Shown here piece by piece: positions 1 through 64,000 of a DNA stretch of 64,000 nt; the first letter of the stretch is position 1; each line of letters begins with the position of its first letter. Both the position numbers and the translations under genes were made by a program. Origin of the DNA: Bdellovibrionales bacterium. Lineage in GTDB: Bacteria > Bdellovibrionota > UBA1018 > CAIMNF01. The stretch is taken from NCBI GenBank assembly GCA_947502835.1, contig CANNBJ010000002.1, positions 186,001 to 250,000 of the forward strand, in the 5' to 3' direction. The notes beneath the pieces were generated by a model. It did no database searches and had not been told where the DNA came from. It worked only from the letters and a program-made list of their open reading frames with translations.

Positions 1-83
1 TCCCCGCTCATCCCCAGCTGAAGGCGCATGGGCCCCGGCAACCAGACATGCACCGGACCAATCTCGATGGATTGCTGGATCAC
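1..83 (-). CDS. NuoD / group 4 hydrogenase large-subunit-like protein (5' part only)
   Basis: The window edge cuts this gene; only the first 27 codons are present. It starts at a GTG overlapping the stop of the NuoB-like gene (GTGA), with GAGG seven bases upstream. The peptide begins MIQQSIEIGPVHVWLPGPMR and continues with LQLGMSG. An early GPxH motif followed by a beta strand is how NuoD and [NiFe]-hydrogenase large subunits begin (usually GPxHP). Its position directly after a NuoB-like subunit supports the call. Nickel or quinone-site residues lie outside the window, so hydrogenase and quinone-oxidoreductase types cannot be separated. Confidence 0.6.
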   Translation of the reverse strand, partial: MIQQSIEIGPVHVWLPGPMRLQLGMSG

Positions 84-457
84 GACTGCACCTCACGAAG
101 GGAGATCACCCCATTCATGATCGCCTCCGGGCGGGGAGGGCAACCGGTAACATAAACATTCACTGGCAGCTCCCCTTCTTCTCCGCCGGGGAACAATCCT
201 CCTCCGCATGCGCAAGTTCCTACAGCCATCACATATCTCGGGAGAGGCATCGCCTCATAAAACTTGACCACCTCCCCAAGCAATAATGGATTCAACGAGC
301 CTTGGATGATCAAAAGATTCGCATCGCCATCCTGCTCGGCGGGAACGCATCCCAAACGTTCCAGGTCATATCGACTGGATTCGGTTTGGATCCAGTCATC
401 GCCACAACAGGAGATTCCCACACGGATGTATTTCAGGGTTGGCTTAAAGTGCCTCAT
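80..457 (-). CDS. NuoB-like iron-sulfur subunit (short form)
   Basis: A 125-residue homologue of the complex I subunit that carries cluster N2. Numbered from the ATG at 457, the expected ligands are all visible: tandem Cys17-Cys18 in SCCGDDW, Cys82 in GTCACGGG and Cys106 in VTGCPPRPEA. RYDLERLG is also a NuoB signature. The tandem cysteine pair is the complex I arrangement rather than the hydrogenase CxxC type. NuoB proteins are usually about 150-220 residues, so this one lacks most N-terminal and loop extensions. The start at 457 is preferred because AAGAAGG lies six bases upstream; an ATG at 463 is the alternative. It overlaps the membrane-protein gene upstream and the NuoD-like gene downstream, so the three are probably translationally coupled. 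Confidence 0.85.
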   Translation of the reverse strand: MRHFKPTLKYIRVGISCCGDDWIQTESSRYDLERLGCVPAEQDGDANLLIIQGSLNPLLLGEVVKFYEAMPLPRYVMAVGTCACGGGLFPGGEEGELPVNVYVTGCPPRPEAIMNGVISLREVQS

Positions 458-668
458 GATCATCCTTCTTCGTTGAATCTCGCGTCACGTGGAAGAACGA
501 CAAAAACACTACCATCATGACCAAAATCAAGATTAAATACGGAATGATCCGGATCCTCTCCGTGACAAAAACCGGGATGGTGACAAGCGTTGCGACCCAA
601 AGATAAACGATCACTTGTGTGAACTGTGTGGTTCTGAGTTCAAAGGGTAAAATTCGTTTCGGATCCAT
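444..668 (-). CDS. Small two-helix membrane protein upstream of NuoB-like gene
   Basis: A 74-residue protein with two predicted membrane helices, roughly residues 18-36 and 41-60, a short basic loop between them (TERIRI) and a charged C-terminal tail (DSTKKDDHEAL). I do not recognise the family. The stop overlaps the start of the NuoB-like gene, and the gene is divergent from mfd across a 40-base gap. Context suggests a membrane partner or anchor of the NuoB/NuoD-like pair, but this is inference only. No clear Shine-Dalgarno sequence precedes the ATG, which lowers confidence. Confidence 0.55.
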   Translation of the reverse strand: MDPKRILPFELRTTQFTQVIVYLWVATLVTIPVFVTERIRIIPYLILILVMMVVFLSFFHVTRDSTKKDDHEAL

Positions 669-708
669 TTGTTACGGAAAAGGCTACTGAGAATGAAAGG
701 GCGAGTCA

Positions 709-3700
709 ATGCCTCGTGGCGGCCAAGAGTTAAAATTCTCCTCTCCCCTGACACAGGCGTTTGCCGCTGTTGAGCGGGCTCGTTCAAGTGCCCGCTCGGT
801 TCAACTTCTTTGCTTCCCGAGATCGGAATGGATTGATGAGTTTCAGCAACTGCTCGAAAGCCTGACCCGTTCGGGTCGTGACGAGTCTCCTTCCGTGGAG
901 ATTTGCATTTGGAGTCCGTGGGACCATTCGCCCTATTCCCCGATCGCTTCCTCGCTGAACCCGAGGCGCGAGCGCCTCCGAACCCTCTCCTCGCTCCATC
1001 ACCGCAGGAGCCCGATCATCATTCTTGCCTCGGTGGAGGCATGGAGCTTGCCCACCATCAACCGGCGGGAATATTCCGGATCCATCCTTGATCTCATTCC
1101 GGGACAGGAGCCCGTTTCTCGGGATTCCCTGAAGAAGCGCCTCAAATCCCTCGGATACATCCCCACTGACCTTGTGGAGGAGCCGGGTCAGTTTGCATTG
1201 CGGGGTGAGATTCTCGACCTCTTCGATCCCGCATCCAATCTTCCGAATCGAGTCGAATTTTTTGATACGATTGTCGAGTCCATTCGAACCTTCCACCCGG
1301 AAACCCAGCGCACCCTCAAGGATCGCCCGGATCTGGGTATTTTGAATATTCATCCCGCGGAAGAGTTGCTTTTCCCATGGGAAAGGGGTGAGGACGTTCT
1401 GGAAAGGATCAAGGAATACGCGGACCGTTTCCAGATCTCGAGGAAAATCCGGGACCCCATCTTTGAGAGCATTCGAAGCGGCTATTTACCGGAACACCAT
1501 AGATCCTGGTTCCCCTTTGTCCACGGCTCCATTGAAAGACTCGAGCACCATTTGCCTCCAGACACGACGCGGATTCTCTTCGAACCAGAACAGTTCCCGA
1601 TTGAGCTCGAAAGATTCCTGGCCGGCTTGGAGAAAGAACGGCTCAAATACTCAAGCCCTCACTGGATCTCTCCGGATCCCGATCTTCTTTTTGCGGGAAT
1701 TTCAAACTCGGTCGCTCATCTTTTGGAAAACGCGAACCTGCTGGTTCGCGCGAGCCCCGAAGACCCCCTTTCACCCCCGCCTCTCGCTTCCGAGCAGATT
1801 CCACCGGGAAGGTTGGACATCGGGACCATACGCGAAAGATTGAGTGAGGGCTTCGGGATCTGGATCGGCTGCCGGGGATTGAGCCAACAAGAGCGAGTTC
1901 GACATCTGCTCAAGGAAGATGCATTGAATCCACTCTTCCGGATTCTCCCGCACGATTGCGGCGAATCCCTTCTTTTCCCCGAGCAAAAGCTGTTGGTTCT
2001 CTCTGAGACCTTGCTCTTCGGTTCCAGAAACACTCGAAATTCCACCCCAACGGAATCCCATCCGCGGTTTGACACCGAGGGCGAGGGACTTGAGTTCAAA
2101 CACCATGATGATCTCGCTCCGGGAGACCTTGTTGTGCATTCCATGCACGGAGTGGGGAAATATGTCGGACTCCAGGAAATCCGTTCAGGTGAAAACCACC
2201 TCGGAGAATACCTTTTGCTGGAATATGCCGGGGGAGACAAGCTTTACATTCCTGTCTACAGGCTCAACACCATTCAAAGATACGTGACTTCCGGAGCTAC
2301 CGGAACTCTTGACCGTCTGGGCACCGGACAATTCGAGAAAGCAAAACTCAAGGCGCGTGAGTCCGCAAAAAAACTCGCGATCAATCTTGTGGAAATCTAC
2401 GCCCGGCGATCCTTGGTGAAGGGGCCCAAGTTTATTGCCCGGGATGAGCACTATGACGAGTTCTGCGACTCATTCGAATTCTCCGAAACCGAGGGCCAAC
2501 TTCGGGCCACATCGGAGGTTTTATCGGATCTCGAGAAAGGAAAATTGCTGGATCGACTCGTCTGTGGTGATGTTGGTTTCGGCAAAACGGAGGTGGCGAT
2601 CCGTGCCGCTTTCCAGGCCGTTCAGAGCGGTCTTCAGGTAGCCGTGCTGGTACCCACCACACTTCTTGCATTCCAACACGAGCAATCGTTTCGTCGAAGG
2701 ATGGCGGACCTGCCCATCCGGGTGGAATCACTTTCAAGATTCAAATCAAAAAAGCAGCAATCCGATCTCGTGAAGGACCTGCAAACCGGAAGGGTGGACA
2801 TCATGATTGGAACCCACCGGCTCCTCTCAAAGGATGTTCAATGGAACCGTCTCGGTCTCCTGATTGTCGATGAGGAACACCGGTTCGGCGTGGAGCACAA
2901 AGAGAAGATCAATGCAATCCAGGCCAATACCCACACCCTCACCCTCACCGCCACTCCGATTCCCCGGACATTGAACATGGCCCTCTCGGGCCTCAAGGAC
3001 ATCAGCGTAATCAAAACACCGCCCACAAACCGGCAACCGATCAAAACCCATGTTTCGACTCTCTCACCGGAACTGATCAGATCGGCAATCGAGACCGAAC
3101 TCTCCCGCGGGGGACAGGTCTTTTATCTCTACAATCGGGTCCAATCCATTGAGGCAAAGGCGGAGGAGATCCGCAAACTCGTTCCACATGCAAAAGTCCT
3201 GGTGGCCCACGGACAGATGACTGAGACCGAAATCGAGGAAAAAATGCTCGAATTCTATCAGGGTCGGGCCCAGGTTCTTGTTTGCACAACCATCATCGAA
3301 TCGGGAATCGACATTCCAAATGCGGGCACCATCCTCATCCATCGGGCCGACAAACTGGGACTTGCACAACTGTACCAGATCAGGGGTCGGGTTGGCCGCA
3401 GTCACCGAAAGTCGTTTGCATACCTGCTGGTCGAGGAAGATCAAGCCCTGAGTCGTGAAGCACGGATGAGGCTGGATGTTCTTCAGCGTTTCGTCGAGCT
3501 GGGAAGCGGATTTCAAATCGCCTCGTACGACCTTGAAATCCGGGGCGGGGGCAATCTCCTGGGGGGTGAGCAATCCGGACACATTGCCTCTGTCGGATTG
3601 GATCTCTTCACGCAGCTCCTGGAGGAAGCTCTTTCTGAACTGAAAGGAGACGGCACAGCACTCAGGGAAGTGGCCTTTGAACCTGAAATTCAAGTGCCGG

Positions 3701-4155
3701 TTCTTTGCGAGATCAGCACAAAGACCGTTCCCGACCCGAAAATCCGCCTCTCTCTTTACCGGAAAATCTCTTCTGCGCGAACGCCGGAACAAATCGATTC
3801 CCTGACAGACGAATTCAGGGACCGTTTTGGCGAAATCCCCGCTGAGACTGACAACCTGTTCTGGCTCATCCGTTTGAAGAACCTTCTGATTCGGGTTGGC
3901 GTTGATTCTTTGTCGATCACTCAGGGGAAAAGTGTTTTTTCCGTCAGAAAAACATCACCGATCGAGATCGACTCGGTGATGAAAAAGGTCGCCGGACCGA
4001 AGGGCTACCGCGATCCGCGGGTTCAGCTCACGCCCGATTCGAAGATCGTGTTTCAGATCGGATTCGAGACCCTGCGGAGTCATGTTTTTGAACTGGAAAA
4101 CTTTCTTCAACAAATCGCCCCTAAAGCATTTGAAAAGCACTTTTCCGGCTGTTAG
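709..4155 (+). CDS. mfd: Transcription-repair coupling factor Mfd
   Basis: A 1148-residue cytoplasmic ATP-dependent translocase that removes RNA polymerase stalled at lesions and recruits UvrA. Domains in order: an N-terminal UvrB-homology region (about 1-350), a CarD-like RNA-polymerase-interaction domain beginning near 465 (GDLVVHSMHGVGKYVG), and a RecG-type translocase. The translocase has Walker A CGDVGFGKTE near 620, the DEEH box near 720, TATPIPRTLN near 750 and RGRVGRSHR near 890. A C-terminal TRCF domain follows from about 960. Length matches the family. It is the first of a same-strand run that ends with uvrA, its partner in transcription-coupled repair. An AAAGGG lies about eight bases before the ATG. 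Confidence 0.98.
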   Translation: MPRGGQELKFSSPLTQAFAAVERARSSARSVQLLCFPRSEWIDEFQQLLESLTRSGRDESPSVEICIWSPWDHSPYSPIASSLNPRRERLRTLSSLHHRRSPIIILASVEAWSLPTINRREYSGSILDLIPGQEPVSRDSLKKRLKSLGYIPTDLVEEPGQFALRGEILDLFDPASNLPNRVEFFDTIVESIRTFHPETQRTLKDRPDLGILNIHPAEELLFPWERGEDVLERIKEYADRFQISRKIRDPIFESIRSGYLPEHHRSWFPFVHGSIERLEHHLPPDTTRILFEPEQFPIELERFLAGLEKERLKYSSPHWISPDPDLLFAGISNSVAHLLENANLLVRASPEDPLSPPPLASEQIPPGRLDIGTIRERLSEGFGIWIGCRGLSQQERVRHLLKEDALNPLFRILPHDCGESLLFPEQKLLVLSETLLFGSRNTRNSTPTESHPRFDTEGEGLEFKHHDDLAPGDLVVHSMHGVGKYVGLQEIRSGENHLGEYLLLEYAGGDKLYIPVYRLNTIQRYVTSGATGTLDRLGTGQFEKAKLKARESAKKLAINLVEIYARRSLVKGPKFIARDEHYDEFCDSFEFSETEGQLRATSEVLSDLEKGKLLDRLVCGDVGFGKTEVAIRAAFQAVQSGLQVAVLVPTTLLAFQHEQSFRRRMADLPIRVESLSRFKSKKQQSDLVKDLQTGRVDIMIGTHRLLSKDVQWNRLGLLIVDEEHRFGVEHKEKINAIQANTHTLTLTATPIPRTLNMALSGLKDISVIKTPPTNRQPIKTHVSTLSPELIRSAIETELSRGGQVFYLYNRVQSIEAKAEEIRKLVPHAKVLVAHGQMTETEIEEKMLEFYQGRAQVLVCTTIIESGIDIPNAGTILIHRADKLGLAQLYQIRGRVGRSHRKSFAYLLVEEDQALSREARMRLDVLQRFVELGSGFQIASYDLEIRGGGNLLGGEQSGHIASVGLDLFTQLLEEALSELKGDGTALREVAFEPEIQVPVLCEISTKTVPDPKIRLSLYRKISSARTPEQIDSLTDEFRDRFGEIPAETDNLFWLIRLKNLLIRVGVDSLSITQGKSVFSVRKTSPIEIDSVMKKVAGPKGYRDPRVQLTPDSKIVFQIGFETLRSHVFELENFLQQIAPKAFEKHFSGC

Positions 4156-4164
4156 GATTTTCAT

Positions 4165-4986
4165 ATGAAAACACAATTTTTCCGCGTTGTTGCTGCAGGA
4201 GTACTTCTCTCCCTCAATGGTTCACTGGCGGCTACCGAGGTGGCCCGTGTGAATGACAGGGTGATTACAGTTGAAGATGTGAATTCGAAGCTTTTGGAGG
4301 CCTCGCGGGGGAATCCGATGGCGGCTCCTTCCCGCAAGCAAGTCCTGGATGATCTCATCAAGCGAGAGGCGGCCGTTCAGGAAGCGAGAAAGATGAAACT
4401 GGATCAAGATCCTCAGGTCGTTGATCGCATGAACAATGTACTCTATTACGCCCTGATTGAAAAAAAGCTGGGACCGGATTTTGACAAAATTTCATTTACC
4501 GAGTCTGAAACCAAGGGCTGGTATGAGAAGAATCCTGAAATCCGCACGAGCCACATCTTCATCTCTCTCCCTCAAGGGGTGAGTTCCGATGAGGAGGCGA
4601 AAGCCGAGAAGCGCTTGGGCGAGATTCTGTCCGAGATCAAATCGGGAAAGCGCTCCTTTGCCGAAGCGGCTCAGCAATACTCGGAAGACCCGAGTGCCCC
4701 CATGGGCGGAGATTTGGACTACCGGATGAAGGATCGACTCGATCCGGCATTCTTCAAGGCTGCGGTAAAGCTCGGAAAGGTGGGTGACATCGCCGGCCCT
4801 GTGCGAACGCCTTTTGGATACCACCTTGTGCGCTTGACCGGCAAGAGATCCTGGCTGGAAGCGGACCGCGCCCGCGTAAAGCGGCTCATCCTCGAAGAAA
4901 AACGACAGGACCTGGTCACCAGATTTCTCAACGATTTACGTCAAAAGGCCAAGGTTTCAACCAACGAGAAAGCCCTGAAGGACTGA
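4165..4986 (+). CDS. Periplasmic parvulin-type peptidylprolyl isomerase (first of two)
   Basis: A 273-residue exported protein. The N-terminus (MKTQFFRVVAAGVLLSLNGS, then LAATEVA) is a signal peptide. A SurA-like N-terminal region follows (VARVNDRVITVEDVNSKL), then one PpiC/rotamase domain from about 128 to 225. That domain contains TSHIFIS, the FAEAAQQYSED element, GGDLDY and the closing GYHLVRL. SurA of enteric bacteria has two parvulin domains; this protein has one. The role is probably folding of outer-membrane or periplasmic proteins. It starts nine bases after mfd with AGGA seven bases before the ATG, so it is likely in the same transcript. Lipidation was considered, but there is no lipobox cysteine. 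Confidence 0.9.
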   Translation: MKTQFFRVVAAGVLLSLNGSLAATEVARVNDRVITVEDVNSKLLEASRGNPMAAPSRKQVLDDLIKREAAVQEARKMKLDQDPQVVDRMNNVLYYALIEKKLGPDFDKISFTESETKGWYEKNPEIRTSHIFISLPQGVSSDEEAKAEKRLGEILSEIKSGKRSFAEAAQQYSEDPSAPMGGDLDYRMKDRLDPAFFKAAVKLGKVGDIAGPVRTPFGYHLVRLTGKRSWLEADRARVKRLILEEKRQDLVTRFLNDLRQKAKVSTNEKALKD

Positions 4987-5045
4987 CGGTTCCGCCTCGA
5001 TTAAACATTGGAATGACAACGTTTTTGTGAGAAATCTTGGGAGTG

Positions 5046-6002
5046 ATGAACTTCCGGGATTTCTCATTTCTTTTCACCGCCCTTCTTGCGGGTACGATTG
5101 CGCGTGCCGAATTGGTGGATCGCCTTGAGGCGATCGTCAACAAGGCTCCAATCTTCAAATCCGACATTGAACGATTCCGGTCCACGGTTCCTCTTCGGGC
5201 CAAGGTGGATCCGCTTTTTGCAAATGAACCCCTCTCAAAAAAAATGAAGGCCACGGACGGGGAAGTCCTCGAGTTCCTGATCGATGAAGCCATCATCCTC
5301 GACAAGTTCCCGGTCTCGGACAATGAAGTGGAGCAGGAGATCAACGGCATTCAGAACAATCTGAAAATTGACCGCGATACACTGAAGGGCGCCATTCTCC
5401 GGGAGGGATTCAAGTTCGAGGACTACGTAAAGATGATGCGCGTATCCGTGGCAAAGAGGCAACTTGTGGATCGGGAGATCCGGAACAAGGCTGCCGTTTC
5501 GGACGATGATGTGAGGGCAGAGTACAATCGAACCCGTTCCGGCTCCAAGTCCTTCCGCGGCTCGTTTCAATTGCATTTGATCAGGATCTCAAAAGCCAAC
5601 TACAAATCCATCGCAGCAGCGAAGGAGGAAGCGACAAAGGCTTTGGATTCCTTGAATCGGGGTGCAAGCTTTGCGGATGTCGCAAAATCGGTGAGTGATG
5701 ACGCTTCCCATGAGAGCGGAGGGGATCTCGGATTTCTTTCCTATTCTGAAATGTCGCCTATCCTTCAAAAAGAGGTTCAAAAACTTGGTCCCGAAAAAAG
5801 GAGTGGTCTCCTGGAAGACAAGTCATCCTTTCTTATCGTCAAAGTAGGGGAGGTTCGTGCGGATGGGGATGCCGCATTTGAGAGGGAAAAAGATGTGATT
5901 CGCGGCCGGTTGATGGAAAGCGAGTTTCAACACCAGGTCCGGATCTGGCTTGACCGCGAGCGGGGTCAAAACTTCGTAAAGGTGAATTCGATCCAAAAAT
6001 GA
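5046..6002 (+). CDS. SurA-like periplasmic chaperone / peptidylprolyl isomerase (second of two)
   Basis: A 318-residue exported protein with signal peptide (residues about 1-22), a SurA N-terminal domain (VDRLEAIVNKAPIFKSDIER) and one parvulin domain (about 170-270) with FADVAKSVSDDASHESGGDLGF. It is related to but clearly different from the isomerase just upstream. The ATG at 5046 is chosen. An in-frame TTG at 5037 is also possible, because GGGAG ends only two bases before the ATG. The stop overlaps the ATG of pdxA by four bases. The combination of a SurA-type gene followed by pdxA is also seen in enteric bacteria (surA-pdxA), which supports the SurA reading. Confidence 0.9.
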   Translation: MNFRDFSFLFTALLAGTIARAELVDRLEAIVNKAPIFKSDIERFRSTVPLRAKVDPLFANEPLSKKMKATDGEVLEFLIDEAIILDKFPVSDNEVEQEINGIQNNLKIDRDTLKGAILREGFKFEDYVKMMRVSVAKRQLVDREIRNKAAVSDDDVRAEYNRTRSGSKSFRGSFQLHLIRISKANYKSIAAAKEEATKALDSLNRGASFADVAKSVSDDASHESGGDLGFLSYSEMSPILQKEVQKLGPEKRSGLLEDKSSFLIVKVGEVRADGDAAFEREKDVIRGRLMESEFQHQVRIWLDRERGQNFVKVNSIQK

Positions 6003-6943
6003 ATCGCTTTGAACTCGCAATCACACCCGGCGACCCGGAAGGCATCGGTCCCGAAGTCACCGCAAAAGCACTATTGAAGCTTGAGAAGGCGTTGCGTCCC
6101 GTCTCGGTGAGCATTTTTGGCTCGAAGGACGCATTCAAGCGAGAAAAGGCCTTTCTACGCAAAACGACCGCCTCTTTCATCGAGCCCCCGGCCCGATCCT
6201 CCCCCGGATATCAATCGGGTTGGGCCATTCAAGCAGCTACACAGTTTGTTATGTCGGGAAACCCGCGCCGGGCGCTTGTCACCGGACCCATCAGCAAAGA
6301 ACGTCTGACATCGGCGGGCTTCAAGTATGCAGGGCATACCGAATTTCTGGCCGACCTCACGGGTGCCAATGCGGTCACGATGATGCTTTCAAATGAACTC
6401 TTCAGGGTGGCCTTGGTGACGAATCACTGCCCACTCAAGGATGTCAGCGCAAGGATCACCCGACACTCCCTTGAAAGAACCCTTCAACATTCGCTGAACC
6501 ACTGCAGAACGGACCTTGGCAAAAAGAATCCGAAGATAGCGGTGCTGAGCCTGAACCCGCACGCAGGAGAGGGCGGACTTCTCGGTCTTGAGGAGAAAGA
6601 GATCATCATTCCAACCCTCAAGGGTTTCATGGCAAAGAACAAGGGAGTCCAAGTGAATGGACCCTTCCCTGCGGATTCTTTTTTTGCCCTGGAGGCCTTG
6701 CGTTCATCCGCTAAGCGACACGACATCATCATCGCCCAATACCACGACCAAGGATTGATTCCGGTCAAGCTGAGTGATTTTTCATGCAGCATGAACATGA
6801 CCTTGGGTTTACCGATCATTCGGACCTCGGTCGACCATGGTACGGCATTCGACCTTGCCGGAAAAGACCGTGCGGATCCGGGCAGCATGATCTATGCCAT
6901 TGAGAAGTCCCTCTATTTTTTAAAGAACAGGAGAAGAAAATGA
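5999..6943 (+). CDS. pdxA: 4-hydroxythreonine-4-phosphate dehydrogenase PdxA
   Basis: Cytoplasmic enzyme of the DXP-dependent pyridoxal phosphate pathway; it oxidises 4-phosphohydroxythreonine with NAD(P). It has 314 residues, within the usual 310-340. The family's opening motif TPGDPEGIGPE is at residues 8-18. The three metal-binding histidine regions are visible: GHTEFLADLTG near 112, YHDQGLIPVKL near 249 and DHGTAFDLAG near 279. It overlaps the SurA-like gene upstream and the mutase downstream by four bases each (ATGA), so it is translationally coupled on both sides. Confidence 0.96.
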   Translation: MNRFELAITPGDPEGIGPEVTAKALLKLEKALRPVSVSIFGSKDAFKREKAFLRKTTASFIEPPARSSPGYQSGWAIQAATQFVMSGNPRRALVTGPISKERLTSAGFKYAGHTEFLADLTGANAVTMMLSNELFRVALVTNHCPLKDVSARITRHSLERTLQHSLNHCRTDLGKKNPKIAVLSLNPHAGEGGLLGLEEKEIIIPTLKGFMAKNKGVQVNGPFPADSFFALEALRSSAKRHDIIIAQYHDQGLIPVKLSDFSCSMNMTLGLPIIRTSVDHGTAFDLAGKDRADPGSMIYAIEKSLYFLKNRRRK

Positions 6944-8331
6944 ACCCTACGATTTTCCGCGAGTATGACATCCGAGGAATCGCCGGATCCGATTTGTCCG
7001 CCGATTTTGCCAGAAAACTGGGCCAAACCTATGCTGAATGGGCCATCGGGAAAACCGGCAGGGAAAACCTTACGATCTCCGTAGGGCGCGACTGTCGATT
7101 GACAAGTGATGAATACGCAAACGCATTGATTTCAGGTTTGCGCACCTCCGGAATGAATGTATTGGATTTGGGGGTTTGTCCGACACCGCTCACTTACTTT
7201 TCAGTTCACCATTACCATACCGATGGTGCCATCATGATTACCGGCTCCCACAATCCGGCAGAATACAATGGCTTCAAAATCGGTCTCGGGAAAGACACCC
7301 TTCACGGCGAACAGATCCAGGAACTGAAAGCCGTCATGCTCAAGGGAGCTTTCGGAAGGCGTCCTGAAGGAACCCTCCGAACAGTCTCCATCATTCCCGA
7401 GTACCTCACCTATGTCAGTGAACAGATCAAACCATCCAGGAAGCTTCGGGTGGTCCTGGATGCAGGAAATGGCACTGCATCCAACGTGGCCCCCGAACTC
7501 TTCAAACTTCTCGGGGCCGAAGTCATTCCGCTTTACTGCGAACTCGATGGCCGTTTTCCGAATCACCACCCCGATCCAACAGTCCCTGCAAACCTCAAAG
7601 CACTGATCGCGGCCGTGCGTGAACACAAAGCGGACTTTGGCGTCGGGTATGACGGGGATTCCGACCGGATCGGGGCCGTGGATGAAAAGGGCAGGATCAT
7701 CTACGGAGACGAACTCATGGTGATTTTTTCCCGCGAGGTCCTGAAGACGCACCCCGGGGCCACCATCATTTCCGAGGTGAAGTCGAGCCAGAGGCTGTAT
7801 CAGGACATTTCAAGGCACGGCGGTAACGGAATCATGTGGAAAACCGGTCATTCCCTCATCAAATCCAAGATGAAAGAGACCAAGGCGGCTCTGGCAGGCG
7901 AAATGTCGGGGCACATTTTTTTCGCCGATCGCTGGTTTGGCTTCGATGATGCGATTTATTCATCCGCCCGCCTCTACGAGATCGTTTGCTGGAGCAAATC
8001 CCTGTCATCCCTCCTTTCGGATCTGAAGCCCGCGGTAAACACCCCGGAAATCCGGATCGACTGCGAGGAGGACAAGAAATTCGCCCTCATCAGTGAGGCT
8101 GCCAAGCTGCTGATGGATCCGGGAGCAACCTTGACCACCATTGATGGACTCAGGGTCGACTTTGAGGATCACTGGGGATTGATCAGGGCTTCCAACACCC
8201 AGCCCGTGATTGTCATGAGATTTGAGGCACAAAACGACACCAAACTGAACGAAATTCGCAAAAAATTCGAAGCGGCACTCAATTCAGCTGCACAGAAACT
8301 GGGTCATGGTCCATTCAAATACGGGCACTGA
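6940..8331 (+). CDS. Phosphomannomutase / phosphoglucomutase (alpha-D-phosphohexomutase)
   Basis: A 463-residue cytoplasmic enzyme interconverting hexose 1- and 6-phosphates for polysaccharide and LPS precursors. All four family loops are present: the phosphoserine loop TGSHNPAEYNGFK near 101, the metal loop DGDSDRIG near 237, the sugar-binding loop GEMSGH near 321 and the phosphate-binding loop RASNTQPVIVMRFEA near 417. FREYDIRG at the N-terminus and GEMSGH place it with the PMM/PGM (AlgC/ManB) group rather than GlmM. Substrate preference cannot be fixed from sequence. It overlaps pdxA by four bases and uvrA by 26. Confidence 0.94.
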   Translation: MNPTIFREYDIRGIAGSDLSADFARKLGQTYAEWAIGKTGRENLTISVGRDCRLTSDEYANALISGLRTSGMNVLDLGVCPTPLTYFSVHHYHTDGAIMITGSHNPAEYNGFKIGLGKDTLHGEQIQELKAVMLKGAFGRRPEGTLRTVSIIPEYLTYVSEQIKPSRKLRVVLDAGNGTASNVAPELFKLLGAEVIPLYCELDGRFPNHHPDPTVPANLKALIAAVREHKADFGVGYDGDSDRIGAVDEKGRIIYGDELMVIFSREVLKTHPGATIISEVKSSQRLYQDISRHGGNGIMWKTGHSLIKSKMKETKAALAGEMSGHIFFADRWFGFDDAIYSSARLYEIVCWSKSLSSLLSDLKPAVNTPEIRIDCEEDKKFALISEAAKLLMDPGATLTTIDGLRVDFEDHWGLIRASNTQPVIVMRFEAQNDTKLNEIRKKFEAALNSAAQKLGHGPFKYGH

Positions 8332-10876
8332 AATCATCGTAAAGGGAGCCAGGGTTCATAACCTGAAAAACATCTCCCTTCGAATTCCGCACGGGTCCTT
8401 TTGCGTGATCACCGGGCCATCGGGTTCAGGCAAATCCTCCATTGCGTTCGATACGATTCATGCGGAGGGACAGCGGAGATATATCGAAACCTTTTCCACC
8501 TACGCTCGACAGTTTCTTGAGCAGGTCGAAAAGCCTGACGTGGATGCTCTCGAAGGGCTTTCTCCCACCATCGCGATTCTCCAGAAAACAACTTCCTACA
8601 ATCCGCGCTCGACGGTAGGTACTGTCACCGAGATTCTCGATCATCTGCGTCTTCTTTATGCCAGAACATCCAAGGCCCTTTGTCCGGAGTGCTCCGATCC
8701 CATCGAGTCGCTTTCCACTCAACAGATTGTCGATTCCATCATGGCACTTCCCGATGGATCGCGTTTGATCCTGTTTTCACCGATTGCGCGGGAAAAGAAG
8801 GGCGAGTTTCAAAAGGAACTGCTCGCTCTCCGGCAGAAAGGGTTCACCAAAGTGCGAGTGGATGGACAGGTTCGGGATCTTGCGGACCCGATCCGGCTTG
8901 AAAAAAACTTCAAGCACACCATCGAGGTGGTGGTGGATCGGATCATCCTGAAGCGCAATGATCCATCACTTGCCGCGAGACTCCATGAAAGCACGGAGTT
9001 GGCGCTGAAGGTGTCCGGCGGCGTTCTCTTGCTTTCGGAGCAATCTCCGCAGGAAAAGTCGGCAACAGAGCGTCTTCTGTCGCGGAATTTTGCCTGTAGC
9101 AAGTGTGATGTTTTCCTGCCAGCCCCTGAGCCCCGATTGTTTTCCTTCAACAGTCCCGTCGGCGCATGCAAGCGCTGTGATGGCTTGGGATATGAATCCT
9201 TTCTGGAGCCCTCGGATTCAGAGGACTCACGGGGCGGGGATACGCCTTCGTTCCAGTATCATTCCGTTTGCCAGGAGTGCTCTGGGGCGAGGCTGAACCG
9301 TGAGGCCCGCTCCTTCAGGCTATCCGGAAACGATCTGCCCGCGGTGTGCGACCTTCCGATCGATGAGCTGGCTGGTTTCTTGAATGGGATTCAGCTCTCT
9401 GAGCGGGAAGCACGAATTGCCGGAGGTCTGATCCGCGAGCTGTTGGAGCGCGTGGGCTTCCTGGTCAAAGTGGGGGTGGGCTACCTTTCCCTCTCGCGAC
9501 CACTCTTCTCCCTTTCGGGGGGTGAGGCGCAACGAATCCGCCTCGCGTCGCAGTTGGGCAGCTCCCTCGTCGGAATCACGTATATCCTCGACGAACCCTC
9601 AATCGGCCTCCACCCCAGAGACAACCAACTTCTCATCAACAGCTTGAAACGGCTTCGCGATCTCGGAAACACGGTGATTGTCGTGGAACATGATGAGGAG
9701 ACCATGCGTGAGAGTGACCATCTCATCGATGTTGGACCCGGAGCGGGCGTTCGCGGGGGTGAGATCATCGCCGCCGGAACCCCTGAGGAGGTTCTTGAGT
9801 CGAAGAAAAGCGTGACTGCGGCCTATCTGCGCAAGGAGCTTCTGGTGAATCCACCCAAGGCCCGCAGGAAACCGGATTCGAAGAATCGCCTTGTTCTCGA
9901 GCGGGTGAATATCCACAACCTGAAGAATCAAAAAGTCGCGATTCCACTCGGAGTATTCACCTGCATTACCGGCGTATCGGGGAGCGGGAAGAGCTCCTTG
10001 ATCATGGACTCCCTCTATCCATTGTTGCTGAAGCATTTTTATGATTCGAAGATCCCCGAGATGACCGCGAAAATCACCTCTGGTCTGCAAAATCTCGACA
10101 AAGCGATTCAGATCGACCAGGATCCGATCGGGCGCACACCGAGATCCAACCCCGCCACCTACACCGGAATCTTCAATTTCATCCGCGCGCTGTTTTCGCA
10201 GCTACCGGAATCGAAGTTGCGATCCTTTCAGCCCGGCAGATTCTCCTTCAATGTGAAGGGCGGTCGTTGCGATGACTGCGAGGGGGATGGCCTGAAGAAA
10301 ATCTCGATGAACTTCATGGCTGACGCATACGTCACATGCGACACCTGCAAGGGTGCCCGATACAAGGCCGACACCCTTCAGGTCCTCTATAAAGGGAAGA
10401 ATATTGCCGAGGTTTTAGCAATGTCGGCCGAAGAAGCTCTCGATTTTTTCAAGAACATCCCGCCGATCCAGGAAAAACTCCAGGTGCTGTGTGATGTGGG
10501 CTTGGGCTATATTCGGTTGGGCCAGAGCGCGACGACGCTCTCCGGTGGCGAGGCTCAACGGATCAAATTAGCCAAAGAGCTCTCACGCCGTGCCACTGGC
10601 AAGACACTTTACATCCTTGATGAGCCGTCCACGGGACTTCACTTTGATGACATCAAAAAGCTACTCGCCATTCTTCATCGCCTCGTGGACCAAGGCAATT
10701 CCGTGCTCGTCATTGAACACAACCTCGATATCATTTGCTCGGCGGATCACTTGATTGATCTTGGCCCTGAAGGGGGAGCCGCAGGAGGACGCATTGTAGC
10801 AGAGGGCACCCCAGAAGCCGTTTCGAGATACAAAGAGAGCCGAATCTCTCCCTTTTTGGTCGAGAAGCTCAATTAA
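8306..10876 (+). CDS. uvrA: Excinuclease ABC subunit A (UvrA), shortened: insertion domain missing
   Basis: The damage-recognition ATPase of nucleotide excision repair, 856 residues against a usual 930-960. Present: N-terminal Walker A (GPSGSGKSS), zinc module 1 (CPECSDP and CSKCDVF), and the UvrB-binding domain (KGEFQKELLALRQKGFTKVR and the strand HTIEVVVDRI). Also present are both ABC signatures (LSGGEAQRIRLASQLGS, LSGGEAQRIKLAKELS), the second Walker A (GVSGSGKSS) and the zinc finger CDDCEGDG...CDTCKGARY. The shortfall is local. Only about 30 residues separate CDGLG (near 290) from CQECSGARL (near 321), where typical UvrA has about 125. That stretch corresponds to the insertion domain. The retained UvrB-binding domain argues against a UvrA2 paralogue. 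Confidence 0.95.
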   Translation: MVHSNTGTEIIVKGARVHNLKNISLRIPHGSFCVITGPSGSGKSSIAFDTIHAEGQRRYIETFSTYARQFLEQVEKPDVDALEGLSPTIAILQKTTSYNPRSTVGTVTEILDHLRLLYARTSKALCPECSDPIESLSTQQIVDSIMALPDGSRLILFSPIAREKKGEFQKELLALRQKGFTKVRVDGQVRDLADPIRLEKNFKHTIEVVVDRIILKRNDPSLAARLHESTELALKVSGGVLLLSEQSPQEKSATERLLSRNFACSKCDVFLPAPEPRLFSFNSPVGACKRCDGLGYESFLEPSDSEDSRGGDTPSFQYHSVCQECSGARLNREARSFRLSGNDLPAVCDLPIDELAGFLNGIQLSEREARIAGGLIRELLERVGFLVKVGVGYLSLSRPLFSLSGGEAQRIRLASQLGSSLVGITYILDEPSIGLHPRDNQLLINSLKRLRDLGNTVIVVEHDEETMRESDHLIDVGPGAGVRGGEIIAAGTPEEVLESKKSVTAAYLRKELLVNPPKARRKPDSKNRLVLERVNIHNLKNQKVAIPLGVFTCITGVSGSGKSSLIMDSLYPLLLKHFYDSKIPEMTAKITSGLQNLDKAIQIDQDPIGRTPRSNPATYTGIFNFIRALFSQLPESKLRSFQPGRFSFNVKGGRCDDCEGDGLKKISMNFMADAYVTCDTCKGARYKADTLQVLYKGKNIAEVLAMSAEEALDFFKNIPPIQEKLQVLCDVGLGYIRLGQSATTLSGGEAQRIKLAKELSRRATGKTLYILDEPSTGLHFDDIKKLLAILHRLVDQGNSVLVIEHNLDIICSADHLIDLGPEGGAAGGRIVAEGTPEAVSRYKESRISPFLVEKLN

Positions 10877-10912
10877 AAAAGCCCTTCCATCCATAAAGAT
10901 GAAAGGGCTTTT
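10877..10912. terminator. Bidirectional terminator between uvrA and atpE
   Basis: A 15-base stem with one mismatch (AAAAGCCCTTCCATC against GATGAAAGGGCTTTT) around a six-base loop. It has A-runs on the left and T-runs on the right, so it can act in both directions. It sits exactly between the convergent ends of uvrA (plus) and atpE (minus). Confidence 0.9.
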
Positions 10913-10932
10913 CCTGAATTACGAAAAATCGC

Positions 10933-11247
10933 TTACTTGATTTTAAGGAATGCGATCACGAATGCGTACAGAACGAGAGACTCGATCAACGCAAGACCGA
11001 TAATCATCGGAGTGAATACTTTATCGGAAGCCGCAGGATTGCGGGCAATTCCTTCAAGTGCCGCTGAAGCTGTTTTTCCTTGGCCAAGCGCGCCACCAAA
11101 AGCAGCAAGACCAAGACCCAGGCCAGCACCCATTCCGGCAAGATCCATTGCTCCACCGGAAGAGGCTGCGTGAGCTGCTTCTTGAGCAAACGCGGATCCA
11201 GTCATCATTACTCCCGCAATTGTCATCAAAACTGTCTTGAATTTCAT
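10933..11247 (-). CDS. atpE: ATP synthase F0 subunit c with signal-peptide-like extension
   Basis: Ring subunit of the F1F0 ATP synthase, 104 residues against a usual 70-90. The extra length is an N-terminal stretch resembling a signal peptide, with a possible cleavage after SAFA (residue about 21). Two membrane helices follow: one Gly/Ala-rich (about 36-60) and one carrying the ion-binding Glu89 (ALIESLVLY). The polar loop has the conserved ARNP at 68-71. Gln56, Glu89, Ser90 and Tyr94 fall where Na+-type c subunits have Q, E, S and Y, but the usual Thr is replaced by Leu91. AGGAAA lies about eight bases before the ATG. It is last in the minus-strand operon, followed by a terminator. Confidence 0.96.
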   Translation of the reverse strand: MKFKTVLMTIAGVMMTGSAFAQEAAHAASSGGAMDLAGMGAGLGLGLAAFGGALGQGKTASAALEGIARNPAASDKVFTPMIIGLALIESLVLYAFVIAFLKIK

Positions 11248-11289
11248 ATTTCGTTTCCTTTCATTGTTTTGAGTTTTGAACTTGTTTTC

Positions 11290-12012
11290 TCAGTGATCGT
11301 GACTCGCAGACAACGAGATATAAACCATCGTCATCAAACAGAAAACGAACGCCTGAACCAGAGATACAAAAAGTCCGACGCCGTAGAAAATAGCAGGAAC
11401 CACGTAGGGCAGCAAGTCATTAAAAATGCCAAGAACCACGTGGTCGCCCATGATATTCCCGCGCAGTCGAAGCCCCAAAGAGATCGGCCGGAACACATGG
11501 GATGCAATTTCCACAATCAGCATCAGTGGCGCAAGCCACAAGATCGGACCCATGAAATGCTTGAGATACCCCAAACCGTTTTCCCTGAGGCCGACATAAT
11601 TGTAGTAAAGGAATACAAATGCCCCCAAGGCAAAGGTTGTGTTGAGATTGTCCGTGGGCGGAAGAAGCCCTGGGATCAATCCAATGAAATTGGAGACAAA
11701 AATAAAGAGAAACAAAGCTGCAATGACCGGAAAATACTTTTCCGCACCATGCGCACCCATGACACTCACTGCGAGGCCGTAGAGCTTTTCAGAAACAATC
11801 TCCAGCAGATTCCGTAAAGTGAACTTCTCATCAGGTACGAGACCCTCGTCTTCTCTTTTCTGAGCTGCGTTGAGTTGAAGACGGGCCACGAACGCCAGAA
11901 CCACAATGATCGTCACGATCATTACTGCCATGAACACATGTCCGTAATGGTGAACATTGTCGTTTTCACTCATGAAGGGAATCAAACTCAACCAGTTAAA
12001 ACCGTGCTCCAC
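11290..12012 (-). CDS. atpB: ATP synthase F0 subunit a
   Basis: The membrane stator subunit that forms the ion half-channels next to the c ring. It has five or six membrane helices. The essential arginine lies in SLGLRLRGNIMGDH, and the closing helix reads FVSLVQAFVFCLMTMVYI. The start is ambiguous. The frame is open from an ATG at 12054 (254 residues), but a GTG at 12012 has AAGGA eight bases upstream and gives MEHGFNWLSLIPF, closer to the family's short N-terminus. The GTG is chosen (240 residues). In either case the gene closely follows the AtpI-like gene on the same strand; atpE follows after 42 bases. Confidence 0.95.
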   Translation of the reverse strand: MEHGFNWLSLIPFMSENDNVHHYGHVFMAVMIVTIIVVLAFVARLQLNAAQKREDEGLVPDEKFTLRNLLEIVSEKLYGLAVSVMGAHGAEKYFPVIAALFLFIFVSNFIGLIPGLLPPTDNLNTTFALGAFVFLYYNYVGLRENGLGYLKHFMGPILWLAPLMLIVEIASHVFRPISLGLRLRGNIMGDHVVLGIFNDLLPYVVPAIFYGVGLFVSLVQAFVFCLMTMVYISLSASHDH

Positions 12013-12023
12013 TGCAACAATCC

Positions 12024-12407
12024 TTACTTTGTTTTTTCCAACCTCTTTAGCCAAACTGCCGAGAGAATGGGCCCGAGACCCATGAAAAGCACGGCCACCG
12101 CGGCTGGAAAAGGAGGTTCATTTCTTAATCTTTTCAGGGTTATAGCCAAAAAGCCCAGACAAACCAACTTAAAAGTGAAGTAGAATGCGACCCGCAACTT
12201 GCGGACCGGGTTGGCCCGGAAGAACAACTCCCAAAACAGGAGAATCAGGCAAGAAAGGTCCAAAAGCACCGCTTGATAGACTTGAAGAAACACCCGCAAG
12301 CCGCTTGGTTGTTTGCCGAAAAGAAGAGCCCCCAAGAGACCCCAAAGAACGGCGATCCAACCCAAAATTCTTAAGAATGCCTTACTTTCCTTGTGTGTCA
12401 GACCCAT
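12024..12407 (-). CDS. atpI: AtpI-like membrane protein (ATP synthase protein I)
   Basis: A 127-residue protein with about four hydrophobic helices (roughly 12-32, 40-62, 70-90, 100-118) and a basic C-terminus (VWLKRLEKTK). Size, topology and position just upstream of atpB fit the AtpI family, which assists c-ring assembly or Mg2+ supply in some bacteria. Sequence motifs in this family are weak, so the call rests mainly on topology and location. It overlaps the preceding small membrane-protein gene by 26 bases. Confidence 0.7.
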   Translation of the reverse strand: MGLTHKESKAFLRILGWIAVLWGLLGALLFGKQPSGLRVFLQVYQAVLLDLSCLILLFWELFFRANPVRKLRVAFYFTFKLVCLGFLAITLKRLRNEPPFPAAVAVLFMGLGPILSAVWLKRLEKTK

Positions 12408-12609
12408 TTTTCTTTCTCAACATGATTCCGATCCGAAAAAAGGCCAGTCCGAGGCCTGCAATTGCCCCGAATACGGCAATTCCCGTGCGGAGAGCGTGAT
12501 TACGAAAGAGGAACAACAGGATCCCTCCAATGACAAGGGGAGTGAAAACCACTTCCGCAACAATGAGGGAGAAAAGTGCGAGTTGCCGGTATCGCTCATC
12601 ATCATTCAT
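12382..12609 (-). CDS. AtpZ/AtpI-type small membrane protein
   Basis: A 75-residue two-helix protein (about 11-35 and 42-63) with a charged N-terminus and a basic C-terminus (RKKNGSDTQGK). The helix pattern with a glycine-rich second helix (FGAIAGLGLAFFRI) resembles the short F0F1-ATPase AtpZ/AtpI family that often precedes atpI-atpB. It overlaps both neighbours, the TPR lipoprotein gene upstream and the atpI-like gene downstream, so the whole minus-strand set looks like one transcript. Confidence 0.7.
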   Translation of the reverse strand: MNDDERYRQLALFSLIVAEVVFTPLVIGGILLFLFRNHALRTGIAVFGAIAGLGLAFFRIGIMLRKKNGSDTQGK

Positions 12610-13418
12610 TTCCGCTTTTTCCTGATCCTTTCCGACAACCGAAGCACCCTGACTTTGATCACGTTGGGCGCCGGATAATCCGATTCGATGGACTCAAACA
12701 ATGCGGAGGCTTTTTCAAACTCGTCCATCTCCTCCAGGGTCGCCGCCTCTCCAAAGATCGACTGAACATAAAGTCGATGGTCGACGGTTTTCATCGAGGC
12801 CGAAAGCTCTTGAAATGCTTTGAGCGCCCGTGGATAGGCCGACTTGTCGGCTTCGCCAAACGCATACCAGGTATGGGCCAGATCATATTTCATTTTCGGT
12901 GCAAGGGATGATGCAGCGTAGTCTTTTAATCCTCGCTCGTACCACTCCTGGGATTTCCGGATCTGATTCAGGAGAAAATGGCTCCGTGCGATCCGGTAGA
13001 CAAACTTGGACTCCTCATCATGTGAGAACTTCCTCTGTTCCAGGAGTTTTTGATAGTGCTCGATTGCCCTCTGGTATTGAGCGAGCTTGGAGAAAAGAAT
13101 TTCACCGATCTCCAGCTGCGCCTGCGGGGCAAGATCGGATCCTGCAGCACGCTCCAGAAAGAGCTCGAAGTTCTTGAGCGCCTCCTGCGACTGTCCGAGA
13201 AACAACTCGCGGGTCATTGCCGCGCGCCACAACGATTGAAGGCCGATTGCCGAATTCGGCGCCTCCTTCACAACAAAATCGAACTCTGAAACCGCTGCGA
13301 GATAGTTTTTCTCCGTCCAGAGCTTTTCGGCAGTCAGGTAGTGGTTTGAAATGGAGGACTGAACGGTGCATGCGGATCCCGTCACGATAAATAGGGCGAT
13401 CGCGAAACGGGCAACCAT
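12606..13418 (-). CDS. TPR-repeat protein, probable outer-membrane lipoprotein (BamD/YfiO-like fold)
   Basis: A 270-residue protein. It has a short hydrophobic N-terminus ending in a possible lipobox cysteine (VTGSAC, Cys17; the -3 position is Gly, so weak). Several TPR-like helix pairs follow: AEKLWTEKNYLAAVSEFDFV near 30, SQEALKNFELFLERA near 77, YQRAIEHYQKLLEQ near 114 and YPRALKAFQEL near 195. The pattern resembles BamD and other periplasmic TPR lipoproteins, but BamD itself is usually encoded elsewhere. The exact role is unknown. It starts immediately after the gyrA stop, at the next base on the minus strand. Confidence 0.75.
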   Translation of the reverse strand: MVARFAIALFIVTGSACTVQSSISNHYLTAEKLWTEKNYLAAVSEFDFVVKEAPNSAIGLQSLWRAAMTRELFLGQSQEALKNFELFLERAAGSDLAPQAQLEIGEILFSKLAQYQRAIEHYQKLLEQRKFSHDEESKFVYRIARSHFLLNQIRKSQEWYERGLKDYAASSLAPKMKYDLAHTWYAFGEADKSAYPRALKAFQELSASMKTVDHRLYVQSIFGEAATLEEMDEFEKASALFESIESDYPAPNVIKVRVLRLSERIRKKRK

Positions 13419-15893
13419 TTATTGGGTGATTTCCGTGGCAGCACCGTCGTCGGGCAGATTCTCGACCGCCACAACCTTCTCTCCGGCCTCTACATTCATC
13501 AATCGCACACCCTGCGTATTCCTGCTCTGTTCGCTGATTTCACCGATTCGTATTCGAATCAGCTTTCCTCGTGTTGAAAACAGCATGAGATCATCAGTGG
13601 GCGTGACCTGTCTGGCCGACATCAATTTTCCGGTCTTGTCCGTCACCTTGAGAGTGATGATGCCCTTTCCACCCCGTGTCTGCACCCGATATTCACTGAC
13701 CGGGGTTCGCTTGCCATAGCCAAGCTCGGAGACCACCAGGATCTCATTGGAAGATTCCGCCGGGTGAATGAGTTCCATTCCGACGACGGAGTCTCCTCCG
13801 TCCAAAGACATTCCATACACGCCATAGGCGGTCCTGCCCATTGGACGAACATCCTTCTCCGAAAAGCGGATGCTCATGCCGCTCGCGGAGGTCATGAAAA
13901 TCTCATTCGTTCCGTCCGAGATCCTGGCACCGATCAGGGCATCACCGTCCTCGATGGAAATCGCGTTGATCCCGTTGGTCCTCACGTTGCGATATTCGCT
14001 GAGCGCGGTCTTCTTGACGATTCCCGAGCGGGTCGCCATGACGAGAAAGTTGTTTTCGATGTACTCCTTCACCGGCAGGATCATCATTACTTTTTCATCG
14101 GCCTGGAGGGCCAAGAGATTTACGATGGCTCTTCCTCTTGAGGTGCGGTTTCCTTCAGGAACCTTGTAAACCTTGACCACATAGAGCCGCCCCTTGTCCG
14201 TCAAACAGAACAACTGGCTCAGCGTGGTCGTCCGGAAGATTTGGGTGACGAAATCCTCCTCGTCCGTGTTCATTCCGATGATCCCTTTCCCTCCCCGCCC
14301 TTGGGATTTGAATTGTGCGGGATCCTGTCTCTTGATGTATCCAGTGCGGGTGATGCTTACCAGGGTGGGCTCATCGGTGATCAGAGACTCCATGTCGATT
14401 TCGATATTCTCATCGATCGTGATCTCAGTCCGGCGCTCGTCTGCATAGCGCTCGCGAATTTCCGCGAGTTCGGTCTGGATAATCTCGTAAACACGGGACT
14501 CCTTGGCCAAAATATCCTTGAGATCACCAATCAAACGAAGAACCTCATTGTATTCCTCTATGATCTTGTCACGCTCAAGCCCCGTCAGGCGCTGCAACCT
14601 CATATCCAAAATGGCTTGGGCCTGCAGTTGGGTGAACTTGAACTTGTCCATCAATCCCATCAGGGCCTCCGGCGCATTTGCGCTGGCGCGGATCAGGGCA
14701 ATCACCTCGTCGAGATGTTCAACCGCACGTTTCAGGCCCTCCAAAATATGCAAACGCGCTTCGGCCTTTTTCAGATCGAAAATGGTGCGACGAATGACAA
14801 CATCTTTCCGATGCTCAATGAACGCCTGAAGCATTTCTTTCAGGTTGAAAAGCTTCGGCTGCTGGTGGTCGATGGCCAGAAGAGCAATCCCGTAACTGTC
14901 CTGAAGCTGGGTCATCTTGTACAGCCGATTGAGGACGACACTCGAGCTTTCGTTCTTCTTGATCTCGATGACAATTCGCATGCCGGTGCGATCCGACTCG
15001 TCCCGTATGTCCGAGATGCCCTCGAGCTTTTCTTCGTTCACGAGGTCGGCAATCTTTTCGATGAGCCTCGCCTTGTTCACCTGATAGGGGAGCTCTGTGA
15101 CAATGATCCGCTCGCGATCGTTCTTGAAAGTTTCAATCTCCGTTTTTGCCCGAATGGTGATCACGGCCCGACCTGTTTTATAGGCCAGCTTCAATGCGTT
15201 TCCAAAAACGATCCCGCCTGTGGGAAAGTCGGGACCCTTTACGTGTTCCATCAAAGCATCAATAGAGAGGCTCGGATCTTTGATCAGTGCCGTGGTGGCA
15301 TCAATGACCTCGCCAAGATTGTGCGGCGGAATGTTCGTCGCCATCCCGACTGCGATTCCGGTGGAGCCGTTGATCAAAAGGTTGGGGATTTTCGTGGGAA
15401 GCACCAGCGGCTCTTGGAGGGATCCGTCATAGTTCGGCCCGAAGTCCACTGTCTCTTTTTCGAGATCCGTAAGAATCTCGTCCGTGACCTTCTCCATTCG
15501 GATTTCCGTGTAGCGCATTGCCGCCGCTGAATCCCCGTCAATGGATCCGAAGTTTCCCTGACCGTCAATCAACGGGTAACGAAGGGAGAAGTCCTGAGCC
15601 ATCCTGACAATGGTGTCATACACGGCACTGTCTCCGTGCGGGTGGTATTTACCGATCACATCTCCGACCACACGCGCAGACTTCTTGTACGCCTTGTTGA
15701 AGCTGTTGCCGAGATCGTACATCGCATACAAAACACGTCGATGCACAGGCTTCAAGCCGTCACGCACGTCGGGAAGGGCTCTGCCGATGATCACGGACAT
15801 CGCATAATCGAGATAGGCTCCGCGCATCTCCTCCTCAATATTTACCTGTACAACGCTCTTTTTTTCCGGTGGTTGATGATTAGATGATTCCAT
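13419..15893 (-). CDS. gyrA: DNA gyrase subunit A
   Basis: The DNA-cleaving subunit of the type II topoisomerase that introduces negative supercoils; it works as A2B2 with GyrB. It has 824 residues. Active-site Tyr128 is in AAMRYTE. The quinolone-resistance region has the susceptible-type residues Ser89 and Asp93 (GDSAVYD). The GyrA box is present as QGRGGKG, marking a gyrase rather than topoisomerase IV. A six-bladed C-terminal domain follows (repeats such as [18 protein letters not shown] and [11 protein letters not shown]). It lies in the gyrB-fabH-gyrA run, separated from fabH by 17 bases. Confidence 0.98.
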
Positions 15894-15910
15894 CGCTTAT
15901 TCCTGCTTCC

Positions 15911-16921
15911 CTAAAATCTGTAAATCGCCGATGCCCACGTGAATCCGCTCCCGAACGCCGCGGATGCCACGAGCATCCCTTTTTTCAATTTTCCCGTCCG
16001 GACCGCCTCATCCAATCCAATGGGGATCGTAGCTGCGGTGGTATTGGCGAATTTCTGGATGGTGTTGAATACTTTCTCTTCGGGGATCTCGAATTGTTTG
16101 GCAATCATGTCATTGATCCGAAGGTTTGCCTGGTGAAAAACAAAAAGGTCGATGTCCGAAGGGGTGAGTCCGTTGGCTTTCAAACCCTCGATCAATGCCT
16201 CGGGCATGCGCTTCACCGCGTGCATGAACACGGTTTTTCCATTCATTTTCGGCCAATGCAATCCATTCTCCAGCTCCGAGGCGCCGACTCTCTCGCTTGA
16301 GTTTCCGGTTCCGGGGGCGGGTGTCCACAACTCCTCGGCAAAGGCCCCATCCGCGTGAAGGTGGGTGGACAAGATGTGGGGTTCGCTCTTCGGGTCCCGG
16401 ATGTCAACAGCACCCAGCACCACAGCCCCCGCTCCGTCTCCAAAAAGTACCGTCACATCCCGGCCCCGGTCATTCTTCTCAAGACCCTTGGAGTGAACCT
16501 CGGCTCCGACCACCAGGATGTTCCGGTACACCCCGTTACGGATGAATTGGTCTGCGATCGAAAGCGAATACAAAAACCCCGTGCACTGTTGCCGTACATC
16601 GAGTGCCGGAATCCCGGGAATCCCGAGTTTTTTCTGAAGAAAACATGCGGTGCCGGGAAATTCATGGTCGGGGGAGAGCGTCGCCAAGATGATCATCTCA
16701 ATTTGGTGTTTTTGGAGTCCGGCCCGTTCAATGGCGATCTCGGATGCCCTCAAGGCAAGATCTGAGGTGGCTTCGTTCCCTTTAACCCAGTACCTCTGCT
16801 CGATTCCGGTTCTTTGGCGAATCCACTCATCGGATGTATCCATGATCCTCGCCAAATCGTGGTTGGTGACCAATCCTTCAGGCACATGCATTCCTGTTGA
16901 GAGAATCCGGCTCCGTAGCAT
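15911..16921 (-). CDS. fabH: 3-oxoacyl-[acyl-carrier-protein] synthase III family protein (FabH)
   Basis: A 336-residue thiolase-fold enzyme that condenses an acyl-CoA with malonyl-ACP to begin fatty acid synthesis. The catalytic triad is visible: Cys113 in QQCTGF, His in FVFHQANLRI near 259 and Asn in FANTTAAT near 289 (many FabH have GNTSAAS). The N-terminal TSDEWIRQRTGI and the glycine-rich closing motif GSGFTWAS fit. It is unusual in sitting between gyrB and gyrA, not beside plsX or acpP. FabH-like condensing enzymes of secondary metabolism remain possible, given the Thr-for-Ser changes around the Asn. Confidence 0.9.
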   Translation of the reverse strand: MLRSRILSTGMHVPEGLVTNHDLARIMDTSDEWIRQRTGIEQRYWVKGNEATSDLALRASEIAIERAGLQKHQIEMIILATLSPDHEFPGTACFLQKKLGIPGIPALDVRQQCTGFLYSLSIADQFIRNGVYRNILVVGAEVHSKGLEKNDRGRDVTVLFGDGAGAVVLGAVDIRDPKSEPHILSTHLHADGAFAEELWTPAPGTGNSSERVGASELENGLHWPKMNGKTVFMHAVKRMPEALIEGLKANGLTPSDIDLFVFHQANLRINDMIAKQFEIPEEKVFNTIQKFANTTAATIPIGLDEAVRTGKLKKGMLVASAAFGSGFTWASAIYRF

Positions 16922-16933
16922 CAGTTTCCGCTC

Positions 16934-20517
<3,584 letters not shown>

Positions 20518-20523
20518 GTCCCG

Positions 20524-21633
20524 TTAGAGTCTCATGGGCATGATGACATAACAGTGGTTCTTCTGAGCCGCTGATTGAATCAGGCCTGGCTTGGTCTTAT
20601 CCTTGAAGTTGAACTCGATGTCCTCATCTTTCATGACTTCAAGGCAATCGAGGATGTACTTGGCGTTGAACCCGATTTCAAAGGTTTCGCCCTGATAACT
20701 CAACGTGATTTCATCCCTGGCTTCACCCATGTCAGGATTGGAGGACGCTACGGCCAGGATTCCGTCCTGGATACTCAGCTTCACTCCCTTGCTTTTTTCA
20801 TGAGCAAGCAGAGAAACCCTCTTTAGGGCTCCGAGGAGATCCTCTCTCCGCAGACGAACACTCTTGTCCAGGTTTTGCGGAATCACTTGCCTGTAATCGG
20901 GGTAATCCGCCTCGATGAGCCGAATGAACAAGTAGGCTTGCTCGGTTTTTGCGTAAAGATATCCTTTTTCAAATGCAATTCCGACGTTCTTCGTTCCTTG
21001 AATCATCTTGTGAAGTTCGGAGAGACCTTTGCTTGGAATGACTACTCCCCGTTTCAGTTCGATTGGCTTCGTGAATACCTCGTAATCAATATAGGAAAGC
21101 CGGTGACCATCCGTTGCAGTCATGCGAATCAGCGAGTTGGGGAGCACTTCCAAAAACACACCATTGAGATGATACCGGGTTGCATCCGTGGAAACAGCAA
21201 ACTCGGTCTTCGAGATCATTTCACTCATTCGATCTGAATTGGCGTACGTGTAATTCTTCTCATCAAACAGGGGAAGGGTGGGATAACCGTCCGCTGCAAT
21301 GCTCACTAAATTGAATCGCGCCTTTGAGCAGAAGATTTCAACCCAGTGATTCGGTTTGAGGTTGAAGTGCATGGTCTGATTGGGGAGTTCCTTGGTGATG
21401 TCGAGGATGTGCTTGGTTGGAAGAGTCATCCTCCCCGGTTGATCGATTTGCGCATCGAGATTGATTTGAATTCCAACTTCCAGGTCGGTTCCACTCAATG
21501 TGAGTTTCTGATTTCGGGTTTCAAATAGAATATTCCCGAGAATCTCCATTGTGTGTTTCTTCTCAATGACAGAGGAAATTTTTTGTAAGGCCGTTAACAG
21601 CTGATCCCTTTGAATACTGAACTTCATATTCAT
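20524..21633 (-). CDS. dnaN: DNA polymerase III beta sliding clamp
   Basis: A 369-residue processivity clamp made of three similar domains. The start of domain I (MKFSIQRDQLLTALQKISSVIE), the TDLEVGI strand and the conserved C-terminal VIMPMRL, which contributes to the partner-binding pocket, are all visible. An ATG at 21627 (second Met) is an equally plausible start. It is separated from dnaA by the 550-base oriC candidate, and dnaA, dnaN and recF share orientation. Confidence 0.97.
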   Translation of the reverse strand: MNMKFSIQRDQLLTALQKISSVIEKKHTMEILGNILFETRNQKLTLSGTDLEVGIQINLDAQIDQPGRMTLPTKHILDITKELPNQTMHFNLKPNHWVEIFCSKARFNLVSIAADGYPTLPLFDEKNYTYANSDRMSEMISKTEFAVSTDATRYHLNGVFLEVLPNSLIRMTATDGHRLSYIDYEVFTKPIELKRGVVIPSKGLSELHKMIQGTKNVGIAFEKGYLYAKTEQAYLFIRLIEADYPDYRQVIPQNLDKSVRLRREDLLGALKRVSLLAHEKSKGVKLSIQDGILAVASSNPDMGEARDEITLSYQGETFEIGFNAKYILDCLEVMKDEDIEFNFKDKTKPGLIQSAAQKNHCYVIMPMRL

Positions 21634-22183
21634 TCACCACCTTGAGTGGGAAATGACTCTCATAAAAACATATATATATAAAGATCTTAGTAGCATTAGT
21701 GCTGTGAATGCGGTGGATAAACGGACAAGGGTTCGATTTTATTCATTTATTAAAAAAAAATCCGGTGAAAAGGGTCTGGGGCATAAAAATCGGGATTTTG
21801 TGGACAGTCTGGAGACGGGTCTCCTTGGGACATTTTTGGGACTTTTCCACCCAACCATTCACCAGTTTTTGACGGACTGATTTACTTTGTCCTAAGGTGG
21901 CTAATGATTTTCTGAAGAATTCCACCAACACTAGGGGAAACCCCGGTGAATCCTTGGTGGAGTGGGTGTTGATGATTTTGAAGTTGTCCACCAAACCCAG
22001 AATTAGTGCATAAATACATGAAATGATTAATTTAAATAATCAACCATGCAGGGGGAGGATGGTGAATGAATTTAGTGGATACTCTGAATAGTCAAAAGCT
22101 TTTCAGTGGTTAAGGTGGAGTATCCACTCCTGCTTCAACAGAAGAATGGGTCTGGATGGGCTTTTTACGGCAGAGGGGAGAAG
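21634..22183. other. Candidate chromosomal replication origin (oriC), dnaN-dnaA intergenic region
   Basis: The only gene-free stretch over 500 bases. It holds clustered DnaA-box-like nonamers with core TCCAC. Plus-strand boxes: TTTTCCACC 21843-21851, AATTCCACC 21918-21926, TTGTCCACC 21984-21992 and GTATCCACT 22120-22128. Minus-strand boxes: TTATCCACC 21712-21720, CTGTCCACA 21799-21807 and GTATCCACT 22074-22082. Weaker copies lie at 21956-21964 and 22114-22122. AT-rich tracts that could serve as the unwinding element are at 21661-21690 (a TATATATATA run), 21736-21761 and 22001-22042. Most boxes end in C where the common consensus TTATCCACA ends in A. No convincing protein-coding frame is seen here. 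Confidence 0.8.
22074..22128. repeat. Inverted pair of GTATCCACT boxes next to dnaA end
   Basis: Nonamer AGTGGATAC at 22074-22082 and its exact inverse GTATCCACT at 22120-22128 face each other across 37 bases. Both carry the TATCCAC core of a DnaA box. The second also pairs with the GGTGGAGTA immediately before it (22114-22122). Confidence 0.6.
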
Positions 22184-23617
22184 CTAGAGTTGTTCCCGAA
22201 TGGATTCAATGTTTCGCTTCAGTTCCGGGTCTGTTTCAAGCTCGGATTCAATTTTTTGATGGGCGTGAACGGCCGTGGAATGGTCTTTTCCGAAGATTTG
22301 CCCAATCTCGCGGAATCCGAGACTCGTGTACCGACGGATCAAGGACATGGCAATCTGTCTCGGAAGGGCAAAATTTTTCGCTCTCGAAACCCCTTTGAGG
22401 TCCTTCATCTTGATTTGAAAGTGCCGGGCAACCGCATTCAGAATCATCTCTACAGTATATTCCTGGCCTTCTTCCGGAATGGAGTTTTGAAGCACCTGTT
22501 TGGCCAGATCCAAGGTGATCTCCGAGCCGGTGAGGGAAGCATACTGTTGGAGTTTGACAAGGGCGCCGTGAAGGTTGCGTACGGTATCTTTCACATAGGT
22601 GCCCAAGAAAGTGGCGACCTCATCCGGAAGGTAAATGTCATCTGATTCCGCTTTGGCTTTCAGAATTGCAATTCGAGTTTCGATTTCCGGAGGGCGAATA
22701 TCAGCGACGAGACCCATTTCAAAACGGGTGCGGATCCGCTCCTCAAGTCCATCAATGTCCTTGGGTGCCTTGTCCGAGGTAAGAACAATCATCTTCTTCA
22801 TGCTTACCAGCGTGTTGAATGTATGGATGAACTCCTCCTCGGAACGGTCCTTTCCCACGATGAACTGGACGTCATCAATGAGAAGAAGGTCGACATTTTC
22901 CCTGTATTTTGACCTGAATTCACCGGGCTTTTTGTGTTGGAGGCTCTCGATGAACTCGTTCACGAAATTTTCAGCCGAGATGAAATACACGCGAATGTGG
23001 GGATTCTTTCTGCGAATGTGATTGCCGATGGCATGGAGCAGATGGGTCTTCCCGACAGCGGGCTGTCCGTAAATGAACAATGGATTGAATTGAGCAGCAG
23101 GGTTTTCCGCCGTTGAGAATGCGGAAGCGTAGGCGAATTGATTTGAGGGGCCCACGATGTAGTTGTCAAATGTGAGATTCGGGTCAACCCGGTCTTCAAG
23201 GGAGGCGTGAGACTTTGAATGGAACGACGCTTGCGCGGGCCCGGGGGGCTTCAGGGGACCCAGCGACTCGATGTCCAGCGGGCGGGGGGGGGCAAGTGGA
23301 TTCATCTCAACAGATTGAAAGGACTTGGGTTTTTCTGTCTCCTGCGCTTTTCCACCGTGGTCAATTTCGATCAGAACTTCGCAGGCTTCTCCCAAAACCT
23401 TGGTAACGGCGGATTCGATTTCGTCCCTAAAGGTGGATTGAATAAAGTTCTTATAAAATTGATTAGGTGCAAAAAGGATGATTTTCACCCTTCCCGGTCC
23501 CAAGCGTTCCGCTTTTCCCCATTTCAGGGAATCGAGCCAAAACTTCACTTCTCCGGCATCGTGATGATTCACGAGGATGTTGTGGTACGTAGATGTCCAA
23601 AGGTTCGTTTGATTCAT
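22184..23617 (-). CDS. dnaA: Chromosomal replication initiator DnaA
   Basis: A 477-residue AAA+ initiator. Domain I spans about 1-90; a Pro-rich linker follows to about 145 (PLAPPRPL, PLKPPGPAQA). The AAA+ core has Walker A GQPAVGKTH at 184-192 (most DnaA have GGVGLGKTH), Walker B LLLIDDVQF and the arginine-finger region EERIRTRFEMGL. Domain IV has the DNA-binding signature KDHSTAVHAHQKIE (usual form xDHTTVxHAxxKI). Length and order are normal. It reads toward the oriC candidate, with dnaN following. A box-like CGATCCACC lies upstream at 23686-23694, which would allow autoregulation. Confidence 0.98.
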   Translation of the reverse strand: MNQTNLWTSTYHNILVNHHDAGEVKFWLDSLKWGKAERLGPGRVKIILFAPNQFYKNFIQSTFRDEIESAVTKVLGEACEVLIEIDHGGKAQETEKPKSFQSVEMNPLAPPRPLDIESLGPLKPPGPAQASFHSKSHASLEDRVDPNLTFDNYIVGPSNQFAYASAFSTAENPAAQFNPLFIYGQPAVGKTHLLHAIGNHIRRKNPHIRVYFISAENFVNEFIESLQHKKPGEFRSKYRENVDLLLIDDVQFIVGKDRSEEEFIHTFNTLVSMKKMIVLTSDKAPKDIDGLEERIRTRFEMGLVADIRPPEIETRIAILKAKAESDDIYLPDEVATFLGTYVKDTVRNLHGALVKLQQYASLTGSEITLDLAKQVLQNSIPEEGQEYTVEMILNAVARHFQIKMKDLKGVSRAKNFALPRQIAMSLIRRYTSLGFREIGQIFGKDHSTAVHAHQKIESELETDPELKRNIESIREQL

Positions 23618-23685
23618 GAAAGCAATCCCGATTCAATTGAGTTGGGTGAGGCTAGCACGAGATCTTGGAAGTGACAAAGGGTTTG

Positions 23686-23694
23686 GTGGATCGT
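23686..23694 (-). promoter_or_regulatory. DnaA-box-like site between dnaA and rpmH
   Basis: CGATCCACC on the minus strand matches the TCCACC core of the boxes in the dnaN-dnaA region. It lies about 70 bases upstream of the dnaA start and five bases before the rpmH -35 element. It could therefore affect both divergent promoters. This is a single short match, so confidence is modest. Confidence 0.4.
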
Positions 23695-23698
23695 TTGG

Positions 23699-23728
23699 TT
23701 GACAAATACCCAAGAGTTCCAGTAAAAC
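23699..23728 (+). promoter_or_regulatory. Probable sigma-70 promoter of rpmH-rnpA-yidD-yidC
   Basis: TTGACA at 23699-23704 is a perfect -35. After 18 bases, TAAAAC at 23723-23728 is a fair -10. The leader to the rpmH ATG is about 30 bases, with AAAGGA as the ribosome binding site. Confidence 0.6.
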
Positions 23729-23764
23729 TTGCTTTCTACAAATTTTGAGACAAAGGATTAAGTC

Positions 23765-23914
23765 ATGAAACGCACATTTCAACCCTCCCGGAAAAAGAGA
23801 ACGAAAACCCATGGTTTCCGCGCCCGCATGGCGACAGCCAATGGCCAGAAGGTTCTGAAGCGCCGTCGCGCACGGGGAAGAAAAAACCTCGTTCCCACTG
23901 TTGCTTCCAAGTAA
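23765..23914 (+). CDS. rpmH: 50S ribosomal protein L34
   Basis: A 49-residue basic protein of the large ribosomal subunit. It starts [20 protein letters not shown] and continues with the conserved [20 protein letters not shown]. Length and sequence are typical, with a short C-terminal extension (NLVPTVASK). It starts the plus-strand run leaving the origin region and is followed by rnpA after 17 bases, the classic dnaA/rpmH/rnpA arrangement. Confidence 0.97.
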
Positions 23915-23931
23915 TCGAATCTCCACCAAAC

Positions 23932-24270
23932 ATGGATTTTCCCAAGACCGTTCGGGTGCGCTCTCGGAGAGAGTATCTCCGTTTTTTTGATGGGAGCCAA
24001 GTGAAGCGCTTAGGGGCCTGCACGCTCTTCTGGATTCCCGGATCACAGGCCCAGGCCCGGCTCGGGATCACGATCAAGGCAAGGGTAAACAGCGTCTATC
24101 GCAACAAACTGAAGCGTCAGATTCGGGAGAGTTTCCGCAATCACCGAGGCAGTCTTGGGAGTTTTGACTTCAATGTCGTGGTGCCGGGGAGCTTTCGGGT
24201 GGATCACACTTCACCCGGCAGGGTCCGGAAGGCGCTCGAGGAAACATGGAAAAATGTCGGTGTTTTTTAG
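23932..24270 (+). CDS. rnpA: Ribonuclease P protein component
   Basis: A 112-residue basic protein that binds the RNase P RNA and aids 5' maturation of tRNA precursors. The family's RNR-type motif appears as [14 protein letters not shown] near residues 63-76, preceded by the strand [12 protein letters not shown]. Overall divergence is typical for this family. Its end overlaps the start of yidD by 17 bases. The RNase P RNA itself was not found in the window. Confidence 0.93.
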
Positions 24271-24484
24271 TGTTTATCGAAAAGTTGTCTCCCCGGTTTG
24301 GCATTTCGTGTCGCGCACAATCGGCGGGAATCCCTTGTGCGGTTGTCGTTTCGAGCCAACGTGTTCTGTGTATGCGGAAGGAGCGATCCGCGAATTTGGT
24401 GTTTTCAGAGGAGGCATGAAAGCCGCGATTCGGCTCTCAAGATGCCATCCTTTCTCAGGTTCTGGAGGTTATGATCCGTTATGA
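24254..24484 (+). CDS. yidD: Membrane protein insertion efficiency factor YidD
   Basis: A 76-residue protein that assists YidC-dependent insertion and associates with the inner membrane through an amphipathic N-terminus ([19 protein letters not shown]). The conserved core is complete: [19 protein letters not shown] and [13 protein letters not shown]. The ATG at 24254 lies inside the end of rnpA; the frame is open further upstream, but family length supports this start. The stop overlaps the yidC ATG by four bases. Confidence 0.93.
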
Positions 24485-25947
24485 ATAAATGTGTAAGTCT
24501 TGTTTTTGTCAGCTTGTTTTTCGTGTTCAAGACAACTCCTTTGGTGGCCGCACCAACAGAGATGAGCCTGAGTGGTTCGACCCTTTCCGTGGGAGAGGGA
24601 CCTCTTTGGATTCAATCCTGGCGGCTGAAAGAAGGAACGGGAATCGATTTGAACACAGTGTCCGGACTGGATGGCGCAAATCTGATTCTTACCTTCAGTG
24701 GAGATGAGTTCGCGTACCTGAATGGCGCGATCCAGCCGGAGGTGAGGAAGCTTTCTGACGACCGGGTTGAGTGGCTTTTTCAAGATTCCAACGTTGAGTA
24801 TCGCCGAACCTATGAGGTGAGCGGCGACGGGGTTCGGGTGAGTGCAAACATCAAGTTCAAGAACAAGGCTCCGGGCAAGGCCTATTTGAGCTTTGTCGGC
24901 CAAGGGTTCGGAGTGGTGAATACGGATGGAATCAAAACGCATCCTGAAAAGAGCGACCGCGAGGTGCTGGTGTATGCCGACAACAAGCTTGAGCGCCAGA
25001 GGGTGGAGAAGTCCGAGGAGCGTACGGTGGTAAAGGGAACACCAAAGTGGTTCGGTCTCGGGAGCCGTTATTTTCTCTTCGGCGTTCTGCCTGAAAAGAC
25101 AGTAGCAGATGAGTTTTTTTACGAGGTTCTTGAAGGGCAAGCCGGGGGAGAGTCTTTGGTTCGGGGCGCTCTTCAGTTGCCGGTAAGTCAGAACGAAGTG
25201 AATGCCACTGTGAGACTTGCGTTTTTGCCGAAACGCCTGGATGCCCTGAAGCGGGTGGATCCGACTCTCGATCTGTCGGTTGATCTCGGATTTTTTACCA
25301 TCATCGCCTATCCCATTTTGAAGATCCTGCTCTTCATCCACAAGTTTGTTGGAAACTACGGAATTGCCATCATCATTTTAACCATTCTCATCAAGATCAT
25401 GACCTTCCCCCTGGTTGTGAAGAGCATGAAGGGGATGAAAAAAATGGCTGAGTTCCAGCCGAAGATGAAAGCATTGCAGGAAAAGCACAAGGACGACAAA
25501 GCGGCATTGAATCTTGAGATGATGGCTCTCATGAAGCAGTCGGGATACAACCCGATGGCCGGTTGTCTGCCGATGTTGCTCCAGATGCCCATCTTCTTCG
25601 CACTGTACCAGGTCTTGAATTCTGCGCAGGAACTCTATGGAGCCCCGTTCGCATTTTGGATCAAGGATCTGTCCATTCAGGATCCTCTGTACATCACGCC
25701 GATCCTGATGTCGGTGGTGATGTTTCTTCAGCAGAAGCTCACCCCGCCGTCCCCCGGCATGGATCCGGCTCAGAGGAAAATGATGATGTTCATGCCGCTC
25801 ATCTTCGGAGTGTTCATGTTGGCAACACCCTCTGGTCTTTGTGTTTATATGCTGGTCAATTCAATTGTCAGTGTAATCCAGCAGCAGTACCTCAACAAAA
25901 AGCTTGGAGTGCCCGGGAATGCCGCAAGCATGGCAACCAGCTTCTAA
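24481..25947 (+). CDS. yidC: Membrane protein insertase YidC
   Basis: A 488-residue inner-membrane insertase acting alone or with SecYEG. It has an N-terminal signal-anchor helix (residues about 5-23), a periplasmic beta domain (about 25-255) and five core membrane helices from about 275. The core has the first helix pair with [15 protein letters not shown], a cytoplasmic hairpin ([20 protein letters not shown]), [19 protein letters not shown] and the closing [12 protein letters not shown]. The periplasmic domain is somewhat shorter than in enteric YidC. It overlaps yidD and mnmE. Confidence 0.97.
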
Positions 25948-27355
25948 GGAGAGGCATTTCGACGCTTCAGGGTATTTCTCCAATCGAACGATCGTGGCAT
26001 TGACCACCCCGCCCGGGGGGGCGCTGTGCGGAGTCAGGATCTCAGGACCTGCGGCGATGGAGATCGGCTCCAGGCTTGGAGCCTTGCAGTTCACCCGTGA
26101 GGACCACAGAAGGGCTCGACGTGTTTGGATTCGAGATGGGTCAGGTGCTCACTTGGATGAGTGCATCTTGTTGCCATTTTTCTCACCCCATTCATTTACC
26201 GGGGAAGACTCGATCGAGCTGTTTCTGCACGGAAGTCCCATGATCGCCCAGCGGGTGTTGGAAGAATGTTTCGTCCATGGCGCCAGGCTCGCTCTTCCCG
26301 GGGAATTTTCCTTTCGGGCCGTGAAAAACGGCAAGCTGCAGCTGTCACAGGCCGAAGCGGTGAAAGAGTTGATTGCGGCGGACAACGACTTCTCCTTGGA
26401 GTTGGCGCTTGAAAAACTCGCGGGCTCACAGCACGAATTGGTAAAGCGGGTTCATGGCGACCTTTTGCAGCTGTGTACACTTTCGGAAGCGGGGATCGAT
26501 TTTTCCGATCAGGATCTTGAAGAGGTTTCTCTGCCGAGACTCAAGGAAAGATTGAGACTGGTGGTGAGCTCCCTTGAGGCGCTGCGGGGAAGCTTTGATC
26601 GGGGCAGACGGTTTCGGGACGGGATTCCTGTTTGCATATTCGGGCTTCCCAATGCGGGGAAATCCTCTTTTTTCAATTCTCTTTTGGGAGAGGACCGCTC
26701 CATTGTTTCTGAGATCGCCGGTACCACGCGCGATGTGGTTCGAGAAAGGATCAACCTTCGAGGCGAGGCAGGACAGGTTGCTTTCCGTCTTTCGGATACG
26801 GCGGGACTTCGGGTGTCCTCGGACTTGGTGGAGGGTCTCGGGATCGAACGGTCGATCCAGGCCGCCCGGGAGTCGGATCTGGTGGTGGTTGTAATTGACG
26901 GATTGAACTCGAATTTGGAGGAGCTCAAAACCCAGTTTGAAATGGTTCCTTGTGAAGGGAAGCAGGTCGTCTTGGTAGTGTCCAAGGCGGATCTGCTTTC
27001 ACAGGATGCGCGCGAGAGCGCTCATGCCGCCGTTCGCGCCAGTTTTGGAATTGACCCATTGTTTGTTTCCTCGCGGTCTCTCGAAGGGGTGAAAGAGGTT
27101 GCCGCGAAAATGGCGGATCTTGCATCAACTCTTTTGCGGCGAGGTCGCGGCGAGGTGGTGCTGACCCAAGTGGAGCATGTAAGGGCAGTTGAGTCGTCGC
27201 TTCAGATCCTGGAACGGGCAAGCGGTGCATTCGACCTTGTGCTGTTTGCGAGCGATGTCCGGCACGCAATGAACGCACTCGGGCCCTTGACGGGAGAAAC
27301 GCTGCCGGATGATGTGTTGGGCAAGATTTTTTCGGATTTTTGCATAGGAAAATAA
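25919..27355 (+). CDS. mnmE: tRNA modification GTPase MnmE
   Basis: With MnmG it places the (carboxymethyl)aminomethyl group on wobble U34. It contains the N-terminal folate-binding fold (IVALTTPPGGALCGVRISG). The G domain has G1 GLPNAGKSS near 242, the GTTRD loop, DTAGLR and SKAD. The protein ends in CIGK, whose cysteine is conserved. The start is uncertain. ATG 25919 has GGAG nine bases upstream and gives 478 residues; a TTG at 25904 and a GTG at 25994 are alternatives. The 5' end overlaps yidC by 29 bases. mnmG lies about 6.5 kb downstream on the same strand. Confidence 0.95.
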   Translation: MPQAWQPASKERHFDASGYFSNRTIVALTTPPGGALCGVRISGPAAMEIGSRLGALQFTREDHRRARRVWIRDGSGAHLDECILLPFFSPHSFTGEDSIELFLHGSPMIAQRVLEECFVHGARLALPGEFSFRAVKNGKLQLSQAEAVKELIAADNDFSLELALEKLAGSQHELVKRVHGDLLQLCTLSEAGIDFSDQDLEEVSLPRLKERLRLVVSSLEALRGSFDRGRRFRDGIPVCIFGLPNAGKSSFFNSLLGEDRSIVSEIAGTTRDVVRERINLRGEAGQVAFRLSDTAGLRVSSDLVEGLGIERSIQAARESDLVVVVIDGLNSNLEELKTQFEMVPCEGKQVVLVVSKADLLSQDARESAHAAVRASFGIDPLFVSSRSLEGVKEVAAKMADLASTLLRRGRGEVVLTQVEHVRAVESSLQILERASGAFDLVLFASDVRHAMNALGPLTGETLPDDVLGKIFSDFCIGK

Positions 27356-27364
27356 GGAGACCGG

Positions 27365-28219
27365 ATGATGACAATCGAGTGTATTGGCGTGATTGGAGCA
27401 GGACAAATGGGGCAGGGAATTGCCCAGACGGCGGCGCAAAGCGGCTTCGGCGTTTGTTTGGCTGATCGGGATATTGAAGTTGCGCGTAAGGCTGTGGAGA
27501 GAATCGGGGCACAGCTCGAGAAGTTGGTTGCAAAGCAGAAACTGAGTTCCGAGCAAGCGGCGGCAGTGCTCGCGAACCTGCGCGCGGTGGAGAGTTTGGG
27601 TGATCTGAAGGACTGTGATCTGGTGATCGAGGCTGTTTCGGAAAACCTCGACCTGAAAAAGAAGATCTGGAGGGAGGTGGATGCCGTATCGAAACCTTCG
27701 GCCATTTTCGCTTCAAATACGTCTTCGATCAGCATTACCGAGTTGGCCGCGGGGACCCGTCGATCTGGACAGTTTGCCGGAATGCACTTCATGAATCCGG
27801 TGCCGGTCATGAAGCTGGTGGAGGGAATTCGAGGGATCCAGACCACGGATGAGACGTTCAACCTGATCCGCGGGGTGGCCGAAAAAATGGGAAAGACCTT
27901 CGTCGTGGCGAGGGACATGCCGGGATTCGCAGTGAACCGGATTCTCATGCCCATGATCAATGAGGCGGTTTACGCGCTCTATGAGGGCGTGGCATCCGTT
28001 GAGGACATTGATACTGCGATGAGGCTCGGGACAAACCAGCCAATGGGACCGCTTACTCTCGCCGACTTCATCGGCCTGGATACGTGTTTGGCGATCATGG
28101 AGGTTTTGTTCGAAGGCTTCGGCGACACCAAATACCGGCCATGCCCATTGCTTCGCCAATATGTAACGGCCGGATGGCTTGGTAAAAAATCAGGTCGGGG
28201 ATTTTACAAATATGAGTGA
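27365..28219 (+). CDS. 3-hydroxyacyl-CoA (3-hydroxybutyryl-CoA) dehydrogenase
   Basis: A 284-residue NAD(P)-dependent enzyme interconverting acetoacetyl-CoA-type and 3-hydroxyacyl-CoA substrates. The nucleotide-binding motif GVIGAGQMGQGIAQ is at 8-21. The catalytic His141-Glu153 pair is in GMHFMNPVP and LVEGI. SNTSS and DMPGFAVNRIL are also conserved. The stand-alone short form matches Hbd/PaaH enzymes, which favour C4 substrates. It is the first of the acyl-CoA block and starts nine bases after mnmE. The crotonase gene overlaps its end by eight bases. Confidence 0.93.
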   Translation: MMTIECIGVIGAGQMGQGIAQTAAQSGFGVCLADRDIEVARKAVERIGAQLEKLVAKQKLSSEQAAAVLANLRAVESLGDLKDCDLVIEAVSENLDLKKKIWREVDAVSKPSAIFASNTSSISITELAAGTRRSGQFAGMHFMNPVPVMKLVEGIRGIQTTDETFNLIRGVAEKMGKTFVVARDMPGFAVNRILMPMINEAVYALYEGVASVEDIDTAMRLGTNQPMGPLTLADFIGLDTCLAIMEVLFEGFGDTKYRPCPLLRQYVTAGWLGKKSGRGFYKYE

Positions 28220-29009
28220 CATTTTGAGAGAGGAAATCGCCGGGGAAGGGGTCCTTGAGCTGAGTATTCACCGGCCCGAGTCGCTCAACGCACTGAATAT
28301 CCAGGTCCTTGAGGAGCTCAGAAAAAAGCTCGAGTTCATTGCAAAAGAGGAGAGCGTGCGGGTTTTGATTTTGCGCGGGGCCGGCGAAAAAGCGTTTGTG
28401 GCGGGGGCTGACATTTTGGAAATGCAGAAGATGAACCGCTCAGAGGCGGCTCGCTTTTCGCGACTCGGGCATGAGGTTTGTTTGCTTTTGGAGCAGATGC
28501 CGAAAGTCACGATCGCCGCGGTTCACGGGTTTGCTCTCGGGGGAGGGACGGAGTTGGCCCTCGCATGTGATTTCATTCTTGCGAGTGAAAAAGCCCAGTT
28601 TGGTCTTCCTGAGGTGAGTCTTGGCGTAATCCCGGGATTCGGGGGAACGATTCGCCTGTCACGCAATCTTGGCGTGGCTCGTGCCAAGGAGTTGATTTTT
28701 TCGGGGGATCGAATCAAAGCGGACGAGGCAAACCAGCTGGGATTGATCCGCAAAGTACTCTCGCACGATGGCTTTTTTGATCAGGTTCGTGCTTTTGCGA
28801 CAAAGATTTCCGGCAATTCCCTGGATGCGATCGTTGCGGGAAAACGTCTCCTGAACGAGTTCGAGGAAAGTGCGGGGATTTATCCGAAAGTGGATGCGGA
28901 ATCCCACAGGTTTTCATCTCTCTTTGAAACAGTCGACCAGAAGGAGGGCATGGCGGCTTTTTCTGAAAAGCGGTCTCCGAGGTTCAGGGGAATGAGGGGC
29001 AGTGCGTGA
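28212..29009 (+). CDS. Enoyl-CoA hydratase / crotonase
   Basis: A 265-residue hydratase adding water to trans-2-enoyl-CoA (crotonyl-CoA in a C4 route). Both catalytic glutamates are present: Glu114 (GGTELALACD) and Glu134 (FGLPEVSLGVIPGFGG). The oxyanion-hole segments are AGADI near 64-68 and ALGGG near 108-112. The two glutamates argue for hydratase rather than isomerase activity. The ATG at 28212 is used; upstream frame extends into the preceding gene. It ends by overlapping the GTG of the glycosyltransferase. Confidence 0.93.
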   Translation: MSDILREEIAGEGVLELSIHRPESLNALNIQVLEELRKKLEFIAKEESVRVLILRGAGEKAFVAGADILEMQKMNRSEAARFSRLGHEVCLLLEQMPKVTIAAVHGFALGGGTELALACDFILASEKAQFGLPEVSLGVIPGFGGTIRLSRNLGVARAKELIFSGDRIKADEANQLGLIRKVLSHDGFFDQVRAFATKISGNSLDAIVAGKRLLNEFEESAGIYPKVDAESHRFSSLFETVDQKEGMAAFSEKRSPRFRGMRGSA

Positions 29010-30406
29010 GTCGGAGGCTCGAGCTCTGGGTGGTGAGTGCAGCGGTTCTGGTGTTTTTTGCACAAACATCCACCTTCCACTTGATGTTTGATGGATTGAC
29101 CTACGCGGCGCTGGCGAAGAACATTCTCCGCTCGGGGGATTGGAGCCGATTGCATTACGGCCTTGAGCAATATCCCGACTTTTTTCAGCACCCGCCCCTC
29201 GCGATTTGGATTCAGGCGGCAGTATTCAAGCTTTTCGGTTTTTCAGAAGCCGTTTCCAGGGTTTTTCCGGCAAGCTTGGCCGTGCTGTCAGCTTGGATGC
29301 TTTTTGCATATACGAAACACATTGCCGGGAGGTCGGCCGGACTGTTCGCAGCCCTGGTGCTCATCAGTTCCTCCCGATTTGTGAAATGGGCATCGAATTT
29401 TTACTTGGATGGTATCCTGTCCTTTTTCGGTCTCGGCGCGGCCATTTTGATGAGTCTCGCCAGTGCATCAGAGGTGAGAAGCACCCGACGCTCGAGAGCC
29501 CTCATGATTTTGGGAGGCGCGTCTCTTTCGTGTGCCTTCATGGTGAAGGGCGTTGCGGCCTTGCCGGCCGCGGGTGCTTGTGGCTTGGTCCTTTTGTTCC
29601 ACATGGATCGGAGGTTTTTGATCCATGTGTTGCTTGCCATCATCGGGATGGCCGTCCCGTTGATGATTTGGTTTGGCTTGGGAGATGGACTGGATTTCCT
29701 CGAAAGGTATTTTGCGATCAGCGTTGCCGGTCGTGCGAGTTTTCAACAGTTGTCCATTCACCCATGGCGTAATCTGTATGCGCTTTGGCTCCCGTGGTTC
29801 CCGATATTTGTGTGGGGTTTGATTTTCGGGTTCAAGGCATGGTCGAAGCGGGAACCGATGGGGCGTGAGTTGGTGATGTGGAGTTTCGCCGCTCTTGCCG
29901 TTCCCCTTGCGTACAGCTTCGGTGTTGTTTACATGGAACACTACCTGACGCCATTTTATCCCTTGGCTGCGATCCCTACAGGAGTCATGCTTTCCCGGTG
30001 GTTTCCGGCTTTTGCCGAGAAGGCGGAAAAGTGGATGTGGGGCGGGCTTTTTGTTACGGCTTTGCTTCTCGCAACGTTCGCTCCAGACGTGAATCAGCAA
30101 AAACAACACCCCGCCGATTTTTGGTTGGCAAGCGTGAATAGCCTGAAAGTGGATTCGCGATCCCGAATTGACAAGATTGTCTTCACAGAGAAGGCCGGTG
30201 GGCTATGGCTCAATTTGGCGATTTTATTGGCGCGAGGGGAAGATCAGGCCATTGGATCCTTCGATCCGCTTCGGCAGCCCCAAGCGGGAATGCTCATGGT
30301 GGCTTCACCTGGGGAAGTTCCGTCTGCGAACTGGGGAGAGGTTTCTTGCCTGAGAACACCGGAGTTCCGTTTTTATTCCAGTCGAAACGAAAACTATTGT
30401 GAATGA
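29006..30406 (+). CDS. Membrane glycosyltransferase, GT39/ArnT-like (PMT fold)
   Basis: A 466-residue polytopic inner-membrane protein with about nine helices. The GT-C signature acidic residue is in the first periplasmic loop (MFDGLTYAALAKNILRSGDW), followed by HPPLAIWIQA, the usual PP-L-W element. These enzymes move a sugar from a polyprenyl phosphate donor onto lipid A or a protein. A soluble C-terminal region of about 90 residues follows the helices. Donor and acceptor cannot be predicted. It is coupled to the crotonase gene by GTGA overlap, although nothing in its sequence suggests acyl-CoA chemistry. Confidence 0.82.
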   Translation: MSRRLELWVVSAAVLVFFAQTSTFHLMFDGLTYAALAKNILRSGDWSRLHYGLEQYPDFFQHPPLAIWIQAAVFKLFGFSEAVSRVFPASLAVLSAWMLFAYTKHIAGRSAGLFAALVLISSSRFVKWASNFYLDGILSFFGLGAAILMSLASASEVRSTRRSRALMILGGASLSCAFMVKGVAALPAAGACGLVLLFHMDRRFLIHVLLAIIGMAVPLMIWFGLGDGLDFLERYFAISVAGRASFQQLSIHPWRNLYALWLPWFPIFVWGLIFGFKAWSKREPMGRELVMWSFAALAVPLAYSFGVVYMEHYLTPFYPLAAIPTGVMLSRWFPAFAEKAEKWMWGGLFVTALLLATFAPDVNQQKQHPADFWLASVNSLKVDSRSRIDKIVFTEKAGGLWLNLAILLARGEDQAIGSFDPLRQPQAGMLMVASPGEVPSANWGEVSCLRTPEFRFYSSRNENYCE

Positions 30407-30459
30407 AATTTAGGGGTGATTCCAGTCTTTAGGTGTGCTTTGATGTGCCGGAGGTGAAT

Positions 30460-31620
30460 ATGGACTATTCCAAATCATGGCCCAATCTGGATGAATCACA
30501 AAAAATGCTGATGGATTCCATTCATCAGTTTTCAAATGAAGTTGTGGCTCCAAGAGCTGCGCACCATGATGAGACCGGGGAGTTTCCGGTGGACACGGTC
30601 AGACAAATGGCCGGGATGGGGCTGATGGGAATGATGGTCGAGGAGGAGTGGGGCGGATCAGGACTCACCACCCTTGATTACGCAATGGCGATGGAAGCGA
30701 TCTCCGCCGCATGTGCATCCACAGGCGTCATCATGTCGGTGAACAATTCGCTTGTTTGTTTTCCAATACAGGCCTTTGGCAATGATCACCAAAAGGGGAA
30801 GTTCTTGAAGCCCCTGGCAATGGGTGAGAAACTCGGGTGTTTCGCGCTCTCAGAGCCAGGACACGGTTCCGACCCTGCCGGACTGAAGTGCCGCGCTGAA
30901 AAGGTGCCGGGAGGGTACAAGATCAACGGCTCGAAGAACTGGATTACCAATGGTCGCGAAGCGGATTATTGCATTCTGTTCGCAAGCATCAACCCGGAGC
31001 TCAAGCATAAGGGAATCTGTGCCTTCGTGGTTGATACCAAAACAAAAGGCTATAGCGTGAACAAACTTGAAAACAAGCTTGGAATCACAGCCTCCTCCAC
31101 AGCATCCTTGTTTTTTGATGATTGCTTCGTTCCCGACGAGTGTTTGCTCGGGAAGGAGGGGGATGGATTCAAGATCGCAATGAGCACTCTCGATGGGGGT
31201 CGAATCGGAATTGCCTCACAAGCTCTCGGAATTGCGACCTGTGCGCTCGAGGCCTCCAAGAAGTTCGCGATGGAACGGGAGCAGTTCGGAGCCCCGATTG
31301 CCAAGCTTCAAGCAATCCAGTTTTACATCGCGGAAATGACGACCAGGCTTCAGGGGGCCCGTCTGTTGACGTGGTTTGCTGCAACCAGAAAAGATCAAGG
31401 ACTTCCATTTACCCGAGAGGCGGCCATGGCCAAGTTGTCTGCTGCGGACGCCGCGATGTGGATTACCACCAAGGCCATCCAGGTGCACGGGGGATACGGG
31501 TATACCAAGGACTATGTGGTGGAGCGTAATTTCCGCGACGCCAAGATTACAGAGATCTATGAAGGCACCAGTGAGATCCAGAAGCTGGTGATCGCGGCAC
31601 AGGAGCTTGCCAGAAAGTAG
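30460..31620 (+). CDS. Acyl-CoA dehydrogenase (short-chain, butyryl-CoA type)
   Basis: A 386-residue FAD enzyme that introduces the alpha-beta double bond of acyl-CoA. The flavin and substrate loop CFALSEPGHGSDP is near 125, followed by NGSKNWITNG. The C-terminal region has QVHGGYGYTKDYVVERNFRDAK and the catalytic base Glu368 in EIYEGTSEIQ, placed as in short- and medium-chain enzymes. The ATG at 30460 is supported by GGAGG five bases upstream. With the hydroxyacyl-CoA dehydrogenase and crotonase it forms a beta-oxidation-like C4 set; no thiolase or electron-transfer flavoprotein is in the window. Confidence 0.94.
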   Translation: MDYSKSWPNLDESQKMLMDSIHQFSNEVVAPRAAHHDETGEFPVDTVRQMAGMGLMGMMVEEEWGGSGLTTLDYAMAMEAISAACASTGVIMSVNNSLVCFPIQAFGNDHQKGKFLKPLAMGEKLGCFALSEPGHGSDPAGLKCRAEKVPGGYKINGSKNWITNGREADYCILFASINPELKHKGICAFVVDTKTKGYSVNKLENKLGITASSTASLFFDDCFVPDECLLGKEGDGFKIAMSTLDGGRIGIASQALGIATCALEASKKFAMEREQFGAPIAKLQAIQFYIAEMTTRLQGARLLTWFAATRKDQGLPFTREAAMAKLSAADAAMWITTKAIQVHGGYGYTKDYVVERNFRDAKITEIYEGTSEIQKLVIAAQELARK

Positions 31621-31704
31621 TTTTTGGCTGTTTTCTCGGTGAGATTGTCAACATCAGGACATCTCCGACGGGTTCTTGAATTGATCTGAGCTGGGTTTGG
31701 GGCT

Positions 31705-33396
31705 ATGATGCCCGCCATGGCAAATGACACCAAGACGATCGCAGATCGGCGAAAAGAGTGGGATTCCCGTCTCGCCGCAAACACAAAAAAGTTTCCGGAG
31801 CGTCCGGTTCGTTTTACCACACTGAGCGATATGGAGGTCCCGCTGCTTTGCACGCCGGATGACCTTGAGAGTGTGGGCTTTGATTTCGAGAAGGATCTGG
31901 GGTTCCCCGGTGAGTTTCCCTATACGAGGGGCGTCCAGTACAACATGTATCGTGGAAAACTCTGGACCATGCGGCAGTTTGCAGGGTTCTCTTCTCCTAC
32001 AGAAACCAACAAAAGGTTCAAGCTTCTCCTTGAGCAAGGTCAGACGGGGCTTTCAACCGCCTTCGATATGCCGACGTTGATGGGGTATGATTGCGATTCT
32101 CCAAAGGCGAAGGGAGAAGTGGGAAAGTGCGGTGTCTCGGTGTCTTCACTTGAGGACATGGAGGAGTTGTTTGAGGGAATTCCCCTGGGGGAGGTGACGA
32201 CCTCGATGACGATCAATGGTCCTGCGATTGTGATTCTCGCCATGTATTACGCAATGGCCGAAAAACGTGGTGTTCCGAAGGAAAAAGTGAAGGGCACCCT
32301 ACAGAACGATATCTTGAAAGAGTACATCGCGCAGAAGGAGTGGTTGTTTCCGATTGCGCCAGCTGTAAAGTGCGTAATCGACACCATTGAGTACGGAACC
32401 AAGCATTATCCGAATTGGAATACGGTTTCGATCTCCGGGTACCACATTCGTGAAGCAGGAGCCACTGCAGTGCAGGAGCTTGCCTTCACATTGGCCGACG
32501 GGATGGCTTATGTGGAAGAGTCGATCAAGCGTGGCATGGATGTGGACGAGTTCGCACCGCGGTTGTCGTTCTTTTTTGATGTTCACAATGATTTTTTTGA
32601 AGAGATCGCCAAGTTCAGGGCTGCCCGTCGTATCTGGGCACACTTGATGAGAGATCGCTACGGCGCGAAATCACCCAAGTCATGGATGTTGCGGACGCAT
32701 GCCCAAACCGCGGGGGTCTCCCTTACCGCACAACAGCCCATGAACAATGTGGTTCGAGTTGCGGTACAGGCGATGGCCGGAGTCTTGGGGGGAGTGAATT
32801 CCCTTCATACGAATTCGATGGATGAAACCCTGGCCCTTCCAACTGATGAGGCGGTGATGGTGGCTCTGCGCACGCAACAGGTGATTGCGGAGGAGAGCGG
32901 GGTTGCTAACTATGCGGATCCATTGGGGGGTTCGTATCTGGTGGAGTATTTAACGAAAAAAGTTGAGACTGAGGCGCTCGAGTATATTAAAAAAATTGAT
33001 GAGATGGGGGGCATGATCAAGGCAGTTGAAAACGGGTATCCCCAGGCCGAGATTGGAAACAGCGCGTATCACTTCCAACGTCAGCTGGAGAAGAAAGAAA
33101 AGGTGATGGTGGGTGTCAACCGCTATCAGTCCGAGGAGAAGAAGCGTGCATTCGAGACCCTCTACATTGATCGTTCGGTGGAAAAACGACAGTCGGAGCG
33201 TTTGAAGGCATTGAAGTCCAAGCGCGATCCCCTCAAGGTGCAGCAGGCATTGAGTTCCGTGAAACTCGCGGCAGAGAAGGGTGAAAACCTGATGCCTTCG
33301 ATCATCGGGGCGGTGAGTGTTTACTCGACACTGCAGGAGGTGTGTGACACGCTCCGTGGGATTTACGGTGAGTATCGCGAGGAAGGCAAATTCTAG
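31705..33396 (+). CDS. icmA: Isobutyryl-CoA mutase-type large subunit (B12 mutase family)
   Basis: A 563-residue substrate-binding subunit of an adenosylcobalamin-dependent acyl-CoA mutase, lacking its own B12 domain. The family TIM barrel is complete ([42 protein letters not shown]). Methylmalonyl-CoA mutase has Tyr89 (RQYAG) and Arg207 (KEFMVRN) to bind the carboxylate. Here the aligned residues are Phe92 (RQFAG) and Gln210 (KEYIAQKEW), exactly 118 apart as in the reference enzyme. Phe/Gln are the residues described for isobutyryl-CoA mutase, whose two-subunit form is about 566 plus 136 residues, close to this pair. The start could also be 31708 or 31717. Confidence 0.82.
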
Positions 33397-33415
33397 CAGG
33401 ATTTTAGGGAATTTT

Positions 33416-33841
33416 ATGAATCAGACAGTATTGACGGCACCACAGAGAAATCGAATTCGCGTTTTGATCGCCAAGCCCGGTCTCGATGGTCATGACCGCG
33501 GGGCAAAGGTGATTGCACGAGCACTTCGGGATGCTGGTTTTGAGGTCATTTATACCGGGCTACACCAGACACCGGAAATGATCATTCAGGCGGCAATTCA
33601 GGAGGATGTTCATGTGATCGGCATCAGCATCCTTTCGGGCGCCCACAATGCACTGGTTCCCGAGGTGATTCAGGGGATTCGAGGTGCTGGTTTGAATGAC
33701 ACCTTGGTTTTGGTCGGGGGCATCATCCCAGAAGAGGATTTCGAGGGTCTGAGGGCAGCCGGCACAGCGATGGTTTTCACGCCCGGCACCGCGTTGGAAG
33801 AGATCATCAATTATATCGACAAACATGCCCCGTCGCGTTAA
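33416..33841 (+). CDS. icmB: B12-binding small subunit of acyl-CoA mutase
   Basis: A 141-residue cobalamin-binding domain protein, the partner of the large subunit 20 bases upstream. It shows the DxHxxG base-off motif (Asp24-Gly-His26-Asp-Arg-Gly29), whose histidine ligates cobalt, then GISILSGAHN and LVGGIIP, which enclose the nucleotide tail. The ATG at 33416 is supported by AGGGA six bases upstream; the frame is open further upstream inside the large-subunit gene. No MeaB-type G-protein chaperone gene is present here. Confidence 0.9.
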   Translation: MNQTVLTAPQRNRIRVLIAKPGLDGHDRGAKVIARALRDAGFEVIYTGLHQTPEMIIQAAIQEDVHVIGISILSGAHNALVPEVIQGIRGAGLNDTLVLVGGIIPEEDFEGLRAAGTAMVFTPGTALEEIINYIDKHAPSR

Positions 33842-33855
33842 AATTCGCGACCAAT

Positions 33856-35760
33856 ATGGTTCGGTATGATGTTATCGTAATTGGCGGCGGGCACGCAGGA
33901 TGTGAGGCCGCTCATGCCGCTGCTCGACTTGGGGCAAAGACCGCGATGGTCACCTTGGACCCATCCAAAATCGGCGCCATGTCCTGCAACCCGGCGATTG
34001 GGGGTTTGGCAAAAGGGCAATTAGTTAAGGAAATCGATGCCTTAGGTGGATTGATGGGGCGAATCACCGATTTGGCAACGATTCAGTTCCGGCGTTTGAA
34101 TTCAAGCAAGGGGCCTGCAGTTCGTTCCTCGCGCGCGCAGTGTGACAAGAATAGGTATGCCAGATTCATGCAACGCCACCTGGCGGGTGTCGCGCAGCTC
34201 GAAGTTTTGGAGGGCGAGGTTACTGGACTTATTGTTGCTTCCGGGAGTGTCGTTGGGATCAGGTTGAACGGGGAGGATGTGTTCGGAAAGTCCGTTGTGA
34301 TTACTTCGGGGACTTTTCTGCGAGCCATCATGCACCGAGGAAAGGAACAAGAAGAGGGTGGTCGTTTGGGAGACCAGTCAGCAAAAAGTCTGAGTGGTGA
34401 TCTGATGAAGCTCGGGTTGCGTTTGCGAAGACTGAAAACTGGCACTCCGCCTCGCTTGCACAAGGATTCGATTGATTGGTCCAAGACAACTCCCCAACCC
34501 GGCGACCCGGTGGCCACCCCATTCTCCTTTTTTCATCAGCCAAATCCCTATCCCTTTCTTCCCCAGGTGAATTGTTTTCTGACATATACCAACGAACGAA
34601 CTCATGAGCTGATCGAGAGAAATATCGGGCTTTCAGCAATGTACAGCGGTGCAATCACCGGGGTGGGACCCAGATATTGTCCATCAATTGAAGACAAGAT
34701 CGTGCGCTTTAGAGATAAGGATCGGCATCAGCTGTTTCTAGAGCCGGAAGGCCTCGATGTCGACGAGATCTATGTCAATGGGATTTCGACCTCTTTGCCT
34801 AAGGATGTGCAGGAAGAGTTTGTCCATACTATTGACGGCCTGCAGAAGGCAAAGTTCATCCGGTATGCTTATGCCGTCGAGTATGATGCCATTGACGCCC
34901 GCCAGCTCAATAACACCCTCGAAAGCAAGGATTACTCCGGCTTGTTTTTTGCGGGGCAGGTGAACGGAACTTCTGGTTATGAAGAGGCAGCAGGGCAGGG
35001 GATTATCGCCGGAATTAACGCGGCACACCGCGCCCTTGGGCGTGGAAGCTTTAGTTTAACGCGGGCAGACGGCTACATCGGAGTATTGATCGATGATCTC
35101 ATACTGAAGGGGTCTGATGAACCGTACCGGATGTTTACATCAAGGGCTGAATACAGATTGTTGTTGAGAGAGGATAATGCTGATTTACGGCTTAGTCCAA
35201 AGGGCATTGAGATTGGACTGCTGAGCGGTGATTCGGCCAGGTTGTTTCAGGACAAATTGAACGAAATGGAGAATCTCAGAGGCAAGGTGGATCAATGGTT
35301 CTTTTTTCCCAATTCTGAAACAAATGAACGGTTTTCAGGAATGGGGTTGAATGTGATTAAGGATCGAGTTTCCGCCGGGGTTCTCTTGAGGAGGCCAGAG
35401 GTGACCTTTGAGACGCTAAAGGGACTCGGTTTCCCGTTGGATGCTGAGGCTACAAGCCCGATATGTGAACAAATTGAGATTCAGGCTAAATATCAGGGTT
35501 ATATTGAGAAGGATCTGGAGCTTTTGGCAGGGGTAAGGGTAGCCGAGGGCATGCCGATACCGTGTAATCTGGACTTTAATGTGGTGGCCGGTCTTTCAAA
35601 TGAGATTAAGGGCCGCCTGACGACCACACGCCCGCAGAATCTTGGGCAAGCCTCCCGAATCCAGGGCGTGACCCCTGCAGCTGTGGCAAATTTAATGATT
35701 CATCTCAAGAACCTTGGAGTCCGCAGCCCGCCAACAGGGGAGAGTAGTCAGAATGCTTAG
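33856..35760 (+). CDS. mnmG: tRNA uridine-5-carboxymethylaminomethyl modification enzyme MnmG
   Basis: A 634-residue FAD-binding partner of MnmE in wobble-uridine modification. The dinucleotide-binding motif VIGGGHAGCEAAHAAAR is at the N-terminus. SCNPAIGGLAKGQLVKEIDALGG, GTFLRAIMHRG and the DDLILKGSDEPYRMFTSRAEYRLLLREDNAD block are diagnostic. The C-terminal helical domain, which contacts MnmE and tRNA, runs from about 555. It directly precedes rsmG, the usual gidA-gidB order, with an eight-base overlap. Confidence 0.97.
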   Translation: MVRYDVIVIGGGHAGCEAAHAAARLGAKTAMVTLDPSKIGAMSCNPAIGGLAKGQLVKEIDALGGLMGRITDLATIQFRRLNSSKGPAVRSSRAQCDKNRYARFMQRHLAGVAQLEVLEGEVTGLIVASGSVVGIRLNGEDVFGKSVVITSGTFLRAIMHRGKEQEEGGRLGDQSAKSLSGDLMKLGLRLRRLKTGTPPRLHKDSIDWSKTTPQPGDPVATPFSFFHQPNPYPFLPQVNCFLTYTNERTHELIERNIGLSAMYSGAITGVGPRYCPSIEDKIVRFRDKDRHQLFLEPEGLDVDEIYVNGISTSLPKDVQEEFVHTIDGLQKAKFIRYAYAVEYDAIDARQLNNTLESKDYSGLFFAGQVNGTSGYEEAAGQGIIAGINAAHRALGRGSFSLTRADGYIGVLIDDLILKGSDEPYRMFTSRAEYRLLLREDNADLRLSPKGIEIGLLSGDSARLFQDKLNEMENLRGKVDQWFFFPNSETNERFSGMGLNVIKDRVSAGVLLRRPEVTFETLKGLGFPLDAEATSPICEQIEIQAKYQGYIEKDLELLAGVRVAEGMPIPCNLDFNVVAGLSNEIKGRLTTTRPQNLGQASRIQGVTPAAVANLMIHLKNLGVRSPPTGESSQNA

Positions 35761-36391
35761 CCAGGCGGAGATTCTTAAGGCTATCCACGCCAAGGGGCTT
35801 CCAATGGATGAAGAACATGCCCTCTCGGCATCGCGCTTTGGGGAGGCATTGTATCGGGAGAACCAACTCCAGAATCTTACCCGAATTCAAGGCGCGGAGG
35901 ATTTTGTAAGTGGCCACTTAGTGGACGTGGTTGAGCTCTTATCCCTTCCCACCCTGGGCAAAAGGGTACTTGATATTGGCACTGGGTCCGGTGTCCCGGG
36001 CCTTCTGGGCGCGGCGCTTTCTTCGAGTAACGACAGAGTTTGGTTTTTAGCCGAGTCTGAGCAAAATAAAGCTGACTTTTTGGAGCGAACCAGAAGCGAG
36101 CTCGGTCTTGAGAGGGTTACAGTGTTTCCGAAGAGGGCCGAGGAGGTGGCCCAGGTCTGCATGCCGGATACTGTTATCGCAAGGGCTGTTGGAACTGTTG
36201 ATAAGCTGGCCGGTTGGATCTGGAATTGTTCCACGTGGAACAATCTCATATTATTCAAAAGCAGAGGCTGGGAGCTCGAATGGAGTGAGGCGCAGAAAAC
36301 TCGTTTCGGCAAGAAATTGACGATTATCCACACCCATGACTACTCTTCCGAAGGCAAAACAAGAATACTGGTTACCCTAAAAAGAAAATAA
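35753..36391 (+). CDS. rsmG: 16S rRNA (guanine527-N7)-methyltransferase RsmG
   Basis: A 212-residue SAM-dependent methyltransferase acting on G527 of 16S rRNA. An N-terminal helical part precedes the SAM motif VLDIGTGSGVPG near 71-82. EQNKADFLERTRSELGL and VIARAV follow, as in GidB proteins. The ATG at 35753 overlaps the mnmG stop; GGGGAGAG lies further upstream. A perfect 20-base palindrome containing a parS sequence (36225-36244) lies inside the coding sequence, encoding part of WNCSTWNN. The following intergenic region carries a terminator. Confidence 0.92.
   Translation: MLSQAEILKAIHAKGLPMDEEHALSASRFGEALYRENQLQNLTRIQGAEDFVSGHLVDVVELLSLPTLGKRVLDIGTGSGVPGLLGAALSSSNDRVWFLAESEQNKADFLERTRSELGLERVTVFPKRAEEVAQVCMPDTVIARAVGTVDKLAGWIWNCSTWNNLILFKSRGWELEWSEAQKTRFGKKLTIIHTHDYSSEGKTRILVTLKRK
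36225..36244. promoter_or_regulatory. parS centromere-like site (ParB binding site)
   Basis: The core TGTTCCACGTGGAACA at 36227-36242 is a perfect 16-base palindrome. It matches the bacterial parS consensus TGTTNCACGTGNAACA in every fixed position, and symmetry extends to 20 bases. It lies inside rsmG, about 390 bases before parA and 1.2 kb before parB. Sites within the gidB-parA-parB region are common in other bacteria. Confidence 0.93.
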
Positions 36392-36417
36392 ATTTGATTA
36401 ATCTTTTTTGTTGATAT

Positions 36418-36431
36418 TCAGAATATTCTGA
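36418..36431. promoter_or_regulatory. Perfect 14-base palindrome, possible operator
   Basis: TCAGAATATTCTGA is its own reverse complement. It starts one base after a -35-like TTGATA (36411-36416) and ends just before a weak -10-like TAATCT (36433-36438). A dimeric repressor bound here would block that promoter. The regulator is unknown. Confidence 0.4.
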
Positions 36432-36469
36432 GTAATCTGTGGTTAATAGCAGTAAAAAGTTTGAAAAGA

Positions 36470-36524
36470 ATTGTTCTCCACCGCAACCACACTAGCTATT
36501 CGCAAGATAGCGCGACAGAACAAT
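36470..36524 (+). ncRNA. Possible structured leader or small RNA between rsmG and parA
   Basis: An outer stem ATTGTTCT (36470-36477) pairs with AGAACAAT (36517-36524). It encloses a second hairpin, GCTAT (36495-36499) with ATAGC (36507-36511). A strong terminator follows nine bases later, and a possible promoter lies at 36411-36438. This promoter, folded element and terminator layout fits a small RNA or the tail of the mnmG-rsmG transcript. No family is recognised, so this is tentative. Confidence 0.35.
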
Positions 36525-36532
36525 CTAACGAG

Positions 36533-36573
36533 AAGGGGGGTTTTAACACAACAACAGTGTTACCCCCTTTTTT
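36533..36573 (+). terminator. Rho-independent terminator between rsmG and parA
   Basis: Stem GGGGGT/ACCCCC, extended by AACAC/GTGTT above a three-base bulge, with loop AACAACA. It is followed by a run of six T. It separates the mnmG-rsmG transcript from parA. Confidence 0.85.
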
Positions 36574-36584
36574 ATTTCATCAAT

Positions 36585-36612
36585 TTGATGTAGAAGTGCG
36601 GGAACTTACATT
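36585..36612 (+). promoter_or_regulatory. Possible parA promoter
   Basis: TTGATG at 36585-36590, a 16-base spacer and TACATT at 36607-36612 lie immediately after the terminator and 17 bases before the parA ATG. The boxes are fair, not perfect. If used, the leader would be about 10 bases. Confidence 0.35.
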
Positions 36613-36629
36613 TATTTCGGGCGGAAGAC

Positions 36630-37454
36630 ATGGGAAAAGTAATTGCAATTGTGAATCAAAAGGGTGGCGTTGGAAAAACAACGACCACGGTGAATCTGGC
36701 GGCTTCGCTATCGCTGGCCGATCAGCGCGTACTTCTCATCGATTTCGACCCACAAGGAAACGCTTCTTCGGCAGTAGGAATGGCCCAGTCGTTGGATGAG
36801 GGAAATCTCACAATTTATAACGCGCTCCTGGGAGAAGTTCCCCTTTCCCAAGTGATCAAGCCTACCGGAATTGATCATCTTGATCTTGCGCCAGCCAACC
36901 CGCACTTGGCGGGGGCAGAGATTGAGCTTGTCAGCGCCTTTGCCCGAGAAGCGAAAATGAAAGCTGCAATCGCGGAAATCAAAAGCAGCTATGATTTCAT
37001 CTTCATTGATTGCCCGCCAACACTTGGCCTTTTGACGGTAAATGCACTGACTGCCGCCGACTCTGTGATCGTCCCTCTTCAGGCGGAATATTTCGCGCTG
37101 GAAGGTCTTGGTCAGCTCATGACCACGATTGGCCTGATACGCCAAAGCGTCAATCCATCACTTGAGATTGAGGGAATCGCTCTTACCATGTTCAATTCGC
37201 AGCTCAAGCTCAGTCATGAGATTGAAACCGAAGTTCGAACCCATTTCAAGGACCAGGTATTTAAAACAGTGATTCCAAGAAACATCAAGCTGAGTGAGTG
37301 TACCTCATTTGGGAAGCCCATCGTTTTGTACGATGTAAACTCGAAGGGCTGTGTTGCTTATCTTGATTTGGCCAGAGAGGTTTTGGAAAAATCGAAGAAT
37401 CAAAGGGCGCAAAAAGAGCAGCCTTTCTCGCCTGCACCGGAAATGGGGGTTTGA
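36630..37454 (+). CDS. parA: Chromosome partitioning ATPase ParA (Soj)
   Basis: A 274-residue deviant Walker ATPase that binds DNA nonspecifically when ATP-bound and moves ParB-parS complexes. The P-loop KGGVGKTTTTVNLA is near the N-terminus (signature lysine followed by GGVGKT). Walker A' is IDFDPQGNASS and Walker B is FIFIDCPPTLG. The protein lacks an N-terminal helix-turn-helix, so it is the chromosomal Soj type. GGAAG precedes the ATG. parB follows three bases after the stop. Confidence 0.97.
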   Translation: MGKVIAIVNQKGGVGKTTTTVNLAASLSLADQRVLLIDFDPQGNASSAVGMAQSLDEGNLTIYNALLGEVPLSQVIKPTGIDHLDLAPANPHLAGAEIELVSAFAREAKMKAAIAEIKSSYDFIFIDCPPTLGLLTVNALTAADSVIVPLQAEYFALEGLGQLMTTIGLIRQSVNPSLEIEGIALTMFNSQLKLSHEIETEVRTHFKDQVFKTVIPRNIKLSECTSFGKPIVLYDVNSKGCVAYLDLAREVLEKSKNQRAQKEQPFSPAPEMGV

Positions 37455-37457
37455 TCC

Positions 37458-38462
37458 ATGAATCCATCGCAAACAAAGTCAGTCCTCGGAAAGGGTTTAG
37501 CTTCACTTTTGCCACCAATTCCATCCGCTCCAAGTGTAACCGAGGTGGCGCAGCCCCAGGTTGAGGCGCAAGGGACGCCCGTGGTTCCGCCGAGCGGAGC
37601 TGTTCTGGCGCGCCCCATGGTTGATCCTTCGGAAAGGCCCGGTATGAATCGGGACCGCCATCCCGGCATTGCGGTGCTGGATATCTCCGAAATCAAGGCC
37701 AACGAATTTCAGCCACGCAGGGATTTCGATGAACAGGCGTTGGAGGAGTTGGCGCAGTCCATTCGTGAAAACGGTCTCATTCAGCCGCTGGTGGTCAGAA
37801 AGTCTTCCGATGGATATGAGTTGATTGCCGGTGAGCGCAGACTGCGTGCGAGCAAAATCGCTGGTCTGAAAATGGTTCCCGTTGTGATTCGGAAGAGCAC
37901 CGATCGCGAGGCGCTGGAGCTTGCAATTGTTGAGAACATTCAGCGAGAAGACCTGAATTGCGTGGACGAGGCACTCGCCTACTTTCAGCTCATGCAAGAA
38001 TTCCAGCTCTCACAAGAGGACCTTGCCAAGAGAATGGGAAAGGACCGGGCCACCATCGCGAACGCACTCCGGGTCTTGAAGCTTTCGGACTTTATCCTTG
38101 TGGAACTGAAAAAAGGACACCTTTCCAGAGGGCATGCGAAGGCATTGCTCTCCGTCGAAGACGTGGCGCAGAGAGAAACCTTTGCCAAGGAAATTCTCGA
38201 AAAAAGCCTTAGCGTGCGACAGGCCGAAAAAACAGCCCAGGAATTGAAAGTGGCTCAGCCGAAGGCCGGTACCGCGGCAGGGCTGGCGAAGCCGGTTTTG
38301 GGATCGGACGCAGAGATGCTCAAGCACATTCAGGACCTGACTCGAAGGTACATGGCCAAAGTGGAAATCAAGGGCACCCAACGCTCAGGCCAGATTCAAA
38401 TCAAGTATTCTTCCAAAGAGGATCTCCACAGGGTCCTCGGGATTTTGTTGGGAGATGCCTGA
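37458..38462 (+). CDS. parB: Chromosome partitioning protein ParB (Spo0J)
   Basis: A 334-residue CTP-dependent parS-binding clamp. An N-terminal Pro/Val-rich segment (about 1-65) contains the ParA-stimulating KGLASLLP-type start. The ParB/Srx domain follows with QPRRDFDEQALEELAQSI, LIQPLVVR and GERRLRASK near 125, where CTP binds, then ENIQREDLN. A helix-turn-helix (LAKRMGKDRATIANALRVLKL) and a C-terminal dimerisation region complete the protein. A matching parS lies 1.2 kb upstream. The bactofilin gene overlaps its stop by one base. Confidence 0.97.
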   Translation: MNPSQTKSVLGKGLASLLPPIPSAPSVTEVAQPQVEAQGTPVVPPSGAVLARPMVDPSERPGMNRDRHPGIAVLDISEIKANEFQPRRDFDEQALEELAQSIRENGLIQPLVVRKSSDGYELIAGERRLRASKIAGLKMVPVVIRKSTDREALELAIVENIQREDLNCVDEALAYFQLMQEFQLSQEDLAKRMGKDRATIANALRVLKLSDFILVELKKGHLSRGHAKALLSVEDVAQRETFAKEILEKSLSVRQAEKTAQELKVAQPKAGTAAGLAKPVLGSDAEMLKHIQDLTRRYMAKVEIKGTQRSGQIQIKYSSKEDLHRVLGILLGDA

Positions 38463-38821
38463 TGAATTATGACCTCAAGGATTTTCCATCCCCAGAGGTG
38501 GTCTCCACCCAGGTTACCGGGGTTTTGGAGTCCTCGGTCGAGTTTAAAGGGAACCTCGTTTACAGCGGTTGTTTCCATGTAAATGGTGTAGTCAACGGGG
38601 TGATTACCACGCCAGATATGTTGGTGATTGGTGAAACAGGTCGTGTAACCGGTGAGATTCGGGCCGGAGTAGTAATCGTTTATGGCCGCGTAGAAGCTAC
38701 GATTGAGGCAAAATACAGGGTAGAAATTCGAAAACCAGCTGTTTTCAAGGGAGAGATGAGCACTCCGAGTCTAAGAGTCGAAGATGGCGTGATCTTCGAG
38801 GGAACCAATAAAATGACATGA
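38462..38821 (+). CDS. Bactofilin
   Basis: A 119-residue polymer-forming cytoskeletal protein with a right-handed beta-helix core. The core (about 20-105) has the regular short-strand pattern VEFKGNLVYSGCFHVNGVVNG, then LVIGETGRVTGEIRAGVVIVYGRVEATI, ending in VEIRKPAVFKGEMSTPSLRVEDGVIFEG. Its ATG overlaps the parB stop (TGATG), so it is almost certainly co-translated with ParAB. In Myxococcus xanthus bactofilins scaffold the ParAB-parS machinery near the poles; a similar role here is inferred from the operon. Confidence 0.93.
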   Translation: MNYDLKDFPSPEVVSTQVTGVLESSVEFKGNLVYSGCFHVNGVVNGVITTPDMLVIGETGRVTGEIRAGVVIVYGRVEATIEAKYRVEIRKPAVFKGEMSTPSLRVEDGVIFEGTNKMT

Positions 38822-38914
38822 CAAGCTTGACCGTCTTTGATTCTGCGTGGTAGCCAAAGGGAAATATTTTATCTGCCTTTTCCATATTTAGCGCAGCAAT
38901 AAGGGCGAGTGAGC

Positions 38915-39355
38915 ATGAACGAGATTCTCGAGCAACTTGAGATAAACAATACATTTTTCTATCAATTTGTCCTCTTTGGGGTCTTTTTCCTTTTGCTTTC
39001 CGAACTCTACATGAAGCCAATCCAGCGTCTGATTGAAAAGCGCAATCACAAACTCAAGGATGACATGGCTTCCTCCGCTGAGCTCCTCAAGAGCGTGGAG
39101 TCGAAGTTTGCTGAATACCAAAAGGCAATTTCGCAAGCGCGTTTGGATGCCATCAAGACACACGAAGCCGCACTCAACGAAGTAAGAATGGAAGAAGACG
39201 CCCGCATCGCCAAGGTGAAAGATGAGCTGAAGAAGGACTATCTAAAGCTGCTCCAGGAACTCCAGGACGAGAGGCTCAAGGCTGAATCTGAACTGAAGCT
39301 CCAGCTTGGACCGATTTCTGAAACGCTCGCACAAAAGGTTTTGTCGGGGGTATGA
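38915..39355 (+). CDS. atpF': ATP synthase F0 subunit b'
   Basis: The first of two peripheral-stalk subunits. It has 146 residues, with one N-terminal membrane helix (about 14-34, FFYQFVLFGVFFLLLSELYM) and a long charged coiled coil (about 40-140). KPIQRLIEKRNHKLKDD follows the helix, as in b-type subunits. The ATG at 38915 is preferred over an in-frame GTG at 38909, because AAGGG lies about nine bases upstream. It begins the stalk/F1 operon and overlaps atpF by four bases. Confidence 0.9.
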   Translation: MNEILEQLEINNTFFYQFVLFGVFFLLLSELYMKPIQRLIEKRNHKLKDDMASSAELLKSVESKFAEYQKAISQARLDAIKTHEAALNEVRMEEDARIAKVKDELKKDYLKLLQELQDERLKAESELKLQLGPISETLAQKVLSGV

Positions 39356-39840
39356 CAATGGAAAAGCTTTTATGGCCTGCACTGAATCTCTTGGGTCTTC
39401 TTGGATTCCTGGTTTACAAGACCAAAGGTCCGTTTTTCACCTTCCTAACAGGTCGAAGGATTGAAATTTTCAATGGGTTGAATAAATCAAAGGCACAGCT
39501 TGAAGATGCGGAGAAAAAAAGGTCCGAAGCTGAATTGAGGATTTCTCGCTTGGGTGTTGAAACGGCGGAAATCGCCAGTGAATGGAAACAAAAAAGCCTG
39601 GTGCAAGCAGACGCAGTTCGCCAGTCCTCGGTTCGGGTCATCGCCCAGATGAAGTCTGAAGCTGAACAAAACAAATCGGCGCTCCTTGATGCGACCAGAG
39701 CCTCAATTCGAGCATCGTTTCGCAAGGCGGTTCTGAATTCGGCAGAGCAGAAAATCATTCAAGCCTTGAATCCGGAACTGCACGCGAAGGCCAATCAGCG
39801 TGTTCTTGCCGAGATCATGAAAGGGGAGTCCCTCGCATGA
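39352..39840 (+). CDS. atpF: ATP synthase F0 subunit b
   Basis: The second peripheral-stalk subunit, 162 residues. A short N-terminal membrane segment (about 5-22) is followed by a basic turn and a long heptad-rich helix with many Lys, Glu and Ala (KSKAQLEDAEKKRSEAELRI, SEAEQNKSALLDATRASIRA). The C-terminus contacts the delta subunit in the family. It overlaps atpF' and atpH by four bases each. Having both b' and b suggests a heterodimeric stalk. Confidence 0.9.
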   Translation: MTMEKLLWPALNLLGLLGFLVYKTKGPFFTFLTGRRIEIFNGLNKSKAQLEDAEKKRSEAELRISRLGVETAEIASEWKQKSLVQADAVRQSSVRVIAQMKSEAEQNKSALLDATRASIRASFRKAVLNSAEQKIIQALNPELHAKANQRVLAEIMKGESLA

Positions 39841-40367
39841 AGGTTTCCCGGTTGTATGCACAAGTTCTTGTGGACGTTTGTCTCTCTGAAAAGCCAGAAA
39901 TCAATTTGGGTTCAATCACGGCTGAGCTGCACGAGTTTTCACAAGCGCTGGTGTCAAATGCCCTTGCTTTGAAGACATTTGAAAGCCCAATGCTGTCCGA
40001 GGACGAGAAGACCAAGGCAATGGACTCTCTTTGCAAAAAGGCCGGCTCTTCGGTTCTTTCCACCCGCTTCCTGGCCTTGTTGATGAAAAAGGGGCGGCTT
40101 GATCTTCTGCCCTCCATCCTTGCAGAAGTGGAGCGCATTCAGGTGGAACGCCGTGGAGGGTTGATCGGAGAATTGGTAAGCGCCATTCCTCTTGATGCAG
40201 CAGCGCTGTCGGGAATCGCGGAAGTTCTTTCCAAGAGATTTCAAAAGCCAATCCAGTTGAACACGAAGGTTGATCCGGCGGTCATTGCGGGAATCAAAGT
40301 AACCATCAATGGCGTGACATACGACGGAACCATCAAATCGAAGCTCGCCAAGTTTGCGAGCATGTAA
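39837..40367 (+). CDS. atpH: ATP synthase F1 subunit delta
   Basis: A 176-residue subunit linking the top of F1 to the b/b' stalk. The N-terminal helical bundle begins SRLYAQVLVDVCLSE. The C-terminal part has the conserved strand-turn VDPAVIAGIKVTINGVTYDGTIKSKL close to the end. Length is typical. It lies in the standard F-H-A order, 24 bases before atpA. Confidence 0.93.
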   Translation: MKVSRLYAQVLVDVCLSEKPEINLGSITAELHEFSQALVSNALALKTFESPMLSEDEKTKAMDSLCKKAGSSVLSTRFLALLMKKGRLDLLPSILAEVERIQVERRGGLIGELVSAIPLDAAALSGIAEVLSKRFQKPIQLNTKVDPAVIAGIKVTINGVTYDGTIKSKLAKFASM

Positions 40368-40391
40368 AGAAAGATTCGTAAGGAGAGAAAT

Positions 40392-41896
40392 ATGAGTTTG
40401 AAAGCCAGTGAAATTGCGGATGTGTTGAAAAGCCAGTTGTCCAATCTCGACGGAAAGCTGGACGTATCAGAAACCGGCTCGGTTCTTGCCGTCGGTGACG
40501 GGGTGGCAAAAATCTATGGCTTGGAAAAAGCCATGGCCGGCGAGCTGGTTGACTTCGGAAATGGCGTTTCCGGAATGATCCTGAACCTGGAGGAGATGTC
40601 GGTGGGTGCGGCAATCCTTGGAGATGAGACCCTCATCAAGGAAGGCGGGAGCGTAAAGAGAACTGGCAAGATTGTTCAGGTGCCGGTTGGAAAAGAGTTG
40701 CTTGGACGAGTTGTAAATGCCCTCGGTCAGCCCATCGATGGACTTGGTGAAATCAAGGCGAGCAAGTACGGCCGTGTGGAGGTCAAGGCTCCGGGGATCA
40801 TTGAGCGGAAATCGGTGCATGAGCCACTTCAAACTGGAATCAAGGCCATTGATGCCATGATTCCGATTGGTCGTGGGCAGCGAGAGCTGATCATTGGGGA
40901 TCGCCAGACCGGGAAAACAGCGATTGCTATTGATACGATCATCAATCAAAAAGGCAAAAACGTATTTTGTATCTATGTTGCCATCGGGCAGAAACAATCG
41001 ACAGTCGCTCAGGTTGTAGACCGGCTCAAAAAGTCGGGCGCCATGGACTATTCGATTGTTGTGGCGGCAAACGCATCAGAGCAGGCCCCCCTTCAATTTC
41101 TGGCGCCCTATACAGGCGTGACCATGGGAGAGTTTTTCCGCGACAACGGCATGCACGCGTTGATCGTTTATGACGATCTTACCAAGCAAGCGCAGGCCTA
41201 TCGCCAGCTCTCTCTTCTTTTGCGTCGTCCCCCGGGGCGCGAAGCATATCCGGGAGATGTTTTCTATTTGCATTCACGTCTTCTTGAGAGGGCAGCGAAA
41301 CTCAGCGACAAGCTGGGTGCGGGTAGCTTGACCGCGCTCCCCATTGTGGAAACACAGGCCGGGGATGTGTCGGGCTATATTCCCACCAACGTGATTTCCA
41401 TCACCGATGGCCAGATTTTTCTCGAGAGCGATCTTTTTTACAGCGGTGTCCGACCTGCGGTGAACGTTGGTCTTTCTGTTTCGAGGGTTGGTGGCTCGGC
41501 CCAAATCAAAGCCATGAAACAAGTCGCCGGAACACTTCGGATTGACCTGGCGCAGTTTCGCGAGAAGGCGGCATTCGCCCAGTTTGGATCTGATCTGGAT
41601 CCTGCAACCCAAAGGCAGCTTGCCAGGGGACAGCGTTTGGTTGAGGTCCTGAAACAGCCCCAATATCAGCCGAAGCCGGTGGAAGAGCAAATCCTTGTGA
41701 TTTTTGCAGGGGTGAACGGTTTCTTGGACAAGCTGCCCACGGCCAAGTTGGGGGCGTATGAGTCTCAGCTTCTGGATTACTTGAGCAAGAATCACCCCGC
41801 GATTTCCAAAACGATCACTGAGAAGAAAGCCATTGATGATGAAACCAAAGGCAAGCTGCTCGAGGCCTTGAAAGCATTTGAAAAGGTATTCACCTA

Positions 41897-41897
<1 letters not shown>
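40392..41897 (+). CDS. atpA: ATP synthase F1 subunit alpha
   Basis: A 501-residue regulatory nucleotide-binding subunit of the F1 hexamer. The P-loop [11 protein letters not shown] is near 169. [22 protein letters not shown] and the arginine-finger strand [10 protein letters not shown] near 361 are canonical. The ATG has AAGGAGAG just upstream. Its stop overlaps the atpG start by one base (TAATG). Confidence 0.98.
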
Positions 41898-44208
<2,311 letters not shown>

Positions 44209-44229
44209 TTCAGGAGAAATGGATTTCCC

Positions 44230-44640
44230 ATGAATAGCTTCAGTTTAAGCGTTTACGCGCCCGAGCGAAAGCTCACCCAGGATGAACAAGTCCAATCCTT
44301 TGTGGTCACCTCCACTCAGGGTGAACTCGAAATTTTGCCCGGGCATGCCAATATGATTTCGGCACTCGATACGGGTCGTTTTGTGTACACCCCGGTCGGA
44401 AAGGCTCCAGTTCACGGAGTGATTTCGAGTGGCTTTGTGAATGTCGAGAATGGGGCCGTAAAGGTGATCGCTGAAACACTCGAGCTTGCACAGGAAATTG
44501 ACGTTTCTCGGGCGAGGGTCGCTCAGGTAAAAGCAGAAAAGATGCTTGAGGATGCAGCGTTGGATCCATCTTCTTTCCGCAAGTATCAGTTGAAGCTCCA
44601 AAGGGCATTGATTCGGCAGAGTCTTGGCGGTAAGAGCTGA
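44230..44640 (+). CDS. atpC: ATP synthase F1 subunit epsilon
   Basis: A 136-residue central-stalk subunit that couples the gamma shaft to the c ring and can inhibit hydrolysis. The N-terminal beta sandwich has FSLSVYAPERKL, TSTQGELEILPGHANMIS and SSGFVNVENGAVKVIAETLE. The C-terminal helical hairpin covers about 90-136. It is last in the F1 operon; no obvious terminator was found in the following 74 bases. Confidence 0.96.
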   Translation: MNSFSLSVYAPERKLTQDEQVQSFVVTSTQGELEILPGHANMISALDTGRFVYTPVGKAPVHGVISSGFVNVENGAVKVIAETLELAQEIDVSRARVAQVKAEKMLEDAALDPSSFRKYQLKLQRALIRQSLGGKS

Positions 44641-44714
44641 GTAGTCAGACCTAAGCGTTTATTTTCGTTGTTCTTTCCTGAAGCCTCCGAGATAATCAGA
44701 GTCATTGATAGCTC

Positions 44715-46703
44715 GTGGCAACGATTGCCGGAAAAACAGGAATGAACGGAATCATTTCGCACTTTGACAAAAGCAGGGTCAAGATCAGCATACGCGTGTT
44801 GAATGCAGCAGCCATAGGCTTCAGCCTTTTTGGTGGTTTCCTTGCTGGAATGAACCTTGATTTAACGAATCACACCTTTTTCACATCACTTCATGATCAG
44901 CGGATCAGGTTTGAAAGCATCCAGTGGATCAAGAATGCGCCTACAGTCCGCATCTCCCGTCTCGGAGAATCCCTACAAGAGTCCACTGTGCAAGTACCCG
45001 CTCCGGACCTTATGAAGATCACTCGATCTCCCGCGCGGTTCGCAGCCGAGAAAGACGGGGTGGTACGCCCCTCCTTCAACCTTCGTCGTCTCAAGAGAGT
45101 AATTGAATCAATCGAGACACATGAACGTGACGACTTCACCGACTTCCAGATTGCCGCGAACTTGCATCGGGGAGCATTCAAGACCCTCGAAGAACGAAGG
45201 ACTGAATCGAAAGAAGAGTGGGTGTGGGGAAATGACCTGAGTGTTCAGGTGCCCGTTCCGCGTCCAAAAGCCCATTCCGAGTGGACCGAGGTGAGTGCAG
45301 GCTCCGAAAAGAAGCCCGAATCGAAGATTGAACCAAAAACCGAATCCAGAATGGAGCAAATCACTCTCGCTTCATCGCTCAGCGAACAGGAGAAGTCGGA
45401 CCTTACGGGGCTTCTCCTTCAGGAGCAGCTCAAAGATAGAGGTGGGAATAGCGCCCCGACACCCCCTGTTCCGAGTAAAACACGCCCTCTGATCCTTGCG
45501 CAAAATCAAGGAAGGCCGGACAGAGTTCAAAAAGCATTTTCAGAAAACACATCCTTCAAAACAGCTGCCGCCTCAAGCGATCCAGGACCGTGTGGACTCG
45601 GAATTCAACATGTTTTCAGCTTTCCAGTAAATGATTCTTCTTCTGGCCCGGAGAGTCTGACCTGTCCTGAAAAACTTACCTGGATCTCAAAGTCATGGGC
45701 GCAAGAAGGTTGGATCAGAGTCGAAGGACCCAGGCACACGCCGACGATTACACGGCAACCCGCGCCCAATCACGTTGAAACGCTCTTATTTGATGAGCAA
45801 CAGCTCGGAGCGATATTTGTCAAGACAGGGACAAGAATCACCAAAGGAATGGGCAATGTGATCGGTCTGCTTCCCGCAGGATACAAGGTTGAATTCACCG
45901 GCCGGTCCGAGGAAACGGTATATTTTGAATCCAATGGGAAACAGTTTTTCGCGATCCTCAATGTCGAACCGGGCGCAGGCGTGCTTGAGCTGGTTTCAGA
46001 AAAAAGTCAGGATTTGAATACCACTATTTTTGTGCCTGTGCTCGACGATACCATCACCTTCCTTGCGTTGTCCGAGCCGGAGATTCGAGACATTCCCGTG
46101 CGGGTCTCCAAGAACGGAACCAGCAATGATCCGGAAGTTGTTGGACTCACGGTGGGCCTCTCCACGCAAAGCTCCATTCAAGCGATCACCAAGAGCGACG
46201 GCACAGCAATGTTACGCAATGTGCACATGATCAAGGGCTATCCAGTTCACGTGGACATTGGCTCAAGGCAAGGGCAGGAGCCAGGCTATCTCTACCGTTA
46301 TGAGTTGGGAAATCCCGATTCAAACGGCGTATATCATCTCAATCAGGTGGCTGAGAAATCGCTGGACCGGTGGCTGGGGCAGGTCAAGCAAGGGTTGAGC
46401 GACCAAGGTGCTCTTGTGGTGGGAGCTTATCATAGATCCAGGATTGATGGATTCAAGGACGAATACCGCGTTGAAACCAAACCTCTTACGGCAAAGTTCG
46501 GTCTGGAGCCCCTTACCTATACTATTCTTTGGAATGGCGAAATCTCTCTTGAGGAGCCGCTCGAGGGGGATCTGCCCCGCTTCATGTCAGTCCAGGTTTC
46601 GGAGGGCTTGAGTCAAGTGGGCCTGAAAGGTCCGAAGGGCGAAATGATCCGAAGTGATCTGATCCCTGTTTCGCCCAGGGTAATCCATGTGTTATCTCCC
46701 TAA
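44715..46703 (+). CDS. Unknown secreted or membrane-anchored protein (about 660 residues)
   Basis: I do not recognise this protein. It has one N-terminal hydrophobic segment (about 27-47), so most of it should be periplasmic or exposed. A charged region (about 110-215) and a Lys/Glu/Pro linker (SEKKPESKIEPKTESR; SAPTPPVPSKTRP) follow. Two cysteines near 297 and 320 could form a disulfide. The C-terminal half looks beta-rich, with a segment near 490-515 (TKSDGTAMLRNV) resembling carboxypeptidase-regulatory-like modules. The frame opens at GTG 44715; ATG 44742 may be the true start. It is flanked by atpC and xseB. Confidence 0.8.
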   Translation: MATIAGKTGMNGIISHFDKSRVKISIRVLNAAAIGFSLFGGFLAGMNLDLTNHTFFTSLHDQRIRFESIQWIKNAPTVRISRLGESLQESTVQVPAPDLMKITRSPARFAAEKDGVVRPSFNLRRLKRVIESIETHERDDFTDFQIAANLHRGAFKTLEERRTESKEEWVWGNDLSVQVPVPRPKAHSEWTEVSAGSEKKPESKIEPKTESRMEQITLASSLSEQEKSDLTGLLLQEQLKDRGGNSAPTPPVPSKTRPLILAQNQGRPDRVQKAFSENTSFKTAAASSDPGPCGLGIQHVFSFPVNDSSSGPESLTCPEKLTWISKSWAQEGWIRVEGPRHTPTITRQPAPNHVETLLFDEQQLGAIFVKTGTRITKGMGNVIGLLPAGYKVEFTGRSEETVYFESNGKQFFAILNVEPGAGVLELVSEKSQDLNTTIFVPVLDDTITFLALSEPEIRDIPVRVSKNGTSNDPEVVGLTVGLSTQSSIQAITKSDGTAMLRNVHMIKGYPVHVDIGSRQGQEPGYLYRYELGNPDSNGVYHLNQVAEKSLDRWLGQVKQGLSDQGALVVGAYHRSRIDGFKDEYRVETKPLTAKFGLEPLTYTILWNGEISLEEPLEGDLPRFMSVQVSEGLSQVGLKGPKGEMIRSDLIPVSPRVIHVLSP

Positions 46704-46705
46704 TC

Positions 46706-46939
46706 ATGATTTCATCCCAGAAGTTCGAAGAGTCAATTCAGAAACTTGAAAGCCTCGTGAAGAGTCTCGAGTCCGGGAGCATGCCGCTTGAGGAATCGCT
46801 CGCGGCCTTTCAAGAGGGTGTGGGACTTGTAAAAAACTGCCAAGCCCTTCTGTCGCAGGCTGAACAAAAAGTCGATCTGTTGATCAAGGCCAATGCCGAG
46901 GGTGTTGAAACCAGGCCTTTCTCCGGCTCAGAGCCGTGA
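46706..46939 (+). CDS. xseB: Exodeoxyribonuclease VII small subunit
   Basis: A 77-residue helical subunit that multimerises on XseA to form the single-strand-specific exonuclease VII. The family pattern FEESIQKLESLVKSLESGSMPLEESLAAFQEGVGL is visible across 7-42, followed by the second helix with QALLSQAEQKVDLL. It starts two bases after the preceding gene and overlaps tlyA by four bases. The xseA gene is not in the window. Confidence 0.93.
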   Translation: MISSQKFEESIQKLESLVKSLESGSMPLEESLAAFQEGVGLVKNCQALLSQAEQKVDLLIKANAEGVETRPFSGSEP

Positions 46940-47691
46940 AGACGGGAAAACCGAAACAAAGAATCGATAAAGTTCTCGTGGATCGTGGCTTGGCGAGTAC
47001 AAGGGCAAGGGCACAAGCCATGATCATGGCCAAGAATGTCCTTGTTTGCGATGTGCCTGTTGAGAAACCAGGCGAAATGATCCCTGAGGATGCGCCGATC
47101 CGGCTCCGGGAGCCGGAGATGAGGTATGTTTCGAGAGGCGCACTCAAGCTGATCGGGGCGCTCGATCACTTTCAGATCAGTGTTCGGGACAAGATCGCAA
47201 TCGATGTCGGGGCATCCACGGGTGGATTCACAGAGGTATTGCTCGAAAGGGGGGCTTCCTCTGTCCATGCAATTGATGTCGGAACCAATCAGTTGGCCTG
47301 GAGGATTCGCTCGGACCCTAGGGTGGTCAGTGTGGAAAACTACAACGCAAGGAATTTCAATCCGCAAGACTTCAGCGCGAGATTTCAGATCCTTGTCATG
47401 GACGTATCCTTCATCTCGATTCGACTCATTCTTCCGGCGCTCAAGGCCGGACTTGAACCCGGTGCTGACGCAGTTATTCTTTTCAAGCCTCAGTTTGAAC
47501 TCGGTCGGGAATGGATCTCGGACGGCGGAATTGTGAAGGATCAGGATCGTGCCAAAGAGCATCTACAAGAAACGTTGACCTGGACGGAGGCATTGGGTTT
47601 CAAGTCAAATGGCTGGATCGATTCCCCGATCCGCGGAACCGATGGAAACCGCGAATATCTCTTGCACCTCGGCTATCCGAAGGAAAGCTGA
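46936..47691 (+). CDS. tlyA: TlyA family rRNA 2'-O-methyltransferase / S4-domain protein
   Basis: A 251-residue protein with an N-terminal S4 RNA-binding domain (about 8-65, RIDKVLVDRGLASTRARAQAMI), VSRGALKL and a FtsJ-type SAM domain with IDVGASTGGFTEVLLERGA near 90. MDVSFISI and FKPQFE are typical TlyA motifs. TlyA of mycobacteria methylates cytidines in 16S and 23S rRNA; older annotations call it hemolysin A. The GTG start overlaps the xseB stop (GTGA). Confidence 0.93.
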   Translation: MKTGKPKQRIDKVLVDRGLASTRARAQAMIMAKNVLVCDVPVEKPGEMIPEDAPIRLREPEMRYVSRGALKLIGALDHFQISVRDKIAIDVGASTGGFTEVLLERGASSVHAIDVGTNQLAWRIRSDPRVVSVENYNARNFNPQDFSARFQILVMDVSFISIRLILPALKAGLEPGADAVILFKPQFELGREWISDGGIVKDQDRAKEHLQETLTWTEALGFKSNGWIDSPIRGTDGNREYLLHLGYPKES

Positions 47692-47746
47692 ACCGCGCTG
47701 ATTTTTAGGGTGGGATGATGTGAATTTCGGAGTATGATCTGGCCTC

Positions 47747-50287
47747 ATGAGGATGAGCAGAAAGCTCAAAAACGGAGCCAAGTTGTTGGGTGTTCTTGTA
47801 ACGGGTGCCACCTTTGCAGGTGGTGGACTCCTTTGGTACGCCTACGCCAAAATCAATAAGGAAGTTCCCGAGATCAAGAGGGTCTCCGACTATCGACCGC
47901 TCGGAGTGACCCAGATCCTTTCCATCGAAAACGGGCAGACGAAGATCATGGCGGAGTTCTACAAAGAGCGCCGCTACTTGACCCCCTACGACCAGATTCC
48001 TGAAAAGCTGGTGAAGGCATTTCTCTCCGCCGAGGACTCAACTTTTTTTGAGCACCAAGGGGTAAATGTCTTTGCGATTGCAAGAGCCGCCCTTGCCAAC
48101 TTTCTTGCAGGCCAGGTGGTCCAGGGTGGAAGCACCATCACCCAACAAATCGCAAAATCCCTCTACCTGAGTCCGGAGAAAAACATTTTCCGGAAAGCAA
48201 AGGAGCTGTTCCTGGCACTTCAGCTGGAGAAGAATCTTTCAAAAGAAGAGATTCTTTATCTTTATCTGAATCAGATCTACCTTGGCAGTGGAGCGTACGG
48301 GGTCCAAGCGGCGTCACGCACTTATTTTCAAAAAGAACTGAAAAACCTCACTATTGCCGAAATGGCATTGATTGCCGGCCTTCCGACTGCTCCGGGAAAG
48401 TACTCTCCACTCCTGAACCCGAGAAAAGCCAAAGACAGGCAACTCTACGTTCTCAAGCGGATGAGGGAAAATAAATTCATCTCCGAGGCGGAACAAAAGA
48501 ACGCTGCACTCGAAAAAGTGAAGCTGTTCGTAAACGATGGAACAGAGAGAAGGCTTGCACCGTATTTCGTGGAATATCTGAGGCGTCACTTGGCCCAGAA
48601 ATACGGTGATCAAATGCTCTATGAGGATGGACTCAGCGTCATGGTTCCCTCCGGGGCAAAATACTCGCAGTATGCACAGGATGCACTCGAGTCCGGTCTT
48701 GAGGAGATTGATCAGCGCAAAGGGTATCGTGGCCCGGTAAAAAACCTTCCTGAGCCGGAGTGGAATCCGTTTCGAGAGGAAATGAGAAAAGAGCTTACAA
48801 AGGAGCATTTCCCGTTTCGCTTCCTCACTCCCGAGGGAACCTTGGATTTGGATTCCGCTGTGGCGGAGTTCGATCCCAAGTACGAGAAAACCCTCGTAGG
48901 AAAAAGGCTGAAGGCTCTTGTCACTCAAATTTCCCCTGACCAAAAATTCGCACAGGTCAGCCTCGGCCTTGTGAGTGCGCAAATCCCATTAGAGGAAGTC
49001 AAGTGGGCGAGCTCTGTGAATCAACCGTCAAAGCCGCCGAAGACGATTGGGGAAGTGTTGCACCCCGGGGATGTCATTTGGGTGAAGGTGAAAGGATTCT
49101 CCAACGGGGTCTGGAAAGCCCGGCTTTCTCAGATCCCGGAAATTCAAGGAGCCCTCTACTCCGTGGATGTTGAAACCGGACAGATTCTTGCGATGGTGGG
49201 TGGATATGATTACGAATCCTCCGAATTCAATCGAGCGGTTCAGGCAAAGAGGCAGATGGGTTCCACATTCAAACCGATCATCTACGCGGCGGCTGTGGAG
49301 AGTGGTTATACCCCCGCCAGCATTATTGTTGATTCCCCCGTTGTTTTTGAGGACAAGGAAAACGGTGTTTGGAAGCCCGAGAATTTTGAAGAAAAGTTTT
49401 ATGGCGACACCACCTTCCGGCAGGCGCTGATCAATTCGAGAAACATTCCCACAGTAAAGATCGTTCAGGATATCAAGGTTCAAACCGTAATCAACCTCGC
49501 AAAGAGATTGGGGTTGGATACGCAATTTATTCCGGATCTTTCGATTTCCCTCGGTTCCGCTGTGACGACGGTTCAAGATTTGGTCCACGCATTCACCGCA
49601 TTTCCGTTGGCCGGAAAGTCGTTTCGAGCAAATGTGTTCCAGTCGATCAAAGACCGTGACGGCCGCACTCTCGAAACACAGGCCGATTTGCCTGTGGAGA
49701 GTGGAACTTCTTCCACTGATGGCCAAGACGCGAAGAAGCCGGTATTTGCCCCGGTGGTTCCGGGAATGCGATTGGATCCCAGGGTCGCATACCTGATGAC
49801 GTACCTGATGAAGGAAGTGGTGCAATTCGGCACGGCTGCAAAAGCAAGCAGCATTGGTCGACCCCTGGCAGGGAAAACCGGTACGACGCAAGATTTCAGG
49901 GATGGGTGGTTTGTCGGGTTTTCTCCAAAAGTGGTCACCGGAGTTTGGGTTGGGTACGACGATCAGCGTTCCATGGGAAGAGGGGAAACGGGAGCAAATA
50001 CAGCTCTTCCCATTTGGATCAAATACATGAGCAATATACTTCGAGATTATGCCCCCGAGGATTTTTCAATGCCCGAGGGTGTCACATTTGTGAACATTGA
50101 CCCGAAGTCCGGGCGCCTCTCGACTGGGGGTCGGTCCATCAAAGAAGTGTTTATTTCAGGGACCGAGCCGGGCGCCAGACCCTTGGAGGACGAACCTGCG
50201 GCTTTAGGAGATGCCCCGAAGGCATCACCGCGTAAAACCAACGATCTTGAGGAGGACAATGAAGAAACCTTACGCGAAGACCAGTAA
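47747..50287 (+). CDS. Class A penicillin-binding protein (PBP1A type)
   Basis: An 846-residue bifunctional peptidoglycan synthase anchored by an N-terminal helix (about 10-33). The GT51 glycosyltransferase has catalytic Glu near 95 (SAEDSTFFEHQG), GGSTITQQIAK and KELFLALQLEKNLSKEEIL. An OB-like region lies between the two domains. The transpeptidase has SxxK in QMGSTFKP (Ser near 505), the SRN motif near 565 and KTGTT near 710. The tail after about 800 is acidic and probably disordered. Both active sites look intact. Confidence 0.96.
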   Translation: MRMSRKLKNGAKLLGVLVTGATFAGGGLLWYAYAKINKEVPEIKRVSDYRPLGVTQILSIENGQTKIMAEFYKERRYLTPYDQIPEKLVKAFLSAEDSTFFEHQGVNVFAIARAALANFLAGQVVQGGSTITQQIAKSLYLSPEKNIFRKAKELFLALQLEKNLSKEEILYLYLNQIYLGSGAYGVQAASRTYFQKELKNLTIAEMALIAGLPTAPGKYSPLLNPRKAKDRQLYVLKRMRENKFISEAEQKNAALEKVKLFVNDGTERRLAPYFVEYLRRHLAQKYGDQMLYEDGLSVMVPSGAKYSQYAQDALESGLEEIDQRKGYRGPVKNLPEPEWNPFREEMRKELTKEHFPFRFLTPEGTLDLDSAVAEFDPKYEKTLVGKRLKALVTQISPDQKFAQVSLGLVSAQIPLEEVKWASSVNQPSKPPKTIGEVLHPGDVIWVKVKGFSNGVWKARLSQIPEIQGALYSVDVETGQILAMVGGYDYESSEFNRAVQAKRQMGSTFKPIIYAAAVESGYTPASIIVDSPVVFEDKENGVWKPENFEEKFYGDTTFRQALINSRNIPTVKIVQDIKVQTVINLAKRLGLDTQFIPDLSISLGSAVTTVQDLVHAFTAFPLAGKSFRANVFQSIKDRDGRTLETQADLPVESGTSSTDGQDAKKPVFAPVVPGMRLDPRVAYLMTYLMKEVVQFGTAAKASSIGRPLAGKTGTTQDFRDGWFVGFSPKVVTGVWVGYDDQRSMGRGETGANTALPIWIKYMSNILRDYAPEDFSMPEGVTFVNIDPKSGRLSTGGRSIKEVFISGTEPGARPLEDEPAALGDAPKASPRKTNDLEEDNEETLREDQ

Positions 50288-50328
50288 ACAAGCTCTTGCC
50301 GCTCGGGCGGTGGCGTGGAATAAATGAC

Positions 50329-50370
50329 GCGATTTTTCCCTGTTCCGCGATCGTTCGGGATTAAAATCGC
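50329..50370 (+). repeat. Hairpin between the PBP gene and the TonB-like gene
   Basis: GCGATTTT-TCCC pairs with GGGA-TT-AAAATCGC, giving 12 pairs with a two-base bulge and a 16-base loop. Only three T follow directly, with a T-rich run 12 bases later, so termination is possible but unproven. Confidence 0.45.
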
Positions 50371-50406
50371 TTTAGTTGGCTCCCTTTTTTGACCGATGAG
50401 GATTAT

Positions 50407-51225
50407 GTGGAAACACGGGTATTGGAACGCCCCTTAGCACGCTCGATCAGCCTCCATCTTCTCTTTCTGATTGTGGCATTTTTCTATGTCACGCATGGGC
50501 CGAAGCTTGACCTGAATCAAGAGCCAATCGAGGTTGCGGTACTCGAGACCGACAAGGCTGCGCCGAAGAATTCGATCGTGAAGCGCTCAGCAGGGGACCA
50601 GGTAAAACACGCTAAAAAAGACGCCTACCTGAGCGACAAGACAAGGGCGGTTCGCGAGGAGCAGTCCTCGCGAAATGAAGGAGAATTCACCGAAGCTGGC
50701 GTGCCGGACCAGCGACCCTTGGCTGCAAGGCCCAGGTTGGGTCTATCGGACTTCGGCCTGAAACTGAAGGTCCAACCTCAAGATGATTTCAACAAACAGA
50801 GGAACTGGGCAAAAACCCAACTAGGTGAGGCTCTGAAGGGCGGGCAGTACATCCAAGGAATGAAGGAGGGTGAGTTTTCGGCCCTAAATACCAAAGAGTT
50901 TGTTTTCTATTCCTACTTCGAAAGGGTTCGAAAGCAATTGGATCAAGCATGGCAACCCATTCTCCGAGAGAACGTACATCGCCTCTTAAAATCGGGGCGG
51001 CACCTTGCCTCGAATTCGGATTTTGTGACAAGGGCCCTGGTTACCATGAATCAAAAAGGGGAAATCATGAGAATTCAGGTCCTTGAAGAGTCTGGTACCC
51101 AAGATTTGGATCAAGCAGCGATTGATGCTTTGAACAAGGCAGGACCGTACCCCAATCCCCCCAAGGGGCTCATTGATTCGATGGGCCATGTGGAAATCCG
51201 TTGGGATTTCATCCTGAAGACCTAA
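50407..51225 (+). CDS. TonB-like protein (energy transducer TonB C-terminal domain)
   Basis: About 272 residues: one N-terminal membrane helix (SLHLLFLIVAFFYVT, about 14-29), a long charged periplasmic stretch, and a C-terminal TonB/TolA-like domain. That domain is recognised by YFERVRKQLDQAWQP and by VTMNQKGEIMRIQVLEESGTQDLDQAAIDALNKAGPYPNPP, the usual TonB_C pattern. The GTG at 50407 has GAGGA just upstream and is preferred over a TTG at 50389. No exbB or exbD is nearby, so it could serve transport, envelope or motility functions. Its end overlaps the convergent small gene by four bases. Confidence 0.8.
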   Translation: METRVLERPLARSISLHLLFLIVAFFYVTHGPKLDLNQEPIEVAVLETDKAAPKNSIVKRSAGDQVKHAKKDAYLSDKTRAVREEQSSRNEGEFTEAGVPDQRPLAARPRLGLSDFGLKLKVQPQDDFNKQRNWAKTQLGEALKGGQYIQGMKEGEFSALNTKEFVFYSYFERVRKQLDQAWQPILRENVHRLLKSGRHLASNSDFVTRALVTMNQKGEIMRIQVLEESGTQDLDQAAIDALNKAGPYPNPPKGLIDSMGHVEIRWDFILKT

Positions 51226-51572
51226 TCGATCATGGCCTGGATTCCGCGCTTGATCACCATGTCACCCCAAATGGTGTCGAGCTTTCGGAAGGTGTCGATT
51301 AACCTTTCTGTTGCCTCTTCTTTGCTGAGCCCCAAGGACTCGGCCAGATACTGGGCGGCAAATATAAGACTGGTAAACTCAGGCGATTGCATGATTCCCG
51401 AAAGCTCGGACGAGTGATCCTTCACCAAATTTGCACGCGTGGTGAGAATCGACGTATTCAAAGCACTCATCCATTCACGGGTATCATCACTTATACCCAC
51501 TGAGGAGCGGTAGTCCTTTTCCATTGTAGATGACTCTTGAAGGCGTAGTTGTAAGTCCAAGTTGTTATTCAT
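51222..51572 (-). CDS. Small helical protein of unknown function
   Basis: A 116-residue protein with no membrane segment or signal peptide and no cysteine. It looks mostly helical and acidic, with segments such as DDTREWMSALNTSILTTRA and LAESLGLSKEEATERLIDTF. I do not recognise the family. It is read divergently from gcvP across 95 bases and convergently with the TonB-like gene. Start ATG 51572; ATG 51524 is possible. Confidence 0.6.
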   Translation of the reverse strand: MNNNLDLQLRLQESSTMEKDYRSSVGISDDTREWMSALNTSILTTRANLVKDHSSELSGIMQSPEFTSLIFAAQYLAESLGLSKEEATERLIDTFRKLDTIWGDMVIKRGIQAMID

Positions 51573-51653
51573 CCCAAATCCCGAAACTGCGAGTCCACGA
51601 AGCTACTCGAAGAAATAATTTTTTGGAAGTGCTTTCTCTCGGAACAAACCTCA

Positions 51654-51659
51654 TATAAA
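51654..51659 (+). promoter_or_regulatory. Possible -10 element of gcvP
   Basis: TATAAA lies nine bases before the gcvP ATG, with no clear -35. A transcript starting from it would have almost no leader, which agrees with the lack of a Shine-Dalgarno sequence before this ATG. No glycine riboswitch structure was recognised in the 95 bases upstream. Confidence 0.3.
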
Positions 51660-51667
51660 ATGCGGTT

Positions 51668-54583
51668 ATGGAAAAAGTGGCTAAAATAGGCGAAAATCCA
51701 ACGAAAATTTCTTTTGATCCTCCTTATCAATTTTCAGCCAGGCACATTGGGCCGAACGAAAAAGAGCAAGCCGGGATGTTGAAAGCCCTTGACTTGAAAT
51801 CTCTTGACGAGCTTGTTCAAAAGACGGTTCCGGATGCCATCCGGATCAAAACCCCGATCAGGATCGAGGGCGTGCATGACGAAAGAGTTGTTCTCGAGAA
51901 GCTTAAGACCGTGGTTGGTAAAAACCAGGTGTTTCGCTCCCTCCTTGGTCTCGGGTTTTCGGATTGCATTACGCCAAATGTAATTCTCCGGAATGTTCTC
52001 GAGAATCCCGGATGGTATACGCAGTACACACCTTACCAGGCCGAGATCGCCCAAGGGCGCCTTGAGGCGATTCTGAACTTCCAAACCATGACGATCGATC
52101 TGACCGGTCTTCCTGTTGCAAACGCGTCCCTTCTGGACGAGGCAACGGCATGCGCCGAGGCAATGACCATGAGTCAGGCATTGCACCCGGATTCGGCGCG
52201 TAAAGTGTTTTATGTCTCGAAGGCGCTTCATCCGCAAAACATCGCTGTCATTGAAACCCGTGCCACGCCGCTTGGAATCGAAGTGAGAACGTTTGATCCC
52301 GCATCCTATTTACCCACCGAGGAAATGTTTGGCGCGATTTTCCAATATCCAGGCACGGACGGACTTCTCGACACCCAGATCGAGAAAAAAATTCTCGATG
52401 CAAAATCGAAGGGGCTGATTGCCATTGTTGCGGCGGATCCCCTTGCTCTCACACTCCTGAAGAGTCCGGGCGAGCTGGGCGCTGACATTGCCGTGGGGAG
52501 CTTTCAGCGGTTCGGTGTTCCCATGGGATTCGGGGGGCCGAGTGCCGCGTACCTGTCCTGCAAGGATGAATTCAAGCGAAATATGCCAGGCAGGATCGTG
52601 GGTCTTTCCAAGGATCTCAGGGGACGTCCGGCAATTCGGCTTGCCTTGCAAACGCGCGAGCAACACATCCGGCGAGAGAAGGCCACAAGCAACATTTGTA
52701 CGTCCCAAGTGCTCCTCGCAGTGATTGCCTCCATGTACGCCGTGTACCACGGACCAGCGGGCCTTCGTCAGATCGCAAGCCGCACACATGGACTGGCGGT
52801 TCTCCTGGCGAGGGGTTTGACGAGCCTCGGGTTCTCCCTGCTGGGAGAGTCTTTTTTCGATACCCTGACCTTCAGGACCGGTACGGAGCTGGATGCGAAG
52901 CGGTGGGTTTTGGAATTTTTGAAAAGTGGAATCAATATCCGTCATTCTGGAGAGTGGCTCACGGTGGCACTCGATGAAGTCACCACCCTGGAGGAGGTCT
53001 CAAAGATCCTGAATGTTTTCTCGGCGGGTAAGCTGTCTGTCGAGAGTCTGCTTCAGGAAGACGTGTTTGAGCAAATCCCCGTCGGTCTTTCAAGAGGCAC
53101 CCCGTTTCTAGAGCATCCCGTGTTTCATCAGTACCATTCCGAACATGAAATGCTCAGATACATGTCGATGCTGGAAAAGAAGGATTTATCGCTGAATTTT
53201 TCGATGATTCCCCTTGGCTCTTGCACGATGAAGCTCAATGCAACCGTCGAGATGATTCCGGTAACCTGGCCGGAAATCGGAAAACTCCATCCAGCTGCCC
53301 CGAAGGCCCAAGTGGAAGGCTACCTCGAACTTTTCAGGGACCTTGAAAGCATGTTGGCCCAAGTAACCGGCTTTGACGCTGTTTCCTTGCAACCCAATGC
53401 CGGGTCACAAGGTGAGTATTCCGGACTTCTTGCCATCCGCGCTTATCACGAGTCGAGGGGTGAGTCTCACCGGACTGTTTGTCTCATTCCCAAATCCGCA
53501 CATGGCACCAATCCCGCATCCGCAGTGATGGCGGGGTTTCAGGTCGTGGTCGTCGAGTGTGATCGCGACGGGAATGTGGATCTGGCCGATCTAACTCGAC
53601 TTGCACAGGAGCATTCTTCAAATCTTGGGGCCCTTATGGTGACGTATCCGTCCACTCATGGGGTTTTCGAGTCTGCGATTCGCGAAATCTGTTCGGTAAT
53701 TCATCAACATGGCGGTCAGGTGTACATGGATGGAGCGAACATGAACGCGCAAATTGGATTGTGCAGGCCGGGAGATTTCGGACCGGATGTGTGCCATTTG
53801 AACCTTCACAAGACATTTTGCATTCCGCATGGGGGCGGGGGCCCTGGAATGGGTCCGATTGCCGTAAAACAACAGTTGGCGCCCTTCTTGCCAGGGCACG
53901 TCTTCTCCGCATTCAATGGAGTGAAGGTGGGTGGCACGGTAGGTGCGGTTTCATCGGCTCCTTGGGGAAGTGCGAGCATTCTCCCGATTTCCTGGGTCTA
54001 CATGAACCTCATGGGATCGGAAGGGTTGAAGAAGGCCACGGAGGTCGCCATCTTGAATGCGAACTATATGGCGAAGAAGCTTGAGGCGCACTATCCGGTT
54101 CTCTATAAGGGCTTCGGCGGTCTGGTGGCCCATGAGTGTATCCTTGATCTGCGTCCCCTGAAGGCCGAAACCGGCATCGAGGTGGAAGATGTGGCAAAGC
54201 GGCTGATGGACTATGGATTTCATGCGCCGACGGTGTCTTTTCCAGTAGCGGGCACGATCATGCTGGAGCCAACGGAAAGCGAGACAAAGGCTGAAATGGA
54301 CCGTTACATTGATGCATTGATTGCGATACGCGCCGAAATTGAGGCCATCAGGACTAGAAAGGCTGATCGCAAGAACAATCCTCTCAAGAATGCGCCACAC
54401 ACCGCAGAAATGGTAACCTCCACGGAGTGGGTTTTTTCGTATTCCCGAGAAGAGGCTGCTTACCCGCTGCCATATCTGCGGCAGAAAAAGTTTTGGCCAT
54501 CGGTTGCAAGGATCGACAACGTTTACGGCGATCGAAATCTGGTCTGCTCGTGCGCTCCGATTGATGCCTATCGCAATGGATGA
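51668..54583 (+). CDS. gcvP: Glycine dehydrogenase (decarboxylating), P-protein of glycine cleavage
   Basis: A 971-residue PLP enzyme that decarboxylates glycine and transfers aminomethyl to lipoyl-GcvH. It is the single-chain form, not split into two subunits. [17 protein letters not shown] starts the family domain. The N-terminal half has [20 protein letters not shown] and [10 protein letters not shown]. The C-terminal half has [35 protein letters not shown] and the PLP lysine near 715 in [16 protein letters not shown]. It is encoded opposite to, and converging on, the gcvT-gcvH-deaminase genes. Confidence 0.98.
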
Positions 54584-54611
54584 TCCGTAAGAAATATTTC
54601 CTGGAGGTACA

Positions 54612-55370
54612 TCAAATCGGGGACACGTCAATGTTCGGTGACCCGGCAAGAAGCCAGAGTTCCGAGGCCCGATAAAGGCATGAATTTCTGGCAGCTGGGC
54701 CGGTATCGTCCTCAAGGAACTTGACGCGGATCGGAGATTCCTTCTTTGAAAAGGACAAAATCTGGGCAGAGCACATGGCACAAGGTCGAAGAGAAACCCA
54801 AAGAGTCGATTCTCGATGAAACCCTTGTAGGCCCTGTTCCACAAGCGAGTGAACCAGTTGTAGTTCCGCATGATTTGTGCGGTTTTCAAGGCTTTGACTC
54901 CATGAGTACGCAAACACTTTCCCCTCGGCACCAGTGAGAATCGCACTCACTCGCGTCCTTCCGCTTGCTCGCCCTCGAAGGAGTTCAAGCCAATGCTTGA
55001 TGTTTCCTTCGGAAACCGAGAGTTCTTTTGGAATCAATTCTTCAAAAAAAGAACTTTGTGAAGGGGGACTCACCTCGCGGAACTCGCCTTGATGCGCAGT
55101 GAAACGCTCAAGGAAATGATCCATTGGTAAATAAGTGATTCTTTTTGCAACAACCTTGACCATTCCCGCACAAAGAGGAAGTGGTTCGTAGTTGCAAAAA
55201 ATCCTTTCCCGGGTGAGAGCGATGGAGCGTTTGGGATCAAGCACACAAAGACCCCGAATGAGCGCTGTCACGGGAGTTTCGACCCCTTGATGGACTCTGC
55301 GCGCGAAAAACAGGGTGCCGTCGTGGATCAGAAACGCGGCGACACTCGCAAGATCAGAGGGTTTTGACAA
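54612..55370 (-). CDS. Deaminase of the CDA-like superfamily (Bd3614-like)
   Basis: About 252 residues. The zinc-dependent nucleoside/nucleic-acid deaminase motifs are at the C-terminus: HAE (about 167-169, NHAELQLVHSL) and PCxxC (Cys197 and Cys200, LRPCAMCSAQIL). These supply His and two Cys zinc ligands and the proton-shuttle Glu. A separate N-terminal domain of about 150 residues precedes them. This two-part build resembles the Bd3614-type deaminases named from Bdellovibrio. The substrate is unknown. No ATG fits; a TTG at 55370 overlapping the gcvH end by 17 bases is the best start guess. It is probably co-translated with gcvH. Confidence 0.75.
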   Translation of the reverse strand: MSKPSDLASVAAFLIHDGTLFFARRVHQGVETPVTALIRGLCVLDPKRSIALTRERIFCNYEPLPLCAGMVKVVAKRITYLPMDHFLERFTAHQGEFREVSPPSQSSFFEELIPKELSVSEGNIKHWLELLRGRASGRTRVSAILTGAEGKVFAYSWSQSLENRTNHAELQLVHSLVEQGLQGFHRESTLWVSLRPCAMCSAQILSFSKKESPIRVKFLEDDTGPAARNSCLYRASELWLLAGSPNIDVSPI

Positions 55371-55740
55371 AGGAGGAGTATGCCGATGCGTCCAGCAGGG
55401 CTTGGAACTGGGACTTGGCGGTATCCGACTCGATGACAACCATCCATTCGCCGTGGGCATTTGTATTGATGCGTCCGGGATCGGAAGCGAGGGCCGCATT
55501 GACCTCCACGACCTTTCCTCCGAGAGGTGAGAGCAGATCCGAAACCGCCTTGATGCTCTCCACAACGCCGAAGGTTTCGTGTGGCTTCAATTCCCGTCCC
55601 GTTTTCGGGAGTTCGAGATAAACAATATCGCCCAAGCTGCTTTGGGCGTGATCTGTAATTCCGACCCTGACACGGTTCTCCGCAACCAGTTCTGCCCACT
55701 CGTGATCCTTGGTGTATTTCAGATTCTCCGGATAATTCAT
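55354..55740 (-). CDS. gcvH: Glycine cleavage system H protein
   Basis: The 128-residue lipoyl carrier protein that shuttles the aminomethyl group between P, T and L proteins. The lipoylated lysine is Lys64 in GVVESIKAVSDL. YTKDHEWAE and VGITDHAQSSLGDIVYLELP open the family domain. It starts immediately after gcvT on the same strand. Confidence 0.97.
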   Translation of the reverse strand: MNYPENLKYTKDHEWAELVAENRVRVGITDHAQSSLGDIVYLELPKTGRELKPHETFGVVESIKAVSDLLSPLGGKVVEVNAALASDPGRINTNAHGEWMVVIESDTAKSQFQALLDASAYSSFVKTL

Positions 55741-56856
55741 TCAGTTCTCCTTTTTCTTCTCAAGAAACGGTGTTTTGCAAACTTCAAATTCATGAAAATC
55801 ATCCCTGATCTTTACGGTGACCCGGGTTCCCGACCTCTCATGGATCTTGTCAATCAGAGCGATGCCGATCGCCCTCTTCAGGCTCGGACTTTGGGTGCCG
55901 CTTGTGATGTGCCCGATGATCCGGGAGCGAGTCTCGTCCCACACCTCGTAACCCTGCCTCGGAATGCCCCTCCCGATCGAAAGCACTCCTGCGAGACAAC
56001 GGGTCTGGCCTGCGGCTTTGACTCGTGCGATCGCCTCTTTACCGATGAAGCCGCCTGTTTTACCAAGTTTTGTAATCCAGCCCAACCCTGTTTCCAATGG
56101 ATTTGTGGTTTCAGTGAGCTCATGTCCATAGAGTGCGTACTTCATCTCGAGCCGGAGAGTGTCGCGTGCGCCGAGACCGCAGGGCAACAACCCGAAAGGC
56201 GAACCGACTTGAAGCAGGGAATTCCAAATCTTCTTGCTCGACTCACGACCCGTATAGATCTCAAAGCCGTCCTCCCCGGTATATCCGGTCCGTGCGATCA
56301 ATGCGTTCTCGCCGCAAACGAGGCCGGGGGCACACCAATAGGTTTTCATCTCCTGAAGATTCACGGGAGTGAGCTCTTGCAGAATCGAGGCTGCACGGGG
56401 TCCTTGGATTGCAATCTGTGCCGTTTCGTCAGACTCATTGGTAAGGACCGGTTTCGTTCCCGGGAAGAGTGCCAGAGAGGTCGATAAGTGCGAGAAGTCT
56501 TTGTCAATGTTTGCCGCATTCACCACAAGAAGGAATTCCTGTTCCCCGAGACGATACACCACGAGATCATCGATGATGCCTCCCTCTGGATTGCAGAATG
56601 CCGAATATTGGGCCTGGAATACAGCAAGTACTGAGGCGTCGTTCGTGGTCACATGATTCACGAACTCAACAGCGCCCGGACCTTTCACTCGAAGCTCGCC
56701 CATGTGGCTGACATCAAAGATCCCGCACGCGTTTCGAACCGCATCATGCTCAAGAGTGAGCCCGGAATACTGGACGGGGAGTTCCCAGCCGCCAAAGTCC
56801 ACCATCTTGCCGGAAAGCTTTTTGTGTTCATCAAATAAAGGGGTTCTTTTCAACAT
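55741..56856 (-). CDS. gcvT: Aminomethyltransferase, T-protein of glycine cleavage
   Basis: A 371-residue tetrahydrofolate-dependent enzyme that releases ammonia and forms methylene-THF. The N-terminus has LFDEHKKLSGKMVDFGGWELPVQY and FDVSHMGE. The folate-binding centre has RTGYTGEDGFEIY, and the C-terminal barrel has GLGARDTLRLE. Length is normal. It lies between folD (nine bases upstream) and gcvH, tying methylene-THF production to its use. Confidence 0.97.
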   Translation of the reverse strand: MLKRTPLFDEHKKLSGKMVDFGGWELPVQYSGLTLEHDAVRNACGIFDVSHMGELRVKGPGAVEFVNHVTTNDASVLAVFQAQYSAFCNPEGGIIDDLVVYRLGEQEFLLVVNAANIDKDFSHLSTSLALFPGTKPVLTNESDETAQIAIQGPRAASILQELTPVNLQEMKTYWCAPGLVCGENALIARTGYTGEDGFEIYTGRESSKKIWNSLLQVGSPFGLLPCGLGARDTLRLEMKYALYGHELTETTNPLETGLGWITKLGKTGGFIGKEAIARVKAAGQTRCLAGVLSIGRGIPRQGYEVWDETRSRIIGHITSGTQSPSLKRAIGIALIDKIHERSGTRVTVKIRDDFHEFEVCKTPFLEKKKEN

Positions 56857-56865
56857 GGCCTCAAT

Positions 56866-57711
56866 CTAGCCTTCCCGGCTTGCAGCCGCAAATGTGTTTT
56901 CAAGCAAAACCTGGATGGTCATGGGCCCGACTCCGCCCGGAACCGGGCTGAGGGCATGAGGGATGCCAAGGATGGAGTCCGTGTCGACATCCCCGGTGAT
57001 CCGGCCACTGGTGTCTCGATGGATCCCGACATCCACGACCACGGATCCGGGCTTCAGCCAATCGCCCTTGATCAAACCGCGGGATCCAGCAGCAACAAAA
57101 ACCAAATCCGCAAGTTTACAAAGGGACGCGGGATCGGGCGTGCGTCGATGAAGCTGAATCAGTGATGCGTTTCTCGAAAGCAGGAGCGAAGCAAGCGGTT
57201 TGCCGACAATGGCGCTGCGACCGACCACGCACACCGTGCGTCCTTCGATTTGAATTCCGTAGTGGTCCAAAAGGAGAAGGATTCCGCCGGGAGTGCAGGG
57301 AATGAAACGGGGGTTCCCGGTAACCAAGAGCCCGATATTCTCAGGATGCAGACAGTCCACATCCTTCGATGGATCCACCCAAAGTGCGACATCCTTTTCC
57401 TTGAGCTGCGAGGGAAGTGGGCGCTGAATCAGGATTCCGTCCACGCGTGGATCCGCATTCAGCTCGCGGACGCGCTTCAAAACGGTTTCCGACGGAACGG
57501 TTTCTGGGAAGCGAATGGTCTCACTTGTGAAGCCCACCTTGGTTGCTGCATTGGCCTTTCGACCCACGTATACCTGACTGGCAGGATCGTCCCCGATCAA
57601 GATGACACTCAAATGTGGAGCCCGACCTAGAGTAGCCCGCAATCGGGTGGTCTTCCCCTGTAGGTCCGCTCGTCGTTTCTCCACAACGGGTTTTGCAGAG
57701 AGTGAAATCAT
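56866..57711 (-). CDS. folD: Bifunctional methylene-THF dehydrogenase / cyclohydrolase FolD
   Basis: A 281-residue NADP-dependent enzyme converting 5,10-methylene-THF to 10-formyl-THF. The catalytic lysine region is YVGRKANAATKVGF near 48-61. DGILIQRPLP, PCTPGG and the nucleotide-binding VVGRSAIVGKPLA are diagnostic, with SPVPGGVGPMT at the C-terminus. It starts the folD-gcvT-gcvH-deaminase run and is divergent from flgF across 241 bases. Confidence 0.97.
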   Translation of the reverse strand: MISLSAKPVVEKRRADLQGKTTRLRATLGRAPHLSVILIGDDPASQVYVGRKANAATKVGFTSETIRFPETVPSETVLKRVRELNADPRVDGILIQRPLPSQLKEKDVALWVDPSKDVDCLHPENIGLLVTGNPRFIPCTPGGILLLLDHYGIQIEGRTVCVVGRSAIVGKPLASLLLSRNASLIQLHRRTPDPASLCKLADLVFVAAGSRGLIKGDWLKPGSVVVDVGIHRDTSGRITGDVDTDSILGIPHALSPVPGGVGPMTIQVLLENTFAAASREG

Positions 57712-57952
57712 GATTCCACCACCATCAACCCGGCAAGAGCAGGAATTTCAAAAGCCTTCGTCATGAAACCTCTTCGCCACCACTATAGCAACACTTGGCA
57801 ATCTACAGAAGTGGAGGCTGCCATAAAACTGGCATCCATGAAAATAGTGGATCAAAGATAAATTGCCGGGTTTTGCCTTTGCATGGGGAGCCTTGTCCCC
57901 GTTAGAATGGTGGAAGGTCACTCCCTCAGGAAGAGGGAACGAAGGAGACAGA

Positions 57953-58768
57953 ATGTCGAAACCCTTATGGCCGGCGGTATCCGGTGCGGTAGCCCGCGAT
58001 ATGCAAGTCGAGGTGATCTCGAACAATCTCGCCAACGTGAATACCAACGGTTTCAAAAAGGATGCCGTTGATTTCAAAGAATACCTTTCCAAGAACGAAA
58101 AGGAACGGGACCTCACGGTTGACATCCCAAGATCACCGATCAAGGACAAGGATCTCTATCCAATTGACGGCCGCGACCAGTCATTTGTGATTGTAAATGG
58201 CACTCATACAAGCTTTAAAACCGGCGGCCTCAAGGTGACGGACAATCCCCTGGATCTGGCGTTGAGCGGGCCGGGGTTCTTTGAAGTCGCCACCCCGGCA
58301 GGGGTCCGGTACACTCGAGCGGGAGCCTTCAAGCTCTCGCCCGATGGGCGTTTGGTCACCAGTGAAGGACACCCGGTTCTTGCAAAAGGCGACTCCGCCT
58401 CGGACCCCGCATCGAGGTACATTCAGTTAAGCGGGCGGGAAGGTCCGATTCATGTCAACGAGGCCGGCGAAATCTATGCGGGCGACACACTCGTAAGCCC
58501 TGTCTCGATCGTTGAATTCGGCGATTTGAAAACCGTTCGTAAATCCGGTTCCCTCTATTTCGAAAACAAGAGCCCAGTAGCGAATCCACCCCAGGCCGGG
58601 GCCAGCACGCTCGTAAAGCAAGGGATGCTGGAGACTTCGAATGTAAATCCTGTCGAGGAAATCAGCAATCTGATTCGGGCCAATCGAATGTTCGAGCAGG
58701 ACCTGAAGGCCATGAAAACGGTGAACGAAATGCTTCAGCGCGAAGTAAACGATATCGGAAAACTATGA
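57953..58768 (+). CDS. flgF: Flagellar basal-body rod protein FlgF
   Basis: A 271-residue proximal-rod protein. The N-terminal helix has VISNNLANVNTNGFKKDAVDFKEYL, the rod/hook family signature. The beta domain has LSGPGFFEVATPAG and YTRAGAFKLSPDGRLV, and the C-terminal helix has NPVEEISNLIRANRMFEQDLKAM. GAAGGAG lies six bases before the ATG at 57953; the frame is open further upstream but without family similarity. The 241-base region before it shows small hairpins but no clear sigma-28 promoter. It is the first gene of the flagellar run. Confidence 0.95.
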   Translation: MSKPLWPAVSGAVARDMQVEVISNNLANVNTNGFKKDAVDFKEYLSKNEKERDLTVDIPRSPIKDKDLYPIDGRDQSFVIVNGTHTSFKTGGLKVTDNPLDLALSGPGFFEVATPAGVRYTRAGAFKLSPDGRLVTSEGHPVLAKGDSASDPASRYIQLSGREGPIHVNEAGEIYAGDTLVSPVSIVEFGDLKTVRKSGSLYFENKSPVANPPQAGASTLVKQGMLETSNVNPVEEISNLIRANRMFEQDLKAMKTVNEMLQREVNDIGKL

Positions 58769-58781
58769 GGAGGATTGAAAC

Positions 58782-59567
58782 ATGATCAAGGCTCTCACGA
58801 CAAGTGCCACGGGGTTGGAAGCGCAACAGGCGAACATTGACCGGATCGCCAATGATCTTGCGAATGTGAATACGGATGGCTACAAGAGGGAAACCACTGA
58901 GTTTCATGATCTGATGTATGAAAACATCAAGGATCCCGGCGCACGCCAGGGAGCCTCGACAGTCTCACCTACAGGCATACAGAAGGGGATGGGGGTCAAG
59001 GTCGGCTCGAATCACAAGCTTTTCGAGCAGGGCTCCGTGAAACTCACGAGCAATCCCTATGATTTGATGATCGAAGGAAAAGGATTCATTCCAGTCACAC
59101 TTCCAAACACCGGAGAGGTTGTGTTCACGCGTACTGGAAATTTCAAGCTCGATGCCCAGGGCAGAATCAGTCTCAGTAATGGCGCCTTGCTCGAGCCTGC
59201 CATCGCAGTTCCCTCGGAGGCAACTGGTGTGGTGATCACCCCGAATGGTGAAGTCAAGGCCGTGACGTCCCAGGGAGAGCAGAACATCGGTCAAATCCAA
59301 CTTGCGAACTTCATCAATCCCCAGGGTCTGATGTCGATCGGCAATAATTTCTACAAGTCAACCGCCGCAAGCGGACAGGCTCAGACGCTGGTCCCGGGTG
59401 AGGGCGGAACGGGAACTTTGCTTCAGGGCGCGTTGGAATCATCCAATGTCAATGTTGCCAACAGCATGATTGAAATGATCGGTGCCCAGAGGGCATATGA
59501 AATGAACACCCGGGTGATGGGAGTTGCCGACAAAATGCTTGAAGCGACAACGAACATCGTGAGATAA
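58782..59567 (+). CDS. flgG: Flagellar basal-body distal rod protein FlgG
   Basis: A 261-residue distal-rod protein, the usual length. DRIANDLANVNTDGYKRETTEFHDLMYE is the FlgG N-terminal signature. The mid-region has IEGKGFIPVTLPNTGEVVFTRTGNFKL, and the C-terminus LESSNVNVANSMIEMIGAQRAYEMN. A GGAGG sits between the flgF stop and this ATG. Confidence 0.97.
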   Translation: MIKALTTSATGLEAQQANIDRIANDLANVNTDGYKRETTEFHDLMYENIKDPGARQGASTVSPTGIQKGMGVKVGSNHKLFEQGSVKLTSNPYDLMIEGKGFIPVTLPNTGEVVFTRTGNFKLDAQGRISLSNGALLEPAIAVPSEATGVVITPNGEVKAVTSQGEQNIGQIQLANFINPQGLMSIGNNFYKSTAASGQAQTLVPGEGGTGTLLQGALESSNVNVANSMIEMIGAQRAYEMNTRVMGVADKMLEATTNIVR

Positions 59568-59629
59568 TTTGAGGAAAGGACTCAGGGAAGGGTCCTTGGA
59601 CAGGTTCATTCACCAAGGAGGGTGGAACA

Positions 59630-60346
59630 TTGATTTTCCGACTGGCTTCGGCCGCACTTTTCCTGATCTTCTTTGCTGAGTCTTTTGCGGCCCCTGTGGA
59701 GTCGGGCCTCGCTGAACAATTGAATCAAAAATTCAAGGCCGCCCTCGAAGAGCGAATTCCCGGAGCGGAGATTCGCCTGCCCTCCCTCGAAAAAATCTGC
59801 TCTGAAGCTCCCCTCGTGAACTACACCGGAATTTCAAAGGTTCGCCTTGTGGAAGATCGAGCACAGGGAATTGCTCTTTTTGAAGTATCGGGATTGTCCT
59901 CCGGTGGAGGCGATCGCACCGACCTTGTGCAAACTCCGTATTCAGCCTGGAAGCGGGTGCTGACGGCGGCTCATAGGATTTACCCGAATACCAAATTGAA
60001 AAACGAAGACTTCAAGATTCAAGAGGTGAACGTGGCAAGCGGGTCACCGCGGGAATACCGAGGAATCATGCTCCCCGCCGAAACCGAAATGACTGGGAAA
60101 CAGAGTCGACAAACCATTCTTGAGAACCATTTTGTCACGGAGACTGCGATCGAGAAGCAGCCCGAATTGCGAAAGGGCGACATGGTCCGTCTGGACCTGA
60201 CCTCCGGGGACCTTACTTTGAGCACCCAAGCAACCGCAAGTGAACCCGGTTCTGTCGGTGATCGCATTCGTGTCATCACGCAAAAATCCAAGAAAGAAGT
60301 TGTTGGTACGGTTCGAGAGGACCATTCCGTGGAGGTGCGGCTATGA
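59630..60346 (+). CDS. flgA: Flagella basal body P-ring formation protein FlgA
   Basis: A 238-residue exported chaperone for P-ring (FlgI) assembly. It has a signal peptide (about 1-20, cleavage after SFA) and an SAF/C-terminal domain with ENHFVTETAIEKQPELRKGDMVRLDL and GDRIRVITQKSKKEVVGTV, the FlgA closing pattern. It begins at a TTG with AGGAGG eight bases upstream and no nearer ATG. It overlaps flgH by four bases. Confidence 0.9.
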   Translation: MIFRLASAALFLIFFAESFAAPVESGLAEQLNQKFKAALEERIPGAEIRLPSLEKICSEAPLVNYTGISKVRLVEDRAQGIALFEVSGLSSGGGDRTDLVQTPYSAWKRVLTAAHRIYPNTKLKNEDFKIQEVNVASGSPREYRGIMLPAETEMTGKQSRQTILENHFVTETAIEKQPELRKGDMVRLDLTSGDLTLSTQATASEPGSVGDRIRVITQKSKKEVVGTVREDHSVEVRL

Positions 60347-61233
60347 ACAAGTCGTCTATCTTGCAATGGATCCTCCCCGTCGTGCTCACGGGTTGTGCTC
60401 ATCTCAACCCTTTCAAAACGGACAAGGCGATCGACTACAATGCCCTCACCTATGGTGAGGATTCAAATCCTGCTGAAAACCGACGGGGCGCATGGGGAGG
60501 TGACTCCGGCCGCACTTCACGAACTCCGGGCACTGTGCCACGCAAGGATAACCCGGTGAGTGACGAGTCGCTCCTCGATCCGACCGAGGAAGCGGTGAAG
60601 GGCAGAATCGAGGCAGGGAGAGGTGTGAATGGACCGAAATTCGTTCGGGGAGATCGGGCCACTCGTGCCGATTTCTACGACAATGCTCCAAGCGACGGCT
60701 CGCTCTGGGCGAATGAGAATGACGGCAACTATTTTTTTACCAAGGGGAAGGTTCACGCGGTCGGGGATATTGTCTCGGTGAAGCTGGATGACAACTTCAT
60801 CCGCCAGATCGCCGAGGAAGTGAAGAAGAGCCTCACTCCCGCCGAGCAAGAGGTTGAAATGGCGCTCTACTTGAAGAATACCGACGGGGCAAGGAATGAT
60901 GAAGACCTCAAGGCGTACCGGAATGTCGCATCGGAAGATCTGAGATCCTCGGAAGCGGAAGAGGTGAAGCTGCGGATGGAGCGGGCGGTGCGGTGGTCCC
61001 AGGTGGATTTGAGCAAGGCAATCGGACTCACGCCCGCAGAGGAACTGAGGGCTGAGATCGTTGACAGGTATCAGAACGGTAATTTTAAAATCCGAGCCGT
61101 GAAAAGGGTTCTTTACAGAGGTTCGTCAAAATCAGTTGCATTGGTGGCCGTGGCCCCTGTCGCGGATTTCGATGAAAAGGATTTGATCAATTCAGGAAAA
61201 TTATATGAGTACAAGATCCGCGTCGGTCGTTAA
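60343..61233 (+). CDS. flgH: Flagellar L-ring protein FlgH, divergent
   Basis: A 296-residue outer-membrane lipoprotein forming the L ring. The lipobox is VVLTGC (Cys18). SLWANENDGNYFFTKGKVHAVGDIVSVKL matches the FlgH SLW...VGDIVTV core. The rest is atypical. A long linker precedes SLW. The usual Gly/Ser/Asn-rich middle is replaced by a charged, probably helical stretch (about 160-230, KKSLTPAEQEVEMALYLK, EELRAEIVDRY). The end (NGNFKIRAVKRVLYRG...YEYKIRV) only loosely resembles the normal beta domain. Position between flgA and flgI secures the call. It overlaps flgI by 29 bases. Confidence 0.85.
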   Translation: MNKSSILQWILPVVLTGCAHLNPFKTDKAIDYNALTYGEDSNPAENRRGAWGGDSGRTSRTPGTVPRKDNPVSDESLLDPTEEAVKGRIEAGRGVNGPKFVRGDRATRADFYDNAPSDGSLWANENDGNYFFTKGKVHAVGDIVSVKLDDNFIRQIAEEVKKSLTPAEQEVEMALYLKNTDGARNDEDLKAYRNVASEDLRSSEAEEVKLRMERAVRWSQVDLSKAIGLTPAEELRAEIVDRYQNGNFKIRAVKRVLYRGSSKSVALVAVAPVADFDEKDLINSGKLYEYKIRVGR

Positions 61234-62290
61234 GAACACACTGATTTTTGCAAGCTCGCTGATGATTGCGTGCGTACTCCTTGAATCGGCGCGGGCATCA
61301 ACCACAGTCGGAGCCCGATTGAAGGACATCGCCGCAGTGAAAGGGGTCAGGGAAAATATCCTGATCGGGTACGGCATTGTGGTTGGCTTGAAGGGAACAG
61401 GGGACTCCAGCACCGATGTTACCGCCAAGTCGCTTGGCCGATTGTTCGGAAAGCTCGGCTTGGATGTGGAGAAGAATGCGGCCGTGAAATCAAAGAATGC
61501 CGCAGCGGTAATTGTAACAGCAAAGTTGCCCGCCTTTGCAAGATCGGGGACGCAGATTGACGTGACCGTTTCGTCGATCGGGGACGCGGCCTCGCTCGAG
61601 GGAGGAACTCTTCTGGTGACCCCTCTTCGCGCGGGCGATCAACAGGTGTATGCGGTTGCTCAAGGGCAGGTGACCTTGGGAGCACTCACTGACGGAAAGG
61701 CTGCATTCCCGACCGTGGGTAGAATCGTTTCGGGCGCCTCGGTGGAAAAAGATGTTGATACGAACTTCTCCGGTAAAAAAAGCTTTCGTTTGTCGTTGAA
61801 CAATCCTGACTTCACCACAGCAGCGCGGGCGGTTGCGCTCGTGAATTCCGAGCTCGGGGGCAAATTTGCCACAGCGAGAGACAGCGCCACAGTGGACATC
61901 GTGGTGCCCTTCAACTATGACGGCAACACGGTTGATCTCATGGCAAGAATTGAGAACATTCGGGTCGTTACCGACGCAAAAGCGAAGGTTGTCTTGAACG
62001 AGAGGACCGGAACTGTGGTGATGGGGGACCGTGTGAGCATTGCGCCGGTTGCGATCTCTCATGGAGATCTTTCCATTCAGGTCAAGGGCCAGGCCAAGCC
62101 CGAGCGTTTGATGGAGTTCAAACCGGGCCCTCGAGCAGATGCGGATCGAGGTCTTCTCAATGCAAATGCAACCGTTGCGGATCTTGTGAAGCTCTTGAAT
62201 GCCCTCGGAGTGGCTCCGAAGGACATGACAGCGATTTTCCAAACGATCAAGGCCACCGGGGCGTTGCAGGCCGAGTTGGAGTTCATTTGA
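61205..62290 (+). CDS. flgI: Flagellar P-ring protein FlgI
   Basis: A 361-residue periplasmic P-ring subunit with a signal peptide (about 1-32, ending near ARA). The family motifs RLKDIAAVKGVRENILIGYGIVVGLKGTGD, KNAAAVIVTAKLPAFARSGTQIDVTVSSIGDAASLEGGTLL and the closing LNALGVAPKDMTAIFQTIKATGALQAELE are highly conserved. Its ATG lies within the end of flgH. Confidence 0.97.
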   Translation: MSTRSASVVKNTLIFASSLMIACVLLESARASTTVGARLKDIAAVKGVRENILIGYGIVVGLKGTGDSSTDVTAKSLGRLFGKLGLDVEKNAAVKSKNAAAVIVTAKLPAFARSGTQIDVTVSSIGDAASLEGGTLLVTPLRAGDQQVYAVAQGQVTLGALTDGKAAFPTVGRIVSGASVEKDVDTNFSGKKSFRLSLNNPDFTTAARAVALVNSELGGKFATARDSATVDIVVPFNYDGNTVDLMARIENIRVVTDAKAKVVLNERTGTVVMGDRVSIAPVAISHGDLSIQVKGQAKPERLMEFKPGPRADADRGLLNANATVADLVKLLNALGVAPKDMTAIFQTIKATGALQAELEFI

Positions 62291-62337
62291 AAGGTATGTG
62301 CAAACGGAGGTAAGGACGGACGCAAGTCCAAGGAAGG

Positions 62338-62499
62338 ATGAAAAAGAGCTCGATGATCCAGGAAACAGAAATGAAGCAACGATCTGCTAGGATGGTGGAT
62401 CCTCTCAAATCTTTTCAATTCATGGAGCTCCCGTCGGAACAAGAGGTTCCAGTTCTCCCCCGTTCTTTTGCACAAGGGGCCGGGGGTGTCTTGAAATGA
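62338..62499 (+). CDS. Small 53-residue ORF between flgI and flgJ
   Basis: ATG 62338 is preceded by AAGGA three bases upstream. It encodes a basic-then-acidic peptide starting MKKSSMIQETEMKQRSARMV and ending AQGAGGVLK. Its stop overlaps the flgJ ATG (ATGA), the coupling pattern used throughout this operon. It fills most of an otherwise empty 205-base gap. There is no membrane segment and no recognised family. It may be a small flagellar accessory protein or a translational coupler; coding status is unproven. Confidence 0.5.
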   Translation: MKKSSMIQETEMKQRSARMVDPLKSFQFMELPSEQEVPVLPRSFAQGAGGVLK

Positions 62500-62870
62500 A
62501 GACACCCCCGGCGAACCTTGGACCCTCGCCTCAGGTTCAAAAAAATGACGATCCCAGAATCACCCCGGAGATGCGAAAGGCTGCCGAGGGCCTGGAAGCG
62601 ATCTTCACCTCCGAGATGATGAAGGCCATGAGAGGGACGGTCCAAAAGTCAGAGTTTTCCCTTAAAAACTCGGGATCCGAAGTCTATGAGGGTATGCTCG
62701 ATCAGGAGTATGCCGAAACCTCCGCCCGTCAGAACGCCATAGGTCTTTCAGGACAAATTCTTGATTATTGGTTGCGCTCGATGCCTGACCCGAAGTACAA
62801 TCTAAGGAAGAGTCCGGACGCGGGCTCAATGCGTACAGGAGGTACACATGAGGATCAATCCAGCGAATAG
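62496..62870 (+). CDS. flgJ: FlgJ N-terminal (rod-binding) domain protein
   Basis: A 124-residue rod-cap-like protein. The FlgJ rod-binding domain is seen at about 24-95: AAEGLEAIFTSEMMKAMRGT, YEGMLDQEYAET and GLSGQILDYW. It lacks the C-terminal peptidoglycan hydrolase domain found in enteric FlgJ, as in many non-enteric bacteria, so a separate enzyme must open the cell wall. It overlaps the small ORF upstream and flgM downstream (23 bases). Confidence 0.88.
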   Translation: MKTPPANLGPSPQVQKNDDPRITPEMRKAAEGLEAIFTSEMMKAMRGTVQKSEFSLKNSGSEVYEGMLDQEYAETSARQNAIGLSGQILDYWLRSMPDPKYNLRKSPDAGSMRTGGTHEDQSSE

Positions 62871-63174
62871 TTCCCCGGTTCAGGGGTCTGAAACTCAAGC
62901 GAGCAAAAAAGCAGAGAAAGCCAAAGCACAATCCTATGAGGGAAAGTCTGGCGGAGCGGCAGGGTCCATCAAGTCCGATTCTGTCAATGCTGAGATTTCA
63001 ACCAAGGCGCGGGATATGGCCAAGGCAAAGCAGATTGCCTCGGATTCATCCGATGTTCGCGAGGCCAAGATCGCTGAATTGCGCGAGAAGATTCAAAACA
63101 AAACCTATAATGTGAGTGCGGATGCGATTGCTGATCGTCTTGTGGATGATCATTTGCGAATGGCAGGGGCCTGA
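62848..63174 (+). CDS. flgM: Anti-sigma-28 factor FlgM
   Basis: A 108-residue, largely disordered inhibitor of the flagellar sigma factor FliA that is exported when the hook is complete. The conserved C-terminal half is clear: VNAEISTKARDMAKAKQIA, VREAKIAELREKIQNKTYNVSADAIADRLVDDHL. A perfect GGAGG lies five bases before the ATG. It is followed by flgN and flgK, its common neighbours. Confidence 0.93.
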   Translation: MRINPANSSPVQGSETQASKKAEKAKAQSYEGKSGGAAGSIKSDSVNAEISTKARDMAKAKQIASDSSDVREAKIAELREKIQNKTYNVSADAIADRLVDDHLRMAGA

Positions 63175-63220
63175 AATCATTTAACAGCAACCTCCAAGCA
63201 GGATGCGGGTGAGGAAGAGC

Positions 63221-63766
63221 ATGGAAGAGCAGCAGGATCAGAATTCGAATCCGGGAAAAAGGCTTCATGAGAGCCTGCAGAACCTCATTGGCCTGCATCG
63301 GCAACTGTATGAAATCACCAAGCACGAGCATGAGGCGATCACCCAGGCGGACACGAAGGCCACTTATGAATCGGTTGCGAACAAGGAGGCGTTGATTCAC
63401 TGGATCCACCAAGCCGAGCTGGAGCGCCAGGCAGTCACCCTTGCGCTGAAAAAATCTGAAGGGTTCGACGAGGACTCCAATCCCTCCCTGAAGGAGCTGA
63501 TTCTCCACTATCAGTCGTTGAATCCCGAGCTTGCTACCAGGTTGCAAGCAGACTTGAGTGCCCTCGTGATTCTGGTGGAACGGGTCAAAAAACAAAACCA
63601 AATCAACGGGAGTCTGATCGAACAATCACTCAAGCACATCAACAATATGAAGGGAAACATCTTCGGAGAAACCACCCATCAAGGAAAAACCTACAACCAG
63701 ATGGGCCAAAAAAACCAGGTCGGCGGAACTCCCCATGGACCCCGCTTGGTATCAAAAGAGGTTTAG
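63221..63766 (+). CDS. flgN: Flagellar export chaperone FlgN
   Basis: A 181-residue helical chaperone for the hook-filament junction proteins FlgK and FlgL. The N-terminal helices (LHESLQNLIGLHRQLYEITKHEHEAI) and the antiparallel long helix with LVERVKKQNQINGSLIEQSLKHI fit the FlgN family, whose conservation is low. Location between flgM and flgK is the stronger evidence. The ATG at 63221 with GAGGA six bases upstream is preferred to an in-frame ATG at 63203. The last 30 residues look disordered. Confidence 0.88.
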   Translation: MEEQQDQNSNPGKRLHESLQNLIGLHRQLYEITKHEHEAITQADTKATYESVANKEALIHWIHQAELERQAVTLALKKSEGFDEDSNPSLKELILHYQSLNPELATRLQADLSALVILVERVKKQNQINGSLIEQSLKHINNMKGNIFGETTHQGKTYNQMGQKNQVGGTPHGPRLVSKEV

Positions 63767-63769
63767 AGA

Positions 63770-64000
63770 ATGGCTTTGCTGAATGTCCTGCAAACCGGAA
63801 AATCCGGGATGAGCACCGCGAAAGCGGGAATCGCGACATCAGGGCATAACATTGCAAATGCAAGCAGCGAGGGATTCTCCAGGCAGCGGGTTCAGTCTGA
63901 GGCCGCCGTTGCAAAACAAGCAGCCGGACAGAATGGCGGACACTTCATCGGGGAGGGTTCCCGTATCGCTCGAGTGGAGCGAATCAACGATGAGTACCTT
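63770..64000 (+). CDS. flgK: Flagellar hook-associated protein FlgK (5' part only)
   Basis: The first 77 codons of the hook-filament junction protein; the gene runs past the window end. The N-terminal signature is clear: ALLNVLQTGKSGMSTAKAGIATSGHNIANASSEGFSRQRV, followed by the glycine-rich GGHFIGEGSRIARVERIND. It starts three bases after the flgN stop, with only a weak AGAG upstream, which suggests coupling. Confidence 0.95.
   Translation, partial: MALLNVLQTGKSGMSTAKAGIATSGHNIANASSEGFSRQRVQSEAAVAKQAAGQNGGHFIGEGSRIARVERINDEYL

Follow-up and report, generated by a model that had tools for sequence, protein, structure and literature searches.

Among the closest described systems are deaminases in which a dead copy of the fold accompanies a live one. 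In ADAT2/ADAT3 an inactive deaminase is paired with an active one (PMC7713142), and in human CDADC1 an inactive N-terminal domain has an architectural role beside the active C-terminal domain (PMC12088426). TadA, the tRNA adenosine-34 deaminase, is a homodimer of single domains. The Bd3614 proteins of Bdellovibrio carry PF14439 (Bd3614-deam) and PF14442 (Bd3614_N), Pfam thus naming both the family and its N-terminal domain. Our literature search for Bd3614 and PF14439 found no paper mentioning either, the main text of a Bdellovibrio Tn-seq paper does not name the Bd3614 deaminase, and we found no activity or substrate for any family member in the literature searched.

We analysed a 64,000-nt window from the genome of a Bdellovibrionales bacterium (contig CANNBJ010000002.1) that encodes a member of this already known, uncharacterised bacterial family. 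The window protein shares with the Bdellovibrio proteins the two-domain layout, the zinc motifs, and homology over residues 12-236. However, its N-terminal domain is too diverged for PF14442, S158 replaces a common Asn, and the Bdellovibrio genes have other neighbours, a histidine kinase and a divergently oriented gene for a SAM methyltransferase, none of them gcv. The C-terminal domain has the fold and zinc site of TadA, its best solved-structure match, but the window protein is a tandem with an inactive copy rather than a homodimer of single domains. It resembles ADAT2/ADAT3 and CDADC1 in apparently pairing a dead deaminase fold with an active one, an analogy that implies no membership. ADAT2/3 are separate chains, whereas the window protein is one chain, and the CDADC1 N-domain keeps PCxxC, has HAG, and is followed by a long linker, whereas in that of the window protein HAE is wholly lost, as is the first Cys, and the protein is half the size.

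The gene and its start codon

The deaminase gene shares the last 17 nt of gcvH (Table 1). A TTG within gcvH had been proposed as the start codon from the window alone, and relatives bear this out. In one relative (L002) the sole ATG, GTG or TTG ahead of the first conserved strand is a TTG at this very position, and a second (L003) again has TTG there; in others an ATG (L004-L007) or a TTG (L010) lies no more than 15 nt past the gcvH stop. We therefore regard the TTG at 55370 as a well supported start, although its conservation in L001-L003 may be partly due to the overlapped gcvH codons.

No Shine-Dalgarno-like sequence is visible upstream of the TTG in the window, and translation therefore likely proceeds by termination-reinitiation behind gcvH. 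Such coupling to gcvH would also be expected because the deaminase gene fills the slot between the convergent gcvH and gcvP. A promoter scan gave no sigma-70 match, and terminators were near chance. In three relatives (L005, L006, and L007) gcvH and the deaminase lie in one frame, with a single TGA and then five codons to the deaminase ATG; read-through would fuse gcvH with the deaminase, but this in-frame layout is probably coincidence.

Table 1. Features of the locus, in window coordinates
Feature	Coordinates	Strand	Basis and remarks
ORF, 116 aa	51222..51572	-	No Pfam match; just upstream of gcvP, opposite strand
gcvP	51668..54583	+	TIGR00461, 1419 bits; convergent, stop 28 nt from deaminase stop
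Bd3614-like deaminase gene	54612..55370	-	252 aa; frame open from TTG to TGA stop (54612-54614); PF14439 60 bits (cut-off 38.5)
C-terminal active-type deaminase domain, residues 119-252	54615..55016	-	PF14439 and PF00383 above cut-off
N-terminal pseudo-deaminase domain, residues 8-118	55017..55349	-	hhalign, AF2, Foldseek
gcvH	55354..55740	-	TIGR00527, 127.8 bits, above cut-off
Probable TTG start codon	55368..55370	-	Same position in relatives L002 and L003
gcvT	55741..56856	-	TIGR00528, 384.3 bits, above cut-off
folD	56866..57711	-	PF02882 and PF00763 above cut-off

The two domains of the protein

The initial annotation had called the protein a Bd3614-like deaminase with intact HAE and PCxxC zinc motifs, and profile searches agreed: the window protein matched PF14439 at E 2.6e-16 and PF00383 at 37.1 bits (cut-off 25). 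The motifs are H167-A-E169 (residues 167-169) and P196-C197-x-x-C200 (residues 196-200), and two alignments, one of the window protein with 25 relatives and one with 27 (26 and 28 members), show no variation at the His, the Glu or either Cys. Because the zinc-site residues are invariant, the enzyme is likely to be catalytically active. The best PDB matches of the C-terminal domain are TadA and dCMP deaminase. With the TadA equivalog NF008113 the score was 24 bits, below the cut-off of 150. Among AID/APOBEC-like families, the domain reached the cut-off for SNAD4 (29 bits vs 27), a score much weaker than that with PF14439, which we read as a superfamily cross-match.

The separate N-terminal domain also held up. 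Its role had been given as unknown, and its nature can now be given from profile comparison and structure prediction. When the N-domain was aligned with the C-domain by hhalign (E 9.3e-5), the helices of HAE and of PCxxC fell into register, and comparison with a TadA-type profile gave the same register at E 0.012; none of 150 column shuffles did as well in either comparison. An AlphaFold2 (AF2) model of the window protein, built with 27 relatives, had a pLDDT of 93.2 and a pTM of 0.90, and both halves showed the order strand-strand-helix-strand-helix-strand-helix-strand. The N-domain modelled alone had a pLDDT of 88.9. When this isolated model was searched with Foldseek, the top 23 PDB matches all belonged to the deaminase superfamily, each weak singly (best individual E only 0.048), and the best fold match was dCMP deaminase. 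Because profile register, shuffles, predicted topology, and fold matches agree, we conclude that residues 8-118 form a degenerate deaminase domain, which makes the protein a pseudo-deaminase/deaminase tandem.

The window N-domain has PVT in place of HAE, and EPLPLC in place of TadA's EPCPMC. Across relatives, only the second Cys persists among the catalytic residues, in 17 of 28, while the most conserved residues of the domain include the basic R54, K72, K76, and R77. An N-domain is present in every aligned relative and can be aligned across all of them. With a threshold of E <= 0.05, PF14442 was found in 13 of the 28 relatives (best E 2.3e-6); a PF14442 profile search of the window protein itself gave no match. 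Nevertheless, tblastn aligned the window protein with Bdellovibrio Bd3614-type proteins from residue 12 through the N-domain, and an A3 profile picked up both N-domains. By sequence comparison, the window N-domain thus appears related to Bd3614_N, whose founders may already have recognised a dead deaminase. Two things are new here: what kind of domain the N-domain is, and the negative outcome for gcv linkage described below.

Gene order and distribution

On the minus strand folD, gcvT, gcvH, and the deaminase gene follow one another at intervals of 9, 0, and -17 nt, and family matches together with this order confirm the one-carbon run that had been recognised around the deaminase. In the window's genus, the deaminase is present in nine of 12 genomes and always lies between gcvH and gcvP. 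It directly follows gcvH in eight of the nine carriers, and in the ninth a CorA-like gene stands between. Thus, the pairing recurs within the genus, but not beyond it: no gcv gene or folD was seen near relatives outside the genus at any of 29 loci (median 18 kb), nor in 20 further stretches of ~15 kb, some from the same genomes. Inside the genus, ~20 kb of neighbouring genes is equally syntenic, and three members have gcvH without the deaminase after it. For these reasons we consider the gcv link incidental. It is a gene order at the level of the genus, and the functional coupling to glycine cleavage considered in the initial annotation is unsupported. Recognising the link as local synteny avoids a misleading lead.

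The slot after gcvH is variable (L129, L130, L131, and L008). It holds a CorA-like gene in two genomes (G004 and G007), a gene for an AraC-Ada-like O6-methylguanine-DNA methyltransferase in another (G005), and in a further one (G002) a gene for an outer-membrane-like protein without a Pfam match; genes of these three kinds occupy the position in the members that lack the deaminase there.

Of 369 genomes from the phylum (Bdellovibrionota), 70 carry a PF14439 match at E 1e-9. N-domain matches in the 369 genomes coincide with deaminase genes, apart from short pieces resembling contig-end fragments. Relatives outside the phylum are few (Povalibacter, one myxococcal contig, and one armatimonad contig). 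The one in Povalibacter uvarum (L122:9809-11053) is longer; it has the two domains and is extended at the C terminus. Trees of the deaminase and of GcvP agree in their supported clades, and the median terminal branch is ~12 times longer for the deaminase (0.84 vs 0.066).

Outside the genus no general recurring neighbour was found; cytochrome c552, DprA, a DinB-type polymerase, DNA alkylation repair, and a SAM methyltransferase were among the genes seen. Because these neighbours are diverse and none is general, we read no function from them. In Bdellovibrio and its family (L163-L172, L174-L177, and L179) the usual arrangement places the deaminase head-to-head with a ~305-aa SAM methyltransferase, which matched PF10672 in the three cases scanned; on the other side of the deaminase, Bdellovibrio has a converging PAS histidine kinase/response regulator. 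At four loci (L098, L106, L107, and L110) the gene next to the relative is one of DNA repair or uptake (a DinB-type polymerase, DNA alkylation repair or DprA), and in two of the four the gene ends overlap.

Proposed mechanism and substrate

The explanation that we prefer, at a probability of about 60%, is that the gene encodes a cytoplasmic zinc deaminase of the Bd3614 family with two folds in one chain, an active C-terminal half and an inactive N-terminal partner, and no special role in glycine cleavage. Judging from the invariant motifs, the zinc would be held by H167, C197, and C200, and E169 would act as the proton shuttle, as is the case for TadA and for the dCMP and cytosine deaminases. 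The N-terminal fold, having lost all its catalytic residues, would act as an in-chain partner and lend support to the active half. By analogy with ADAT3, which partners ADAT2, and with the N-domain of CDADC1, it probably helps to hold the substrate through R54, K72, K76, and R77. A dead deaminase fold in this position offers a concrete mechanism, a pseudo-enzyme partner within the same chain, and makes the Bd3614-type tandem a candidate editing or nucleotide enzyme of a kind not yet described in bacteria.

As to substrate, the odds that it is a base in nucleic acid are in our estimate about even. Such a substrate is mildly favoured by the conserved basic residues of the N-domain and by the basic protein (pI 8.5); the choice draws on this basic character and on resemblance to TadA/APOBEC-type profiles, both weak indications. 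The more specific proposal, a non-TadA nucleic-acid editing enzyme of bacteria, largely confined to Bdellovibrionota, with its own pseudo-deaminase partner in the chain and thus a prokaryotic parallel to ADAT2/ADAT3, is one we advance only tentatively. We judge a free nucleotide or base as substrate to be appreciably probable but short of even. An enzyme of this kind (e.g., of dCMP, CTP or guanine type) would have an architectural N-domain like that of CDADC1, which shares the layout of inactive N-domain and active C-domain and deaminates (d)CTP (PMC12088426), and the match of the N-domain model to dCMP deaminase fits it as well. However, the best PDB matches of the C-domain are TadA, and genes for dCMP-type and cytidine-type deaminases, as well as RibD, already exist in the same genome; we hold this reading to be a serious minority alternative.

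The genome's own repertoire bears on a further idea, that the protein substitutes for TadA as a one-chain ADAT2/3 deaminating tRNA wobble A34. The protein has TadA as its nearest solved structure and is laid out like ADAT2/3, but the genome also carries a canonical TadA-like gene, which effectively refutes the idea unless that gene is non-functional, and most genomes of the phylum are without a strong Bd3614 match; we give it almost no weight. Since TadA-like, RibD, dCMP-type, and cytidine-type genes are all present, the Bd3614-type deaminase replaces none of them, and we rejected it as a replacement for TadA or RibD. A functional partnership with glycine cleavage or folate metabolism, in which the protein would deaminate a folate/pterin-related compound or a metabolite of the gcv run, might be read from the four-gene run with its overlap and from the position next to gcvH, or one gene away, in the genus carriers. 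The synteny of the surroundings, the three members with gcvH alone, and the lack of gcv genes near any relative examined outside the genus make it improbable. Somewhat less remote, but still unlikely, is an effector, toxin or defence deaminase made fast-evolving and patchy by conflict with prey, rivals or phage. Its long terminal branches, its restriction to a minority of the phylum's genomes, and the presence of toxin deaminases among related Pfam families would suit such a role. On the other hand, the window protein has no added delivery or repeat domain and no signal peptide obvious by eye, supported clades indicate vertical inheritance with gcvP, and no immunity-gene-like partner recurs. 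A defence or phage protein in particular was rejected, as the window protein had no PADLOC or PHROGs match and no relatives were confirmed in IMG/VR.

Returning to the active half of the proposed tandem, residue 158 lies nine residues before the His of the HAE motif. At this position five of the 28 aligned members, the window protein among them, have Ser in place of the Asn of most relatives, and this substitution may alter the base pocket.
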